A stretch of 64,000 nt of DNA from Solirubrobacterales bacterium (GTDB lineage Bacteria; Actinomycetota; Thermoleophilia; Solirubrobacterales; Solirubrobacteraceae): contig DAHUYL010000126.1 of NCBI GenBank assembly GCA_027315255.1, positions 1-64,000 of the forward strand. The letters run 5' to 3'. Of the stretch, positions 1-64,000 are shown piece after piece (the first letter of the stretch is position 1; each line of letters starts with the position of its first letter). The notes below the pieces were generated by a model, which made no database searches, was not told the DNA's origin, and saw only the letters and a list, made by a program, of their open reading frames with translations. The translations under genes were made by a program, and so were the position numbers.

Positions 1-21
1 CGTGCCGGGGAGACTCCGTGG

Positions 22-495
22 CTACCCACGGTAGTAAAGGTCGATGAAGTCCCGATGTCTGGCCCAGCGCAGGGTGAGGTGCCAGCAGCCGATGTGGGGG
101 ACGTTGACGTAGGAGGGATAGATCTCAGGCCCAGCGCTGTCGGTGAGCTTCACCGTGATCACGGGGGCGTTCTTGTGTAGCGGCGTGGCGCGGATCGCGA
201 GCCCGGATCCTGGAGAGCGTGTGAGCCAGAGGATCTTGTTCGAGGTCTTGCGAGGGTGGCCAGCGCGGAGCGCCGGGTAGGCGAAGATGTACGCGGCCGC
301 GGCCCGGCGCTGCGTCGTGGCGTGCGGGACGAAGCCGGGCGGTGGGTTTGAATGCGCCGCCCAACTTGGAGCTGGACCACGGTGCAGCGTGGTGGCTCCA
401 CATCCGCCTACAACCGCCCGCGACTCGGTGACTCGATGCAGTGCCCCGGTGCCGGCGAGCGACCCCGCGAGCACCAGCGCGGCCATCCACCTCAT
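22..495 (-). CDS. hypothetical secreted protein
   Basis: 157-aa ORF with a signal-peptide-like N-terminus (MRWMAALVLAGSLAGTGAL); no recognised family. Confidence 0.4.
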   Translation of the reverse strand: MRWMAALVLAGSLAGTGALHRVTESRAVVGGCGATTLHRGPAPSWAAHSNPPPGFVPHATTQRRAAAAYIFAYPALRAGHPRKTSNKILWLTRSPGSGLAIRATPLHKNAPVITVKLTDSAGPEIYPSYVNVPHIGCWHLTLRWARHRDFIDLYYRG

Positions 496-848
496 CGCCT
501 GAGCTTAGCTCCCGGACATCCGGGCGCGGGTGTTTGACGACACCGCCGCGCGAGCTCATCCCGCCTCACGAGGGATCCCGGATGTCGTAACGGCAATGCG
601 CTCGGGTCAGCGCAGTCTGGAGCTATCGCCGAGTCGGCCGCAGCAGCCATGGAGGCAGGTGCGCCGTTGCGCACGCGAAGCCGGGCACGCCACGCCTGCT
701 TCCACGAATGAGCGGCACGGTTCTACGCCGCGTGCGGGCGCCCATTTCACTTCTGGATTCAGCACACTGCAGGCGCGAGCATGACGAGGTTGACCGCGCA
801 ACGCCAGCATCGGCGAACGCGTGGTGGTTGCGCTGGCGGGACGCACCG

Positions 849-1264
849 CTACAGAGCGTGCACGATCTCCAGCTTGATGCAGTCCGGTTCGCAGAAGAAG
901 CCGGCGTAGGAGCCCGACATGCATGTAGGCGTATCCCCGCGGATCGCTCTCGATCTCCACGGTTCGCGCGCGTACCCAGACGGGACGCTCGTCGACGACT
1001 TCGCGCGACGGCGCCTCGAATGCAACATGGTGAAGGCCGACGCGGTACCGGTCGTGGCTGCCGGCGACTGCACTTCCGGCAGGCTGACAGGAACGAGCCC
1101 GGGTCCGCCGAGATGCACGATGCATTCGCCACGCTCACCCACGATCTCGGCTGCTCGGCTGCATGGGCGTGGCCGGGTGGTCCGAGCAGGCCGCGGCAGA
1201 ACTCGAGGCTGCGATCGAGCCCGGACACGACCACATCGAAGTGATGAACGCCGGCGCTGCGCAT
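849..1264 (-). pseudogene. VOC/glyoxalase-family protein, multiply frameshifted
   Basis: Consecutive pieces of one VOC domain lie in different minus-strand frames: MRSAGVHHFDVVVSGLDRSLEFCRGLLG, then GERGECIVHLGGPGLVPVSL, then DRYRVGLHHVAFEAPSREVVDERPVWVRARTVEIESDPRGYAYM, then GSYAGFFCEPDCIKLEIVHAL-stop. Confidence 0.8.
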
Positions 1265-1451
1265 CTCTCAGCACCCTTTCGGCGGCGCCCGTCCTGCCAT
1301 CGGGGACGACACGGTTCTCCGGCGCTGGTGCTCCCGAGCGTCTTTGGTAGCGTCGCCGCCGATGCACACCGAGTGAGAATGGTGTGGTAGGCCGATGCCG
1401 TGAGCTTTGCGGTCATGCGCGGCGGGTTGGCGGCGTCGGTGTCGGCGAGTG

Positions 1452-1931
1452 TCAGTAGCCGTAGCTGCCGTAGCCTCCGCCCGAGCTCGATTTGGTGATC
1501 TTGTCGCCGCTCGGGCTCACGACGTAGAAGCCGTGCTCGCCCTCGCCGCTGGTCTGTCCGCTCTTGGTATCTGAGGCGAAGGTATAGAGCGGATGGCCGT
1601 TGTAGGTGACCTGTTCGATGCCGCCTGCGATCTTGATCCTGTTGAGCTCCGCGGCCTTCGCGCCACCCGACGCCTTCAGTGTTCCGCTCGCCTTCAGCGG
1701 CGGCCAGATCGTCAGGCAGCCGCCGGTGCAGGCGGGATGCCCGGGCTTGTCAGCAACATCGAGGTACAGCGCACGGCCCGAGCTCGTGACGAGGATCGTC
1801 CCGAGCGAGGTCTTCTCCGTGGTGACCACGGTCACCGCACCCGAACGCCCGGAGGAGCCGAGGGCGGTGGTGACGAGCGCGAGTGCCGCGAGGACCACCA
1901 AGGGGACTGCAAGTCTGTGTAGCTTCATCAT
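1452..1931 (-). CDS. secreted COG4315-type repeat lipoprotein-like protein
   Basis: MMKLHRLAVPLVVLAALALVTTALG signal; LGTILVTSSGRALYLDVADKPGHPACTGGCLTIWPPL and GHPLYTFASDTKSGQTSGEG motifs; GGGAGAAG RBS just upstream. Confidence 0.8.
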   Translation of the reverse strand: MMKLHRLAVPLVVLAALALVTTALGSSGRSGAVTVVTTEKTSLGTILVTSSGRALYLDVADKPGHPACTGGCLTIWPPLKASGTLKASGGAKAAELNRIKIAGGIEQVTYNGHPLYTFASDTKSGQTSGEGEHGFYVVSPSGDKITKSSSGGGYGSYGY

Positions 1932-2327
1932 CTTCTCCCGAGGTTCAGGTTGGTCGTAATCCGGAAGACGCCGCGTCCACTCGCTTCCTTCCCGAGGCGT
2001 GCGGCTGCCGGTTGCGCAGCGGTGAGCAAGGAGCTTGCGATCGCCGCGGCTTCTGGCGCCCGCGGCGATCCTGGTCTTGGCCGGCGTGACGCAGGGCTGA
2101 ATCACCGCGGGCCAGGCCGCGTCGTCCGGATGAAGCGAGCGAGCACCCGTCCGCGCAGCAGGCGCGATACACGCGAACCGGCGCTTTGTTGTCGTGCGGC
2201 CCGGCGGCGGTCCGCCGACTGCGTCGCGGTTGCGTGTTCATGATCGCCGGCCTGGGTGCAGGTCACGGTCGGGTGTGCGGGTCTGCAGGGCGCGTGCGAT
2301 CCGCGGCGTTGGGGGGAGCCGCCATCC

Positions 2328-2356
2328 TTGACATATACAGTTATGCGGTATATGTT
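2328..2356 (+). promoter_or_regulatory. sigma70-type promoter overlapped by inverted repeat (probable PadR operator)
   Basis: TTGACA (2328-2333), 17-bp spacer, TATGTT (2351-2356); perfect 8-bp inverted repeat ACATATAC (2331-2338) / GTATATGT (2348-2355). Confidence 0.75.
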
Positions 2357-2362
2357 GGGTGC

Positions 2363-2701
2363 ATGAAGAAGAGAGCCGTACAAGAAGCGACGTTCCTGAT
2401 CCTGACCGCGCTCGCTTCCGGCAGCCAGCACGGCTACGGGATCATCACGGATGTGATCGGGATCTCCGCTGGCCGGGTCAGGCTCCGGGCCGGGACGCTG
2501 TACGCGGCACTCGATCGGCTGCGCGCGGATGGGCTGGTCGAAGTCGACCGTGAGGAGATCGTCGACAGCCGGCTGCGCCGCTACTACCGGCTGACGGCCG
2601 AGGGCACCGACGTGCTCGCCGCGGAGGCGGCCCGTCTGCAAGCCAATGCAAATGTCGCGATGATGCGACTCGATCCGAGCAGGAGGGCGGTGGGCACATG
2701 A
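2363..2701 (+). CDS. PadR-family transcriptional regulator
   Basis: MKKRAVQEATFLILTALASGSQHGYGIITDV...AGTLYAALDRLRADGLVE...RRYYRLTAEG is a typical PadR winged helix. Confidence 0.9.
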   Translation: MKKRAVQEATFLILTALASGSQHGYGIITDVIGISAGRVRLRAGTLYAALDRLRADGLVEVDREEIVDSRLRRYYRLTAEGTDVLAAEAARLQANANVAMMRLDPSRRAVGT

Positions 2702-3417
2702 CCGATCAGTCACAGCTCGAACAGCGCTATCGACGGCTGCTTCGCCTCTACCCGCGGGGCTTTCGTCGCGAGCACGAGGAGGAGATGCTGGTCGTCCTGC
2801 TCGCGTGCGCGCGCAACGGCCGGCGGCACGGCGCGCTTGCCGATTCGGCGAACCTGCTGTGGCACGCGCTGTGGACGCGCGTGCGGCCGGTGGCGCCGCG
2901 CTCACTGCCGACCGTCTTCTGGGGGGTGAGGCTGATCGTCCTCGCCGCGGTTCTCGAGCTCGTTGCGGTGCTCACCGTGATCGCGACCCAGAGTGCCGTG
3001 CAGACGGCGGCCGTGCGGGGCCTCTCGCGATTTGGCGCAGCGCACCTGGCGAACCTGCTGGACGCTCGCGTCGCGTCGGTCGAGATCGGCGGACCGATCG
3101 CTGCTGCCGCCTGGCTGACGCTCGCCTGGGCCAACGACCGCGGCTACCGCTGGGCCCGCGTCGGGATGCTCCCGGCGTTGGGGCTCACGTTGACGAGCCT
3201 GCTCGCGGCGGTGGGGCAGCACGCCGCCGCCTACGCCGCGGCGGATCTGGACGCGGGAATCGTGCTGTGCCTGGTTGCCGCGGCCGCCACGCTGCTGATC
3301 ATCGCCACCGACTCCAACCCTCACTACGACCGGCCTCGAAGCGGCAGCGGGCGTCGCCGCGGGCCTCGGCTGCGCGGATCAGCCGCCGCCTGGCCGGACG
3401 TCGCGACCTGGAACTGA
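2698..3417 (+). CDS. hypothetical membrane protein, translationally coupled to padR
   Basis: ATGA overlap with padR stop; YRRLLRLYPRGFRREHEEEM N-terminal motif plus several TM segments. Confidence 0.75.
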   Translation: MTDQSQLEQRYRRLLRLYPRGFRREHEEEMLVVLLACARNGRRHGALADSANLLWHALWTRVRPVAPRSLPTVFWGVRLIVLAAVLELVAVLTVIATQSAVQTAAVRGLSRFGAAHLANLLDARVASVEIGGPIAAAAWLTLAWANDRGYRWARVGMLPALGLTLTSLLAAVGQHAAAYAAADLDAGIVLCLVAAAATLLIIATDSNPHYDRPRSGSGRRRGPRLRGSAAAWPDVATWN

Positions 3418-3423
3418 CCGGCG

Positions 3424-3798
3424 ATGTCCGCCACCGTCCACGTGACTCGCCCGTTCCGCCTCGCGGATGCGATCTGGCCCTATCAGATCGTGCTCGACGG
3501 GCAGGGTGCAGGGGACATCTCGATCCGCGGAACGGTTCGGCTGCCGACCTCGTCTGGCACGCATACGCTGCAGATCCGGTCACTGCACGTCATCAACCGG
3601 CACCTCGGACTCGCGAGCCCCACGAGCACGCTCGAGCTGCACGACGGTGAGACCGCCGCGCTCGTGTGTCACCCGCGGCCGTTCCTCCAGGCGCTCGTGT
3701 GGTGGATCAAGTGCCTGCTCGGCGATCGAAGTCAATGGATCATGATCGAACAGACCACGTCCAAACACCCGACGTCGGCCACATACGACCATAGGTAG
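3424..3798 (+). CDS. hypothetical protein
   Basis: 124-aa ORF in line with the preceding gene. Confidence 0.45.
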   Translation: MSATVHVTRPFRLADAIWPYQIVLDGQGAGDISIRGTVRLPTSSGTHTLQIRSLHVINRHLGLASPTSTLELHDGETAALVCHPRPFLQALVWWIKCLLGDRSQWIMIEQTTSKHPTSATYDHR

Positions 3799-3861
3799 TA
3801 GGCAGCGACGCTACGACGCGACGCGGCGCCGCAGCTCGTGTGAAATCGGACCGAGAGCCGC

Positions 3862-4503
3862 TCAGGAGCGCCGGCCGGAGACCGCGAGCCCGGCGCCGAG
3901 CGCGATCATCGTCACGCCGCCGCCGGCACTCAACCACTCGAGCCGCCGCGGTGAGCGTCCGAGCCAGGCCCGGGCGGTGCCGGACGCGATCGCCCAGGTG
4001 CCATCGGAGACAAGCGCGAGGAGCCCGCAGATCACGCCGAGCGTCGCGAGCTGGAGGGTCGCGTGGCCCTGGGCACGGTCGATGAACGTCGGCAGCACGG
4101 CCGTGAAGATCACCAGCCCCTTGGGATTGGTGGCGCCCACGAGGAATCCCTCACGGATCGTCCGTCGCAGGGTCTTCGGGGTGACCGCACCCGGCGCGAG
4201 CAGCTCGGCCAGCTCACGGCGGTTGCGGATGCTCCGCAGTCCGAGGAAGATCAGGTAGGCGCCGCCGCACAGCTTCATCACGAGGAACACGGTGTCCGAG
4301 TCGGCGAGCACCGAGCCCAGCCCGACCACCACGACGAGCAGCTGGACCATCAATCCGGACGTGTTGCCGAGCACCGAGGCGAGCGCGGCCCGCCGGCCCA
4401 GCGCGACCCCCCGGCTGACCGTGAACACGACGCTCGGGCCGGGGATCAGGATCAGCACGTAGACGGTGACCAGGAACGGCACCAGGTGAGCGCGCGGGAG
4501 CAC
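3862..4503 (-). CDS. LysE/RhtB-family amino-acid exporter
   Basis: LVPFLVTVYVLILIPGPSVVFTVSRGVALGRRAAL...GAYLIFLGLRSIR. Confidence 0.9.
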   Translation of the reverse strand: MLPRAHLVPFLVTVYVLILIPGPSVVFTVSRGVALGRRAALASVLGNTSGLMVQLLVVVVGLGSVLADSDTVFLVMKLCGGAYLIFLGLRSIRNRRELAELLAPGAVTPKTLRRTIREGFLVGATNPKGLVIFTAVLPTFIDRAQGHATLQLATLGVICGLLALVSDGTWAIASGTARAWLGRSPRRLEWLSAGGGVTMIALGAGLAVSGRRS

Positions 4504-4539
4504 ACGCTGGATTCTCCCAGGAGTCCAGCTGTCAGCAGT

Positions 4540-5574
4540 TCAGGAGACCGTCCAGGTGGAACCGCCGAGCAGCAGCTCGGCCAGCTGATCCTCGCTCGCG
4601 GCCCCGCCCGCCGCGGCGCTGCCGCGGCCGAACACTGCGCGCTCGACGTCGCGGAACACGCCGATCGGGGTCGGACCGCTCACGTCGGCGGACAGCTTCG
4701 CGAGCGCGAACGCGAGCCCCGGGTCCCCGCGGCCCGGGTCGTGGACGAGCAGCGCGCCCTCGCCGACCTCGGCGACGTCGACGATCCGCAGGCGGCCGCC
4801 CGAGTCCATCATCACGCCGCGCTCGCCGCCTGAGCCGAAGCGGATCGGCCGGCCGGCCTCGAGCCGGATCTGGTTGGCGTCGCGGGTCTCCTTCTCGGTC
4901 AGCGCGAAGAACGTGCCGTCGTTGAACACCGGGCAGTTCTGGTAGATCTCGATCAGCGCGGCGCCCTCGTGGGCGGCGGCCGCGCGCAGCACGTCGGTCA
5001 TGTGGTGGCGGTCGCGGTCGAGCGTGCGCGCGACGAACGTCGCCTCGGCGCCGATCGCCAGCGCGAGCGGGTTGAACGGCTGGTCGGCCACCCCGAACGG
5101 AGTCGACTTCGTCACCTGCCCGACGACCGAGGTGGGCGACGCCTGCCCCTTGGTCAGACCGTAGATCTCGTTGTTCATCAGCAGGATCTTCACGGGGACG
5201 TTGCGCCGCAGCGCGTGGATCAGATGGTTGCCGCCGATCGCCAGCGCATCGCCGTCGCCGCTGACGATCCACACCGACAGGTCCTCGCGGGCGGTGGCGA
5301 GCCCGGTCGCGATCGCGGGGGCGCGACCGTGGATCCCGTGCATCCCGTAGGTGTCCATGTAGTACGCGAACCGGCCGGCGCAGCCGATGCCGGTGATGAA
5401 GACGATCCGCTCCGGCGGGATCCCGAGCTCGGGCATGAACTGCTGGACCGCGGCGAGCACGGCATAGTCGCCGCAGCCCGGGCACCAGCGGGTCTCCTGG
5501 TCCGATTGGAAGTCGGCCTTCGTCAGCGGGCCGCTGTGCCCGTTTCCCTCGTGCAGGTCCGTCACCGCCGTCAT
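4540..5574 (-). CDS. korB: 2-oxoacid:ferredoxin oxidoreductase, beta subunit
   Basis: TRWCPGCGDYAVLAAVQ...IVFITGIGCAGR...VWIVSGDGDALAIGGNHLIHALRRN TPP-binding motifs; overlaps korA stop. Confidence 0.92.
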   Translation of the reverse strand: MTAVTDLHEGNGHSGPLTKADFQSDQETRWCPGCGDYAVLAAVQQFMPELGIPPERIVFITGIGCAGRFAYYMDTYGMHGIHGRAPAIATGLATAREDLSVWIVSGDGDALAIGGNHLIHALRRNVPVKILLMNNEIYGLTKGQASPTSVVGQVTKSTPFGVADQPFNPLALAIGAEATFVARTLDRDRHHMTDVLRAAAAHEGAALIEIYQNCPVFNDGTFFALTEKETRDANQIRLEAGRPIRFGSGGERGVMMDSGGRLRIVDVAEVGEGALLVHDPGRGDPGLAFALAKLSADVSGPTPIGVFRDVERAVFGRGSAAAGGAASEDQLAELLLGGSTWTVS

Positions 5575-7457
5575 CGTGCCCCCCCTCCGTTCGTGCTGGT
5601 CGCCGCCTGCTCGACGTCTCCGAGGATCAACCGCTCCACCTCCGGCGCCCACAGCGGCTGCCCCTCGATCTTCGTGAACGACTCGACGTCGACGAGGAAC
5701 CGCGCGCGCAGCAGCTGTGCGAGCTGACCGCTGTTCAGCTCCGGCACGACCACACGGTCGAACGACCGCAGCACGTCGCCGATGTTGGCCGGCAGCGGGT
5801 TCAGATGGCGCAGGTGCGCGATCGCGACCTTCTCACCGCGCAACCGCACGCGTCTGGCGCCGCCGAGGATCGCGCCGTAGCTCGACCCCCAGCCGAGCAC
5901 GAGCACGCTCGCGTCGGAGTCGCCGTCGACCCGGAGCGGCGGCAGCTCGTCCGCGATCCCGGCGATCTTGGCCGCGCGCAGCTCGGTCATCCGGGCGTGG
6001 TTCTTCGGGTCATACGAGATGTGGCCGGTGCGGTCGGACTTCTCGAGGCCGCCGATCCGGTGGGCGAGCCCTGGCGTGCCCGGGATCGCCCATGGCCGCA
6101 CGAGCCGCTCGTCGCGGCTGTACGGCTCGAACTGCCAGCCCTCCTCGCCTTCGGGAGCGACCGCGAAGTTCGGATCGATCGCGGGTAGGTCGGCGACCGA
6201 CGGCACCCGCCACGGTTCGGAGGAGGTTGCGAGGAAGCCGTCCGACAGCAGGATCACCGGCGTCCGGTAGCGGATCGCGAGCGACACCGCCTCGAACGCG
6301 GCGTCGAAGCAGTCCCCCGGCGTGCTCGGCGCGATCACCGGCAGCGGCGACTCGCCGTGCCGGCCGTACAGCGCCAGCAACAGGTCGGACTGCTCGGTCT
6401 TCGTCGGCATCCCCGTCGACGGTCCCGCACGCTGCACGTCGATCACGACCAGCGGCAGCTCGAGCATCACCGCCAGGCCGATCGTCTCCGCCTTCAGGTC
6501 CATCCCGGGGCCGCTGGTCGCGGTCACGCCGATCCGCCCGCCGAACGATGCTCCGAGCGCGATCCCGGCGGCAGCGATCTCGTCCTCCGCCTGCACGGTC
6601 GAGATCCCGTGGCGTCCGCGCCGCGACAGCTCGTGCAGGATCTCCGAGGCGGGCGTGATCGGGTAGCTGGCGAACAGCATCGGCACCCGGCTGCGCACCG
6701 ACGCGGCGAGGAGACCGAGCGTCAGCGCGGTCGTGCCCGTGATGTTGCGGTAGGTACCGGGCGCCATGTCGGTCGCCGGCGCAACCCGGTACTGGACGCT
6801 CAACAGCTCGGTCGTCTCGCCGAACGACCAGCCGGCGTTGAATGCGGCGAGGTTCGCCTTCGCGACCGCCGGACGCTCGCCGAACTTGCCTGTGATCCAG
6901 CGCTCGATCACCTCCGTCGGGCGCCCGTACAGCCACGAGATGACGCCCAGCGCGAACAGGTTCTTGGCGCGCCCCGCGTCGCGCGTCGAGGCATCCTCGA
7001 CCGACTCGACCGCGCGGGTGGTGAGCGTCGTCATCGGGATCCGGTGGACGCGGAACTCGCTCAGCGAGCCGTCGTCGAGCGGGTTGACGTCGCCGTACCC
7101 CGCCTTCTCGAGGTTGCGCTTGGTGAACGCGTCCTCGTTGACGATGATCGTGGCACCGCGGCTGAGCTCGCCGAAGTTGGCTCGCAGCGCCGCCGGGTTC
7201 ATCGCGACGAGCACGTCGGGCACGTCACCCGGGGTGAGGATGTCGCGCGAGGCGAAGTGGATCTGGAAGGCCGACACGCCGGCCAGCGTTCCGGCCGGGG
7301 CGCGGATCTCGGCGGGCAAGTTGGGGAGCGTCGCCAGGTCGTTGCCGAGGACCGCCGTCGCATCGGTGAAGCGGCTGCCCGCCAGCTGCATGCCGTCACC
7401 CGAATCTCCCGCGAAGCGGATGATCACCCGCTCGCGCTCCTCGACCACCTTGCTCAT
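5571..7457 (-). CDS. korA: 2-oxoacid:ferredoxin oxidoreductase, alpha/gamma fused subunit
   Basis: MSKVVEERERVIIRFAGDSGDGMQLAG...YPITPASEILHELSR...QAEDEIAAAGIALGASFGG. Confidence 0.92.
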   Translation of the reverse strand: MSKVVEERERVIIRFAGDSGDGMQLAGSRFTDATAVLGNDLATLPNLPAEIRAPAGTLAGVSAFQIHFASRDILTPGDVPDVLVAMNPAALRANFGELSRGATIIVNEDAFTKRNLEKAGYGDVNPLDDGSLSEFRVHRIPMTTLTTRAVESVEDASTRDAGRAKNLFALGVISWLYGRPTEVIERWITGKFGERPAVAKANLAAFNAGWSFGETTELLSVQYRVAPATDMAPGTYRNITGTTALTLGLLAASVRSRVPMLFASYPITPASEILHELSRRGRHGISTVQAEDEIAAAGIALGASFGGRIGVTATSGPGMDLKAETIGLAVMLELPLVVIDVQRAGPSTGMPTKTEQSDLLLALYGRHGESPLPVIAPSTPGDCFDAAFEAVSLAIRYRTPVILLSDGFLATSSEPWRVPSVADLPAIDPNFAVAPEGEEGWQFEPYSRDERLVRPWAIPGTPGLAHRIGGLEKSDRTGHISYDPKNHARMTELRAAKIAGIADELPPLRVDGDSDASVLVLGWGSSYGAILGGARRVRLRGEKVAIAHLRHLNPLPANIGDVLRSFDRVVVPELNSGQLAQLLRARFLVDVESFTKIEGQPLWAPEVERLILGDVEQAATSTNGGGAR

Positions 7458-7585
7458 GCTCTCACCCCTTGCTGCCGGCCTCTTTGTTCCAAAAGCGCAC
7501 AAGCAAGCATAGCCCCGCGCCGGCGGCACGTATCCGCGGAACCCCGCAGCGCAGGCACGCCGTGCGGCGGATGTGGGGGTCTGGT

Positions 7586-7617
7586 AGCGGCCGCCGGCAT
7601 ACCAGCCGGCGGCCGCT
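7586..7617 (-). terminator. hairpin downstream of cold-shock gene
   Basis: Perfect 13-bp inverted repeat AGCGGCCGCCGGC / GCCGGCGGCCGCT with 6-nt loop, 17 nt after the csp stop; no obvious U-tract. Confidence 0.6.
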
Positions 7618-7633
7618 CTACGGCGGCTGTCCG

Positions 7634-7837
7634 CTACAGCTTCATGACGTTGATCGCCTTCGGCCCCTTGGGCCCGGCCTCCTCCTCGTAGGAGACCTTG
7701 GCGCCCTCGGCGAGCGAGCGATAACCGTCAGCTGCGATGCTGGTGTGGTGGACGAACAGGTCGCGACTGCCCTCGTCGGGCGTGATGAACCCGAACCCCT
7801 TCTCGTCGCTGAACCACTTGACCGTTCCGGTTGGCAT
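7634..7837 (-). CDS. cspA: cold-shock protein (CspA family)
   Basis: [34 protein letters not shown]. Confidence 0.95.
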
Positions 7838-8061
7838 GTTGGGGGAGCCCCCTCCGATGGTGTGTGCTGCTACCGCTGAGGGGCCAATGTTCCCGTCACG
7901 GCCTGCAACTGCATTTGCGCCGCGCCGACCAGGCGCAGCCCTACGTGGCGGGAAGCTAGCACGCGTCGAGGAGATCCGGGCGGCTCGGTAACGCCCTTTT
8001 CACAGGTCGGTCACACGATGCTCGACGGCTGGATGAGGCTACGGCAACGTAGGCTGAAGCG

Positions 8062-8436
8062 GTGCGCTGGCTGATCGACGGGATGAACGTGATCGGGACG
8101 CGACCCGACCGCTGGTGGCGGGACCGCGACGCCGCGATGCTGGCGCTCGTCGATCTGCTCGAACGCTGGGCGGCGGACGAAGGCGAGGACGTGGCCGTCG
8201 TGTTCGAGCGAAAGCCCTCACCGCCGATTCGCTCGACCGTGATCGTGGTGGCGCACGCCCCCGAGCCGAAGCCCAACGCAGCCGACGACGAGATCATCCG
8301 GCGGCTGCGAGCAGACGCCGAGCCCCGCCAGGTGCGCGTCGTCACCTCGGATCGGGCGCTGGCCGAGCGGGCGTACGCGGCCGGTGCCACGGTCGAAGGC
8401 GCCGACTCGTTCCGGCGGCGGCTCGAGTCGCGCTGA
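8062..8436 (+). CDS. NYN-domain (YacP-like) predicted RNase
   Basis: RWLIDGMNVIGTRPDRWWRDRDAAMLALVDLLERW...VVTSDRALAERAYAAGATVEGADSFRRRL. Confidence 0.85.
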   Translation: MRWLIDGMNVIGTRPDRWWRDRDAAMLALVDLLERWAADEGEDVAVVFERKPSPPIRSTVIVVAHAPEPKPNAADDEIIRRLRADAEPRQVRVVTSDRALAERAYAAGATVEGADSFRRRLESR

Positions 8437-8515
8437 CGGGCCCCCGCCGGCTGTCGGGGGCGGCGCCGGGCAGGATTCGCAGGCCGGTAGGACCGCTTGC
8501 GACAATTCCTCTGGC

Positions 8516-10642
8516 ATGCCCGAGGAACCGTCCCGCCGCAATCCGCTCTCCGGCCGCTCGCGCGGCTCTCGCAGCGAACAGCGTCCGCCGGCCCAGACCG
8601 GCTGGAAGGTGACGCCCGCGCCCGACGGCCGTGGCCGCAACCCGGCGCCCGACCGCCAGCGGACGAAGCGCAACCAGCGGATCACGCTGGCCGCCGTCGT
8701 GCTCGTGCTGCTGGGCCTCAACCTGTACGTCTCCTCGCAGACGCTCGCACCCAACCCGCGCGTCCAGATCCCTTACAGCCCGACGTTCCTCAACCAGGTG
8801 AACGCCGGCAACGTCAGCCTCGTCAGCTCGACCAGCGACGCGGTCCAGGGAACGTTCAAGCGCGCGATCAGCTACCAGGGCAGCCAGCCGACGATCTACT
8901 TCTCGACCCAGATCCCGTCGTTTGCGAGCGGCAGCCAGCTGTTCGGGCTGCTGCGATCCAAGAAGGTCACGCTGGCGGCCGAGAATCCGAATGCCGGGCC
9001 CTCGTTCCTGGCAGAGCTGCTGTTCGGCTTCGGTCCGACGATCCTGCTCGTGCTGCTGTTCGTGTTCCTGATGCGCCGCGCCGCCGGCGGCGCCGGGGGG
9101 GCCGGCGGGCTGATGTCGTTCGGGCGCTCGCGCGCGAGGCGCGTCGAGGCCGCCGACCAGCCGGTCACGTTCGAGGACGTCGCCGGGATCGACGAGGCCA
9201 AGGCGGAGCTGTACGAGATCGTCGACTTCCTCAAGAACCCGGACAAGTACCTGCGGCTCGGGGCGAAGATCCCGCGCGGCGTGCTGCTCAGCGGGCCGCC
9301 GGGGACCGGCAAGACGCTGCTCGCGCGGGCGGTCGCGGGCGAGGCGGGCGTGCCGTTCTTCCAGATGTCGGCGTCCGAGTTCGTCGAGATGATCGTGGGT
9401 GTCGGCGCCTCGCGCGTGCGTGACCTGTTCGCGCAGGCGAAGGCGGCCGCGCCGGCGATCATCTTCATCGACGAGCTCGATGCCGTCGGGCGCTCGCGCG
9501 CCTCTGGCGGCGCGAACATCAGCGGCGGGCACGACGAGCGCGAGCAGACGCTCAACCAGATCCTGACCGAGATGGACGGCTTCGATCCGCGCAGCGGCGT
9601 GATCGTGCTGGGCGCGACCAACCGGCCCGAGATCCTCGATCAGGCGCTGCTGCGTCCCGGGCGCTTCGACCGCCGCGTGGTCGTGCAGCCGCCCGATCGT
9701 GCGGGCCGCGAGGCGATCCTCAGCGTCCACACGCGCAGCGTGCCGCTCGGCAACGAGATCGAGCTCGGCCAGATCGCCGCGACGACGCCCGGGATGGTCG
9801 GCGCCGACCTCGCGAACCTCGTCAACGAGGCAGCGCTGCTGGCCGCCAAGCGCGACCGCGAGAAGGTCAGCCAGGAGGACTTCACCGACTCGCTCGAGCG
9901 GATCGTGCTGGGGGCTGCGCGCAGCGTGATGATCAGCGAGGAGGACCGGCGGCGGACCGCCTACCACGAGGCCGGCCACGCGCTCGTGGGGATGCTCACC
10001 CCGGGCGCCGACCCGGTCCGCAAGGTGTCGATCATCCCCCGCGGGCAGGCGCTCGGAGTGACCTTCTCGGCGCCCGATTCGGACCGCTTCAACCTCGACC
10101 AGCGCCACCTGCTCGCGCAGATCAAGGTCGCACTCGGCGGCCGCGCGGCCGAGGAGATCGTGTTCGGCGACCTCACCACGGGAGCCGAGTCGGACATCCA
10201 GCAGCTCACCCGGATCGCGCGTTACATGGTCGGGCGCTGGGGGATGAGCAGCGCGATCGGCCCGATCGCCGTCCTCCCCGCCGAGGGCATGAGCATGCTC
10301 CTCCCAGGCGCGTCGGAGACGTCCGACGCGACGCAGCGCCTCGTCGATCAGGAGGTCCACCGGATCGTGGACGCCGCGCACCGTGAGGTGATCGAGCTGC
10401 TGCGTGCGAAGCGCAGCCAGCTCGACGACCTCGTCGGCGCGCTGCTCAAGGCGGAGACGCTCGACGAAGCCGACGCCTACGCCGCCGCTGGACTGACCCG
10501 GTCGTCGGCCGGCGAGCTCGAGGCGATCGTCGCCCGGCGGGTCCAGGGCGTCCTGCGCCCCGGCGACGGGGCGTCCTCGGACGGAGCGTCCGCGACCGAC
10601 GGCGACGAGAGCAGGTTGCGCGAGCCCGACTCGGACGCCTGA
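8516..10642 (+). CDS. ftsH: ATP-dependent zinc metalloprotease FtsH
   Basis: GPPGTGKT Walker [13 protein letters not shown] Walker B, HEAGH zinc motif, two N-terminal TMs; start at MPEEPSRRN. Confidence 0.95.
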
Positions 10643-10654
10643 GGCGCCTTCAGC

Positions 10655-10945
10655 TCAGTCCCACAGCCGCGTCATCTTCGCGAGCTGCTCGTGGATCTCG
10701 GTGACACGCCGCTTGACCGGGTCGGAGTCGGGGCGGTCGTGGACGAGATCCCAGGTGCGGTCGGCCACGTCGCGTGCGTTGTCCGGCGTCGCTGCCTCGA
10801 ACAGACGTTCGACGAGCTTCAGCTCGAACTCGCGGATCTGATCCTCGGGCCGGCCAGGGGCCAGCCGCGGAAGCGGCTCCCCCGTCGCCTCCCGCCACAT
10901 CCCGGTTGCCACCAGGAGCCGGTTGCGCAGCTCGATCTGGTCCAT
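10655..10945 (-). CDS. hypothetical protein
   Basis: 96-aa ORF immediately downstream of ligD on the same strand. Confidence 0.6.
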   Translation of the reverse strand: MDQIELRNRLLVATGMWREATGEPLPRLAPGRPEDQIREFELKLVERLFEAATPDNARDVADRTWDLVHDRPDSDPVKRRVTEIHEQLAKMTRLWD

Positions 10946-10954
10946 CGCCGGGCA

Positions 10955-13420
10955 TCATTCCAGAGACAGCCGCGGGAGCGCCTGACGCAGCTCGGCCGCC
11001 GGCGCGAACTGATCGCCGCGCTCGCTGACGCGCCGGAGCACGTCGGCGGGCGAGAACGCGAGCAGCTCGGGCCGGCCGGCATCGCGACACGCGGCCACCT
11101 CGTCCCACGACAGCGGCGTCGAGACCCCCGGCCGCGCCAGCGCCCGCACCGAGTAGACGGTCACGGTCGTCTTGTGGCGGTCGTTCTGGCTCCAGTCGAC
11201 GAACACCCGGCCGCCGCGGACCCGCTTCGTCATGCGCGAGACCACCAGCTCGGGCATCCGCGCCTCGAGCAGCCCGGCGACGCGCTTGGCGAACGGCTTC
11301 GTCTCGTCGTAACTGGGGCCGGGGCCGGGGCCGCCGAGCGGCAGGTACACCTGCAGGCCCTTCGAGCCCGACGTCTTGACGACCGTCTGCAGGCCGAGCG
11401 CCTCGAACATCCCGCGCAGCACGAGCGCGACCTCGCAGCACTCGACGATCCCCGCCGGGGGCCCGGGGTCGAGGTCGAACACGAGCAGCGTCGGATGCTC
11501 GGGATCGTCGGCGAGCGCGAGCGAGGTGTGCAGCTCGACGTCCGCCAGCCCGGCGAGCCAGACGAGCGCCGCCCGCTCGTTCGCGAGCGTGTAGTCGACC
11601 CCGCCGATCGCGGCGGTCGGCACCCACGGCGGGCGGTGTGACGGCGACTGCTTCTCGTAGAAGTACTGGGCGTCGACGCCGTTCGGGTAGCGCTTCAGCG
11701 TGAGCGCGCGCCCGCGCAGGTGCGGGAGCAGCGCGCCGGCGACCCGGCCGTAGTACTCGACGAGATCCCCCTTCGTGAATCCGGCCTGCGGGAACAGCAC
11801 CTTGCGCCAGTTCGAGACCCTCAGCTCGCGGCCGTCGAGCGTCACGCGCCGCCCCCCGCCGGGGGTCTCCTCGCAGCTGTCGAACAGCTCCGTCTGCGAG
11901 CCGGAGGTGGCTTGCCGGCTCACCTCCGGCTCGGGCGGGGCACCGGCCGCACCGCCCTGGATCGGCAGCTCCAGCACGACCTCGCTCGCCGGCTTGTCGT
12001 CCCGCAGCCCCTTGAACGACGGCGCCCGCATCACCCCGTCGCGCGTCCACTCGCTGAACTCGACCTCGGCCACCAGCTCCGGCCTGACGAACTGCGCGCC
12101 ACGGGGCAGCTTCGGCCGCGGCGTGAACGGTGAGTCGTCGGTCTTGAGTGGTGCGAGCCGCCCGGCGAGGTCGTCGAGCGTCTTCTCCGTGAAGCCGGTG
12201 CCGACCCGGCCGGCGAAGCGCAGAGCTTGGCCCTCGTAGTAGCCCATCAGGAGCGCGCCGATCCGTTCGGCGCGGCGCCCTTCGCCCGGCAGCCAGCCGC
12301 CGATCACGAGCTCCTGGCAGGCGGTGTGCTTGATCTTCAGCCAGCTGCCGCTGCGACCGCCGGGCTCGTAGCGGGAGTGCAGGCGCTTGGCGACGATCCC
12401 CTCGAGCCCCTGCCGGCGGGTCGCCTCGAGCAGCTCGGCGCCGCGCCCGGGGTGCGCCTCCGGCACCCGCCAGGCGGGCCCGCTCAACCCGAGCGTCTCG
12501 AGTCGCGCACGGCGGTCCACGTACGGCAGCGCGAGCAGCGACTCGCCGTCGAGGTGGAGGAGGTCGAAGATCGCGTAGACGACCGGCGTCGAGGCCTGCA
12601 GGCGCTTGACGGCGGCGGGTGCGGTGACGTGCATCCGGGTCTGCAGGCGCCCGAAGCTCGGGCGGCCATGCTCGTCGAACGCGACGATCTCGCCGTCGAG
12701 CACCGCCTCGCGCATCCCGAGCTGGTCGAGCAGCCCGCGCACCTCCGGGTAGGAGGCCGTGATCTCGTTGAGGTTGCGGCTCTCGAGCCGCAACCGCCCG
12801 GGCTGCGCGTACGCGATCGCGCGCACCCCGTCCCACTTCACCTCGAACGACCACCGCTCGGGGTCGCGCGGCAGCTGACCGGGCCGAGCGAGCATCGGCA
12901 CCAGGTGCTCGGGCAGGGGGGTTCGGTCCGCGCGGTCGGGCGGGTCCATCCGGTGGATCATCCAGTCCCGCTCGTGGGTGGGCGGGTCCGATCGGCCGAT
13001 CGGGAACAGCCCGTAGCGGCCGTTGAGGCGCTCGCCGTGGAAGGTCACCTCGACCTTGCGCTCCTCCCACTTGTGCGTCTCGTACGTGCCGGCGTCCCAG
13101 ATCGTGATCGTGCCGGCGCCGTACTCGCCGGCGGGGATCTCGCCGCCGAAGCTCAGGTACTCGAGCGGGTGATCCTCCGTGTGCACCGCCAGCCGGTTGT
13201 CCTTCGGGGTCGCCGGGATCCCGTTCGGGATCGCCCACGAGACCGCGACGCCGTCGCGCTCGAGCCGCAGGTCCCAGTGCAGCCGCCGCGCGTGGTGCTC
13301 CTGGACGACGAACCTCGGCTGGGGCTGCGCCTCGTCGCCGCCTGCGCCCGTCCCCGCAGGCTCGGGCGTCGTCTCGAAGTCCCGCTTGGCGCGGTAGCGG
13401 CTGAGCCTGTCGGCGGCCAT
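10955..13420 (-). CDS. ligD: DNA ligase D, domain order phosphoesterase-ligase-polymerase
   Basis: FVVQEHHARRLHWDLRLERDG (PE), SFEVKWDGVRAIAY (ligase nucleotidyltransferase motif), DLVEYYGRVAGALLPHLRGRALTLKRYPNG ... LVFDLDPGP (POL). Confidence 0.93.
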   Translation of the reverse strand: MAADRLSRYRAKRDFETTPEPAGTGAGGDEAQPQPRFVVQEHHARRLHWDLRLERDGVAVSWAIPNGIPATPKDNRLAVHTEDHPLEYLSFGGEIPAGEYGAGTITIWDAGTYETHKWEERKVEVTFHGERLNGRYGLFPIGRSDPPTHERDWMIHRMDPPDRADRTPLPEHLVPMLARPGQLPRDPERWSFEVKWDGVRAIAYAQPGRLRLESRNLNEITASYPEVRGLLDQLGMREAVLDGEIVAFDEHGRPSFGRLQTRMHVTAPAAVKRLQASTPVVYAIFDLLHLDGESLLALPYVDRRARLETLGLSGPAWRVPEAHPGRGAELLEATRRQGLEGIVAKRLHSRYEPGGRSGSWLKIKHTACQELVIGGWLPGEGRRAERIGALLMGYYEGQALRFAGRVGTGFTEKTLDDLAGRLAPLKTDDSPFTPRPKLPRGAQFVRPELVAEVEFSEWTRDGVMRAPSFKGLRDDKPASEVVLELPIQGGAAGAPPEPEVSRQATSGSQTELFDSCEETPGGGRRVTLDGRELRVSNWRKVLFPQAGFTKGDLVEYYGRVAGALLPHLRGRALTLKRYPNGVDAQYFYEKQSPSHRPPWVPTAAIGGVDYTLANERAALVWLAGLADVELHTSLALADDPEHPTLLVFDLDPGPPAGIVECCEVALVLRGMFEALGLQTVVKTSGSKGLQVYLPLGGPGPGPSYDETKPFAKRVAGLLEARMPELVVSRMTKRVRGGRVFVDWSQNDRHKTTVTVYSVRALARPGVSTPLSWDEVAACRDAGRPELLAFSPADVLRRVSERGDQFAPAAELRQALPRLSLE

Positions 13421-13553
13421 CGCCGGGATTGTCGCGATCGCTCAGCCCTACTCGGGTGGGGCGAGCGGCGCCCCAGGGGCGCGCGGCCTGCCCGGGGCAC
13501 CCAGCCCACTGCGGGACGCCCGCCGCTCGGCGGGCGTCCCCAGCGGGAGGAGA

Positions 13554-15395
13554 TCAGACGTCCGCGAGCTGGAAGCGGTCGAGCAGCGACCGCAGGTTCT
13601 CGGCGGAGCGGGCGACGTCGGCGGCCGAGGCGGCGATCTGCTGGGCGGAGGCCGACGTCTGCTCGGTCGAGGCGGATACCTGCTGGGTGGCAGCGGAGGA
13701 CTGCTCGGCGACCTCGGCGACCGAGGTCATGTCGTCGCGCATGCGCTCGACGCTCGAGGCGATCTCCTCGATCGCGTCCGCGATCGCCTCGACGCGGCCG
13801 TTCATCTCCTCGACGCTCGAGCCGAGCTCCCGGAACGCCTCGCGGGCGCGCTCGACCGTGTCGGCGCCCTCGGCGCTCCGCTTCGCGCCGAGCTCGACGA
13901 CCTCGACCGTCCGGGCGGTCTCCGACTGGATCTCGCCGACCAGCCCTTCGATGTTGCCGGCCGCGCTCTGCGCCTCCTCGGCCAGCTTGCGGACCTCCTC
14001 GGCGACGACCGCGAACCCGCGCCCCTGCTCGCCGGCGCGCGCCGCCTCGATCGCCGCGTTCAGCGCCAGCAGGTTGGTCTGCTCGGCGATCGCGGTGATC
14101 GTCTGCACGATCCCGCCGATCTCGGCCGACTTGGAGCCGAGCTGCCGGATCGCGTCGGTGACGGCGCCCGAGGACTCGCGGACCGCGCGCATCGCCTCGG
14201 TCGCGAGCGACACGGCCTCGTCGCCACGCGCGGCGACCGAGCGCGCCTCGCGCGCCGCCTCGGTGCTCTGGCGGACGCCGTCGGCGCTGCGGGCAGCGGC
14301 CTCGGCGACGCCCTCGGTGATCGCGCGGGCGCCCTCGACCGACCGCACCTGGCGCTCGGCGCCGGACGCGACCTCGCCGACGGCGGCGGCGATCTCGCCG
14401 ACCGCGCGCCCGGTCTCCTCCGAGGTCGAGGCCATCTGCTGCGAGGCTGCGGACAGGTTCGTGGATGCCTGCGTCACCTCGCGGATCATCACGCGCAGGT
14501 TCTCCGCCATGCGGCCCATCGCGCGGCCCAGCGCGTCGCGCTCGGAGCGTGGCCGCACGTCCTCGGCGAGGTCGCCGTCGGCGATCCGCTCGGCGGTAGC
14601 CGCGACGGCGCGAAGGTAGTCCGTCATCGCGTCGAACTCGCGTGCCATCTCGCCGATCTCGTCGCTGGTGTCGAGCTCGACCCGCTGGTCGAGGTCGCCC
14701 AGCGAGATCGCCTCGGCCGCCGCGCCGACGCGCCGGACCGCGCTCGTGAGGTGTCGCGCGAGCAGCAGCGCGACGCCGACCGCGACCACGACGCCGAGCA
14801 GGGTCAGGATCAGGATCAGCGTCCGACTCGAGTCATACGTCGACTGCGACTGGTTCGCGATCCTGGCGGCCACCGCGTTCTGGTGGTTGGTCCACGCGGT
14901 CCCGGCCGCCATCAGCACGTTGTACTCGTTGTCGGCCGCGCCCTGGCAGCAGGCCTGTCCGGCCGCCACCAGCTGGTTGGTGTCGGCCAGGTGACGGAAC
15001 GGCGCCGACAGCGTCACGTAGCGGTCGAACGCCGTCTGGAACGCGGCGAGATCGCGTGCGTCCTGGCGATCGCTGATCAGGTGACGGCTTCGGTAGCCCT
15101 GGAGGATCTGCGCCATCGCGCTGATGTCGCCCGCGAGGTCGCCCGACACGCCTGCGGCGCCGGCGCGCTGGGCGGGGGTCGAGAGGATGTAGTGCAGCTC
15201 GTCCTTGCGGAACTTGGTCATCAGCGTGCTCGCCTGGCCGACCACGGTCGAGGCTGGGACGACGCGCTGAGCCAGCGCCTTCGTATTGGTGTTGGACGCC
15301 GCCAGGCGCGACAGCGACAGCGCCGCGAGGGCGATGATCATCACCGTCCCGACCGCGATGATGGACAACAGCTTCAACCTCAGCGACACGCGCAT
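13554..15395 (-). CDS. methyl-accepting chemotaxis protein
   Basis: Signal TM, HAMP, and [38 protein letters not shown] hairpin. Confidence 0.95.
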
Positions 15396-15458
15396 CTACA
15401 GACCTCCGGTGCAATCAATTCGCCGCGCCGGTCCGTCCATGGGCCGGCGCCGGCGCGC

Positions 15459-17069
15459 TCATGACCGAATGGATCGGAGGGAACGCCTCCAACTTGAGAG
15501 GCTGACGATCGCGGCGGACGCGGGGGGCACCGACAGCGTGTAATAGCCCTGGCTCGGCCGCAGGCGCGCAGGCGCGGAGACGCCGGCCAGCTGTCCGGTG
15601 CTGGTGCGGGCGCCGAAGCTCTGGCCGCCGAGCGTGACGCCGGCCGTCGACGTGAGCGAAGCCGCCTGCAGCCGCGTGATCGTGGCGACCCCGCGTGCTC
15701 CCGGGACCCGCAGCGAGAGCTCCTGACCGGTGCTGCCCTCGTTGATCAGCACGACGTTGGTCTGGCCGGACGGCGTCCTCACCGCCCAGCGGCGCAGCTG
15801 CGCCGGTTGCTTGCCCGACAGCGCCTCGAGCCGCGACCCGGCCGGCACCGCGCGCGCGAACGCGAGCATCCCGTAATAGATCGGCGAAACCCTCCATTGG
15901 CGGTGACTGCCGGATCCGGTGCTCGGCGGCACGATCTCGAACGGCTGGTAGCTCGACCCCGGGAGCGTGTGGACGTTGACGCCGCTGACGCCGGTCTGCG
16001 CCATCTGGAACAGCGCGTCGAGGATCCACAGCGCCGAGGCGAAAGTGTCGCTGACCCCCGCCTTGCCGCGGCACGAGACCGAGTTCATCTCGTCGACCCT
16101 GAGCGGTAGCCCGCGGGCGCGGGCGAGCGCGACATCCGCCGCCGCCCGTGCGGCGAGCCCCACCGACGACGTCGGGGCGAGCAGGTGCGCGATCGTCGGG
16201 TAGACGTCGGAGACCTGCGGCGTGAAGCAGCGCTGCAACGGATACAGGTGAACCGTGACGAGCCCGAGCCGCGGCGCCCTCGGGACGAACTGCTGGAGCT
16301 CCTGCATCCACTGCGCCCCGCCGGTCGCCGGTCCGGCCAGCGGCACCGGCGGCAGCACCCGGGCGTAAGCTGCGAAGTCCTGCGCGTAGTCGGCGATGTC
16401 ATAGCCGTGCGGGCGGCCCGTGATGTGCACCCCAGCCCGTGTCGTGTACCACGGGAAGCTTCCGTACAGCTCCGGCTCGTTGCCGACCTCGAGCGCCTGC
16501 ATCGCTCCCGGCCCGGCCGCCGCGATCAGCGCGCGCGCCTCGGCGGCGGCGAGCGTCGCGCTGCCGTCCTCGAGGTTGACGCCGGCGATCACGCGGGCGT
16601 GCAGCGCGCGCACGAGCGCGCCGAACGTCGCCATCCACCGCGGGGTGAGGACGTACGTGTCGCCGGCGGGCAGCTTCTTTCCCGCGACCGGGACCTGGGA
16701 CCAGTCGGTGCTGTCGCCGCCGATTCGCAGCACCGGCCGCTGACCGGGCGCGAGCGCCTGGATCAGCCGCACCAGCGCCGGGCGCATCGCCGGGTCGCGC
16801 GCGTACGCGGGAACCGCCGAGTACTCGAGCGAGATGCCGACGAACCCGGGCGCGACCGGCGGCGACGACAGCGCTCCGCCGACGCTCAGCACCGGAGCTG
16901 GGGCCGCAGCGGCAGCGAACGGCCCGAGCGCGAGGAACGTCCCCAGCGCGACGATCGCCGTGAGCGCGGCGACGGCGCCGGCGGCCCGCGATCTGGCCCG
17001 CCGCCGCGCGGCGGCGGGCAGCATGGTCCGGGCCGGCCGGGGAGCTGTCGAGGGGCTGGAGCGAGGCAT
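15459..17069 (-). CDS. secreted GH79/heparanase-like glycoside hydrolase
   Basis: Signal peptide plus VGISLEYSAVPAYA...RPVLRIGGDSTDW...ALEVGNEPELY...LRVDEMNSVSC catalytic-type motifs and a C-terminal beta-sandwich; start MPRSSPSTAPRP. Confidence 0.8.
   Translation of the reverse strand: MPRSSPSTAPRPARTMLPAAARRRARSRAAGAVAALTAIVALGTFLALGPFAAAAAPAPVLSVGGALSSPPVAPGFVGISLEYSAVPAYARDPAMRPALVRLIQALAPGQRPVLRIGGDSTDWSQVPVAGKKLPAGDTYVLTPRWMATFGALVRALHARVIAGVNLEDGSATLAAAEARALIAAAGPGAMQALEVGNEPELYGSFPWYTTRAGVHITGRPHGYDIADYAQDFAAYARVLPPVPLAGPATGGAQWMQELQQFVPRAPRLGLVTVHLYPLQRCFTPQVSDVYPTIAHLLAPTSSVGLAARAAADVALARARGLPLRVDEMNSVSCRGKAGVSDTFASALWILDALFQMAQTGVSGVNVHTLPGSSYQPFEIVPPSTGSGSHRQWRVSPIYYGMLAFARAVPAGSRLEALSGKQPAQLRRWAVRTPSGQTNVVLINEGSTGQELSLRVPGARGVATITRLQAASLTSTAGVTLGGQSFGARTSTGQLAGVSAPARLRPSQGYYTLSVPPASAAIVSLSSWRRSLRSIRS
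15471..15498 (-). promoter_or_regulatory. FliA/sigma28-like promoter for mcp
   Basis: Minus strand CTCAA-N15-TCCGATCC, inside the 3' end of the upstream GH79-like gene. Confidence 0.55.
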
Positions 17070-17278
17070 ATACGAGAAGCCGCGCCTCCTCGGCTCGGCT
17101 TCCCAAGGATCGCGCATCGCCCGGCGCGGCAGCTCAAGGCCCCGTGAGAGAGCCCTCAGTTGCAGGGCCGACGATGACCGAGCCGGCTCCGGAGGATCAG
17201 ATACCTGACAGGCGATCACGAGTGCTTTGTCGGGTTGCCCGGGATCCTCACGACCGCCCGCCACTCGACTCGCAGCGA

Positions 17279-17320
17279 GCGCCGGCGACACGCGCGCCGG
17301 CGACACGCGCCGGCGAGGCC
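17279..17320. repeat. short GC-rich tandem repeat
   Basis: GCGCCGGCGACACGC, two full units plus a partial third. Confidence 0.7.
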
Positions 17321-17386
17321 CGGGGTCGGGCGCGTCCGATCGCCCCTCCCCCCGGCCGGACTCGAAGCGGTCCGGCACACGCGTTC

Positions 17387-17489
17387 GAATCTGCCAACCC
17401 CCCCTCGCAGCGGGGGGATGGCAGCCACAGCCAGCTGTGAGATGGTCTGAGCTGCCAACCCCCCGCAAATCCCGGGGGTTGGCAGATTC
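17387..17489 (-). repeat. three-hairpin repeat element, copy 1
   Basis: Terminal inverted repeat GAATCTGCCAACCCCC...GGGGGTTGGCAGATTC; reverse complement closely matches 45879-45980 including internal GGCAGCTCAGACCAYCTCACAG and GCTGTGGCTGCCATCCCCCCGCT; homology continues to about 17353. Confidence 0.9.
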
Positions 17490-17685
17490 AGCTCGGCCCC
17501 CGTACACGAACGGTCCCGCGCGTCGAGCGCCCGATCGGACAGGGCACCGGTACGGGTTTGTGGTATAAGCCCCGGCACTGGGGGGATATCGAGGCGGCGA
17601 CCGTCGCGGTTCCCGATCGTCGCTGCTCGCGCGAGCGAGGTGGCGGCGATTCAGCGGGCGGGCTGGCGTCGACGAAAGGGCAGTC

Positions 17686-20421
17686 ATGGGGATCGGGCGG
17701 CGAGTTGTGCTTTGGGCGCGCTGCGTTGCGGCGCTGATCGGATGCATCGCAGGTTCGCTGTTCGCCACCTCGACGGCAGCGGCGTCGTCGGCGCGGCAAC
17801 CGGCCGCGGGAGTGGTCGGCGTCGTGCCGGTCCATCTCGGTTCCTCGTCGGGCGCAACGTCGCCGTTCGACCAGCCGCTGTCCGCCGCGACGTTCCCCGC
17901 GGTCCCGCCCCCCGACGGCGGCGGCGGCCCGGTGATCTACAACGGCGGGCCGGTGATGGCGTCGAACACGAACTACGTGGTCGTGTGGACTCCGCAGGGC
18001 TACAGCGGTGCTCCATTCCAGACCGGCTACGTGAGCGGCGTCGACCAGTACTTCAGGGACATCGCGGCCGCCAGCGGCAGCACCACGTTCAACGATTCCG
18101 TCGCGTCGCAGTACAACGATGCGACCGGCGCGACCGCCGGGGGCGTCTCGACGTTCGGTGGCGAGTCAGACGACACCGACGCGCTGCCGGCCAACGGGTG
18201 CTCGGCGGGAACGATCTGCCTGACCGACTCCCAGCTGCAGAGCGAGCTCAAGACCTTCCTGGCGAGCAAGGGGCTGTCGGGCGGGCCGACGAGCGAGTAC
18301 TTCGTGCTGACCCCTCCGGGCGTGGTCAGCTGCCTCGACGATGGCACGAGCTGCTCGACGAATTCGTTCTGTGCCTACCACGGCTATACCGGAGGCACCT
18401 CGGGCTACGTGTACGCGGACATCCCCGACCTGGCCGGCAGCTCTGGCTGCGATCCGTTCTACATCCCACAAAGCGGGAGTCCGTGCAGCGCTGCCCCGTG
18501 CTCATATCCGAATGGGCCCGCTGACGGGATGCTGTGGGCGGTCTCAAATGCCCACAACGAGGCGACGACCGACCCCGAACCGGCGACCGGCTGGAGCCTC
18601 GACCCCAGTCACTGCAGCGGCGGCATTCCTTGCGGGATCGTCAACAACTGCGCCTTCAACGAGCTGACCGACCCCCACCAGACGGCGTCCAACGGGGCGC
18701 CGTACAACATGACAATCAACGGGGACCACTACTGGCTGCAGCCGCTGTGGAGCAACCAGGGTCAGGCCTGCGTCGACAGCTGGAGCTCCAACGGCAACAC
18801 GGCGACGGCGAGCTTCACGGTGAGCCCGCAAGGCGGGAACCAGGTTACGTTCGACGCGAGCGGCTCGACGAGCGCGGGCTCCGGCGCCGCATCGGGGATC
18901 CTGGGCTACGCCTGGGAGTTCAACGACGACGCGACCACGGCCGGGGGCCAGACCGGTTACGTCGAGGCGAACTTCGGCCACCCGACGGTCACGCGCATAT
19001 TCCCTGGGCCCGGCACATACACGGTCGCACTGACCGTGCTGCTCGGTGACGGAACGAGCAGCGGGACCTCGGAGCAGGTCACGGTGTCCTCCGGCACGCC
19101 CCCGCCCGCCCCGACCGTGACGGGCCTCAGCCCCTCGTTCGGGCCGTCGGCGGGCGCCACGACCGTGACGATCGCCGGCACGAACCTCGCGGGGGTCACC
19201 GCGGTCAAGTTCGGCTCGAAGCTCGCGCACTTCGTCCAGCAGGCCGACGGCACGCTCCAGGCCGACTCGCCGCCGGGCGCGGGGTCCGTCGATGTGACCG
19301 TCACCACCGCAGGCGGGTCGAGCGCGACCAGCGCCGCCGACAGGTTCCTCTACGGGCCGGTGGCGCCGGTGGCGGGGTTCGGCATCTTCCCCAGTCCGGT
19401 CGCCGGAAGTGCCGTGACGTTCGACGCCGCGGGCTCGAGCGACCCGAACCCCGGAGGAAGTATCACCAGCTACAGCTGGAACTTCGGCGACGGGACCGCG
19501 CCGGGCACCGGGGCGAGGGTCTCGCACACGTACACCGCGGCCGGCACGTACAACGTGACGCTGACCGTCGTCGAGTTCGAGGGTCAGAACGCATCGGTCA
19601 CGCACGCGGTCACGGTGGCACCGGCATCGACGGGAACGGGGACGACGACCACGACGACCACCCCCACGGGACAGCCGCCTGTGAACGCCGTCCTGCCGCA
19701 GATCAGCGGCAACCCGGTGGTCGGCAGCACGCTCACCGCCAGCACCGGCACGTGGGGGTTCGCCCCGACCTCGCTCACCTACCAGTGGGAGGGCTGCGAC
19801 AGCCACGGCAATTGCCACAACGTCGCAGGCGCGACCGGCACGAGCTACGTACCCGTCGCCCCCGACCTCAACACCACGCTCCATGTGTCGGTGACTGCCG
19901 CCAACGCGTTCGGATCGGCATCCGCAACCTCGGCCCCGACGATCCCGGTCGGATCTGACCAGGTGCCGGTCACGACCGGCGCGCCCCAGACGTCGGGTGA
20001 CACGGCCGTCGTCCCGGAGGGCTGCCAGGACGGATTCATCCTCGTCTGCGTGCTGTTCTTCAACTTCGATATCGGCCACTACGACGGGCCCCCGCCCCCG
20101 CCCCCGTCTTCCGGCCCGGCCCGGGTCGACGCGGTGGCCGCCCGCGTGCCAGCCGCCAAGCAGGGCGGCAAGCGTCACCCCAAGCCCAAGCCCAAGCGGA
20201 AGGTGATCGTCGTCGGCAGCGCCAAGGCCTCGATCCCGCGCGGCAGCACCGCGGACGTCAAGGTCGGGCTCAACCGGACCGGCAAGCGGCTGCTGGCTGC
20301 GGCCAAGAACCACAAGTTGAACGTGAAGCTCGTGATCACGATGGGCGGCAAGACGGTCGGCACCCGGACGATCGTGTTCACGGCCAAGCCGCCGGGCAAG
20401 CACAAGAAGAAGCACGGCTGA
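17686..20421 (+). CDS. secreted multidomain protein with PKD and IPT/TIG domains
   Basis: Signal peptide; [35 protein letters not shown] (IPT/TIG); [10 protein letters not shown] / [15 protein letters not shown] (PKD); basic C-tail. Confidence 0.85.
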
Positions 20422-20470
20422 CGCGGGCGTTCTTCGCCACTTGTTAGACGGGTGCTCCATCATTGCGGCG

Positions 20471-21148
20471 ATGGCGCACATCCTGGTAGTGGACGACGAG
20501 CCGCCCGTCCGGCGCGCGCTCGAGCGAGCGCTGCGGCTCGAGCGCTACGAGGTCGAGCTCGCGGCCGACGGCCGCGAGGCGCTCGACCGGCTTGCCGAGC
20601 GGCCGGTCGACGCGCTCGTGCTCGACGTGATGATGCCCGTGATCGACGGGATCGAGGTGTGCCGGCGGCTGCGCGCCGCAGGGGACCGCACCCCGATCCT
20701 GATGCTGACCGCGCGCGACGCGATCGACGACCGCGTCCAGGGGCTCGATGTCGGCGCCGACGACTACCTCGTCAAGCCGTTCGCGCTGCGCGAGCTGCAG
20801 GCGCGGATCCGGGCGTTGCTGCGCCGCGCCAGCGACGACGAGAACGGCAGCGAGATCCTGCGCTTCGGCGATCTGGTGCTCGACCCGAGCGCCCACGAGG
20901 TCCACCGCGGAGATCGCCTCGTCGAGCTGTCGAAGACCGAGTTCCTGCTGCTCGAGCTGTTCATGAAGCACCCGCGGCAGGTGCTGACCCGCTCGACGAT
21001 CTTCGAGAACGTGTGGGGTTACGACTTCGGGCCCACCTCGAACGCGCTCGGCGTCTACATCGGCTACCTGCGCCGCAAGACCGAGGAGGGCGGCGAGCCG
21101 CGCGTGCTGCACACCGTGCGCGGCATCGGCTACGTCCTCAAGGATTGA
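20471..21148 (+). CDS. OmpR-family response regulator
   Basis: [21 protein letters not shown]...[18 protein letters not shown]...[13 protein letters not shown] plus C-terminal wHTH. Confidence 0.95.
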
Positions 21149-21155
21149 TTCTGGC

Positions 21156-22607
21156 GTGCCCCTGCGCAAGCGGATCAGCCTCGCCGCGGCCGGTGCGGTC
21201 GCGCTTGCCGTCGCAATCGCCGTCGCCGTGTCCTACAGCGTCGTCCGCAGCCAGCTTCGTGGGGAGGTCGACACCGAGTTGCGCGCCCAGCAGCAGCGTG
21301 TCGAGGAGACCAACTACCTCGGCCGGACCCTGCCCGGGGCGACCACGCGCGAAGGCGGCTCGGGGCCGTACGCGCAGATCGTTTCCTCCAGCGGTGGGGT
21401 GATCCCGCTCGGAACCCTGACGCTTCCGCACGGCTCGATCGCGGAGGCGGTCGCCGCAGGCAGGCGCAACAACGTTCTGGTCGACGCCGATGTCGGCGGC
21501 ATGCATCTGCGGGTCCTGATGTTCCAGGCCGTCTATTACCCGTACGGGCCGCTGGGCCCGCGGGCGCCGGTCGCCGTCGAGCTCGCGCGCCCGCTGACCG
21601 GGGTCGACAACCTGCTCTCCCACCTGCGCCTGGTGCTGGCGCTCCTGTTCCTCGGTTGCGTGGCGCTGGCAGCCGCACTTGGGCGGATGGCTGCCCGGCG
21701 CGTGCTCGCACCGCTCGCCCATGTGACCGGGATGGCGAAGGCAATCGGCGAGACCGACGACCTCAGCCTCCGGCTCGCGGTCCACACCGACGACGAGGTC
21801 GGACAGCTCGAGACGCGCTTCAACGAGATGCTCGCACGGCTCGAGGAGTCGCGGACGGCGCTCGACGAGTCCGTTCGCTCGCAGCGCCAGCTCGTCGCCG
21901 ACGCGTCGCACGAGCTGCGCACGCCCGTCACCAGCCTGCGGACCAACATCGAGGTGCTGCTCGCCGGCGGCGACCTCGACGAGGAGGAGCGCCGCCGCCT
22001 TCTGGCAGACGTGGTCGAGCAGAGCGAGGAGCTCACCGGCCTCGTCTCCGATCTGATCGAGGTCGCCCGCGGCGACCTGCCCTCCGGCGAGCTGGACGAG
22101 GTGCGTCTCGACGGGATCGCCGAGGAGTGCCTCGAACGCTCACGACGCAACCGCCCGGAGGTCACGTTCACGGCCACGCTCGAGCCCGCGCTCGTGCGCG
22201 GCAACCCCGAGCGGCTGACGCGCGCGATCAACAACCTGCTCGACAACGCCGCACGCCACGGCGGGCCGCACGGCTCGGTCGAGGTCGCGGTCGACGCGGC
22301 CGGCGTCCGCGTCCGCGACCACGGCAGCGGGATCGATCCGGCCGACCTGCCACACATCTTCGACCGCTTCTACCGCGGCGCCGATTCGCGGGCTCGGCAG
22401 GGAAGCGGCCTCGGGCTGGCGATCGTGCGTCAGGTGGCCGAGCAGCACGGCGGCAGCGCCACGGCGGCCAATGCCGACGGCGGCGGCGCGCTGTTCACGC
22501 TGACGCTGCCCGGCTCGCCGGTCCCCGAGAGCAGCGAGTCCGGCGATGGGCCGATCGGCCCGAGCTCGCCCGGCTACGACGCCGGCGGCGTCGTCACGCG
22601 CGCGTGA
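21156..22607 (+). CDS. sensor histidine kinase with HAMP domain
   Basis: DASHELRTPVTSLRTNIEVL H-box; NLLDNAARHG; GSGIDPADLPHIFDRFYRG; GSGLGLAIV. Confidence 0.95.
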   Translation: MPLRKRISLAAAGAVALAVAIAVAVSYSVVRSQLRGEVDTELRAQQQRVEETNYLGRTLPGATTREGGSGPYAQIVSSSGGVIPLGTLTLPHGSIAEAVAAGRRNNVLVDADVGGMHLRVLMFQAVYYPYGPLGPRAPVAVELARPLTGVDNLLSHLRLVLALLFLGCVALAAALGRMAARRVLAPLAHVTGMAKAIGETDDLSLRLAVHTDDEVGQLETRFNEMLARLEESRTALDESVRSQRQLVADASHELRTPVTSLRTNIEVLLAGGDLDEEERRRLLADVVEQSEELTGLVSDLIEVARGDLPSGELDEVRLDGIAEECLERSRRNRPEVTFTATLEPALVRGNPERLTRAINNLLDNAARHGGPHGSVEVAVDAAGVRVRDHGSGIDPADLPHIFDRFYRGADSRARQGSGLGLAIVRQVAEQHGGSATAANADGGGALFTLTLPGSPVPESSESGDGPIGPSSPGYDAGGVVTRA

Positions 22608-23110
22608 CGCGCCGACTCGAAGCTTCGCCGCAGGAGCCAGAAGCACAGCGCGAACGCCGGGATCACCGGCGCGAGCAGCAGCAGACGGTCGTTCGGCTCG
22701 CCGAACAGCAGCACGATCGCCGTTTCCATCCCGACCGCGGGAACCGCCGCCAGCAGCGCGCAGTGCGACCGGTACCCGGTGAAGTGCTCGCGCGCGGTCA
22801 CCTCGAGAACGCCCAGGCCGCACACGGCCGCGCCGGCGGCGAGCGCCGCGGTGTTGCCGGACGCGAACCCGACCACGACTCCCACCAGCCCGATCGCGAT
22901 CGCCGTCTCGGATACCGGCAGGCCCGCGAACGGCCCCGGAGGTCGCTCGCCGGCGGTCCCGAGGCGACGCTGCGCCAGCGCGCTCTGCCGTCGCGCGGCC
23001 TGCAGGCTGGCGGCGTGCTCGGCCCGACGTTGCGAGCCGACCGCCCGTGGCCGGCTCGTGACCGCGCCCCGCGGCTTACGCGCCCGACGTCCGGATCGCT
23101 GGCTTGCCAC
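22574..23110 (-). CDS. hypothetical membrane protein (GTG start)
   Basis: Hydrophobic segments TAIAIGLVGVVVGFASGNTAALAAGAAVCGLGVLEV; start codon uncertain. Confidence 0.55.
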   Translation of the reverse strand: MASQRSGRRARKPRGAVTSRPRAVGSQRRAEHAASLQAARRQSALAQRRLGTAGERPPGPFAGLPVSETAIAIGLVGVVVGFASGNTAALAAGAAVCGLGVLEVTAREHFTGYRSHCALLAAVPAVGMETAIVLLFGEPNDRLLLLAPVIPAFALCFWLLRRSFESARHARVTTPPAS

Positions 23111-23167
23111 GCGCGGATCATAGGCTGCAGCGAGTTGCCAAGCCGCGGTCTGCAAAGGCCCTGACCA

Positions 23168-23196
23168 GTCATACGAGCTACCATCAACCGTATGAC
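23168..23196. promoter_or_regulatory. inverted repeat over start of toxin-antitoxin operon
   Basis: Perfect GTCATACG (23168-23175) / CGTATGAC (23189-23196); right arm contains the ATG at 23192. Confidence 0.7.
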
Positions 23197-23443
23197 GATG
23201 CTCAGCTTTCGTGCCACTGATGAGGATGCCGCCGAGGTTCGACAATGGGCCCAGGCCCTCGGCGTTGACCGGTCAGAGATCCTGCGCGACGCGCTCCACC
23301 GTCACCTCGTCGTCCTGAAGGGCGAGGCTGACGCAGAGGCCTGGCGCCGGCAACCGGCGAGTGATGCAGAGCGATCGCTGGAGGCGATTTCCGACTGGGG
23401 GCCGGCTGAGGACTGGTCAGACTGGATCGATGCAGCGGGGTGA
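23192..23443 (+). CDS. RHH-type antitoxin
   Basis: MTMLSFRATDEDAAEVRQWAQALGVDRSEILRDALHRHL; overlaps downstream mazF-like gene. Confidence 0.8.
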   Translation: MTMLSFRATDEDAAEVRQWAQALGVDRSEILRDALHRHLVVLKGEADAEAWRRQPASDAERSLEAISDWGPAEDWSDWIDAAG

Positions 23444-23738
23444 GATCTGGTTCGCGGCGACACCCGGCGGCGATCGTCCGGTGCTCGTCCTCACCCGGGA
23501 TCCGGTGGCCGACACGATCGGCGCGGTCGTCGTCGCGGCTCTCACGCGCACACGCCGCGGACTCGTCTCCGAACTCGTGCTGAGCGCCGCGGACGACAAC
23601 GTCCCGAGCGACTGCGTCATCAACTTCGACAACGTCCACACGCTGCCACGGGCCAGCTTTCGCTGCCGAGTCACGCAGCTCCCGGCCCGGCGGATGGCCC
23701 AGGTCTGTCGAACGCTGCGCGACGCGACCGGCTGCTGA
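23430..23738 (+). CDS. mazF: MazF/PemK-type endoribonuclease toxin
   Basis: MQRGEIWFAATPGGDRPVLVLTRDPVADTIGAVVVAALTRTRRGLVSELVL...CVINFDNVHTLPRASFRCRVTQL. Confidence 0.88.
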   Translation: MQRGEIWFAATPGGDRPVLVLTRDPVADTIGAVVVAALTRTRRGLVSELVLSAADDNVPSDCVINFDNVHTLPRASFRCRVTQLPARRMAQVCRTLRDATGC

Positions 23739-23834
23739 GCGAATCCCAAGCCAGGACCGACAGTCGGGATGATTACCGCCACCGGGGGTGGCGGCTCGTG
23801 AGTCTACCGCGGCACCGGGCGCCCGGTTGGGGGG

Positions 23835-24080
23835 CTACGGCTCGCCTGGACCGGGGGGCAGGTCCGAGAGCACCGGGAGCGCAGGCAGCTCGGCCGGCGC
23901 GCTCGCCGCCGCCTCGTTCTCGCGCTTGACCTCGAGCCAGATCTCCTCGCGGTAGATCGAGACCGAGCGTGGCGCGTCGATCCCCAGGCGGACGGTCGCC
24001 CCGCGCACCTCGAGCACCTCGATCACCACCTCGCCGCCCACGATCACCCGCTCGCCCGCGCGGCGGGTGATCCTCAGCAT
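23835..24080 (-). CDS. csrA: carbon storage regulator CsrA
   Basis: MLRITRRAGERVIVGGEVVIEVLEVRGATVRLGIDAPRSVSIYREEIW. Confidence 0.95.
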   Translation of the reverse strand: MLRITRRAGERVIVGGEVVIEVLEVRGATVRLGIDAPRSVSIYREEIWLEVKRENEAAASAPAELPALPVLSDLPPGPGEP

Positions 24081-24502
24081 GGAAACAGCTGCGCGCGCAG
24101 CGCAGCGCCGGCGGCCTGGTTGATCACCTGGTCGGCGCGCCCCGCGCGGATCAGGATCGGCGCCTTGAGGTTGGCGGTGAACTGCTGCAGCTCGGCGTTC
24201 GCGCTGACCGTCACGTAGATGTCGGGCGAGCTGCCGGCATCGAGGCCGAGCCGCTCCGCGTCCTCGTCGCTCAGCTCCATCACGAAGTCGGCGAAGAAGC
24301 GGTGCGGATTCGTGACGGGCAGCGCAAGCCCCGGGTCGTCGAGCGACTGCAGCCACAGGAACGGGCTGTCCGGGTCGCGCGCGATCAGCGCGTAGCGGCT
24401 GCCACCGAGGCCGATCAGCCCGTCGGGAAACTCGAGCACGCTGTCCTCGGCGATCTCGACCTGGCCGAAGCGGCTGCTCTGGATCGTGAACACCATCGTC
24501 AC
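24074..24502 (-). CDS. fliW: flagellar assembly factor FliW
   Basis: FGQVEIAEDSVLEFPDGLIGLGGSRYALIARDPDSPFLWLQSLDDPGLALPVTNP; overlaps csrA start. Confidence 0.93.
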   Translation of the reverse strand: MTMVFTIQSSRFGQVEIAEDSVLEFPDGLIGLGGSRYALIARDPDSPFLWLQSLDDPGLALPVTNPHRFFADFVMELSDEDAERLGLDAGSSPDIYVTVSANAELQQFTANLKAPILIRAGRADQVINQAAGAALRAQLFPC

Positions 24503-24529
24503 CTCAGTCTAAGCGGGGCGACGGCGGCG

Positions 24530-25441
24530 TCAGGGGTGCAGGAAGCTCAGCAGCGAGTTCTGGACCAGCTGTGCCCCAGACTGGAGCGCGGCCTGGTAGC
24601 CCGCCTGCTGGGTCGAGTACAGGATCGACGCCTGCGACATGTCGACGTCCTGGACGCTGGCCAGCTCCGTCGAGGTCGCCGTCTGGAGCGACTGCAGCCG
24701 TGTCCCGGCGATGTTCAGCTGATCCTCGGTCGCGCCGAGGTCGGCCTGGACGGACGACAGCTGGCCGAGATTCGTGTCGAGGTTCGCCAGCTGGCCGCCC
24801 AGTGACGAGGTGCTGCCGCCCGCCAGGTCGGTCTGGATCGTCTGCAGCGTGGACAGGAGCAGTCCGTCGGTGCCGCCGCTGCCGAGCACCGCACCGAGGT
24901 TCGTGTTGATGGCGATCTGCGACGCGGCGCCGGGGCCGATCGCGCGGGTGATCGTCCCGGTGTTGCCGTTGTAGGTGTCCGGTGAGCTCGGTCCGACGGC
25001 ATACGGCTCGGTTGCGGTGGCGGTCCCGCTGAACACGTACATGCCCTTGTACTCGGTGTCGGCGGCCTCCTTGATCGAATCGATCAGCTGCCCCACCTGG
25101 TCGGACATGTCCTTGAGGTCGGTCGCGTTGTTGGTGCCGTTGCTCGCCTCGACGGCCAGCGTCCTTGCGGCCTGCCCCATCTGGTAGATCGACTGCAGCG
25201 CCGCGCTGGAGGTCTGCGTCCACGCGAGCCCGTCGTTGATACTGGTCGTGTAGTCCTGGATGCCGGCCAGCTGCCCATCCAGCAGCAGCGCCTCGCCGGC
25301 CCCGAACGGATTGTCGGACGGCTGTTGGATCGCGAGTCCGGTGGACAGCTCGTTCTGGGTGTTGTCGAGCTGAGCGAGGTCGTTGTTGAGCGAGTTCAAC
25401 AACATGTTCGCCTGCATCTGAGTGGTGATTCGCTCGGTCAT
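24530..25441 (-). CDS. flgL: flagellar hook-associated protein 3
   Basis: MTERITTQMQANMLLNSLNNDLAQLDNTQNELSTGLAIQQPSDNPFGAGEAL; flagellin-like termini. Confidence 0.92.
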   Translation of the reverse strand: MTERITTQMQANMLLNSLNNDLAQLDNTQNELSTGLAIQQPSDNPFGAGEALLLDGQLAGIQDYTTSINDGLAWTQTSSAALQSIYQMGQAARTLAVEASNGTNNATDLKDMSDQVGQLIDSIKEAADTEYKGMYVFSGTATATEPYAVGPSSPDTYNGNTGTITRAIGPGAASQIAINTNLGAVLGSGGTDGLLLSTLQTIQTDLAGGSTSSLGGQLANLDTNLGQLSSVQADLGATEDQLNIAGTRLQSLQTATSTELASVQDVDMSQASILYSTQQAGYQAALQSGAQLVQNSLLSFLHP

Positions 25442-25467
25442 CGCAAACGTCTCCCGGAAGCAGCCGC

Positions 25468-26781
25468 CTATGCGGACGCGGCTGCGCTCATCAGCGCGTT
25501 CATCATGGCGCCGAACGCATTCATCACCTGGGCCGAGGCCTGGTAGGCCTGCTGCTCCTGCTGCATGTTCGTCACCTCCTGCGAGATGTCGACGCCCTCG
25601 ATGCTCTGCTGCTGGTTCTGGATCGCGGTCGTCAGCGCGGTCTGGGTCCTGGCGTTGTTCTGGGCGTTCTGCGCGCCCGCCCCGAGCGAGGTGACGAGTG
25701 ACTGATAGGCCTGGTCGGCCGTCCCGCCCGACAGGCTCGCCTCTGCGGTGGCGACATCGTTGCCGCCCGGGTTGGCGGTCGAGGAACTGGTCGCCGACAC
25801 CGCCGATGCGCTGACCGCCACCGCGATCGTGCTGGCGCTGGTGCCGCTGAAGAACGGAGTCTGGAGCCCCGTCACGCCATTGACCTCGGACACGAGCGCA
25901 GCGGCGGCCGTGTCGAGCATCGAGCTGTACTGGGCGATTCCTCCACCCGCCTCGGTGAGGCTGATCAGCGCCCCGAGCGTGCCGCCGGAGGCGCCGGTGA
26001 TCGTCTGTGGCCAGTTCACGGTGGAGCCGCTGACGAGCGCTTGAGCTGCGTCGCCGAAGCCGACGGTGACCGTCCCGTTGCTGTTGTTGGTCACGGAGAT
26101 CTTCGCGAGCGACGACAGGTCGTTGAGGAACTTGTTGCGCTGGTCGATCAGCGTGTTCGGATCCTGACCCGCAGCCGTCGCCTGCTGGATCGACGTGTTC
26201 AGCTGGGCGATCGAGGCCGCGTCGTTCGCCACCTCGCCGCCGGCGCCCTCCAGCGAGTTCAGCTGGCCCGTCGCCTGCGAGGAGATCACCGAGAGCTGGT
26301 TCGAGAGCTGGTTCAGCGATTGGGCCAGATTGGTCCCGTCGGCGACCACCGCGGTCTTGGCGGCGGCGCTCGTGGGGTTGTCGGCGAGGTCGCTCCACGC
26401 GCTCCAGAAGGTCGACAGCTGCGAGGAGATGCCGGCGGTGGAGGGCTCGTTGAGCATCGACTGCATCTCGTTGAGGTAGCTCACCTGGGTATTGGCGGCA
26501 CTCGAGCTCGCGTTCTGAGTGCGGTAGGAGGCGTCGAGGTACTGGTTGGCGTTGTTCGTGATCGACAGCGCGTCGACGCCCGTTCCGATCTGGATCGAGC
26601 CCCCCGCCGCGTTTCCGTCGGCGGCCGTCAACGGCGGGGTCTCGGTCAGGTTGACCGACTCGGCCACGTACCCCGGCGTGTTCTGGTTGGCGATGTTCTG
26701 CGAGGTGACGTCGAGCTCCTGCTGCGCGGCCTCGATGCCGCTCAGCGCCGACTGCAGGGGTGTGTAGGTGGAGATGTACAT
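25468..26781 (-). CDS. flgK: flagellar hook-associated protein 1
   Basis: ALSGIEAAQQELDVTSQNIANQNTPGYV and C-term VDISQEVTNMQQEQQAYQASAQVMNAF. Confidence 0.93.
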   Translation of the reverse strand: MYISTYTPLQSALSGIEAAQQELDVTSQNIANQNTPGYVAESVNLTETPPLTAADGNAAGGSIQIGTGVDALSITNNANQYLDASYRTQNASSSAANTQVSYLNEMQSMLNEPSTAGISSQLSTFWSAWSDLADNPTSAAAKTAVVADGTNLAQSLNQLSNQLSVISSQATGQLNSLEGAGGEVANDAASIAQLNTSIQQATAAGQDPNTLIDQRNKFLNDLSSLAKISVTNNSNGTVTVGFGDAAQALVSGSTVNWPQTITGASGGTLGALISLTEAGGGIAQYSSMLDTAAAALVSEVNGVTGLQTPFFSGTSASTIAVAVSASAVSATSSSTANPGGNDVATAEASLSGGTADQAYQSLVTSLGAGAQNAQNNARTQTALTTAIQNQQQSIEGVDISQEVTNMQQEQQAYQASAQVMNAFGAMMNALMSAAASA

Positions 26782-26794
26782 TGCTGCCCGGCCC

Positions 26795-27352
26795 TCACGC
26801 CTCGAGGTCGAACACGCGGATCCTCGTACGGGAGCTGTTGCGGCGGCTGCAGTGATCCCCGTCCGCGTCGTAGCCGCCGGTGGCGCCAGCCAGGCGCAAC
26901 AGGTGGTCGAGGAACGCCAGCTCCTGCTGCATCAGCGCGCGGTTGGTGCGATGCTCGCGCTGGATCTCGGTCAGCATCCCGCGCAGCGCGGCGCCGCTCG
27001 CATGCGCGCGCTCGGCCGAGCCCGGGTCCATCAGGCGTTCGAGCAGCGACATGCTGACGTCGCCGGGTCCGACGCCGAGCTGTGCCGCGGCGCGCTGGAG
27101 CAACTCGACGCGCTCCAGTTCGAGCACCTCGCGCCGGTGCATCTCCGCCTGCAGGCCTCCCGCCAGGCGGACGACGTTCTGCACGTCGCGTTGACGGATC
27201 GCCGTGCCCTGCTCGAACACGATCGCCAGCAGGCGCCGCGCGGACGCGATCTGCGTCTCGAGGTGGGCGAGGAAATCGGCGCTCAGCAACGGGTCGATCC
27301 GCCGGCTGGGTGCCGGGGCATCGACCTGCTGGTCGTCGGCGATCACGCTCAT
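26795..27352 (-). CDS. flgN: FlgN-like flagellar chaperone
   Basis: Helical 185-aa protein directly upstream of flgK in the operon. Confidence 0.65.
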   Translation of the reverse strand: MSVIADDQQVDAPAPSRRIDPLLSADFLAHLETQIASARRLLAIVFEQGTAIRQRDVQNVVRLAGGLQAEMHRREVLELERVELLQRAAAQLGVGPGDVSMSLLERLMDPGSAERAHASGAALRGMLTEIQREHRTNRALMQQELAFLDHLLRLAGATGGYDADGDHCSRRNSSRTRIRVFDLEA

Positions 27353-28083
27353 GCGGTCTTGAGGGTCGCGGCGATCTGCGCCATCTGTGTCTCGAAGCCC
27401 ATCGCCTTGCTTGCCAGTTCGTAGCTCTGTTGAGTCGCCAACATCGCCGTGAGCTCCGTGTTGGCGTCGACGTTCGACTGCTCGAGCGCGCCCTGCTGGA
27501 CGGTCGCGCCCGTCGCCGGGCGGATCCCGCCGCTGGCGACCGAGGCGGTGAAGACGCCGTTGCCCGCCTGCACGAGCTGGTCGGGCGCGGGCACGGTGAC
27601 GAGCGAGAGCTTTCCGATCCGCGCGCTGCCGACGCTGACGACGCCGTCGGGTGCGATCTTGACCGCACCCGGGGAGGTGCCTTTCGGCAGCGTGATCCGT
27701 GGCTCGATCGGCATCCCGAGCGAGGTCGTCAGCTGCCCGGCTGCGTTCACCTGCAAGGTGCCGTTGCGGGTCAGCCCGATCGTACCGTCGGGCTGTCGCA
27801 CCTCGAGGTAGGCGTCGCCGATGATCGCGACGTCGAGCGGGTTGCCGGTCTGCTGAGTCGGGCCCTGAGCCTGGCTGTAGCCGATCGTCGTGGCTGCCGC
27901 GCCGGCGCCGACTCCGACCCTGGTGCCAGGGACGTTGTCGCTTCCGTAGAGCAGGTCGTGAAACCCGATCTCGGTCGCCTGATACCCCGGGGTGTCGGAG
28001 TTGGCGAGGTCGTTGGCGACGGCATCCAGCTGCGTCTGCTGCGCCTCCATGCCGGCTGCGGCTGCGTACAGGCCCTCGAGCAT
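27349..28083 (-). CDS. flgG: flagellar basal-body rod protein (FlgG/FlgF family)
   Basis: MLEGLYAAAAGMEAQQTQLDAVANDLANSDTPGYQA; C-term VDANTELTAMLATQQSYELASKAM. Confidence 0.88.
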   Translation of the reverse strand: MLEGLYAAAAGMEAQQTQLDAVANDLANSDTPGYQATEIGFHDLLYGSDNVPGTRVGVGAGAAATTIGYSQAQGPTQQTGNPLDVAIIGDAYLEVRQPDGTIGLTRNGTLQVNAAGQLTTSLGMPIEPRITLPKGTSPGAVKIAPDGVVSVGSARIGKLSLVTVPAPDQLVQAGNGVFTASVASGGIRPATGATVQQGALEQSNVDANTELTAMLATQQSYELASKAMGFETQMAQIAATLKTA

Positions 28084-28099
28084 CAGCGGACTCCCCCGA

Positions 28100-28789
28100 T
28101 CACGCCTGCACCAGGCCGACGGTCGCGGCGCTCTCCTGCAGCGTCTGATTGATCGTCGCGATCGCCTGCTGGCCAGCCTGGTAGGCCTCGAACGCGCTCT
28201 GCATCTCGGCGACGGCGCGGGTGGGGTTGACGCCCGAGGCCTCGAGCTCGCCCTGGCGAACCTTGCCCGTGCCACGTCCAGCGACCGTGCCGACGAAGTT
28301 GTTGTTCCCGGCTACCTGGACGCGGGTCAGGTTGAAGACGCCGACCGCGGTGGCAGGGACGGTGTCCTGGGCGCCCACCTTGATCGGCGCGCCGGTCTGG
28401 CTCAGGACCTCGTCGCCGGATTGGTCGACCAGCAGGCCCTGCGCGTTCTTGGAGAACTGGCCGTTGCGCGTGTACTGGACGCCAGTCGGGGTCCTGACCC
28501 CGAAGAAGCCCTGGCCGGAGATCGCGAAGTCGAGCGGCCGTCCCGTGGACTGAAGCGCCGCCTGCCCGAGGTCGATGCCGGCGGGCGAGACGCTCACGCC
28601 GGTCTGGACCGTGCCGATCGGCTTGCCGGTCGCGGTATTCGCCAGCAGCAGCGAACCGAAGCTGTTCTGATCGGAGACGGCGGCCTTGAAGCCAGGGGTC
28701 GACGCGTTCGCGAGGTCATTGGCGAGCTGGTCCTCCTGCACCTGCTCCGCGAGCATGCCTGCGGCGGCGATGTTCAAGCCAAGGTCCAT
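28100..28789 (-). CDS. flgF: flagellar basal-body rod protein (FlgF/FlgG family)
   Basis: NIAAAGMLAEQVQEDQLANDLANASTPGFKA; C-term VNPTRAVAEMQSAFEAYQAGQQAI. Confidence 0.88.
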   Translation of the reverse strand: MDLGLNIAAAGMLAEQVQEDQLANDLANASTPGFKAAVSDQNSFGSLLLANTATGKPIGTVQTGVSVSPAGIDLGQAALQSTGRPLDFAISGQGFFGVRTPTGVQYTRNGQFSKNAQGLLVDQSGDEVLSQTGAPIKVGAQDTVPATAVGVFNLTRVQVAGNNNFVGTVAGRGTGKVRQGELEASGVNPTRAVAEMQSAFEAYQAGQQAIATINQTLQESAATVGLVQA

Positions 28790-28798
28790 CTCCCCCCG

Positions 28799-28826
28799 TT
28801 CTCGACCGAGCGGCGTGATTCTTTAA
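28799..28826 (-). promoter_or_regulatory. FliA/sigma28-like promoter, flgFG-flgN-flgKL-fliW-csrA operon
   Basis: Minus strand TTAAA-N15-GTCGAGAA, ending 10 nt before the start codon. Confidence 0.6.
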
Positions 28827-28831
28827 CGCAA

Positions 28832-29449
28832 ATGGAAGCGCTCGCCGTCGATGCCCAACTCCTGCGCGCCGTCCTCACGCCGGAGATCAACCTGACGGTC
28901 GGACGCGTGCTGGCGGCCCGCGTGGTCGAACTGACCGCCGGCGGTCGGGGGACGCTCAGCCTCGCGGGCGTGCTGCTCGACGCCGAGCTGCCGGCGGTGC
29001 TGCGACCCGGTCAGGAGATCCGCCTGCAGGTGCGCGAGGCGACGCCGCAGCGGATCGTGCTGTCGCTGCAGGAGGAGCCCGCCGCGGCCACGCCGCCGCC
29101 GCCGTTGGCGGCCGCGCCGCTGCCGGGTGGCGGCAGCGTGCGGGTCACCCAGCGCGATCAGGTGACCGAGCGCGACAGCGAGTCATCCCGCCGGCGCAGC
29201 GGCGGCGAGTCCACGGGCGTCCACATGCTCGCGCTCACCTATGAGGCGCCCCGGCTGGGCGCCGTCGACATGCAGTTCGCGCTGCATCCGTCCTCGCTGC
29301 AACTCGGTCTGGCGCTCGCCGCCGGCCTCCCCCACGAGCTTGCGCAGGATGCCGCCGGCCAGCTGGAGGAGGCACTCACGGAGGCGGTCGGGCGGCCGGT
29401 CACGGTGACGATCAAGCCTCGTTACGACCCGCTCGACGTGTATGCCTGA
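28832..29449 (+). CDS. FliK C-terminal-domain-like protein
   Basis: C-terminal LTYEAPRLGAVDMQFALHPSSLQLGLALAAGLPHELAQDAAGQLEEALTEAVGRPVTVTI resembles the hook-length-control domain; overlaps the FlhB-C-like gene. Confidence 0.6.
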   Translation: MEALAVDAQLLRAVLTPEINLTVGRVLAARVVELTAGGRGTLSLAGVLLDAELPAVLRPGQEIRLQVREATPQRIVLSLQEEPAAATPPPPLAAAPLPGGGSVRVTQRDQVTERDSESSRRRSGGESTGVHMLALTYEAPRLGAVDMQFALHPSSLQLGLALAAGLPHELAQDAAGQLEEALTEAVGRPVTVTIKPRYDPLDVYA

Positions 29450-29744
29450 GCAGCCGCCGTCACCGCCGGAGAAGGACCCGCCGCGCCTCGTCGCGACGGC
29501 CCTGCACTACGAGCCGGGCGATCGCGCGCCCCAGATCACTGCCACCGGCCGCGGCCATCTCGCCGCGCGGATCATCGCCGCCGCGCGCGAGGCCGGCGTG
29601 CCCGTGCGTTCGGATCCGGCGCTGGCGCGGGCACTGGCCGCGCTCGACCTCGGTGACGAGGTTCCCGAGGCGCTCTACCGCGCTGTCGCCGAGACGCTCG
29701 CCTGGGCATACCGGCTCGACGCCAAGCGACTCAAGGGCGTGTGA
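29442..29744 (+). CDS. flhX: stand-alone FlhB C-terminal-domain homologue (FlhX/YlqH type)
   Basis: PRLVATALHYEPGDRAPQITATGRGHLAARIIAAAREAGVPVRSDPALARALAALDLGDEVPEALYRAVAETLAWAY; no TM helices; NPTH site absent. Confidence 0.85.
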   Translation: MPEQPPSPPEKDPPRLVATALHYEPGDRAPQITATGRGHLAARIIAAAREAGVPVRSDPALARALAALDLGDEVPEALYRAVAETLAWAYRLDAKRLKGV

Positions 29745-29770
29745 GCAGGCTGGTGCGAGCAGGCTGGTGC
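29743..29770. repeat. perfect 14-bp tandem duplication
   Basis: GAGCAGGCTGGTGC at 29743-29756 and 29757-29770. Confidence 0.9.
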
Positions 29771-30008
29771 AGGCCGCCTCCGTCGAGCCTCGCGGACCGC
29801 CTTCCGATCGGACGGCTGAAGCTGACGTTCCGCGGACTCAGACGTGGTCGTTACCGCCTGACCCTGCTGGAGCTGCGCGCGAACCGTGCGCCGCTCGTGA
29901 TCGGCCACACCACGCTGGTGGTCAGCTGAGGGATCCGAGGAGGAAGCGCACCGGCGGCGCCGGCGGACCTGAGCGTTCGTCGACGCGCGCCGGGTCCGGC
30001 GCGCCCCG

Positions 30009-30815
30009 CTACGCGACTTCGGTGAACAGCACCTCGTCGGCGGCCAGCAGTTCGCGCAGGCGACGGCGCAGCTGGCCGTGGATCTGGCAGATGCGGCTCT
30101 CGGTCACGCCGAGCGCCTCGCCGATCTCGCGCAGTGTGAGGTTGTGCAGGTACAGCAGCACCGCGACCTGACGCTCGCGCTCGGGCAGCCGCTCGAACGC
30201 GGCGCGGAAGCGCTCCTTGGCGTGGTCGCGCACGGCGCGGCTCTCTGGATCGGCGTCGACGTCGGTCGAGCTGAGCGTGTCGATCCGCTCGATCGTGGTG
30301 TCGTCGTCACCGAGCACGAGCACGTTCAGCGAGCCGACCTCGGCACGCTGGATGTCGCCGAGACGGCGGTCGAGATCGTCGGTCGAGAGGCCGACGGCGT
30401 CGGACAGCTCCGCCCGCGTCGGGGCCCGCCCGTAGAGCGCGATGAACCGCTCACGCGCGCGGGAGATGTCACGTTCCCAGCGCCGCAGCGAGCGGGGTGC
30501 CCAGTCGTTGCGGCGCAACTCGTCGAGCACGGCGCCGTGGATCCGGGTCCAGGCGAACTGCTCGAGCGTCGCGCCCCGTTCCGGGTCGTAGCGGTCGATC
30601 GAGCGCATCAGGGCTTCGAGCCCGCACGAGATGAAGTCCTCCACCTCGCACCGGGCCGGGATCTCGCGCACCTTCCGGTAGACGATGTACTTCACCATCG
30701 GGGCGAGCGTGAGAACGAGCCGGTCGCGTACCCGCGGGTCGCCGGACTCCCGGTAGTCCTCCCACAGCTTTTGAACGGACTCGCTCGATGCCCGTTCAGA
30801 CTTGACTCGCGTCAC
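30009..30815 (-). CDS. fliA: RNA polymerase sigma factor for flagellar operon (sigma28)
   Basis: LAPMVKYIVYRKVREIPARCEVEDFISCGLEALMRSIDRYDPERGATLEQFAWTRIHGAVLDELR...LTLREIGEALGVTESRICQIHGQLRRRLR. Confidence 0.95.
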   Translation of the reverse strand: MTRVKSERASSESVQKLWEDYRESGDPRVRDRLVLTLAPMVKYIVYRKVREIPARCEVEDFISCGLEALMRSIDRYDPERGATLEQFAWTRIHGAVLDELRRNDWAPRSLRRWERDISRARERFIALYGRAPTRAELSDAVGLSTDDLDRRLGDIQRAEVGSLNVLVLGDDDTTIERIDTLSSTDVDADPESRAVRDHAKERFRAAFERLPERERQVAVLLYLHNLTLREIGEALGVTESRICQIHGQLRRRLRELLAADEVLFTEVA

Positions 30816-30859
30816 TTAGGTCTCCTCACACCACATGCACATTGGAGCTGACCGAACCC

Positions 30860-30887
30860 TTATCGGCGGAGCCAGCGTTCACCTGAA
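30860..30887 (-). promoter_or_regulatory. FliA/sigma28-like promoter for fliA
   Basis: Minus strand TTCAG-N15-GCCGATAA; -10 is an exact consensus match. Confidence 0.65.
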
Positions 30888-30971
30888 CCTGACCATCCGT
30901 CCAAATCGGGTGCAACGGGTCGTTTAGGGTCCTGGACGGACGATCTATGTCGGTCTCGCACGAGCGCGCTG

Positions 30972-31000
30972 CTAAACCCTCCGCGCGATCCTGCCGACTA
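30972..31000 (+). promoter_or_regulatory. FliA/sigma28-like promoter for TPR-glycosyltransferase
   Basis: CTAAA-N16-GCCGACTA. Confidence 0.55.
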
Positions 31001-31050
31001 AGGGTCTGCTCCCTCGTTCCCGAAGGCTGCCCGCCTCCCGGAGGTTCCGC

Positions 31051-33546
31051 ATGGCGCTTCGAATCACCGCCTCATCCCTACCCGCGGCCGAACCCGACGG
31101 CGCCTCGACCCCTGGGCTCGACGCCGATGCCGCCGCTGCGGCGAGGATCGCCGCCACCGGCGCGGCCGCGCTGCGGTCGGGCGACGACGCCACCTACCTC
31201 CGCCAGTTCGAATTGGCCGCCGAGATCGACGACGACAGTCGCCGCTACCAGGCGCGGCGGGCGCTCGTCGAGCATGCGCTGGCGGCGTGTCAGCAAGCGC
31301 CGCGCGCGCGCGTGACCGAGATCCTGGTCGCGCTCGCCTCGGCCGCGATCCGTGCGCTCGAGGCCACTCCGGCCGAGCCGCTGCTGCTCAACTACGCCGG
31401 CGTCGCCCTGTACGAGCTGTGGGCACTCGAGGCAGCCCAGGCGCTGTTCAAGGCGGCGGGCCGGCTCGACCCGGCCGTTCCGCATCTGAGCCGCAACCTG
31501 TCCGAGTGCGCCAAGCGCAAGCGCGCGAACGGGCGCCCGCGGCGTCCGCTGCACGCCGCGCTGCCCGAGCTCGCCCGGCGCGCGCGCTCGGTGGCCACGA
31601 GGGCACGCCCGGCAGAGGGTCTGAAGATCAGCCTGTGCATGATCGTTCGTGACGAGGAGGAGATGCTGCCGCGCTGCCTCGAGGCGGTCGCCCCCGCCGT
31701 CGACGAGATCGTGATCGTCGACACCGGCTCGCAGGACCGCACGATCGAGATCGCGCGCTCGTTCGGCGCCCGCGTGATCGAGCGCGAGTGGACGGGGTCG
31801 TTCTCCGACGCGCGCAACGTCTCGTTCGATCAGGCGACCGGCGACTGGCTGCTTTACCTCGACGCCGACGAGGTGCTCGTCTCCGCCGACATCGAGCGGC
31901 TGCGCGCGCTCAGCGGTCACACCTGGCGAGAGGCGTTCTACTTCGTCGAGACCAACTTCACCGGCACCGAGGACAGCGGCGGCGCGCTCACCCACAGCGC
32001 GTTGCGGATGTTCCGCAACCGCCCGAGCTACCGCTTCTCGGGCAGGCTGCACGAGCAGATCGCCCAGCATCTGCCGGCATACGTCCCGGAGCGCCTGCAT
32101 CAGACGGGCGTCCGAATCGAGCACTACGGCTATCTCGGGGCGGTCCGCGACGCGAAGGAGAAGTCGCGCCGCAACATCGAGCTGCTGAAGGCGCAGATGG
32201 CGGAGAGCCCGCCGACGCCGTTCCTGCACTTCAACCTGGGCTCCGAGCATTTCGCCGCGGGCAACCCGGTCGCCGCGCTGGCCGAGTACGAGCAGGCGTG
32301 GCGGATGATCCTGGCGGAGCCCGGCGAGCGCTACGAGTTCACGCCGTCGCTCGTCTCGCGAATGGTCAAGGCGCTGCGCGCCTGCGGCCGCAACCAGGAC
32401 GCGTTTGCGCGCGCGGCCGAAGGACTCCAGCGCTTCCCCGGGTTCACGGACCTGGTCTACGAGCAGGGTGCGGCATGCCTGGCACTCGGCCTCGACGCCG
32501 ACGCCACGGCGCACTTCGAGCGCTGCATCGCGATGGGCGATGCCCCCGCCGGCTACACCGCGCTGGTCGGCTGCGGCACGTATCTGCCGAGGATCACGCT
32601 GGCCGAGATGCACCTGCGCACCGGCGAGGTCGAGCAGGCGCTCGAGCTGCTCGCCTGGTGCGTCGAGCATCACCCCGGGTTCGCAGGCGTGATTCACCCG
32701 TACGCCTCGGCATTGCTGCGCTCGCGCCGCCCGCCGGCCGAGGTGATCGCCGAGATCGAAGCGCGGGTCCCGAAGATGAGCCCGACCGTCTGCTTCATGC
32801 TGGGGGCCGCGCTGTTCGAGTCCGGAGCTGCCGCCGAGGCCGAGGCTCAGTTCCGCTCGGTGGTGGAGCGCCAGCCGAACAGCGGCCCGGCGCGCGTCGC
32901 ATTGGCCGAGACGCTGCTCTACCAGCGACGCTACGGCGAGGGGGCCGACATCGCCGCCGCGCTCGCCGAGGACAGCCCGCTGGTGGCGATGGCGGCGCGC
33001 AGCGAGCTGTTCGGGCGCCTCGCGGGAGGCGAGCTCGATGTCGTCCCGGCGGTGCTCGAGCGGGCCGCACGCGGCGGCCTCGACGCGGCGGAGCGCTCGC
33101 TGTTCGCCAGCTGGCATCAGCGCCTGCGCAATCCGAACGTCGCGCCCGGCACGCAGGTCGCGATTCCCGCAGGCGCGCGCGAGCCGCTCGCGACGATGCT
33201 CGAGGCCGCTCTGCGGGTGCAGGACTTCGAGACCTTCGAGTCGCTGCACGGGCTGCTCGCCGACAGCGACGTCCCCCTCCGCGATCGCCGTGAGCTGCTC
33301 GCCCAGATCTACCTGCGGCGCGGCTACCTGAAGTCGGCGGCGCGCGAATGGATGGCGGTCTGCGATGAGGTGCCCGACCTCTCGGCCCTGATCGGACTCG
33401 GGCGCATCGCCCGCGCCCGCGGGTTGCACGATGCCGCCGCCACGTTCGCGCGCGAGGCGCTCGCGATAGACCCGCGCAACGCGGTCGCGCAGGCACTGCT
33501 GGCCGGGCCGCCAGCGGCTGCCGCACCTCAGCCGCTGGCGGCATAA
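31051..33546 (+). CDS. TPR-containing family 2 glycosyltransferase
   Basis: GLKISLCMIVRDEEEMLPRCLEAVAPAVDEIVIVDTGSQDRTIEIARSFGARVIEREWTGSFSDARNVSFDQATGDWLLYLDADEVL; TPR-like C-terminal half. Confidence 0.9.
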   Translation: MALRITASSLPAAEPDGASTPGLDADAAAAARIAATGAAALRSGDDATYLRQFELAAEIDDDSRRYQARRALVEHALAACQQAPRARVTEILVALASAAIRALEATPAEPLLLNYAGVALYELWALEAAQALFKAAGRLDPAVPHLSRNLSECAKRKRANGRPRRPLHAALPELARRARSVATRARPAEGLKISLCMIVRDEEEMLPRCLEAVAPAVDEIVIVDTGSQDRTIEIARSFGARVIEREWTGSFSDARNVSFDQATGDWLLYLDADEVLVSADIERLRALSGHTWREAFYFVETNFTGTEDSGGALTHSALRMFRNRPSYRFSGRLHEQIAQHLPAYVPERLHQTGVRIEHYGYLGAVRDAKEKSRRNIELLKAQMAESPPTPFLHFNLGSEHFAAGNPVAALAEYEQAWRMILAEPGERYEFTPSLVSRMVKALRACGRNQDAFARAAEGLQRFPGFTDLVYEQGAACLALGLDADATAHFERCIAMGDAPAGYTALVGCGTYLPRITLAEMHLRTGEVEQALELLAWCVEHHPGFAGVIHPYASALLRSRRPPAEVIAEIEARVPKMSPTVCFMLGAALFESGAAAEAEAQFRSVVERQPNSGPARVALAETLLYQRRYGEGADIAAALAEDSPLVAMAARSELFGRLAGGELDVVPAVLERAARGGLDAAERSLFASWHQRLRNPNVAPGTQVAIPAGAREPLATMLEAALRVQDFETFESLHGLLADSDVPLRDRRELLAQIYLRRGYLKSAAREWMAVCDEVPDLSALIGLGRIARARGLHDAAATFAREALAIDPRNAVAQALLAGPPAAAAPQPLAA

Positions 33547-33560
33547 CGGCCGCCAGCGGC
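33531..33560 (+). terminator. strong hairpin spanning the glycosyltransferase stop codon
   Basis: GCCGCTGGCGGC (33531-33542) / GCCGCCAGCGGC (33549-33560); an identical right arm also occurs upstream at 33507-33518. Confidence 0.65.
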
Positions 33561-33618
33561 CCGATCTCCGTAGTAAGAACGGTCGAGGACTGCGGACTGG
33601 ACGCCGACTGGACGCCCG

Positions 33619-33646
33619 CTCAAGTTCGAGCCCGCGGGAGCGATTA
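33619..33646 (+). promoter_or_regulatory. FliA/sigma28-like promoter, flaG-fliD-fliS operon
   Basis: CTCAA-N15-AGCGATTA; ATG 8 nt after the -10. Confidence 0.5.
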
Positions 33647-33653
33647 CTGGGGC

Positions 33654-33998
33654 ATGAGCTTCGACAGCATCGGCGCGGTGAGCCCCGCCCAAGGCACGGG
33701 ACCGACGGGATCAATCAAGCGCCAGCAGACGCAGGCGCCGACCGAGGCGGTCCAGGCCGGCGACGAGGCCGTGGAGGTCGAGACGATGCCGTTCGGACCC
33801 CCGCCCGACGTGAGGAGCGCGTTCGCGGTCGCCTCCGATGCCTATGACCGGCTGCAGGCGAGTGGCCGCCAGGTGCGGTTCGGCGTCGACGCGTCCACCG
33901 GCCGGTTGACGGCCGGGTTGCACGATCTGGAGGGCAACCAACTGACGGCGCTGACGCCCAGCCAGGTGCTCGCGATCGCCGGCGGCGAGCCCGTCTGA
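33654..33998 (+). CDS. flaG: FlaG-like flagellar protein
   Basis: AYDRLQASGRQVRFGVDASTGRLTAGLHDLEGNQLTALTPSQVLAIA, directly upstream of fliD. Confidence 0.75.
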   Translation: MSFDSIGAVSPAQGTGPTGSIKRQQTQAPTEAVQAGDEAVEVETMPFGPPPDVRSAFAVASDAYDRLQASGRQVRFGVDASTGRLTAGLHDLEGNQLTALTPSQVLAIAGGEPV

Positions 33999-34014
33999 CA
34001 GGCAGGTACGAGCG

Positions 34015-35457
34015 ATGTCAGTCACAGGCGGCTCCCTCACCAGCTCCGGCGGGCTGCTCCAGATCCCGGGACTCGCGTCCGGGCTCAACACCAACGCGAT
34101 CATCCAGGCCGAGCTCGCCGTCCAGGAGCAGCCGATCCAGAACATGCAGTACGAGATCCAGGGGATGCAGACGCAGAACACCCAGCTGACCTCGATCCAG
34201 ACCGCCCTGCAGACCGTCCTGACCGACGTGCAGGGGCTCGAGGACCCGGTCATGTTCGCTCCCAGCCAGACGATCTCCTCGAGTAATCCGAGCCTCGTGA
34301 GCGCGGTCTCGAGCGGCTCGGGGACGGCTCCGATCGGCTCCTCGACGCTGTACGTGACTCAGCTCGCCGCCGCCGCGCAGCGGACCTTCACCTTCGCCAG
34401 CCCCAGCTCGACCGACACGATCACGATCGACGGCGCCTCGATCACGCTGGCCGCCGGCTCGACCGTCAGCGAGCTCGCGCAGGCGATCAACAGCGACTCG
34501 GGCCTCGACGTCTACGCGGCGACGACGATCTCGGGCCAGATCGTGCTGTCGGACCGCAGCACCGGATATCAGAGCGGCAGCTACATCCAGGTGTCGGACG
34601 GGACCGGAGCGCTGGTCGAGGACGGCGCGCTTGCGAACGCCGGGCAGAACGCGACGTTCACGCTCAACGGCGTCGCCGGCTCCTCCGCGACCGACACGCT
34701 CGCGAACGTGCTCGCCGGTGGGACGCTGACCCTGAACGGGGTGACCGGGACGAACACACCGGTGACGATCACTGCGCAGCCGCCAGCCGCGAGCGCGTCC
34801 TCGATCGCGGGGAGCGTGCAGCAGTTCGTGTCGGACTACAACAGCGCGATCCAGCAGATCGAGTCGGCGATCAACACCGCCCCGCAATCCGAGACGCAAT
34901 CGTCGAGCTACAACCCCAACGACGGGTCGCTGTTCGGCGACGTCGAGCTCGAGAGCTTCATCGGCGACATGCGCGACGCGATGGTCCAGCCGGGCAGCGG
35001 ACTGCCGACCGGCATGGCCGCGATGTCCGACATCGGCGTGACGACCGGCAGCTCGTCGGGCTCGATCAACCAGTCGGCGGTCAACGGCATCCTGACGCTC
35101 AACACCGGGACGCTCCAGAGCGCGATCGCCTCGAACCCGAGCGGCGTCCAGGCCGTGCTCCAGTCGTGGGCCACGAACCTCAGCTCGATGCTCGAGACCG
35201 AGGCGGGTCCCGGCGGCAACCTGCAGACCCGGATCGACGGCAACGGCACCGAGATCACCGACCTGCAGAACCAGTACGCCCAGATGCAGGCGCTGTACGC
35301 GGCCCGCCAGACGGCGATGCAACAGCAGTGGGCGCACGTCGAGGGCGTGCTTTCGCAATTGCACAGCCAGAGCTCGTCGCTGACCAGCTTCGCCAGCGCG
35401 GCGACCACGTCGTCCTCCTCGTCCTCGACGTCGTCGTCGTCCTCGTCCGGCGGCTAG
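34015..35457 (+). CDS. fliD: flagellar hook-associated protein 2 (filament cap)
   Basis: GLASGLNTNAIIQAELAVQEQPIQNMQ N-term; C-terminal coiled coil; poly-Ser/Thr tail. Confidence 0.93.
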   Translation: MSVTGGSLTSSGGLLQIPGLASGLNTNAIIQAELAVQEQPIQNMQYEIQGMQTQNTQLTSIQTALQTVLTDVQGLEDPVMFAPSQTISSSNPSLVSAVSSGSGTAPIGSSTLYVTQLAAAAQRTFTFASPSSTDTITIDGASITLAAGSTVSELAQAINSDSGLDVYAATTISGQIVLSDRSTGYQSGSYIQVSDGTGALVEDGALANAGQNATFTLNGVAGSSATDTLANVLAGGTLTLNGVTGTNTPVTITAQPPAASASSIAGSVQQFVSDYNSAIQQIESAINTAPQSETQSSSYNPNDGSLFGDVELESFIGDMRDAMVQPGSGLPTGMAAMSDIGVTTGSSSGSINQSAVNGILTLNTGTLQSAIASNPSGVQAVLQSWATNLSSMLETEAGPGGNLQTRIDGNGTEITDLQNQYAQMQALYAARQTAMQQQWAHVEGVLSQLHSQSSSLTSFASAATTSSSSSSTSSSSSSGG

Positions 35458-35536
35458 CCGCGGCCGGCAACCGATCTCGAAGCACGATTCGCGCTCAACC
35501 CGGATCCCGACCCGCCGACTACAGGAAGGAGACCGC

Positions 35537-35923
35537 ATGGCGACCTACGCAGCCACAACCCGCGAGGCATACCAGAAGGCGGCGATCCTGACCGCCTCGC
35601 AGGAGCAGCTGATCGTGCTGCTGTACGACGGCGCCCATCGGTTCCTGTCGCAGGCGGCGATCGCGATGCGCGACGGCGAGATCGAGATGTCCCATCAGCG
35701 GCTGCGGCGCGCCGAGGCGATCATCAACCACCTGCGCGCATCACTCGACTTCGATCGCGGCGGAACGCTAAGCGTGCGGCTGCAGGCGATCTACCTGTTC
35801 TGCGGACGTCACCTCAACGAGGCGCGGCTGCATCGCGACCCCGAGCGGGTCGAGCAGGTCGACGAGCTGCTCGGCCAGCTCCGGGAGGCGTGGGCCCACG
35901 TCGCCAAGCTGGCCGGCGCGTGA
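35537..35923 (+). CDS. fliS: flagellin export chaperone FliS
   Basis: REAYQKAAILTASQEQLIVLLYDGAHRFLSQAAIAMRDGE. Confidence 0.93.
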   Translation: MATYAATTREAYQKAAILTASQEQLIVLLYDGAHRFLSQAAIAMRDGEIEMSHQRLRRAEAIINHLRASLDFDRGGTLSVRLQAIYLFCGRHLNEARLHRDPERVEQVDELLGQLREAWAHVAKLAGA

Positions 35924-36240
35924 TGCACGACGCCGTCCCGTTCGAGCTGCTGGCGAAGATGATCGAGCGCGAGCTCGAGCTAGCCGGCCGCGGCCAGGTC
36001 GAAGAGCTGCACCAGGCCGTCGACGTCCGCGAGCGGTACATGCGGACGCTGCCCGTCCCGGCGCCGCCGGCGGCCCAGCCCGCCGTGGCGCGCGCGACCG
36101 CGCTCCACAACCGGCTGATCATCGAGACCGAGCGCGTCCGCGAGAGCCTCGCCCACTCGCTCGCCGCGGCCCGGTGCGCCCGCCGCGTCGCGAGCACCTA
36201 CGCGCCGGCGACACTGCCTCGCTGGTCGACCTCCGCCTGA
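35923..36240 (+). CDS. hypothetical FliT-position protein
   Basis: ATG overlaps fliS stop; short helical ORF in fliT position; weak similarity only. Confidence 0.5.
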   Translation: MHDAVPFELLAKMIERELELAGRGQVEELHQAVDVRERYMRTLPVPAPPAAQPAVARATALHNRLIIETERVRESLAHSLAAARCARRVASTYAPATLPRWSTSA

Positions 36241-36265
36241 GACCCCGTACCGCGCAGCGCCACCG

Positions 36266-36293
36266 CTCAAGTGGCGCGACCGGGTGCCGATCT
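36266..36293 (+). promoter_or_regulatory. FliA/sigma28-like promoter for HD-GYP gene
   Basis: CTCAA-N15-GCCGATCT; ATG at 36304. Confidence 0.6.
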
Positions 36294-36303
36294 GGATGGG
36301 GTA

Positions 36304-37452
36304 ATGCGGCTGATCGCAACAGCCAGGGCCCAGGAGGGCTCCGAGCTCGGACGGGACGTGCTGGTCGGCCGGCCCGACGGCGTGCCGCTGCTGCGCGCCG
36401 GCGTTCGCGTCACCGCGCGCTACCGCGAGCTGCTGCTGAAGGCCGGGATCTCGGCGATCTACGTCGAGGACGAGGACAGCGCCGGCATCGCGGTCGAGCC
36501 GGTCGTCGACGACGCCACGCGAGCGATCGCGACCCGCGCGGTCTCCTCCGCATACCGCTCCGCGCGCGACGCGGTCGCGGCCGGCAAGCCACTCGAGGCC
36601 GAGGCGGTCGCCTCGCTCGAGGACATCGTCGCCCGGATCATGCGGCAGGTCGACTCCTCGGGCGGGGTCGCGCTCGCGCTCGCCGATCTCGCCTCGGCCG
36701 ACGCCTACACCTTCCAGCATTCGATCGACGTCTGCGCCGTCGGGATCCTGATCGGCCAGCGCTACTACCGCACCAACGGCTGGACCGACTACAAGGGCGA
36801 GCGGCACTTCACCAAGCTCGACGAGCGGCTCTCGACGCTCGGACTCGGGTTGCTGCTGCACGACATCGGCAAGCTCGCGGTCCCGCTCGGGATCCTCAAC
36901 AAGCCCGGCAAGCCGACGCCCGAGGAGTGGACGATCATGAAGACCCACCCGCGGGCGGGCATCGACCTGCTCGAGGGCAGCCAGTGGAGTCCGCTCGTGA
37001 AGGCCGTCGTGCTGCGCCACCACGAGCGCTGGAACGGCTGCGGCTATCCAGATGGCCGGGTCGGCGAGCAGATCCACCAGATGGCGCGGATCGCGGCCGT
37101 CGCCGACGTCTACGACGCGATCACGTCGGAGCGGATGTACGCGGCCGCACGCCCCGCCCACGACGGCGTGCGGGCGATCCTCGAAGGCGCCGGCACGCTG
37201 TTCGACCCCGACGTCGTCGACGCGTTCGCGCGCGTCGTCGCGCCCTACCCGCCGGGCACGACCGTCGAGCTGACCGACGGCCGCACCGGGATCGTCGTGA
37301 GCGTGCCCGATGCGGCGCTGGACCGCCCCGTCGTCCGCGTGCTCGACGGCCCCGACGGGCCATGCGAGATCTCGCTGCTGCTCGAGTCCGGCATCGCAAT
37401 CGCCGGCTGGCACAGCCACGTCGGCGCCGAGCCGGCGGCGGCGCTCGCCTGA
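36304..37452 (+). CDS. HD-GYP domain phosphodiesterase (predicted c-di-GMP)
   Basis: HDIGKLAVPLGILNKPGKPTPEEWTIMKTHPRAGIDLLEG...HHERWNGCGYPDGRVGEQIHQMARIAAVADVYDAITSERMY. Confidence 0.93.
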   Translation: MRLIATARAQEGSELGRDVLVGRPDGVPLLRAGVRVTARYRELLLKAGISAIYVEDEDSAGIAVEPVVDDATRAIATRAVSSAYRSARDAVAAGKPLEAEAVASLEDIVARIMRQVDSSGGVALALADLASADAYTFQHSIDVCAVGILIGQRYYRTNGWTDYKGERHFTKLDERLSTLGLGLLLHDIGKLAVPLGILNKPGKPTPEEWTIMKTHPRAGIDLLEGSQWSPLVKAVVLRHHERWNGCGYPDGRVGEQIHQMARIAAVADVYDAITSERMYAAARPAHDGVRAILEGAGTLFDPDVVDAFARVVAPYPPGTTVELTDGRTGIVVSVPDAALDRPVVRVLDGPDGPCEISLLLESGIAIAGWHSHVGAEPAAALA

Positions 37453-37576
37453 CCCGCGCTTGCCCGCGCCGTGGCTCACCGGTATGTGAGCCACGGCGGT
37501 CCGGCGCATGCGCGCGGATGTCCATCCGACTGGCGCGGTCACGCAGGTCGTCCGGAGGGCGTGCCCCCGATTGGCG

Positions 37577-37605
37577 CTCAAGTAATCGCCGCGCGGAGCC
37601 GATGA
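37577..37605 (+). promoter_or_regulatory. FliA/sigma28-like promoter, flgBC-fliEFGHI operon
   Basis: CTCAA-N16-GCCGATGA. Confidence 0.55.
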
Positions 37606-37676
37606 GTAGAGCGACCCGACGGATCGGGGTCGTATGTGGGCCCAAGGAGGGCGAGACGAAAGGAAGCAACCGTCGA

Positions 37677-38036
37677 ATGTCCCTCCTCGACAACACCCAG
37701 CTGGCGCTTGAGGCCGCAATGAACGGCTCGATGCTTCGCCAGACGCTGCTCACCGGCGATCTCGTCAACGCCAACACGCCCGGCTTCCAGCCACGGGACG
37801 TCAACTTCCAGCAGACGCTGTCGCAGGCGCTGTCACAGGGACAGTCGCCGCAGACGGTGAGCTTCACGCCCTACACGCAGCGACAGACGAACGGACCGAA
37901 CGGCAACGGCGTCGACACCGAGTTGACGAACGCCGAGATCGCCGAGAACAGCCTCCTGTACGACGATCTGACGAAGGTCGCCGCGGCCCGCGAGTCGATC
38001 CTCGAGGCCGCGATGAACGCGAGCCAGGTGCCATGA
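37677..38036 (+). CDS. flgB: flagellar basal-body rod protein FlgB
   Basis: NTQLALEAAMNGSMLRQTLLTGDLVNANTPGFQPRDVNFQ. Confidence 0.92.
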   Translation: MSLLDNTQLALEAAMNGSMLRQTLLTGDLVNANTPGFQPRDVNFQQTLSQALSQGQSPQTVSFTPYTQRQTNGPNGNGVDTELTNAEIAENSLLYDDLTKVAAARESILEAAMNASQVP

Positions 38037-38488
38037 GCTTCTTCGACGCGATCAACATCGCCGCCAGCGGGCTCACAGCCGAACGGGTGCAGATGGACGT
38101 CACGGCAGAGAACCTCGCCAACGCCCAGTCGACCAACAACGGCAACCCGTACAAGCCACAGGCGGTCGAGGTGCAGTCGGTCGGCTCGAACTTCGGCAGC
38201 CAGCTCCAGACCGCGCTCGGTTCCGCCGGCGCCGGCGGCGGCGGCACCGGCCCGACGCCTGGTGGCGTCGAGGTCAGCGGAATCGTCTCCGAGAACGTCG
38301 CCCCGCAGCTCGTCTACGACCCGGGTAACCCGCTGGCGAACAAGCAGGGTTACGTCAAGGAACCCGGCATCCAGCCGGTCACGGAGATGGGCAACCTGAT
38401 CACGGAGTCGACCTCCTACCAGGCCGACGTGACCGCGATGCAGACGGCCAAGTCCATGTACACCGACGCGCTCAACATCCTGCGATGA
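38033..38488 (+). CDS. flgC: flagellar basal-body rod protein FlgC
   Basis: FFDAINIAASGLTAERVQMDVTAENLANAQST...GYVKEPGIQPVTEMGNLITESTSYQADVTAMQTAKSM. Confidence 0.94.
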   Translation: MSFFDAINIAASGLTAERVQMDVTAENLANAQSTNNGNPYKPQAVEVQSVGSNFGSQLQTALGSAGAGGGGTGPTPGGVEVSGIVSENVAPQLVYDPGNPLANKQGYVKEPGIQPVTEMGNLITESTSYQADVTAMQTAKSMYTDALNILR

Positions 38489-38829
38489 TCATCCCGGCGA
38501 TCGGCATCGGGCCGCTCGGACAGAGCGAATGGACCGTCCCAGGCGTCGGTGGCCTCGGCGCGGCCGGCGGTACGGGCGGAGTCGGCGCGACGGGCGCCGG
38601 CGGATCCGGGCAGAGCTTCTCAGGAGCGCTGTCGAACGCGATCAGCTCGCTCGAGAACACGCAGGCCACCGCCACGACGGCCTCCCAGCAGCTGGCGACG
38701 GGCCAGCTGTCGGACCCGACACAGGCGATCACCGCGGTGGAGAACGCGTCGCTGGCGATGAACTTCGCATCGCAGGTCCGCAACTCGATCGACACCGACG
38801 CCACAACGCTGTTCCAGACGCAGGTGTGA
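38485..38829 (+). CDS. fliE: flagellar hook-basal body complex protein FliE
   Basis: SFSGALSNAISSLENTQATATTASQQLATGQLSDPTQAITAVENASLAMNFASQVRN. Confidence 0.9.
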   Translation: MIIPAIGIGPLGQSEWTVPGVGGLGAAGGTGGVGATGAGGSGQSFSGALSNAISSLENTQATATTASQQLATGQLSDPTQAITAVENASLAMNFASQVRNSIDTDATTLFQTQV

Positions 38830-38853
38830 TGACGGACGCTCGCGGCGGCGAGC

Positions 38854-38900
38854 CCCCCGACAACCCCCCCAAAGCATGACAGTCGGGGGCGCAAGCCCCC
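38854..38900 (+). promoter_or_regulatory. mutually exclusive hairpins in fliE-fliF gap
   Basis: CCCCCGAC (38854-38861) can pair with GTCGGGGG (38882-38889), which overlaps the left arm of GGGGGC-GCAA-GCCCCC (38885-38900). Confidence 0.45.
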
Positions 38901-38937
38901 CATCACAAAGCCCGGTTCCCTCCCCCGCTCCCCCTCG

Positions 38938-40461
38938 ATGAATCTCACCCAGCTCACATCAAAGCTCACCCCCAAGGGTTGGCTCGCCGTCGGCGGCGCC
39001 GCAGCGGCGACGCTCGTGTTCTTCTACGTGCTGATCAGCATGGCCGGAACGCCGAGCTACACGACGCTGATGGCGGGCGTCGACCCGGCGCAGACGGGGA
39101 AGATCACGAGCGCGCTGTCCTCCGCCGGGATCGCCTACGAGCTCCAGAACAACGGCACCGCGATCGCGGTGCAGTCCGGCGAGGAGGCCCAGGCGCGGGT
39201 GTCACTCGCCACCGCCGGACTCCTGTCCGGGACCGGCACCTCGCCGTCGAGCGCGTTCCAGTCGTTCAACAACATGAGCCTAGGTGCCAGCAACCTGCAG
39301 CAGCAGGTCGGCTACCAGGTCGCGCTCGAGCAGCAGCTCGGCTCGACGATCGACACGATCCAGGGTGTCAGCTCCGCGCAGGTGCAGATCGCGATCCCCA
39401 CGCAGAGCGACCAGCTCTACTCGCCGACGCCGCAGGCTCCGAGCGCGTCGGTCCTGCTCGCCGACACCGGCGGCCTCGGCAGCTCGCAGCTGCGCGGGAT
39501 CGCCGACCTCGTCGCCAACGCGGTAACCGGCCTCAACGCCGACAAGGTGACGATCACCGACCAGACGGGTCAGCTGCTGTGGCCCACCTCGAGCAGTGCC
39601 AGCACCGGACTGCTGGCGACCGAGCAGGCTCAGGCCGGTTACGACAGCCAGATGGCCGGGCAGCTGAACGCGATGCTCGCCTCGACGCTCGGCGCCGGCA
39701 AGGCGCAGGTGCAGGTCAGCGCGACGCTCGACGCCAATCAGATCACGGCCCAGTCGGTCACGTATGCGCGCAAGGGCACGCCGCTTCAGACGCAGACCTC
39801 GAAGGAGACGCTGACCGGCGCGAGCCCACCCTCGACGACGGGCACGGGCATCCCGGCTTATGCGGGTGGCGCGAGTGGCAACTCGAAGTACCTGAACCAG
39901 ACCTCGACCACCAACTACGGCGTCGACAAGACGGTCTCGCAGACGGTCGTGGCGCCCGGCAAGCTGCTGCGTCAGAGCGTGTCGGTGCTCGTCGACAAGT
40001 CGGTCCCGGCCTCCGAGCTTGCCTCGATCAAGAGGGCCGTAGAGGCTGCTGCCGGCTACCAGGCCAAGCGCGGCGACACGATCTCGGTCGCGCAGATCGC
40101 GTTCGCGAAGCTGCCGGCCGCGGCGCCGGCGGCTTCCTCGTCGACGACGAAGATGCTCGGCTACGCGAAGTACGTGCTGGTCGGCCTCGGCGCGCTGCTG
40201 TTCCTGTTCTTCACCAGCCGTGCGCTGCGCCGCCGCGAGAACGAGTCGTTCGCGGGTACGCCGACGTGGCTGCGCGAGCTCGAGGCGCCGCGGTCGCTGG
40301 CCGCCGTCGAGGCAGGCGCGCTCGATCCGCTCGAGCCCCAGGCGAAGGTCAGGCAGCTGCGCTCCCCCGTGCCGGTCGCCAAGCAGCAGATCGAGGACCT
40401 GATCGAGCGCGACCCCGATCGCGTCGCCAGCCAGGTCCGCGCCTGGATGAACGAGGACTGA
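38938..40461 (+). CDS. fliF: flagellar MS-ring protein
   Basis: YTTLMAGVDPAQTGKITSALSSAGIAYELQNNGTAIAV...SSAQVQIAIPTQ; C-terminal TM. Confidence 0.95.
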   Translation: MNLTQLTSKLTPKGWLAVGGAAAATLVFFYVLISMAGTPSYTTLMAGVDPAQTGKITSALSSAGIAYELQNNGTAIAVQSGEEAQARVSLATAGLLSGTGTSPSSAFQSFNNMSLGASNLQQQVGYQVALEQQLGSTIDTIQGVSSAQVQIAIPTQSDQLYSPTPQAPSASVLLADTGGLGSSQLRGIADLVANAVTGLNADKVTITDQTGQLLWPTSSSASTGLLATEQAQAGYDSQMAGQLNAMLASTLGAGKAQVQVSATLDANQITAQSVTYARKGTPLQTQTSKETLTGASPPSTTGTGIPAYAGGASGNSKYLNQTSTTNYGVDKTVSQTVVAPGKLLRQSVSVLVDKSVPASELASIKRAVEAAAGYQAKRGDTISVAQIAFAKLPAAAPAASSSTTKMLGYAKYVLVGLGALLFLFFTSRALRRRENESFAGTPTWLRELEAPRSLAAVEAGALDPLEPQAKVRQLRSPVPVAKQQIEDLIERDPDRVASQVRAWMNED

Positions 40462-40468
40462 GTGTCCG

Positions 40469-41557
40469 ATGGCCGTCGAGCTATATCAGCAGCCGCAGCC
40501 GCCGGCCCCCGGCAACAACGGCGCGCCGGGCGGCGGCGGGCAGACGCCCGCGACGCGGGGGCCCACGCTGCGCGGGCGCAAGAAGGCGGCGGTGCTGCTC
40601 GTCTCGCTGGGTCCCGATCGCGCGGCCCAGGTGTTCAAGCACCTGCACTTCGACGAGATCGAGACGCTGTCGCTGGAGATGGCCAAGCTGCAGCAGGTCG
40701 ACCCCACCCTGACCAGCAACGTGATGGAGGAGCTGGCCGCGACGGTGCAGGCGTACGACTCGCTCGCCGCCGGCGGCGTCGAGTACGCCCGCGAGGTGCT
40801 CGAACGCGCGATTGGCCACGAACGCGCCGCCGAGATCATCGGCCGGCTGTCGTCGGTGATCGAGATGCGGCCGTTCGAGTTCCTGCGCCGCACCCCGGCC
40901 GAGCAGATCATCACGTTCCTGCGCAACGAGGCGCCTCAGACCGTGGCGCTGGTCGTCGCCAACCTGCACACGACGCTTGCCGCGTCGGTGCTGTCGGCGC
41001 TGCCCGAGGCCGAGCAGGCGGAGATCGCCCTGCGGATCGCGCGGATGGGCGAGACCTCGCCCGACGTCGTGCGCCAGGTCGAGGAGGTGATGCGGGCCAA
41101 GCTGGCGACCGTCGTCCAGCAGGAATATTCGGCGGCCGGTGGCGTGAAGTCGCTCGCCGAGATCCTCAACCACGCCGATCGGCCGACCGAACGCAACGTG
41201 CTCGACTCGCTGACCGATACCGATGCGGAGCTGGCCGCCGAGGTTCGGCGACTGCTGTTCGTGTTCGAGGACATCATCAAGCTCGACGACCGCTCGATCC
41301 AGCTGGTGCTGCGCGAAGCCGACCAGAAGGACCTGGCGCTGGCGCTGCGCGGCGTCAGCGACGAGGTCAAGGAGCGGATTCTGCAGAACATGTCCGAACG
41401 CGGCGCGCAGATGCTGCTCGAGGAGATGGAGTACCAGCCGCCGCAGCGCAAGCGCGTGATCGAGGAGGCGCAGGGTCGGATCGTCGCGATCATCCGCAAG
41501 CTCGAGGAGGCCGGCGCGGTCGTGCTCTCGCGCGGGGACGCGGATGTCGTCCTCTGA
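40469..41557 (+). CDS. fliG: flagellar motor switch protein FliG
   Basis: RKKAAVLLVSLGPDRAAQVFKHLHFDEIETLSLEMAKL...FVFEDIIKLDDRSIQLVLREADQKDLALALRGVSDEVKERILQNMSERGAQML. Confidence 0.96.
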   Translation: MAVELYQQPQPPAPGNNGAPGGGGQTPATRGPTLRGRKKAAVLLVSLGPDRAAQVFKHLHFDEIETLSLEMAKLQQVDPTLTSNVMEELAATVQAYDSLAAGGVEYAREVLERAIGHERAAEIIGRLSSVIEMRPFEFLRRTPAEQIITFLRNEAPQTVALVVANLHTTLAASVLSALPEAEQAEIALRIARMGETSPDVVRQVEEVMRAKLATVVQQEYSAAGGVKSLAEILNHADRPTERNVLDSLTDTDAELAAEVRRLLFVFEDIIKLDDRSIQLVLREADQKDLALALRGVSDEVKERILQNMSERGAQMLLEEMEYQPPQRKRVIEEAQGRIVAIIRKLEEAGAVVLSRGDADVVL

Positions 41558-42236
41558 GCTGGCCCCGCCCGCGGCGCCGTCGCCTCCCGATGGCGCCGCC
41601 GTGCGCACGTTCGCATTCGCCCAGCTCGAGCGCCGGGCGGAGATCCCGCCCGGTGGCGCCGCCGACATCCTGTCCGCGGCGTGGGCGGAGGCGGAACGGG
41701 TCCGCGAGCGGGCGCGGCGCGAGGGCGAGGCCGCCGGACGCACCGAGGGACTGGCCGCGGCGAGCGCCGAGTCGGCCGGGGCGGTGGCCGCGCTCGGTTC
41801 CGCGATCCGAGCGCTGGCGGAGCTGCGCGAGGAGCTGATCGCGGCGGTCGAGCGTCAGGCGGCCGAGCTCGCGCTGCGACTCGCCGAGCAGATCGTCGCC
41901 GCCGCCATCGCGGTCGAGCCCGAGCGCGTCGTCGACGTCACCCGCAGCGCCCTGCGGCGACTGACCGACCGCCACCAGGTGACCGTGCTCGTCAACCCGT
42001 CGGACCTCGAGTTGCTGAGTGCCGCCGCCGAGCCGCTGGGGCAGGAGCTCGGCGGCATCGACCACTTCGCGGTGCAGGCGGACCGGCGGATCGCGCGCGG
42101 CGGGGCGATGGTGCGCACCGATTACGGCGAGCTCGACATGAGTGTCGGCGCCCAGCTGCAGACCGCCCGCGAGCTGATCGAGACGGCGCTGCGCGGAGAC
42201 GATCCCGACGCCGGCGAGCTCGACGATGCCACCTGA
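41544..42236 (+). CDS. fliH: flagellar assembly protein FliH
   Basis: Helical N-term plus LALRLAEQIVAAAIAVEPERVVDVTRSALRRLTDRHQVTVLVNPSDLELL. Confidence 0.88.
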   Translation: MSSSELAPPAAPSPPDGAAVRTFAFAQLERRAEIPPGGAADILSAAWAEAERVRERARREGEAAGRTEGLAAASAESAGAVAALGSAIRALAELREELIAAVERQAAELALRLAEQIVAAAIAVEPERVVDVTRSALRRLTDRHQVTVLVNPSDLELLSAAAEPLGQELGGIDHFAVQADRRIARGGAMVRTDYGELDMSVGAQLQTARELIETALRGDDPDAGELDDAT

Positions 42237-43692
42237 CACGGGTGCGCTCGAGCGGGCGGCGAGCGCCGTGCGGATCAGCGATCTCGCGCGCCGGCGCGGC
42301 CGCGTCGGAGACCTGATCGGCCTGATCGTCGAGGCGACCGGCCTCGAGGCCGAGATCGGCGAGGTGTGCCTCGTCGGCGGCGGCCGGCGGCGACCGAGGG
42401 TCGCCACCGAGGTGGTCGGCTTCCGCGGCGGTCGAACGCTGCTGATGCCGCTCGGAGAGCTCGGCGGGATCGGCCCCGGCACGCCCGTGACACCAACCGG
42501 CTCGCCCTTCCGGGTAGCGGTCGGGCCCGAGCTGCTGGGCCGCGTGATCGACGGCCTCGGGCAGCCGCTCGACGGACGCGGCGAGCTCGGAGCGAGCGAG
42601 CTGCGGACGAGCGATTCGGCACCGCCGGATGCGTTCACGCGCCCTCGCATCCGTGAGCGCGTCGGCCTCGGCGTGCGCGCACTCGACGCGCTGGTGCCCT
42701 GCGGGGTCGGGCAGCGGCTGGGGATCTTCGCCGGCTCGGGCGTCGGCAAGTCCTCGCTGCTCGGAATGATCGCACGCGCCACCACGGCCCAGGTCAACGT
42801 GATCGCGCTCGTCGGCGAGCGCGGCCGCGAGGTCCGCGAGTTCATCGAGCGCGACCTCGGTGACGCGCTCGGGCACTCGGTCGTCGTCGTCGCGACCTCC
42901 GACCAGCCGGCGCTCGTGCGGATTCGGGCCGCGTTCACGGCGACCGCGATCGCCGAGTACTTCCGCGATCAGGGCGCCGACGTGATGCTGATGATGGATT
43001 CCGTCACTCGGTTCGCGATGGCGCAGCGCGAGGTCGGACTCGCGATCGGCGAGCCGCCCGCGACGCGCGGCTATACGCCGAGCGTGTTCGCGCTGCTGCC
43101 GCGGCTGCTCGAGCGCGCCGGCACCAGCGCTCGAGGGTCGATCACCGGCATGTACACCGTGCTCGTCGACGGCGACGACATGAACGAGCCGATCGCGGAC
43201 GCCGTCCGCTCGATCCTCGACGGTCACATCGTGCTCACCCGCGCGCTCGCGCACGCGAGCCACTACCCCGCGATCGACGTCCTGCAGAGCGTTTCGCGGC
43301 TGATCGGCGAAGTCGTCTCCCGCGAGGTCCAGGATGCGGGCCAGCAGGTCCGGGCGGCGCTTGCCGCCTACCGGGAGAAGGAGGACCTGATCTCGATCGG
43401 CGCCTACCAGCGGGGAAGCGACCCGCTGGTCGACCGCGCGATCGCGGTCCGCCCCAAGCTCAACGCGTTCCTGCGGCAAGCCGTCGACGAGCGCTCGACC
43501 GCCGCCGACGCCGACGAGTCGGTGCTTGCGATCGGAGCAGAGCTGTCCGGGGACGGCACGCCCGATCCGGCCGCCACCGGGTCCGCGGCCTCCGGTCAGC
43601 CGAGCTCGATCGACCCCTCGGCGGCCGCGCCCGTCGCGTTCGGCTCGCCGGCGGGAGTTCCGAGCGCGATCCCGGCGCTCAACCTCGCCTGA
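42226..43692 (+). CDS. fliI: flagellum-specific ATPase FliI
   Basis: GQRLGIFAGSGVGKSSLLGMIARATTAQVNVIALVGERGREVREFIE. Confidence 0.95.
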   Translation: MPPDTGALERAASAVRISDLARRRGRVGDLIGLIVEATGLEAEIGEVCLVGGGRRRPRVATEVVGFRGGRTLLMPLGELGGIGPGTPVTPTGSPFRVAVGPELLGRVIDGLGQPLDGRGELGASELRTSDSAPPDAFTRPRIRERVGLGVRALDALVPCGVGQRLGIFAGSGVGKSSLLGMIARATTAQVNVIALVGERGREVREFIERDLGDALGHSVVVVATSDQPALVRIRAAFTATAIAEYFRDQGADVMLMMDSVTRFAMAQREVGLAIGEPPATRGYTPSVFALLPRLLERAGTSARGSITGMYTVLVDGDDMNEPIADAVRSILDGHIVLTRALAHASHYPAIDVLQSVSRLIGEVVSREVQDAGQQVRAALAAYREKEDLISIGAYQRGSDPLVDRAIAVRPKLNAFLRQAVDERSTAADADESVLAIGAELSGDGTPDPAATGSAASGQPSSIDPSAAAPVAFGSPAGVPSAIPALNLA

Positions 43693-43697
43693 ACCGG

Positions 43698-43970
43698 CTA
43701 ATCGTCGAGGTTCTCGACGATCTCGTTGGCCCTCGACCACTGCCCTGGCGGCACGACGAGGTAGACATCGCCGCGACCGAATCTGTCCACCGGGCTGTCG
43801 GCGACGCAACAGGCGTCGACGCCGAGCTCGCGAAGCCGGTCGCGCCATGCGACCGCGGTCCCCCGGTCCTCGAACGTGACGACCGTCTCCCATCCATCCA
43901 GCCGAGGATCGCCGACCTGGATCGCCGGCTCCTTCGCTCGGCCTGATCTGCGGAAGCGGGGCAGAGACAT
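43698..43970 (-). CDS. hypothetical protein (DUF-type)
   Basis: MSLPRFRRSGRAKEPAIQVGDPRLDGWETVVTFEDRGTAVAWRDRLRELGVDACCVADSP; antisense to flagellar genes. Confidence 0.65.
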   Translation of the reverse strand: MSLPRFRRSGRAKEPAIQVGDPRLDGWETVVTFEDRGTAVAWRDRLRELGVDACCVADSPVDRFGRGDVYLVVPPGQWSRANEIVENLDD

Positions 43971-44073
43971 GACGCAAGCGTATGCGCCACGGTGACATCC
44001 GTGCCTCGCGCGAACGTGCGTGACAGCGGGAGGTTGCGAGGGTACGCTCAGTTCGATCGCCAGCGGACGACCC

Positions 44074-45354
44074 ATGATCGACGAGGTCCCGGTCAGCACC
44101 GGTGCAGGTGACGCTCCGCGCGCAGGACGGCGCAGAGCGAACGAACTGCGGGCGTTGAGCAGGCTTGCGTTCCAGGAGCTGCAGGCGTTTCCGGGCGCGG
44201 TCCGCGACATGCACCTGGGGATCGCCGGACGAGCGTTCCGAGGAGCGGGGCCAACAGCCCGCCCGGTCAAGCTGATGCACGACTCGATCGCGCGGACGGC
44301 TTACGGCGCCGTGTCCTCCGGCGCCCAGCTGGTTGGACGGCTCGTCGATGCGACGATCGAGGCGCGGGGGATCGGACGCGACCGCGAGCTGTCTGCCACG
44401 CGCGGCGGGAGCAGCGTGATCGCAGCCCTCAACGGGCTGATCGGCGATCGGCTCGAGCGGACCGGCAGCGAGCTTCACCAGTCCGTCTCGGTGCGCGTGC
44501 ACGGCCGGCCGGTCCCGCTCGACACGGGTGCGCTGAGCGAGGCGTTCCCGGAGGCGACGCCGCGGCTGGTCGTGTTCCTGCACGGCCTGATGGGAACCGA
44601 GTTCCTGTGGGAGTGGGGCGGCGAGCGTCGTGGCGATACCTACGGCGCACGCCTCGCCGCCGAGCTCTGCCTGACCCCGATCTATCTGCGCTACAACAGC
44701 GGCCTGCACATCTCCGAGAGCGGCCGGTCGGTCGCGTCGCTACTCGATCAGCTGATCGCAGCGTGGCCGGCCGAGGTGCGCGAGATCGCGTTCGTCGGCC
44801 ACTCGATGGGTGGCCTGGTCGCCCGCAGCGCCTGCCACCACGGCTCCGAGACGGGACAGCGATGGCCGGAGCGCGTCCACCAGATCGTCTCGCTGGGCAC
44901 GCCGCACCTCGGCGCGCCGCTGGCGCAGGCGACTCACCTCGCCGCCGAGGCCTTCTCCACGCTGCCCGAGACGCGGATGCTCGGGGCGTTCCTGCGCCGG
45001 CGGTCCTCCGGCATCCGCGACCTCCGTCACGGCTCGCTGGTCGACGAGGACTGGCGGGACCGCGACCCCGACGCGCTTCGCGCGGCCGTCTGCAAGGAGG
45101 TGCCGCCGCTGCCGGGAGCCACGCACTACTTCGTCTCGGCCACGATCACGCGCAGTCCGAACCATCCGTTTGGGCGACTGCTCGGCGACATCCTCGTGCT
45201 GGTACCCAGCGCCACCGCGCAGGGCCGCACACGACGGTTCCCGTTCGAAGCCGAGCATCACCACCACCTTGCGCCGGCCCACCACCTCTCGCTGCTCAAC
45301 CATCCGGACGTGTACGCGCGTCTGCGCGAATGGCTCGAGCCTCGGGGCGGCTGA
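44074..45354 (+). CDS. alpha/beta hydrolase (PGAP1/lipase-like)
   Basis: RLVVFLHGLMGTEFLWEWGG...VREIAFVGHSMGGLVARSACHH. Confidence 0.88.
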   Translation: MIDEVPVSTGAGDAPRAGRRRANELRALSRLAFQELQAFPGAVRDMHLGIAGRAFRGAGPTARPVKLMHDSIARTAYGAVSSGAQLVGRLVDATIEARGIGRDRELSATRGGSSVIAALNGLIGDRLERTGSELHQSVSVRVHGRPVPLDTGALSEAFPEATPRLVVFLHGLMGTEFLWEWGGERRGDTYGARLAAELCLTPIYLRYNSGLHISESGRSVASLLDQLIAAWPAEVREIAFVGHSMGGLVARSACHHGSETGQRWPERVHQIVSLGTPHLGAPLAQATHLAAEAFSTLPETRMLGAFLRRRSSGIRDLRHGSLVDEDWRDRDPDALRAAVCKEVPPLPGATHYFVSATITRSPNHPFGRLLGDILVLVPSATAQGRTRRFPFEAEHHHHLAPAHHLSLLNHPDVYARLREWLEPRGG

Positions 45355-45506
45355 CCACCGAGAGCCCCCGGGGACCTGTCTGCGTACGTTTCGGCACCGC
45401 GGGTCCGCGCTGTGCGACGATCGATCATCGGGCACAACCGGCGGCCACTGGGACTGGCGCGCCCGCCTACGGTGAGCGAAGTCTCGAAGCGGACAGGAGG
45501 CGACCC

Positions 45507-46172
45507 ATGGGATTCCTGGATCGCATCAGAGGAGCAGCGGAGTCGGTGCAGGCAACCACCGGCAAGGTTGGCATCGGCGCTTCCGCCGGCCAGATGGCGC
45601 TGGCCAGCAGGGCCCAGAAGCTGACCAAGGTCGGCATCGACACGCCCGCGCGGATCGACTCGATGACCGCCACTGGAAACACGGACGCTCCGGGCGGCAC
45701 CGAATACGACATCGGGCTGACCGTGATGCCGGCCGGCGGCGACGCCTGTCAGGTCACCATCAACCAGTACATCTACCCGTCGAACCCGTTCGCCGAGGGC
45801 GAGAGCGTGACCGTGAAGGTCGACGCAATCCCACTGATCCTGGGGAATCACGCCCCTTCCGTCAAGCCGCACCCAGTTGAATCTGCCAACCCCCGCGATT
45901 GGCGGGGGTGGGCAGCTCAGACCACCTCACAGGTAGCTGTGGCTGCCATCCCCCCGCTAAGACGGGGGGTTGGCAGATTCGAACCGGTGTGCCGGTCGCC
46001 TCGAGTCCGGCCGCGGGCGGGATCAGACGCACACGACCCCCGCCGGCGCGTGCGGCCGGCAGGCGGTCCCGGACGATCAGGCGGTCCCGGACGAAGCGTC
46101 GCCACCGATGACGACCAGAGTCTCCGGAAGCTCACCGGCGCTGCCGGTGGGCGCGCGAACGAGTCGACCTGA
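45507..46172 (+). CDS. hypothetical small beta-domain protein, 3' end overwritten by repeat element
   Basis: MGFLDRIRGAAESVQATTGKVGIG...ARIDSMTATGNTDAPGGTEYDIGLTVMPAGGDACQVTINQYIYPSNPFAEGESVTVKVD; GGACAGGAGG RBS; frame then runs through the element (ESANPRDWRGWAAQ...). Confidence 0.6.
   Translation: MGFLDRIRGAAESVQATTGKVGIGASAGQMALASRAQKLTKVGIDTPARIDSMTATGNTDAPGGTEYDIGLTVMPAGGDACQVTINQYIYPSNPFAEGESVTVKVDAIPLILGNHAPSVKPHPVESANPRDWRGWAAQTTSQVAVAAIPPLRRGVGRFEPVCRSPRVRPRAGSDAHDPRRRVRPAGGPGRSGGPGRSVATDDDQSLRKLTGAAGGRANEST
45879..45980 (+). repeat. three-hairpin repeat element, copy 2
   Basis: GAATCTGCCAACCCCC...GGGGGTTGGCAGATTC; hairpins at 45883-45915, 45928-45941 and 45943-45976; flank homology with copy 1 extends to about 46014. 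Confidence 0.9.
46060..46095. repeat. 18-bp tandem repeat next to element copy 2
   Basis: CAGGCGGTCCCGGACGAT / CAGGCGGTCCCGGACGAA. Confidence 0.9.
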
Positions 46173-46259
46173 TCGCCCCGACTGCGCGGCCTACAGCCGC
46201 AGCAGCGAACTGCGGAGCCCTTTGCCGATGGGCTCCCGAGACCGCCGCCGCGATCGTCG

Positions 46260-46287
46260 CTCAAGATGGCCCGCCGGCGGCCGATCA
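46260..46287 (+). promoter_or_regulatory. FliA/sigma28-like promoter for fliJ operon
   Basis: CTCAA-N15-GCCGATCA; overlaps the annotated ATG 46266. Confidence 0.55.
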
Positions 46288-46295
46288 AATGGCAC

Positions 46296-46742
46296 GTGAA
46301 CGGTTCCCCCTATCGCTTTCGGCTCGAGCGCGTTCGCGCGCTCCGCGAGCGTCACGAGGAGCAGGCAAAGCAGGAGCTGGCGACCGCGATGGCCCGCCGC
46401 CATCAGTGCGAGCAACGGGTCGACGACGCCGCTCAGCGGATCGAGATCGCCCGAGAGGCACAGACGCAGGTCGGAAGCTTCAGCCCTGAGGACCTGCTCG
46501 CCCGCCAGGCGTACCTGGAGCGGGTCGAGCACCTTCACGAGAGCGGTCTCGAGAGTCTCCGTCGGCACGAGGACGACGTCGCCGGGCGCCGCGAGGCGTT
46601 GACCGAAGCCGCACAGGCGCGGCAGGTGCTGGAGCGCCTCAAGGCCAAGGGACTCGCGCAGCATCAGCGCGAGCAGGCGAGGTTGGAGACCGTCGCGCTC
46701 GACGAAATCGCAATCAACGGACACCGGCGGAGGGCCGCATGA
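46296..46742 (+). CDS. fliJ: flagellar protein FliJ (GTG start proposed; longest ORF from 46266)
   Basis: YRFRLERVRALRERHEEQAKQELATAMARRHQCEQRVDDA coiled coil. Confidence 0.85.
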   Translation: MNGSPYRFRLERVRALRERHEEQAKQELATAMARRHQCEQRVDDAAQRIEIAREAQTQVGSFSPEDLLARQAYLERVEHLHESGLESLRRHEDDVAGRREALTEAAQARQVLERLKAKGLAQHQREQARLETVALDEIAINGHRRRAA

Positions 46743-48694
46743 CACCACCAATTGCACCACCCGCTCCGGGCGCCGGAGCGGGACTCGCGCCACCGGGGAG
46801 CAGTCCCCCGGGAGCGGCAGCCGACCCGACCGGCCCGCCCTTTGGGAGCATCCTCGACTCGGCCCGGACCGCATCTGCGGAAGGCCTCAAGGAAACCGGC
46901 ACGAAAGCCGGGGACCGCCGAAACAACGACTCGCACGACGCTCCCGGTGGGACAGGCGCGACGAGCGGGCCACATCATCCAGCAGCCGATGCCGCTCACG
47001 GTGGCGCCGACGGCGGGCAGTCGCCATCGGCCGTCCCAGCTGCCACCACGGCGCCGGTCGCTGGTGGCGCCGCAGGCGCCGGCAGCGATTCCTCTCCGAG
47101 CGCCGCTGGCAACGCGGCCGCAGGCGCGGTCGCAGCGGCGAGCGTGATCGGCGCGATCGGCGCAGCACATGCCGCCGGAGGGACCATCGCGGCCGGCGCG
47201 ACGAGCGCAGCGGCCGGCGCGACGAGCGCAGCCGCCGGCACCGCAACGGCACGTGCCGCCGGCACGGTTGCGAGTGGAACTTCGACCCGCGGGGCAGCGC
47301 GCGCGGCCGGCGGGTTCGGCGCCGCACCGGGGCCGGGCGGCACCGCCGGCGTGGATGCCAAGGTGGGCGCGGACCCCAAGGTGGGCGCGGACCCCAAGGT
47401 CGGCGCGGACGCCGGCGCTGGCGCAACCGATCGTTCGCCGGGCTCGGCGAAGGCCACGCCCGGGTCCGGCGCGAGCACGGCCGCCCGCAAGCAGGACTCC
47501 GCCACCGGTTCGACCGGCACCGGTTCCACAACCGCTCCGAGCCGCGCCGCGGCCGACGGCCGCACCGCGGCGCCGGTGGATGCCATCGACGGCCGCAACG
47601 CCACAGCCGCCACTCGCGGTTCGACCGGCCCCGCCTCCGGCACGCCCGGGCATTCCGGGTCGGTTGCGACGCCCGGCGGGACGGTGTCGCGGGCGGCGAC
47701 GGCAGCCACGATCGGCGGCGGCAGGACATCGGGTGCGGCAGCGGCCGGTTCCGCACCGGCGGCCACGGCCGCGGGCGCGAAGGAAGCCGGCTCCCCACGG
47801 ATCTCATCGACGAGCAAGCAAGCGACCTCGACCCTCAACGCCGCATCCGCCACCTCCGTGGCGGCGCGGGCGGCCGCGGGCGCTCGGGCCGATACGGGCG
47901 GCCACGCCTCCGGCGAGCGCGCAGACGCGCGCGGGGGGGCGGCCGGCGCTGTCGCCGTCACAGGACGTATCTCCGACACAGGACGTATCTCCGACACAGG
48001 ACGTGTCGCCGACACAGGACGTGTCGCCGACCCCGCCGGTCGCGCCGGCGTCCATGGCACGGCCCGGGCCTCGGACGGCCCTGCCGGACACCCGGGCTCC
48101 GGAAACTCGGCGAGCCCGGGCTCGAGTGCTGCGCAGCCGTCGCCCTCGGGGGCCTCGGCGGTCGGCCCGGGCGCGGCGACCGTGAGCGCGGCACGCACCG
48201 GTGTGGCGACACGCGCGGACACGCTTCCCAACGCGGTTCGCCTCCGAGATGCGGCCGATGCCGTGCGGGCGACGATCACCGCCGCTGCTCGAGCAGGGAG
48301 CAGCGCCGCCCGGATCTCGCTGTACCCCGACACGCTGGGCGGACTGCGGATCTCGCTCACGCAGACCTCGCAGGGTCTGCTCGCGCGCGTCGCGGCCGAC
48401 CACCCTGAGGCGTTGCAGGCGCTCCAGCAGAGCGCCGGAGAGCTGCGCCAGTCGCTCGAGCAGAGCGGCCTGACGGTGCTGCGCCTCGAGATCGACGGCT
48501 CGGGCGCCCAGCAGGCCGGCGGCTCCGGCGCCCACGCGAGCGGCTCCGGTGGACACGGCTCGGCCGGCTCGGGCGACGGCCGGGACGAGCGGCGCGACGG
48601 CGCGAACCGCGACGAGCCGCTCGACAGCGTCGTCCCGAGCTCACCGGCGACCGCCGGGCATCGGAACGGATCCCTCGTGAACGTGCTCGTGTGA
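46739..48694 (+). CDS. fliK: flagellar hook-length control protein FliK
   Basis: Long Ala/Gly-rich N-terminal region and C-terminal RISLYPDTLGGLRISLTQTSQGLLARVAADHPEALQALQQSAGELRQSLEQSGLTVLRLEI. Confidence 0.9.
   Translation: MTPPIAPPAPGAGAGLAPPGSSPPGAAADPTGPPFGSILDSARTASAEGLKETGTKAGDRRNNDSHDAPGGTGATSGPHHPAADAAHGGADGGQSPSAVPAATTAPVAGGAAGAGSDSSPSAAGNAAAGAVAAASVIGAIGAAHAAGGTIAAGATSAAAGATSAAAGTATARAAGTVASGTSTRGAARAAGGFGAAPGPGGTAGVDAKVGADPKVGADPKVGADAGAGATDRSPGSAKATPGSGASTAARKQDSATGSTGTGSTTAPSRAAADGRTAAPVDAIDGRNATAATRGSTGPASGTPGHSGSVATPGGTVSRAATAATIGGGRTSGAAAAGSAPAATAAGAKEAGSPRISSTSKQATSTLNAASATSVAARAAAGARADTGGHASGERADARGGAAGAVAVTGRISDTGRISDTGRVADTGRVADPAGRAGVHGTARASDGPAGHPGSGNSASPGSSAAQPSPSGASAVGPGAATVSAARTGVATRADTLPNAVRLRDAADAVRATITAAARAGSSAARISLYPDTLGGLRISLTQTSQGLLARVAADHPEALQALQQSAGELRQSLEQSGLTVLRLEIDGSGAQQAGGSGAHASGSGGHGSAGSGDGRDERRDGANRDEPLDSVVPSSPATAGHRNGSLVNVLV
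47191..47232. repeat. 21-bp in-frame tandem repeat in fliK (x2)
   Basis: GGCCGGCGCGACGAGCGCAGC twice, encoding AGATSAA-type heptapeptides. Confidence 0.9.
47360..47413. repeat. 18-bp in-frame tandem repeat in fliK (x3)
   Basis: AAGGTGGGCGCGGACCCC x2 plus AAGGTCGGCGCGGACGCC (KVGADP). Confidence 0.92.
47960..48031. repeat. 18-bp in-frame tandem repeat in fliK (x4)
   Basis: ACAGGACGTATCTCCGAC x2 then ACAGGACGTGTCGCCGAC x2 (TGRISD/TGRVAD). Confidence 0.93.
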
Positions 48695-48769
48695 GCCGAG
48701 CGTGCAGCCGTCCGAGCCCACCGACACCGCGACCAACGACCACTTCGCCACCAAGAGAGACATGAGCAG

Positions 48770-49393
48770 ATGAGCACAGCCCCGATCAGCACCAACCCGA
48801 CCGGCCAGCCGATCCAGGGAACCGCCGGCACGACGATCCAGAACAGCAGCGCGAACCAGCTCGGAACGAACCAGTTCCTCACGCTGATGATGGACCAGCT
48901 CACGCATCAGGACCCGCTCAACCCGACCGATCCGCAGAACTACCTGGGCGAGCTCGCGCAGATGAGCGCCGTCGAGCAGGAGACGAACACGGCGCAGTCG
49001 ACCGCGCAGATCGCGTCGGCCTCGGCCGTGTCGGCGGCCGTCGGGCTGATCGGCGACACGGTCACATATGTCGACCAGTCGAGCGGCAAGCAGGTCACCG
49101 GAACGGTCCAGAGCGTCCAGGTCACCTCGAGCGGCCCGACCTTGACGATCAGCGGCGTGGCGGGGATCGCCCCCAGCACGGTCACCGGGATCACGAGCGG
49201 CTCGTCCGGCACGACCAGCGGCTCAACCGGCGTGCCAAGCCCGGCGACCGGCTCGACCGGCACCACCCCGACGACCGGCACCACCCCGACGACCGGCACC
49301 ACCCCGACGACCGGCGCGCGCAGCAACACCGGCGGCTCGACGAGCGCCGCTGGCAGCTTCTCCCCCGCCCCCTTCCCAAGGCCCGCGTCGTGA
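48770..49393 (+). CDS. flgD: flagellar hook cap/assembly protein FlgD
   Basis: LGTNQFLTLMMDQLTHQDPLNPTDPQNYLGELAQMSAVEQ. Confidence 0.94.
   Translation: MSTAPISTNPTGQPIQGTAGTTIQNSSANQLGTNQFLTLMMDQLTHQDPLNPTDPQNYLGELAQMSAVEQETNTAQSTAQIASASAVSAAVGLIGDTVTYVDQSSGKQVTGTVQSVQVTSSGPTLTISGVAGIAPSTVTGITSGSSGTTSGSTGVPSPATGSTGTTPTTGTTPTTGTTPTTGARSNTGGSTSAAGSFSPAPFPRPAS
49261..49314. repeat. 18-bp in-frame tandem repeat in flgD (x3)
   Basis: CACCACCCCGACGACCGG three perfect copies (TTPTTG). Confidence 0.93.
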
Positions 49394-49818
49394 GCCAGTT
49401 CATCCCGAACGCGGCGCTGCTGCCGCCGGGCGCGACAGGCGGCCCGGCGGGCGCCCCCGCGCCGGCGCGCACCACCCGCGCACCGGGCCAGGCGCCTGGC
49501 GCGCCGGGCGTGCCGGCGGGGCCGTCGTTCGCCGACGTGCTGGCGCAGCGCACGGCAACGGCGGAGGCCCCGAAGTTCTCCAAGCATGCGCTCGATCGCC
49601 TCGCCCAGCGCGGGATCGAGGTATCGGCGCCGACGCTCGAGCGACTCGCGGATGGAATCCAGCGGGCCGCGGCGAAGGGCTCGCGCAGCTCGGTGGTGCT
49701 CGTCGACGGGACGGCATTCGTCGCCGCCGTGCAGAGCAACACCGTGATCACCGCAGTTCCCGGAGAGCACATGCGCTCGCACGTGTTCACCAACATCGAC
49801 AGTGCCGTGATCGCCTGA
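49390..49818 (+). CDS. flagellar operon protein (TIGR02530 type)
   Basis: PKFSKHALDRLAQRGIEVSAPTLERLADGIQRAAAKGSRSSVVLVDGTAFVAAVQSNTVITAV. Confidence 0.87.
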   Translation: MSQFIPNAALLPPGATGGPAGAPAPARTTRAPGQAPGAPGVPAGPSFADVLAQRTATAEAPKFSKHALDRLAQRGIEVSAPTLERLADGIQRAAAKGSRSSVVLVDGTAFVAAVQSNTVITAVPGEHMRSHVFTNIDSAVIA

Positions 49819-49917
49819 TGGCGCCGCGGCTGACAACGGGTGTCCCCCACCGGGGCCACCAGGACCAGCGGCCGGACCCCGCCAGGGGAAGCCGCCTCGA
49901 AAGGAAGTGACGTAGTC

Positions 49918-50820
49918 ATGTTGCCAGCGATGTACGCCGCGATCAGCGGCCTCGAGGCTCACCAGACGATGCTCGACGTGACCGCCAACAACCTCGCCAA
50001 CGTCGACACGATCGGCTACAAGGCGGAGCGGACGACGTTCACCGCAGAGCTCGCGACGCTGTTGCAGAACGCGTCCGGTCAGACCGCCACCAACGGCGGC
50101 ACCAACCCGATGCAGTACGGCCTGGGCGTCCAGGTCGGGTCGATCGACAACGTCATGACGTCCGGCTCGATGCAGAGCACGGGCAACACGCTCGACGTCG
50201 CGCTCCAGGGTCAGGGCTTCCTCGTGGTCGGCGGCGGCGCGCCGCCCACGCCGAGCACGCCGCCGACCGCGCCGACGAACAACCCGTTCACCGCGGCGAG
50301 CACGATCCAGTACACGCGCGCGGGGAACCTGACGACCGACTCGGCCGGGTACCTGACGACCGCCAGCGGTCAGTACGTCGTCGGGTCGAACACCGCCGGC
50401 GGCCAACCGAACAACTACATCCTGATCCCGCCCGGATCGACGAACGTCGCGGTCGGTCCCAACGGCGCGGTCACCTACACCGACGAGAACAGCGCCGACA
50501 CGTCCACGTACGGACAGACGGTCACTGCGGGCTATGTCTCGCTCGCCGCGTTCCCGAACCAGGCCGGCCTCCTGCGCGAAGGCAACTCCAACTGGACGAC
50601 CACGTCCAACTCGGGGCCGCCGACGTACGGCACCCCGAACACCGGTACGTTCTCCAACACCCAGACGATCTCGGGCGAGCTCGAGCAGTCGAACGTCGAC
50701 ATGGCCAGCGAGTTCACCAACATGATCGAGGCTCAGCGCGGCTATCAGGCCAACTCGACCGTGATCAGCACAGCGGGTCAGATGCTGCAGACCCTTGTGC
50801 AAATGGCTCAGGCGGCGTAA
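49918..50820 (+). CDS. flgE: flagellar hook protein FlgE
   Basis: MYAAISGLEAHQTMLDVTANNLANVDTIGYKAERTTF; C-term SNVDMASEFTNMIEAQRGYQANSTVI. Confidence 0.93.
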   Translation: MLPAMYAAISGLEAHQTMLDVTANNLANVDTIGYKAERTTFTAELATLLQNASGQTATNGGTNPMQYGLGVQVGSIDNVMTSGSMQSTGNTLDVALQGQGFLVVGGGAPPTPSTPPTAPTNNPFTAASTIQYTRAGNLTTDSAGYLTTASGQYVVGSNTAGGQPNNYILIPPGSTNVAVGPNGAVTYTDENSADTSTYGQTVTAGYVSLAAFPNQAGLLREGNSNWTTTSNSGPPTYGTPNTGTFSNTQTISGELEQSNVDMASEFTNMIEAQRGYQANSTVISTAGQMLQTLVQMAQAA

Positions 50821-50835
50821 AACGGCTGACTGAAC

Positions 50836-51186
50836 ATGATCCCGCTCCACCGCCTCGGGCACCAGGCAGAGGAGTTCGCGCTCAACCCGGACCTGATCGT
50901 CACGGTGGAGGCGAACCCCGACACCGTCGTGACGCTCACGACCGGGACGAAGATCGTCGTCGCCGAGCCGCCACACCGCGTGGTGGAACTGATCCGCGAG
51001 TACCGCGTCGCCGTGCTGTCGGGTGCCCTGCAGCGGCGGCGCGGCGAGCCCGCGCCGCAGCCGCACGCGGTGCAGGCGCGGCGGGCGGCTCAGGGGATGC
51101 TGGTCGCAGTCGAACGGGGAACCGGCGAGGAGGCCGCAACCGCGGCCTCCGAGGCCGGTGCTCCGGCCGAGCACGAAGCCCGTTAG
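50836..51186 (+). CDS. flbD: FlbD family protein
   Basis: MIPLHRLGHQAEEFALNPDLIVTVEANPDTVVTLTTGTKIVVAEPPHRVVELI. Confidence 0.88.
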   Translation: MIPLHRLGHQAEEFALNPDLIVTVEANPDTVVTLTTGTKIVVAEPPHRVVELIREYRVAVLSGALQRRRGEPAPQPHAVQARRAAQGMLVAVERGTGEEAATAASEAGAPAEHEAR

Positions 51187-51195
51187 CTCCGGGAC

Positions 51196-51223
51196 ATAAG
51201 GTTTCCCAAGCCCCCGCCGATGA
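51196..51223 (+). promoter_or_regulatory. FliA/sigma28-like promoter, motAB-fliL-fliN operon
   Basis: ATAAG-N15-GCCGATGA; ATG 8 nt after the -10. Confidence 0.55.
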
Positions 51224-51230
51224 CAGGGGC

Positions 51231-52049
51231 ATGAAGCCTGCTACGGGCATCGGCATCGGCGTGGCCATGGCCGGGCTCTTGATGGGCGCGATCATGACCG
51301 GCACCAGCCCGGCCGCGTTCATCGACATCCCGGCGCTGCTGATCATCCTCGGCGGTACCGGAGGCGCCACCATGGCGAGCGTCGGGATGGAGGGGATGAA
51401 GCGGATCCCGACGCTGTACAAGCTCGTCCTCAGCGCCGAACCGCCCGACGTCGCGGGCCGGGTCTCTCTGCTCGTCTCGCTCGCCGAGCAGGCCCGGCGG
51501 GAAGGGCTGCTCGCGCTCGACGCGACCGTGGCGGACGTCGACGACGACTTCACCCGCAAGGGACTGCAGCTCGTCGTCGACGGGATCGATCCCGACCTCG
51601 TCCGCGAGGTGCTCGACGCGGAGATCGACGGGATGACGGCGCGCCACCATGCCGGCGCGGCGCCGTTCGAGAAAGCCGGCGGGTTCGCCCCGACGATGGG
51701 GATCATCGGCACCGTCATGGGGCTCGTGCACGTGCTCCAGAACCTCGCCGCGCCGTCGACGCTGGGCCCGGCGATCTCCAGCGCGTTCATCGCGACGCTG
51801 ATGGGCGTCGGCAGCGCCAACGTGATCTACCTGCCGATCGCGAACCGGCTGAAGGCGATGTCCGCCGAGGAGGTCGAGCTGCGGACGCTCACGCTCGACG
51901 GGATCCTCGCCGTGCAGGCCGGCGACAACCCGCGCGTCGTCGCGGAGAAGCTCAGCTCCTACATCGCGCCGTTCGAACGCGGCGGCGAGGACGAGCCGAA
52001 GGTCGCGAAGATGCGCGCCTCCGAGCAGGTCGACGCCGAGGCCGCATAG
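51231..52049 (+). CDS. motA: flagellar stator protein MotA
   Basis: IDIPALLIILGGTGGATMAS...FEKAGGFAPTMGIIGTVMGLVHVLQNL. Confidence 0.94.
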   Translation: MKPATGIGIGVAMAGLLMGAIMTGTSPAAFIDIPALLIILGGTGGATMASVGMEGMKRIPTLYKLVLSAEPPDVAGRVSLLVSLAEQARREGLLALDATVADVDDDFTRKGLQLVVDGIDPDLVREVLDAEIDGMTARHHAGAAPFEKAGGFAPTMGIIGTVMGLVHVLQNLAAPSTLGPAISSAFIATLMGVGSANVIYLPIANRLKAMSAEEVELRTLTLDGILAVQAGDNPRVVAEKLSSYIAPFERGGEDEPKVAKMRASEQVDAEAA

Positions 52050-52897
52050 TGCCCGCCAAGAGCAAGCGACGTGGCCCTGCCGTCGCGCACGAGAACGAGG
52101 AGCGCTGGCTGCTCACCTACGCCGACATGATCACGCTGCTGATGGCGCTGTTCATGGTTCTGTTCTCGATCTCGTCGGTCAACATCTCCAAATACGTAAC
52201 GCTGCAGCAGTCGCTCCGCGCGGCGTTCTCCGGCTCGATCCTCCCGGGCGGTCGCGCGATCCTGCAGTCCGGGTCGGAGTCGACCTCGGCGCACACGCCC
52301 GCGACCGCGGAGGTCCCGTCGATCATGCCGCTGACGCCGACCATCCCGAAGCCGATCAACCAGGGGCAGGGACAGACGGCGGCCAGCGCGAAGCTGCTCC
52401 AGGAAGCCCAGGCGGCCTCTCAGGAGCAGGCCGACTTCGTGGCGCTCAAGTTCCGGCTCGACCAGTACGCGCAGGCGCACGGGTTCGCCTCCCAGGTCTC
52501 GACCGCGATCGAGCACCAGGGGCTCGTGGTCACGGTGCTGACCGACCACCTCCTGTTCGACTCCGGCTCGGCGTCGCTCAAGCAGGCGGGCCAGCCGCTG
52601 CTCAACGAGATCGCCAACCTGCTGAGCATCGACCACCGCCATCCGATCATGGTCGAAGGGTTCACCGACGACGTGCCGATCGACACCTCGCAGTTCCCGA
52701 GCAACTGGGAGCTGTCGACCGCCCGCGCGACCACGGTCGTGCGCTACATGATCGGCCGCGGCGTGACCGCGAGTCGCTTCGGCGCGGCCGGCTATGCGTA
52801 CCTGCACCCCGTCGCCACGAACGCGACTCCGGCCGGGCGCGCGCTCAACCGCCGGGTGGAGATCGTGTTCGAACGGATCAATACATACAGCGGGTAA
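52049..52897 (+). CDS. motB: flagellar stator protein MotB
   Basis: EERWLLTYADMITLLMALFMVLFSISS plus OmpA-like VEGFTDDVPI...NWELSTARATTVVRYMI. Confidence 0.94.
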   Translation: MPAKSKRRGPAVAHENEERWLLTYADMITLLMALFMVLFSISSVNISKYVTLQQSLRAAFSGSILPGGRAILQSGSESTSAHTPATAEVPSIMPLTPTIPKPINQGQGQTAASAKLLQEAQAASQEQADFVALKFRLDQYAQAHGFASQVSTAIEHQGLVVTVLTDHLLFDSGSASLKQAGQPLLNEIANLLSIDHRHPIMVEGFTDDVPIDTSQFPSNWELSTARATTVVRYMIGRGVTASRFGAAGYAYLHPVATNATPAGRALNRRVEIVFERINTYSG

Positions 52898-52961
52898 GTG
52901 GTTCGGGCCACTCAGCCGATAACCCAGCTAGGACCGTCATGCCCAACGCCTCGATGAGCCA

Positions 52962-53393
52962 ATGAAGAAGAAGATCCTGATCGCCCTGGGAGTCGTGCTG
53001 CTGGCCGGCGGCTACGAGGGCTACACGATGGCGACCGCGAAGAAGCCCCCGAAGCTGCGGATCAACGGAACGATCTACATCCTGCCGAAGTCGTTCACGC
53101 TGAACCTCGCGGGCGGCCAGTACGCGACGCTCACGGTCGCCCTGCTCCTCGGACCCACCCAGTCGCAGGGGACGACCAATCCGAGCAACCCGCCGCCGAC
53201 CGGCTTCGGGTCGCTGCCGGAGGAGGCGGTGGTCCGCGCGATCATCACCAACGACCTCACGAATCAGCCGGCCGACACGCTGCTGTCGAACCCGGGGCGC
53301 GCCGGCCTCGAGCGCAAGATCCTCGCCGACATCGGCAGCCAGACCGACGACAAGATCACCGCGGTCTATTTCACCGACCTCGCCATCCAGTAG
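52962..53393 (+). CDS. fliL: flagellar basal body-associated protein FliL
   Basis: N-terminal TM, SFTLNLAGGQYATLTVALLL, VRAIITNDLTNQPADTLLS. Confidence 0.82.
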   Translation: MKKKILIALGVVLLAGGYEGYTMATAKKPPKLRINGTIYILPKSFTLNLAGGQYATLTVALLLGPTQSQGTTNPSNPPPTGFGSLPEEAVVRAIITNDLTNQPADTLLSNPGRAGLERKILADIGSQTDDKITAVYFTDLAIQ

Positions 53394-53408
53394 GAGGAGC
53401 TGCCTGCC

Positions 53409-53813
53409 ATGTCAGACACGGTCGACCTGCAACAGCTGGAAGGCACGCCGGCCACGCCCGCGGTCCCCGGGGCGCTCGAGCCACCCACCCCGGCCGCCGG
53501 TGCCGGCGGCGGCTTCCGCGATCTGCGACGCCTGAGCGAGGTGCCGGTCGACATCGCGGTCGAGATCGGCCGCGCGCGCATGACCGTCGGCGAGACGCTC
53601 GAGCTTCACCAGGGCTCGATCGTGACGCTCGACCGGATGGCCGGCGAGCCCGTCGACCTGCTCGTCAACGGCACCGCGATCGCGCGTGGCGAGGTCGTCG
53701 TGATCGACGAGCAGTTCGGGCTGCGCGTCACCGAGGTCCTCGGTGTCGGTGACACCGGCAACGGCAACGGCGCCGGCACGGTGGCGGTCGTCGAAGCCGA
53801 AGCGATCGTCTGA
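53409..53813 (+). CDS. fliN: flagellar motor switch protein FliN
   Basis: LSEVPVDIAVEIGRARMTVGETLELHQGSIVTLDRMAGEPVDLLVNGTAIARGEVVVIDEQFGLRVTEV. Confidence 0.93.
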   Translation: MSDTVDLQQLEGTPATPAVPGALEPPTPAAGAGGGFRDLRRLSEVPVDIAVEIGRARMTVGETLELHQGSIVTLDRMAGEPVDLLVNGTAIARGEVVVIDEQFGLRVTEVLGVGDTGNGNGAGTVAVVEAEAIV

Positions 53814-53844
53814 GCCGCGACCGGCAGCCCGGGGCCGCAACGGC

Positions 53845-53872
53845 CTAAAGCTCCGCCCCGGAGCGCCGAACA
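53845..53872 (+). promoter_or_regulatory. FliA/sigma28-like promoter, che operon
   Basis: CTAAAG start of CTAAA-N15-GCCGAACA. Confidence 0.6.
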
Positions 53873-53936
53873 AACCGAATAAGTACCCGCCCACCCCCCG
53901 CCGCCTCGGGGCTGCACAACTTCAAAGGGAGTCGCA

Positions 53937-54377
53937 ATGTCGGAGGAAACCCACGCTCGTCAACTCGTCGTGTTCACGCTCGGCTCCGAGCAGTACGCGC
54001 TGCCGATCGAGCACGTGCACGAGATCATCCGCTACTACGAGCCGCGCTCGGTCGCCTCGCAGATCGAGTGGGTCCGCGGCGTGATCAGCCTGCGCGGCAA
54101 GATCGTCCCGGTCTACGACCTGGCCGCACGCCTGCACCAGAGCTCGGAGCCGTCGGATCAGACGAAGATCGTGATCGTCGAGACCGGCGCCGAGACCGCC
54201 GGCGTGATCGTCGACGACGTCGAGGAAGTGCTGACAGTCGAGGACGCCCAGTTCGAAGATGTGCCCGGCGCCGACTCGGAGCTGATCGACGGAATCGCCA
54301 AGATCGGCGAGCGGTTGATCGTGCTGCTGAAGCCGTCGACGATCTTCGCCGGACTGGAGCTCGCGATCGCCGCCTGA
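53937..54377 (+). CDS. cheW: chemotaxis coupling protein CheW
   Basis: RQLVVFTLGSEQYALPIEHVHEIIRYYEPRSVASQIEWVRGVISLRGKIVPVYDL. Confidence 0.95.
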   Translation: MSEETHARQLVVFTLGSEQYALPIEHVHEIIRYYEPRSVASQIEWVRGVISLRGKIVPVYDLAARLHQSSEPSDQTKIVIVETGAETAGVIVDDVEEVLTVEDAQFEDVPGADSELIDGIAKIGERLIVLLKPSTIFAGLELAIAA

Positions 54378-54469
54378 CGCGTGCGCCCGGCCCTCGAGCC
54401 GGTGCGCTGATCGGCCGTCCATACGGCCAGCCGGCCTCCTGGCCACCCCCACTCGAACCCCAGCTTCCG

Positions 54470-55516
54470 ATGCCCGCCGCTGCGCCCAACACCGAAACCC
54501 CGACGCGCGTCGTCGTCGCCGACGACAGCGCGATGATGCGCCAGATCGTGTCGTCGTCGCTGACCCGGGCCGGCGTGCGCGTCGTCGGCAGCGCCCGCAA
54601 CGGCGACGAGGCGCTCGCGATCTGCGAACGCGAGCAACCGGATGCGCTGATGCTCGACCTGACGATGCCCGGCCTCGACGGCATCGGCGTCCTGCGCGCA
54701 CTGCGCCAGCAGGGTCGCTCCGACATGCCGGTCGTGGTCGTCTCTGCCTTCTCCCCCACCCAGGGCGCGCGCGCGGTCGACGCGCTCGCCGAAGGCGCGT
54801 TCGATCTGGTCGCCAAGCCCAAGCCCGGCGAAGGGCTCGACGGCTTTGCCGCGGCGCTGGTCGCCAAGGTTCGGGCCGCCGCGGCGGCCCGCGGGCGCGC
54901 GCGCAAGCCGAACGGCGGCGCGTTCTCGCCGCGGCGCAGCCGCACGACCCGCATCTCGCGCGCGGTCGTGATCGCGACCTCGACCGGCGGCCCACGGGCC
55001 CTGGCGGAGCTCGTTCCGAAGCTCCCGGCGCCGCTCGGGATCGGCACCCTGATCGTCCAGCACATGCCCCCCGGCTTCACGCGCTCGCTCGCAGCGCGCC
55101 TCGATCAGGCCTCCAAGCTGACCGTCGCCGAGGCCCAGGGGGGCGAGATCCTCGATCCCCGCGTGGCGCTGATCGCCCCCGGCGGTCGCCACCTCCGGAT
55201 CTGCGACGACGGCCGCACGCTGCTCTCCGACGAGCCTGAGATCGGGTCGCTGCGCCCCCGTGCCGACCTGACGATCGAGGACGCAGCCCGCGTGTTCGGC
55301 GAGCGGACGCTGCTCGTCGTGATGACCGGCATGGGCAGCGACGGCCTCGTCGGCGCCGCCGAGATCCGCCGGCGCGGTGGTCGCATCCTGGTCGAAGCCG
55401 AGGAGTCGTGCACCGTCTACGGGATGCCGCGGGCCATCCGCGAGGCTGACCTCGCCGACGAGGTGCTGCCGCTGGGCGAGCTGGCGCAGGCGATCGTCGA
55501 GGAGGCCACCGCATGA
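54470..55516 (+). CDS. cheB: chemotaxis methylesterase CheB
   Basis: RVVVADDSAMMRQIVSSSL receiver and VVIATSTGGPRALAELVPKLP...LIVQHMPPGFTRSLAARLD methylesterase. Confidence 0.95.
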   Translation: MPAAAPNTETPTRVVVADDSAMMRQIVSSSLTRAGVRVVGSARNGDEALAICEREQPDALMLDLTMPGLDGIGVLRALRQQGRSDMPVVVVSAFSPTQGARAVDALAEGAFDLVAKPKPGEGLDGFAAALVAKVRAAAAARGRARKPNGGAFSPRRSRTTRISRAVVIATSTGGPRALAELVPKLPAPLGIGTLIVQHMPPGFTRSLAARLDQASKLTVAEAQGGEILDPRVALIAPGGRHLRICDDGRTLLSDEPEIGSLRPRADLTIEDAARVFGERTLLVVMTGMGSDGLVGAAEIRRRGGRILVEAEESCTVYGMPRAIREADLADEVLPLGELAQAIVEEATA

Positions 55517-56313
55517 GCGCGCTGCACACCCCCGCGGTCAGCCAGGACGACTATCTCGAGTTCTGCGTGTTCCTGCGTGGCCTGTGCGGGATCGACCTGA
55601 CGCAGTACAAGCGGCCCCAGATGGAGCGCCGGCTGCGCTCGTTCTACGCCACGCGCGGGATCCACCAGCTGACGGACGCGTTCGAGACGCTCAGGCGCGA
55701 CCCCGATGCGCTCGACCAGCTGCTCGACCGGATCACGATCAACGTGTCGCAGCTGTGGCGCAATCCCGAGCAATGGCAGCTGCTCGAGGAGCAGCTGCTG
55801 CCCGAGCTCGCCCGCGAAGGTCAGATCCGCGCCTGGAGCGCCGGTTGCTCCTACGGCGCCGAGGCTTACACGCTGGCGACGCTCTGCCACCTGGTCGCCC
55901 CCCGCGCGCGCACCCTGATCCAGGGCACCGACATCGACAAGCGGATGGTCGCTCGAGCCCGGCTCGGCGAGTTCACCGACGACGACGCCCGCAGCGCTCC
56001 GCGCCGCCAGCTCGAGGCGGGCTTCGACCGGACGCAGGGCGGCTGGCGAGCCAAGCTCGAGCTGCGCGCGATCACCCGGTTCGACGTCGGCGACCTGCTG
56101 AGGACCAAGCCGCAGCCGGGCTCCTACGACCTGATCCTGTGCCGCAACACCGTCATCTACTTCGCGGAGCCGATCCGCGACGAGTTGCACGCTCGCCTGG
56201 CCGGCGGCCTGCGCCCGGGCGGCTACCTCGTGATCGGCTCGACCGAGCGGGTGTCCCAGCCCGGCGATCTCGGACTGACCACCACCCACCCATTCATCTA
56301 CCGGAAAGCGTAA
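55513..56313 (+). CDS. cheR: chemotaxis methyltransferase CheR
   Basis: IRAWSAGCSYGAEAYTLATL...YDLILCRNTVIYF. Confidence 0.95.
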   Translation: MSALHTPAVSQDDYLEFCVFLRGLCGIDLTQYKRPQMERRLRSFYATRGIHQLTDAFETLRRDPDALDQLLDRITINVSQLWRNPEQWQLLEEQLLPELAREGQIRAWSAGCSYGAEAYTLATLCHLVAPRARTLIQGTDIDKRMVARARLGEFTDDDARSAPRRQLEAGFDRTQGGWRAKLELRAITRFDVGDLLRTKPQPGSYDLILCRNTVIYFAEPIRDELHARLAGGLRPGGYLVIGSTERVSQPGDLGLTTTHPFIYRKA

Positions 56314-58427
56314 TGGACACCTCCGAGTACATGCCCATGTTTCTCGCGGAGGCGCGCGAGCACCTGCAGGAGCTCAACCTTGCCGTGGTCCAGCTCGAGA
56401 ACGACCCCGCGGATCGTCCGACCCTCGACCAGATCTTCCGCATCGCCCACTCGCTGAAGGGGATGAGCGCGACGATGGGCTTCACCGCGATCGCCGAGCT
56501 CACGCACGAGATGGAGGAGGTGTTCGAGCTGCTGCGCCAGCGCACCTCCGGGCTCAGTCAGGACGCCGTCGACACCGTGCTCGCGTGCCTCGACGCGCTG
56601 TCGGAGGCGGTCGAGTCGATCGAAGCCGGCGGCACGGAGAAGCTCGACCCCGCGCCGTTGATCGAGCGCCTGCGCCAGCTGGTCCGCTCGAGCGCCGCCG
56701 AGCCGGCCGTGACGAGCAGCCCCGAGGGCAGTGAGGCGACAGCTGTGCGCGCCGCACTCGATACCGGCGCGCGGGTGCTCCACGTGGTCGCGGTGCTCGA
56801 CGACGAGGTGCAGATGCCCGCCGTTCGGGCGCACATGCTGTTCGCGGCGCTCGCCGACCACGGCGAGCTGGTCTCGAACATCCCCGCCACCGAGCTGATC
56901 GAGAGCTTCCATGGCCGGCAGGTCGAGGCGTGGGTCGCCTCCACCAGTGACGAGAACGAGGTCGCGCGGTCGGCCACGCGCGTGTCCGACGTCGCCGACG
57001 TGACCGTCGCCGAGGTGACCGTCGACTCGTACTCCCCGGCCGCCGCGCCAGCAGCGGATCGCAACGGCGCTGCGACGCGCGATCCGGATTCAGGCGATCA
57101 CGACGGCGCCGGGGACGCCGGCGGCACCGGCACACAAGCCGGTGCCGGCGCAGGCAGCGCGCAGGCCGCAGGCGGCGCTTCGGCCGCCGCCGCGAGCTCG
57201 CACAACGCCCGGACCGTGCGCGTGGACGCCGAGCGACTCGACGCGCTGATGCACCTGATGGGCGAGCTGGTGATCCACCGGACCGCGGTCGAGGCGCTCA
57301 CGGTGGGGATCGGCAAGCCCGAGCTCCACCATGCCGTGGAGAACCTGACGCGCAGCTCGCAGGCGCTCCAGTCGATGGTCATGCAGGTGCGCATGATCCC
57401 CGTGGACGTGGTCTTCCTGCGCTTCCCCCGGCTGGTTCGCGACCTCTCGACCAAGCTCGGCAAGGACGTCGAGCTGGAGCTCCTGGGCCGCGACACGGAG
57501 CTCGACCGCACGGTCGTCGACGCGCTCGGAGACCCGCTCGTCCACCTCGTTCGCAACTCGCTCGACCACGGGCTCGAGCCGCCCGAGGAGCGGGAGAACG
57601 CTGGCAAGCCGGCGACCGGCAAGCTGACGATCGCCGCCCGCCACGCCGGCGGCAGCGTCGTGATCGAGGTCCGCGACGACGGTCGCGGAATCGACCCGCA
57701 GCTGGTCGGCCGCAAGGCCGCCGAGAAGGGGCTGCTCGACGCCGAGGCGGTCGCCGGGCTCGATACTCGCGGCGCGATCGAGCTGCTGTTCACCGCCGGC
57801 TTCTCGACTGCCGAGACGACCTCCGACATCTCCGGCCGCGGAGTCGGGATGGACGTGGTGCGAACCAAGATCCGCGAGCTCGGCGGCGAGGTCGTGATGG
57901 AGTCGACCCGCGGCGCCGGCACCGCCGCCCAGATCCGCCTGCCGCTCACGCTGGCGATCGTCTCGGCGCTTCAGATCGATGTCGCAGGCGCGCCGTTCGC
58001 GATCCCGATCGACCGCATCGAGCGGACGATCCGGCTCGCCGAGCACAGCGTCAGCTCGGTCGCCGGACGGCGGGTGCTGGTGCTCGAGGATGGTGTCCTG
58101 CCGCTGCTCGAGGGCGCAACCGTATTCGGCCGCGAGCCGACCGGCAACCACGACCTGGTCGTGATCGTCCGCGGCGGCGACCGCCGCATCGGGCTGGCGG
58201 TCGACGAGCTGGTCGGCCAGCGCGAGCTCGTCACCCGGCCACTGCCTTCGATCGTCTCGGACGGCCAGCCCGTCTCGGGCGGCGCCGTGCTGGCCGATGG
58301 CCAGATCGCGCTGATCGTCGACTGCGACGCGCTCGCGTCCGACAAGAACGTCGCATCCGCCGGCGGTCACCCGGACCGCCGGCCCGAATCCCCACCCTCA
58401 GTCGAAACCCATCTCGCCGCGGCGTGA
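56313..58427 (+). CDS. cheA: chemotaxis histidine kinase CheA
   Basis: IFRIAHSLKGMSATMGF Hpt; LVHLVRNSLDHGLEPPEER; GRGVGMDVVRTKI; CheW-like C-term. Confidence 0.96.
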   Translation: MDTSEYMPMFLAEAREHLQELNLAVVQLENDPADRPTLDQIFRIAHSLKGMSATMGFTAIAELTHEMEEVFELLRQRTSGLSQDAVDTVLACLDALSEAVESIEAGGTEKLDPAPLIERLRQLVRSSAAEPAVTSSPEGSEATAVRAALDTGARVLHVVAVLDDEVQMPAVRAHMLFAALADHGELVSNIPATELIESFHGRQVEAWVASTSDENEVARSATRVSDVADVTVAEVTVDSYSPAAAPAADRNGAATRDPDSGDHDGAGDAGGTGTQAGAGAGSAQAAGGASAAAASSHNARTVRVDAERLDALMHLMGELVIHRTAVEALTVGIGKPELHHAVENLTRSSQALQSMVMQVRMIPVDVVFLRFPRLVRDLSTKLGKDVELELLGRDTELDRTVVDALGDPLVHLVRNSLDHGLEPPEERENAGKPATGKLTIAARHAGGSVVIEVRDDGRGIDPQLVGRKAAEKGLLDAEAVAGLDTRGAIELLFTAGFSTAETTSDISGRGVGMDVVRTKIRELGGEVVMESTRGAGTAAQIRLPLTLAIVSALQIDVAGAPFAIPIDRIERTIRLAEHSVSSVAGRRVLVLEDGVLPLLEGATVFGREPTGNHDLVVIVRGGDRRIGLAVDELVGQRELVTRPLPSIVSDGQPVSGGAVLADGQIALIVDCDALASDKNVASAGGHPDRRPESPPSVETHLAAA

Positions 58428-59047
58428 ACGCCAGATTGGAGCCTATCTTGACCATGTACAACGACATGCAGCTCGACGCGCTGCGCGAGCTGGCCAACAT
58501 CGCGTCGGGCACCGCGGCGACCTCGCTCTCGCAGATGCTGGGCCGCGAGGTCGATCTCCAGGTTCCCCGTGCGCTCGCGCTGCCGCTGGCCGACGCGGTC
58601 GACGCCGCCGGTGACCCGTCCGAGACGGTGACCGGCGTCGCGCTGCCGCTCGAGGGCGACCTCGAGGGAATCGTGCTGCTGCTGATCAGCGACGAGGGCG
58701 CGGCGATCCTGTGCCGGCTGCTCGGCGTCGAGCCCGGCAGCGACGTCGCCGAATCCGCACTCGGCGAGATCGGCAACATCCTCGGCGCCTCATACCTGGC
58801 CGCGCTCGGTTCGATGACCGGACTGAACTTGCTGCCCTCCCCCCCGACCGTGCTGACCGACCTGCTCGGAGCGATCGTCGCGACCGTGCTGGCCCAGACC
58901 GCCGGAGACTGCGACTTCGCGTTCGTGCTCGATTCCGAGCTCGACGTAGCCGGCGAGCCGTGCGCGATCTCGTTCCTGCTGCTGCCCGCGGGCGGCGGCG
59001 CCGACGAGCTGCTCACCCCGCTCGGCCTCGCCGGCACAACCGCCTGA
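58424..59047 (+). CDS. cheC: chemotaxis phosphatase CheC (GTG start, or ATG 58454)
   Basis: MQLDALRELANIASGTAATSLSQMLGREV...SALGEIGNILGASYLAALGSMTGLNLLPSPP. Confidence 0.92.
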   Translation: MNARLEPILTMYNDMQLDALRELANIASGTAATSLSQMLGREVDLQVPRALALPLADAVDAAGDPSETVTGVALPLEGDLEGIVLLLISDEGAAILCRLLGVEPGSDVAESALGEIGNILGASYLAALGSMTGLNLLPSPPTVLTDLLGAIVATVLAQTAGDCDFAFVLDSELDVAGEPCAISFLLLPAGGGADELLTPLGLAGTTA

Positions 59048-59054
59048 GATCGCC

Positions 59055-59579
59055 ATGGAGAGCGTGCGCATGGGAGAGCTGGTCGTGTCGGCGACCGACG
59101 GAGACGAGCTGGTCGCGATCGGGCTCGGCTCGTGCATCGGCCTGGCGATGGTCGACACCCAGGCGGGCGTAGCCGGCCTGGCACACGTCGTGCTGCCCGA
59201 GTCCGGCTCGGCCGGTGGCCCGCCCGGAAAGTTCGCGGACACGGCCGTGCCGGAGCTGCTCGCCCAGCTCGAGCGCGCCGGCGCCGTCCGCCGCCGGCTC
59301 GCGGCTGTCCTGATCGGTGGCGCGCGCATGTTCGCGATCGGGGCGAGCCTCGACATCGGCGCGCGCAACGCCGCCGCGGTGAGGGAGCAGCTTGGCCGTC
59401 TGGGCATCCACGTCCACGCGGAGGAGACCGGGGGCAACCGGGGCCGGACGGCGCGCATCGTGCTGGGCTCTGACGTGTCCTCGCAGCTGGCCGGGGGCGA
59501 GCGAACCTCGCTGCTGTCGCTGGCAGGGCGCACGGGCGCCATCACCGGCGCCGTGCGTGGCCTCGCTGGGGCCCGCTGA
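59055..59579 (+). CDS. cheD: chemoreceptor deamidase CheD
   Basis: MGELVVSATDGDELVAIGLGSCIGLAMVDTQAGVAGLAHVVLPES...VLIGGARMF. Confidence 0.94.
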   Translation: MESVRMGELVVSATDGDELVAIGLGSCIGLAMVDTQAGVAGLAHVVLPESGSAGGPPGKFADTAVPELLAQLERAGAVRRRLAAVLIGGARMFAIGASLDIGARNAAAVREQLGRLGIHVHAEETGGNRGRTARIVLGSDVSSQLAGGERTSLLSLAGRTGAITGAVRGLAGAR

Positions 59580-59614
59580 CTCTGACCCTTTCTCGAGCGA
59601 CCAACGGATCTGCC

Positions 59615-60577
59615 ATGAACGAGACGATGAACCCCGACCAGATCGCAGCCCTGTTCGAGGCGGCGAAGTCGGGCTCCATGCCCGAGGTGGCCGCCCCCGG
59701 GCCGCGCCGTGCCTCGCGGCTGCGCACGGTCGACTTCTCACGCCCGACGAAGTTCACCTCCGACCACCAGCGCCGGATCGCGCGCGCGATCGACACGTTC
59801 TGCGTGACCGCGGCCACCCGCCTCACCGCCGAGCTGCGCACCTCGGTCGAGCTCGAGGCGATCAACACCGCGCAGGTCACCTGGTCCGCCGCACAGGCAC
59901 AGCTTCCCGCCCACTCGCTCGCGGTCACGCTCGCAGTCGAGCCGATCGGCACGCGGATGCTGCTGACCGCCGAACAGTCGTTCGTGCTGATCGGGATCGA
60001 GTGCCTGCTCGGCGGGATGCCGGACCGTCTGCCGAAGGAGCGACGCTTCAGCGAGATCGACTGGAGCCTCAGCCGCCGGCTGGTCGAGTCGCTCGTCGGC
60101 CAGCTGTCGCTGGTCTGGCACGACCTCGGCGGACTCAGGTTCACCGTCGACGAGATCGACCAGCACAACGACGCCTCGACGATCGCGTCGGTCTCCGAGC
60201 CGACCTTCGTGGTGATGATCGAGGCCCGCATGAACCGGCAGTCGGCGGCGCTCGCACTGCTGATCCCGTGGTCGGCGATCGATCCTGTCGCTGACCACAT
60301 CGCCGGGCGCGAGCCGGCCACCGAGAGCGAGTCGCTCGATTCCGCGATGGCGCGTGCAATCGCCACCGTGCCGGTCACGATCCGCGCCGAGGTCGCTGCG
60401 ATCGAGCTGCCAGTTCAGGAGATCCTGTCGCTCGAGCCGGGTGACCTGATCCGGCTCGGCGCCCCCGCCGAGTCGGGGATCTCGCTGTTCGCCGAGAACA
60501 CGCGGCTCGGCCGCGCTGAGCCCGGGTGCAACGGCGCCCGCCGCGCCGTTCAGGTGCGTGGATCGGACGTGGGGTGA
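59615..60577 (+). CDS. fliM: flagellar motor switch protein FliM
   Basis: MNPDQIAALFEAAKSG N-term; DFSRPTKFTSDHQRRIARAIDTF; C-terminal SpoA-like domain. Confidence 0.93.
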   Translation: MNETMNPDQIAALFEAAKSGSMPEVAAPGPRRASRLRTVDFSRPTKFTSDHQRRIARAIDTFCVTAATRLTAELRTSVELEAINTAQVTWSAAQAQLPAHSLAVTLAVEPIGTRMLLTAEQSFVLIGIECLLGGMPDRLPKERRFSEIDWSLSRRLVESLVGQLSLVWHDLGGLRFTVDEIDQHNDASTIASVSEPTFVVMIEARMNRQSAALALLIPWSAIDPVADHIAGREPATESESLDSAMARAIATVPVTIRAEVAAIELPVQEILSLEPGDLIRLGAPAESGISLFAENTRLGRAEPGCNGARRAVQVRGSDVG

Positions 60578-60586
60578 GGTCGGGCG

Positions 60587-61516
60587 ATGGCTGCTGAGAT
60601 CACCCCCCGCGAAGCGCTCGTGCGGCTCGGCGCCTCGACCGCCGAGGCAGTCGCGCGCGTGCTCGAGATGTTCGCCCCGGGCTCGATCGAGCGCGGGGAC
60701 GTGTCGATCGTGCCGGACGGCACCTCGCCGTTCGCCAACCTGCCGTTCGGCGGCGTCGCCGCGTCGGTCTCGTACGTCGACGGGGTGACCGGCGCGAATG
60801 TGTTCGTGATGTCGCCCGCCTGCGCGCGCGCGCTCGCGACTGCGATGGGCGTCGGCGCAAGCGAGGACGAGGTCGGTCCCCAGCTGACCGAGCTCGAGAT
60901 GTCGGCGGTCGGCGAGGCGGCCAACCAGATGCTCGCCGCCGCAGCCGCTGCGATCAGCGTCGTGATCGGGCAGGAGATCGAGATCTCACCGCCAGACGTG
61001 CGGGTGCTCGACGACACCGCAACCGCGACCGACACGTATGGCACCGCCCCGCACGCGTGCTCGACCTCGTTCTCGATCGCGGGCGAGCACTGCCGGCTCG
61101 TGCAGCTGGTTCCGAGCGCGTTCGTCGTGCGGATGGCACGCGCGATCGACGAGCTCAACCTCGAGCAGCGCGCTGGCGGCGAGGACCAGGACCGGTCATC
61201 GGCGTTCGACGACGCTGAGGGCGGCGGCGTCTCGCTCAGCGACGCGCTGCGCGACATCAACCTGCGCGTCTGGGCCGAGCTCGGACGCACGGAGCTTGCG
61301 CTCGGACGCGCGCTCGAGCTTCCGATCGGCGCCGTCGTCGACCTCGACCGCGCCGCCGATGCCCCGGTCGACCTGTTCGTCAACGGACTCTGCTTCGGAA
61401 AGGGCCAGCTGCTGGTCACCGAGGACGGCGAGTGGGCGATCCAGGTCCAGTCGATCTCCAACCCGACGGTACGCAAGCCCGCGCTCGCCGGGAGCGCCGG
61501 CATCCAACACCCGTGA
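60587..61516 (+). CDS. fliY: FliY/FliN-type switch protein with CheC-like domain
   Basis: LTELEMSAVGEAANQMLAAAAAAISVVIGQEIEISPP; C-terminal LRVWAELGRTELALGRALELPIGAVVDLDRAADAPVDLFVNGLCFGKGQLLVTEDGEWAIQV. Confidence 0.88.
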   Translation: MAAEITPREALVRLGASTAEAVARVLEMFAPGSIERGDVSIVPDGTSPFANLPFGGVAASVSYVDGVTGANVFVMSPACARALATAMGVGASEDEVGPQLTELEMSAVGEAANQMLAAAAAAISVVIGQEIEISPPDVRVLDDTATATDTYGTAPHACSTSFSIAGEHCRLVQLVPSAFVVRMARAIDELNLEQRAGGEDQDRSSAFDDAEGGGVSLSDALRDINLRVWAELGRTELALGRALELPIGAVVDLDRAADAPVDLFVNGLCFGKGQLLVTEDGEWAIQVQSISNPTVRKPALAGSAGIQHP

Positions 61517-61549
61517 AAGGCGGTCAACACCGATGAAAGGAATCAACCG

Positions 61550-61909
61550 ATGGCCCGTGTACTCGTAGTCGACGATGCCGCGTTCATGCGGAAGCTGCTG
61601 AGCGACGCGCTCTCCTCCGGCGGCCACGAGGTGGTCGGCGAAGCCGGCAACGGCGCCGAGGCGGTCGTGCGCTACCAGGAGCTCCGTCCTGAGCTGACGA
61701 CGCTCGACATCACGATGCCCGAGAAGGACGGCCTCGCGGCGCTGGCGGAGATCATGTCGATCGACCCCGGCGCGAAGGTGGTCATGTGCTCCGCGCTCGG
61801 GCAGGAGACCAAGGTGCTGGAGGCGGTCAAGCTCGGCGCCAAGGACTTCGTCGTCAAGCCGTTCCAGCCGGCTCGCGTGCTCGAGGCGGTCGGCAAGGCG
61901 CTCGACTAG
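61550..61909 (+). CDS. cheY: chemotaxis response regulator CheY
   Basis: RVLVVDDAAFMRKLLSDALSSGGHEVVGEAGNGAEAVVRYQELRPELTTLDITMPEKDGLAAL...KDFVVKPFQ. Confidence 0.94.
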   Translation: MARVLVVDDAAFMRKLLSDALSSGGHEVVGEAGNGAEAVVRYQELRPELTTLDITMPEKDGLAALAEIMSIDPGAKVVMCSALGQETKVLEAVKLGAKDFVVKPFQPARVLEAVGKALD

Positions 61910-61957
61910 CGCCGAGCATGGTCACCTACGCGATGACGGGATCCACTGAGACACAGC

Positions 61958-61984
61958 GGGCGGCCCGCCCGAAGCGGGCCGCCC
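61958..61984 (+). terminator. hairpin after cheY
   Basis: GGGCGGCCCG (61958-61967) / CGGGCCGCCC (61975-61984). Confidence 0.65.
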
Positions 61985-62027
61985 CCACCCCACGGCTCCG
62001 TCGCGAGCACTTAACCTCGACGTAGGT

Positions 62028-62055
62028 CTAAAGCCCGAGCGTCTGGCGCCGATAT
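62028..62055 (+). promoter_or_regulatory. FliA/sigma28-like promoter, fliOPQR operon
   Basis: CTAAA-N15-GCCGATAT, the best full match in the window. Confidence 0.7.
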
Positions 62056-62085
62056 CAAGGGCGACTCCTCGGAGTCGTTCCCTCG

Positions 62086-62697
62086 ATGAAGCCGCCCACG
62101 CTCACCCGTGGCGCCGCGCTTGCTGGCGCCGTCACGCTCTTGCACGCCTCAACCGCCCTGGCACGGTCCGCCGGGTCCACGGGCGCAGCGCCGCGCACGC
62201 TCGCCGCGACCGGGCACGGCAGCGCCTCCAACCCCAGCGCGTTCGAGCGCACACCGTTGCACCTCGGCCAGACGGTCGTCGCCCACCACGCGAGCAGCGG
62301 GAGCATGAGCGGCTCGATCATCCGCACGATCGTCGGTCTGGCGATCGTGATCGCGGTGATCTACGGGCTGACCTGGATCATCCGCCAGGCCAAGGCCGCG
62401 AAGAACCCGGCCAGCGGGGTTGGGCTCGAGCAGGTCGCCTCGTTGCCGCTCGGCACGGGCCGCTCGGTCGCGCTCGTCCGCGTCGGCAGCCAGCTGCACC
62501 TGCTCGGGGTCGCCGAGAACTCGGTCACCGGGATCCGCACGTTCACCGACGACGAAGCTGTCGAGCTCGGCCTCCCCGTGACGGCGCCGGGTGAGGACTC
62601 CGCTGCCGGCGCCGGCGGCGCCACCGGACGCCGGGCAGGACGTTCCTCGCAGCTCGGTCGTGCACTCAACGCGCTGCGGCAGGCGACGATCCGATGA
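62086..62697 (+). CDS. fliO: flagellar biosynthesis protein FliO
   Basis: TM followed by GLEQVASLPLGTGRSVALVRVGSQLHLLGVAENSVTGIRTF. Confidence 0.88.
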   Translation: MKPPTLTRGAALAGAVTLLHASTALARSAGSTGAAPRTLAATGHGSASNPSAFERTPLHLGQTVVAHHASSGSMSGSIIRTIVGLAIVIAVIYGLTWIIRQAKAAKNPASGVGLEQVASLPLGTGRSVALVRVGSQLHLLGVAENSVTGIRTFTDDEAVELGLPVTAPGEDSAAGAGGATGRRAGRSSQLGRALNALRQATIR

Positions 62698-63332
62698 AGA
62701 TCGACACTTCCAACGCCGTCCAGATCCTGCTCCTGATCGGCGGCCTCTCGCTGGTCCCGGCGCTGCTGTTCACGGTCACCGGGTTCAGCCGGATCCTGAT
62801 CGTGCTCGGCTTCATCCGCACGGCGCTCGGCACGCAGACGACCCCCCCGAACCAGGTGCTGGTCGGGATCGCCCTGTTTCTGACCCTGTTCGTGATGGCG
62901 CCGACGGTGAGCGCGATCAAGAACGAGGCGTGGGATCCGCTGCAGAAGCACCAGATCTCGACCACGGTCGCGCTGTCGCGCGCCGAGCAGCCGCTGCGCC
63001 AGTTCCTGTTCGCGCAGACGGGCGAGCAGGAGCTGTCGCTGTTCGTCTCGATGGCGCACATCTCGGACCCCAAGACCGAGGGCGCCGTGCCCACCTACGT
63101 GCTCGTGCCCGCGTTCATCATGAGCGAGGTCAAGACCGCCTTCCAGATCGGCTTCCTGATCTTCCTGCCGTTCCTGGTGATCGACCTGATCGTCTCCTCG
63201 ACGCTGATGAGCATGGGGATGATCATGCTGCCACCCACGTTCATATCCTTACCATTCAAGATTCTCCTCTTTGTCCTGGTCGACGGCTGGGACCTGATCG
63301 CGCGCGCCCTGGTGGCGAGCTTCCACCACTGA
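62694..63332 (+). CDS. fliP: flagellar export protein FliP
   Basis: FTVTGFSRILIVLGFIRTALGTQTTPPNQVLVGIALFLTLFVMAPT...GMIMLPPTFISLPFKILLFVLVDGWDLI. Confidence 0.96.
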   Translation: MKIDTSNAVQILLLIGGLSLVPALLFTVTGFSRILIVLGFIRTALGTQTTPPNQVLVGIALFLTLFVMAPTVSAIKNEAWDPLQKHQISTTVALSRAEQPLRQFLFAQTGEQELSLFVSMAHISDPKTEGAVPTYVLVPAFIMSEVKTAFQIGFLIFLPFLVIDLIVSSTLMSMGMIMLPPTFISLPFKILLFVLVDGWDLIARALVASFHH

Positions 63333-63375
63333 GTGCCGTGACACGTATACGGACACCCATGAGAGGAGCGCCGAG

Positions 63376-63645
63376 GTGACCCAGGACACGGTCGTCGGAC
63401 TGGCCACGCGGGCGATGACGCTCGCGTTCGAGATCGCAGGCCCGATCCTGCTCGTCGGCCTCGCGATCGGTCTCATCATCAGCCTGATCCAGGCGGTCAC
63501 CTCGATCCAGGAGCAGACGCTGTCGTTCATCCCGAAGATCGTCGGCTTGGCGCTGCTGCTCGTCGTGCTGGGCCCGTGGATGCTCGACCAGCTCGTCGGC
63601 TACGCGACCAACCTGTACACCTCGATCCCATCGCTGATCCAGTGA
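63376..63645 (+). CDS. fliQ: flagellar export protein FliQ
   Basis: GPILLVGLAIGLIISLIQAVTSIQEQTLSFIPKI. Confidence 0.96.
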   Translation: MTQDTVVGLATRAMTLAFEIAGPILLVGLAIGLIISLIQAVTSIQEQTLSFIPKIVGLALLLVVLGPWMLDQLVGYATNLYTSIPSLIQ

Positions 63646-63673
63646 GCGGTGAGCCCCACGACCCCCCGATCTC

Positions 63674-64000
63674 GTGAGCTCGTCGACCCTCTCCACCCTC
63701 GTCCGGGACATCACCGGGAACCACGTGATCGCGTACTTCCTCGTGCTCGCGCGGATCACGCCGCTGTTCGTCGTCGCGCCGGTGTTCTCCTCGCCGCAGC
63801 TGATGCCACGCGTGCGCACCGTGCTCGCACTGGCGATTTCGATCGGGCTGACGCCGCTCGCGGCGCACGGCCAGCAGATCCCGTCAGGTGCGCTACCGGT
63901 CGCGGCGCTGCTGATCGAGGGGGTCGTCGTCGGCTTCGGGCTGGCGTTCGCGATCGCGTGCATGTTCGCCGCAATCCAGGCAGCGGGGGTGCTTGCCGAC
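63674..64000 (+). CDS. fliR: flagellar export protein FliR, 3'-truncated by window (GTG start)
   Basis: VIAYFLVLARITPLFVVAPVFSSPQLMPRVRTVLALAISIGLTPL...LLIEGVVVGFGLAFAIACMFAAIQAAGVLAD; not in ORF track. Confidence 0.9.
   Translation, partial: MSSSTLSTLVRDITGNHVIAYFLVLARITPLFVVAPVFSSPQLMPRVRTVLALAISIGLTPLAAHGQQIPSGALPVAALLIEGVVVGFGLAFAIACMFAAIQAAGVLAD

What the first reader, a model, noticed from the sequence alone, without database searches (positions are those of the whole stretch)
17353..17489. Copy 1 of a ~102-bp three-hairpin repeat element
Seen: the reverse complement of 17387-17489 reads GAATCTGCCAACCCCCGGGATTTGCGGGGGGTTGGCAGCTCAGACCATCTCACAGCTGGCTGTGGCTGCCATCCCCCCGCTGCGAGGGGGGGTTGGCAGATTC. 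It matches 45879-45980 with few differences, mostly in predicted loops. It folds as G/C-rich hairpin, short CACAG/CTGTG hairpin, G/C-rich hairpin, all inside a 16-bp terminal inverted repeat. A further ~34 bp beyond one end is also conserved. No ORF or family I know explains it; it could be a structured RNA, a REP/MITE-like element, or a protein-binding array.
Basis: partly seen in the sequence, partly recalled or inferred. Interest (0 to 1): 0.8.

Follow-up and report, generated by a model that had tools for sequence, protein, structure and literature searches.

The report
Palindrome inside a mobile-DNA repeat family
The repeat is real: about 30 copies lie in this soil-type actinobacterial genome, most of them as the inner palindrome of small transposons that lack their own transposase and probably borrow one of the IS701 type; the kind is known, but this family is new and its palindrome is oddly well preserved.

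Summary
Both window copies are there, and the genome carries about 30 (28 by covariance model). The interpretation needs correcting. The core is not a stand-alone three-hairpin element. In most copies it is internal to a larger (~270-460 bp, one up to ~900 bp) non-autonomous transposon with terminal inverted repeats CAGTGCTTTGTCRGGT...ACCYGACAAAGCACTG, which in the best-preserved copy are flanked by a direct repeat TTAG. Autonomous IS701-family (DDE_5) elements of ~1.46 kb in the same bacterial family have the same type of end and YTAR-like duplications, so these are IS701-type MITEs. Window copy 1 is the whole element 17220-17549; copy 2 is truncated on its left. The core folds best as one long rod hairpin (-73 to -77 kcal/mol). 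Rfam, plasmid, phage and IMG/VR searches found nothing. One further copy lies in another genus of the family. Unusual: the 12-bp outer arms stay 83-100% identical in the most divergent copies, whose loops and flanks have decayed, and three divergent copies have no recognisable MITE flanks. So the palindrome may be separately maintained.

The parts
17220..17549 (-). Whole copy-1 element: IS701-type MITE (330 bp) carrying the palindromic core
   Evidence: End-to-end alignment with other copies; TIRs; G190 composite matches 17227-17499
17220..17235 (+). Terminal inverted repeat, well preserved end (GAGTGCTTTGTCGGGT; family consensus CAGTGCTTTGTCRGGT)
17532..17549 (-). Opposite terminal inverted repeat, degenerate (CGATCGGACAGGGCACCG)
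   Evidence: sequence; alignment with intact ends of L002/L006/L008
17387..17489 (-). Palindromic core, copy 1 (103 bp including GAATC ends; 95-nt conserved unit 17391-17485)
17353..17386 (-). Conserved ~34 bp adjoining the core: ordinary internal MITE sequence shared by A-type copies, not a separate motif
17387..17402 (+). Outer arm of the palindrome
   Evidence: (I1)
17474..17489 (+). Outer arm of the palindrome (perfect complement)
   Evidence: (I1)
45879..45980 (+). Palindromic core, copy 2
45981..46058 (+). Right MITE flank of copy 2; the left MITE flank is missing (no homology within 150 bp)

Best explanation
The feature is the internal palindrome of a multi-copy, mosaic family of non-autonomous IS701-type transposons (MITEs) in a Solirubrobacteraceae genome. 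Mechanism (inferred): an IS701-family DDE transposase acting in trans recognises the terminal repeats CAGTGCTTTGTCRGGT, moves the element, and duplicates a 4-bp YTAR target, mostly in intergenic DNA. The ~100-bp core rides inside. If transcribed from either strand it would form one very stable rod hairpin, which could stall polymerase or shield transcript ends. Shown: copies, TIRs, one intact duplication in a core-bearing copy plus others in related elements, matching autonomous elements in relatives, and the predicted fold. Inferred: mobilisation in trans and any effect on transcription.
For: About 30 dispersed copies. TIRs at the ends of the larger repeat; the TIR pattern scores 15 hits in the own genome against 0 for the reversed control. 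Intact direct duplications: TTAG/TTAG in core-bearing L006; CTAG/CTAG in core-less sister element L044; TTAA in L160 and CTAG in L153 and L062 of other genomes. Autonomous ~1.46-kb elements with DDE_5 transposase (PF13546; L158 E=3e-64) have ends TAGT[AG]CTTTGTTA or close variants and CTAA or CTAG duplications: L158, L167, L169, L174, L211, L212, L215. No transposase remnant inside the MITEs. Mostly intergenic by a rough gene caller. Rod fold, z about -9 to -12.6 in window and typical copies.
Against: No autonomous element with exactly this TIR was found in the (fragmented, 92% complete) genome; its two DDE_5 genes are of another clade and lack these ends. Most core-bearing copies have lost clear duplications, window copy 1 included. 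Three divergent copies (L026, L028, L030) show no MITE flanks and L010 none on its left, with the core more conserved than the flanks; a plain passenger would not be expected to do this.
Confidence: 0.78

Rival explanations
1. The 103-bp palindrome is an independently mobile or independently maintained unit (REP/BIME-like, or a nested mini-element whose own terminal repeats are GAATCTGCCAACCCCC) that MITEs have captured and carry.
For: L026, L028 and L030 have cores without detectable MITE flanks, and L010 lacks the left flank right at the core edge. Core length is nearly invariant (93-96 nt in all 28 aligned copies) while flanks are full of indels. Outer arms are 83-100% identical to the consensus in divergent copies whose loops have decayed.
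Against: About 25 of 28 copies do have homologous flanks on at least one side; no duplication was seen at core edges; several 'solo' copies keep a few flank bases by eye. Searching with the core biases towards cores with preserved arms.
Confidence: 0.17
2. A structured non-coding RNA or transcription-termination element under selection at the RNA level.
For: Very stable predicted fold. 10 of 22 copies with callable neighbours lie between convergent genes, more than 25% (p about 0.03, rough gene calls).
Against: No Rfam family reaches threshold. Covariation is not above column shuffles for any of three structures; RNAalifold covariation term about 0. No T-tract terminator. The convergent bias may just be insertion tolerance.
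Confidence: 0.08
3. An ordinary simple repeat or an assembly artefact.
For: Some copies lie near contig ends, as repeats do in draft assemblies.
Against: Copies sit in unique contexts in the middle of long contigs, differ by 4-25%, and have ordered ends and target duplications. A further copy lies in another genus.
Confidence: 0.02

Closest known systems
IS701 family insertion sequences (DDE_5, PF13546) of Solirubrobacteraceae, e.g. L158, L167, L169, L211
   Same: Terminal repeats TAGT[AG]CTTTGTTAG against CAGTGCTTTGTCRGG; 4-bp CTAR/YTAR duplication; same bacterial family
   Different: 1.46 kb with a transposase; the present elements are ~270-460 bp (one up to ~900 bp), non-coding, with a palindromic core absent from the autonomous ones
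Bacterial MITEs such as MITEPye1 (IS1182-type, PMC11578231) and Coxiella QMITEs (PMC10969869)
   Same: Small, TIR-bounded, no transposase, intergenic, transcripts predicted to fold into long stem-loops
   Different: MITEs are described as typically AT-rich (PMC10969869); this family is very G+C-rich, mosaic (two conserved inner modules), IS701-type, with a core conserved better than its surroundings
REP/BIME palindromes
   Same: G/C-rich extragenic palindromes in alternating orientation
   Different: No GTAG or CGTC tag seen at the hairpin foot (definition from the abstract of PMC3733652), ~30 copies instead of the often >100 of REPs (PMC2817692), and mostly inside TIR-bounded elements

Membership tests
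MITE (non-autonomous DNA transposon) | Dispersed copies bounded by terminal inverted repeats | tested here: met
   both ends recognisable in about seven core-bearing copies, one end in most others
MITE (non-autonomous DNA transposon) | Target-site duplication | tested here: met
   L006 TTAG/TTAG among core-bearing copies; CTAG or TTAA in sister elements; lost in most others, including window copy 1
MITE (non-autonomous DNA transposon) | No transposase of its own | tested here: met
   tblastn with IS701-family proteins finds nothing inside the elements
MITE (non-autonomous DNA transposon) | Autonomous partner with like ends | tested here: inconclusive
   Same type of end on IS701-family elements in relatives; none with identical ends, none of this clade in the own draft genome
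MITE (non-autonomous DNA transposon) | Mobility in trans | not testable with these tools
   Needs a transposition assay
IS701-derived | 4-bp YTAR target duplication | tested here: met
   TTAG, CTAG, TTAA, CTAA observed. That YTAR is typical of IS701 rests on general knowledge and on the autonomous copies seen here; IS5 uses YTAR too (PMC10359306)
REP/BIME | GTAG or CGTC tetranucleotide at the foot of a 20-40 bp palindrome | tested here: not met
   The 12 bases on either side of 27 aligned cores show no consistent tag
REP/BIME | REP-associated tyrosine transposase in the genome | not tested
Rfam RNA family | Score above a gathering threshold | tested here: not met
Structured RNA | Compensatory changes beyond chance | tested here: not met
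   arms are nearly invariant, so power is low

The most novel reading that the evidence does not exclude
The ~100-bp palindrome is a separately maintained, possibly separately mobile unit whose arms are recognised in sequence by a transposase or host DNA-binding protein, and which has been captured by IS701-type MITEs as a shared module and spread with them across genera.
Probability: 0.18. Interest if true: 0.55.

Novelty: new member of a known kind. Interest (0 to 1): 0.33.

Why it matters
It shows that IS701-type transposons in a poorly studied actinobacterial lineage have bred high-G+C, modular MITEs, and gives a set of ~30 natural copies in which to ask why an inner palindrome outlasts the transposon ends. 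It also illustrates that a strikingly foldable repeat need not be a functional RNA.

Tried and rejected
ISL3 family as parent: TIR resemblance from memory only; PF01610 fragments in the own genome showed no matching TIR pair. IS630 as parent, suggested by TA at the ends: no PF13358 hit in the own genome, and duplications proved to be 4 bp. tRNA-derived repeat (GGTTCGAATC-like stretch): no tRNA in the window. Rfam: only microRNA and CRISPR-repeat matches far below threshold. Three-hairpin RNA with covariation: rejected. Coding meaning of the second inner module: no open frame shared by all copies and no match to IS701 transposases. Orthologue of the gene next to copy 2 in relatives: none found. 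Plasmids, phages, IMG/VR: no match. Contamination as source of the G190 copy: the adjoining gene of that contig has no match in the window's genome.

Full report
Observation. The reported sequence is exactly the reverse complement of 17387-17489, with a related copy at 45879-45980. The window's draft genome (4.31 Mb, 231 contigs) holds about 30 copies: 11 full 'A' copies plus one truncated, and about 18 shorter-matching 'B' or divergent ones. The 12-mer of the arms occurs 55 times in the genome, only within these copies, against 0 for the reversed control. So the repeat is real and far beyond chance. The nearest named relative by flagellar FliI is Conexibacter sp. DBS9H8, so the organism is most likely a Solirubrobacteraceae bacterium.

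The core lies inside a larger element. Aligning copies with flanks shows homology running 100-250 bp beyond the core to terminal inverted repeats: AGGTGCTTTGTCAGGTCGAGCGCTCGAC... at one end and ...ACCCGACAAAGCACTG at the other. The best-preserved core-bearing copy (L006, C49) has TTAG directly outside both ends. The same TIR bounds sister elements without this core, e.g. C47:8659-9116 with CTAG on both sides. Window copy 1 is thus 17220-17549, one end crisp (17220-17235), the other degenerate (17532-17549), with no preserved duplication. Copy 2 keeps its right flank to about 46058 and lacks the left.

Parent family. A pattern search over 146 genomes of the bacterial family found the TIR in a few other genomes. 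One of these, L158, is a complete 1.47-kb element: CTAA | TAGTGCTTTGTTAG ... ACCTAACAAAGCACTA | CTAA, with a DDE_5 (PF13546) transposase, the domain typical of IS701-family elements. Searching PF13546 in two genera gave further autonomous copies with ends TAGT[AG]CTTTGTTA or close variants and CTAG or similar duplications. The own genome has two DDE_5 genes of another clade without these ends; draft assemblies often lose identical IS copies, so the partner may be missing from the assembly or extinct. Short TIR-bounded elements without transposase occur in other genomes too (L160, L153, L062). The simplest account is a set of IS701-type MITEs. IS630 (PF13358) and ISL3 (PF01610) were tested and dropped.

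Mosaic structure. Besides the core, a second conserved block (about 130-190 bp, e.g. C47 and C78:560-757) recurs in many elements with the same ends, roughly 82-91% identical. Neither block has transposase remnants, and the second shows no frame open in all copies examined.

Fold. All 28 aligned cores are 93-96 nt. Single sequences and RNAalifold agree on one long rod in which the two outer arms pair and the two inner arms pair: -73 to -77 kcal/mol in the window copies, z about -9 to -10; the divergent copy L030 is much weaker (z -2.7). Measured against column shuffles no structure shows excess covariation; the rod has 5 pairs with changes on both sides (26 of 500 shuffles reach this), not enough to claim selection on pairing. 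Because the arms hardly vary, this test has little power.

What is unusual. The core is better conserved than its surroundings: 92-93% within each subfamily against about 80% at aligned positions of the flanks, with few indels (alignment of G+C-rich flanks is uncertain). In the four most divergent aligned copies the outer arms remain 83-100% identical to the consensus while loops and flanks mostly drop to 10-75%. Three of these (L026, L028, L030) have no detectable MITE flanks and copy 2 lacks its left one at the core edge. Sequence conservation of the arms without covariation points to recognition of sequence, or to hairpin-templated correction, rather than to an RNA fold. Detection with the core as query biases towards this picture, so I treat it as a lead.

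Distribution. A covariance model of the core over 146 genomes of the family finds 28 copies here and one in G190, another genus, at the end of a contig. The G190 copy lies in a ~900-bp composite that is 85% identical to G000:C172 and 99% over 158 bp to the end of C106; the neighbouring gene of that contig has no match in the window's genome, so it is unlikely to be bin contamination from this species. This suggests recent transfer between genera, although a chimeric contig end cannot be excluded. None in plasmids, phages, IMG/VR or Rfam.

Context and function. Almost all copies are intergenic by a rough codon-usage gene caller. 10 of 22 with callable neighbours lie between convergent genes. 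Copy 1 lies between divergent genes, a glycoside-hydrolase-like protein and a PKD-domain protein. No canonical terminator was found in the region. A bidirectional block to transcription is plausible but untested.

Literature. A review of prokaryotic MITEs describes small TIR-bounded elements whose transcripts fold into stable stem-loops, typically AT-rich, mobilised by related IS in trans (PMC10969869); an IS1182-type example is MITEPye1 (PMC11578231). I found no paper in the held library describing IS701-type MITEs of this lineage; the library is incomplete.

Verdict. Ordinary in kind (a new MITE family), with one unexplained point: the persistence of the palindrome.

Noticed in passing
window 45507-46172: An open frame starting MGFLDRIRGAAESVQ runs through MITE copy 2, so the last ~100 residues would be encoded by MITE-derived or downstream DNA; no Pfam domain and no relative found in the fetched loci.
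   Followed up: partly
G000:C47:8659-9116 (L044), C78:560-757 (L054), C49:736-918 and many more: A second conserved ~130-190 bp non-coding module recurs in some 25-30 places, where checked inside elements with the same TIR, roughly 82-91% identical.
   Followed up: partly
L183 / G190:C38:134092-135704: A ~900-bp composite element in another genus, 85% identical to G000:C172 and 99% over 158 bp to G000:C106; looks like recent cross-genus transfer.
   Followed up: partly
L160:1124-1378 (G175), L153:1378-1519 (G002), L062:1369-1519 (G065): Other short transposase-less elements (about 140-255 bp) with the same type of end and TTAA or CTAG duplications in other genomes of the family.
   Followed up: no
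G011 (single-contig genome of the same genus): 26 DDE_5 matches, mostly of a clade different from the TAGTGCTTTGTTAG-ended elements: a large IS701 expansion.
   Followed up: no
G000:C80:49249-49479 and C2:13834-13920: Fragments of ISL3-family transposases.
   Followed up: no
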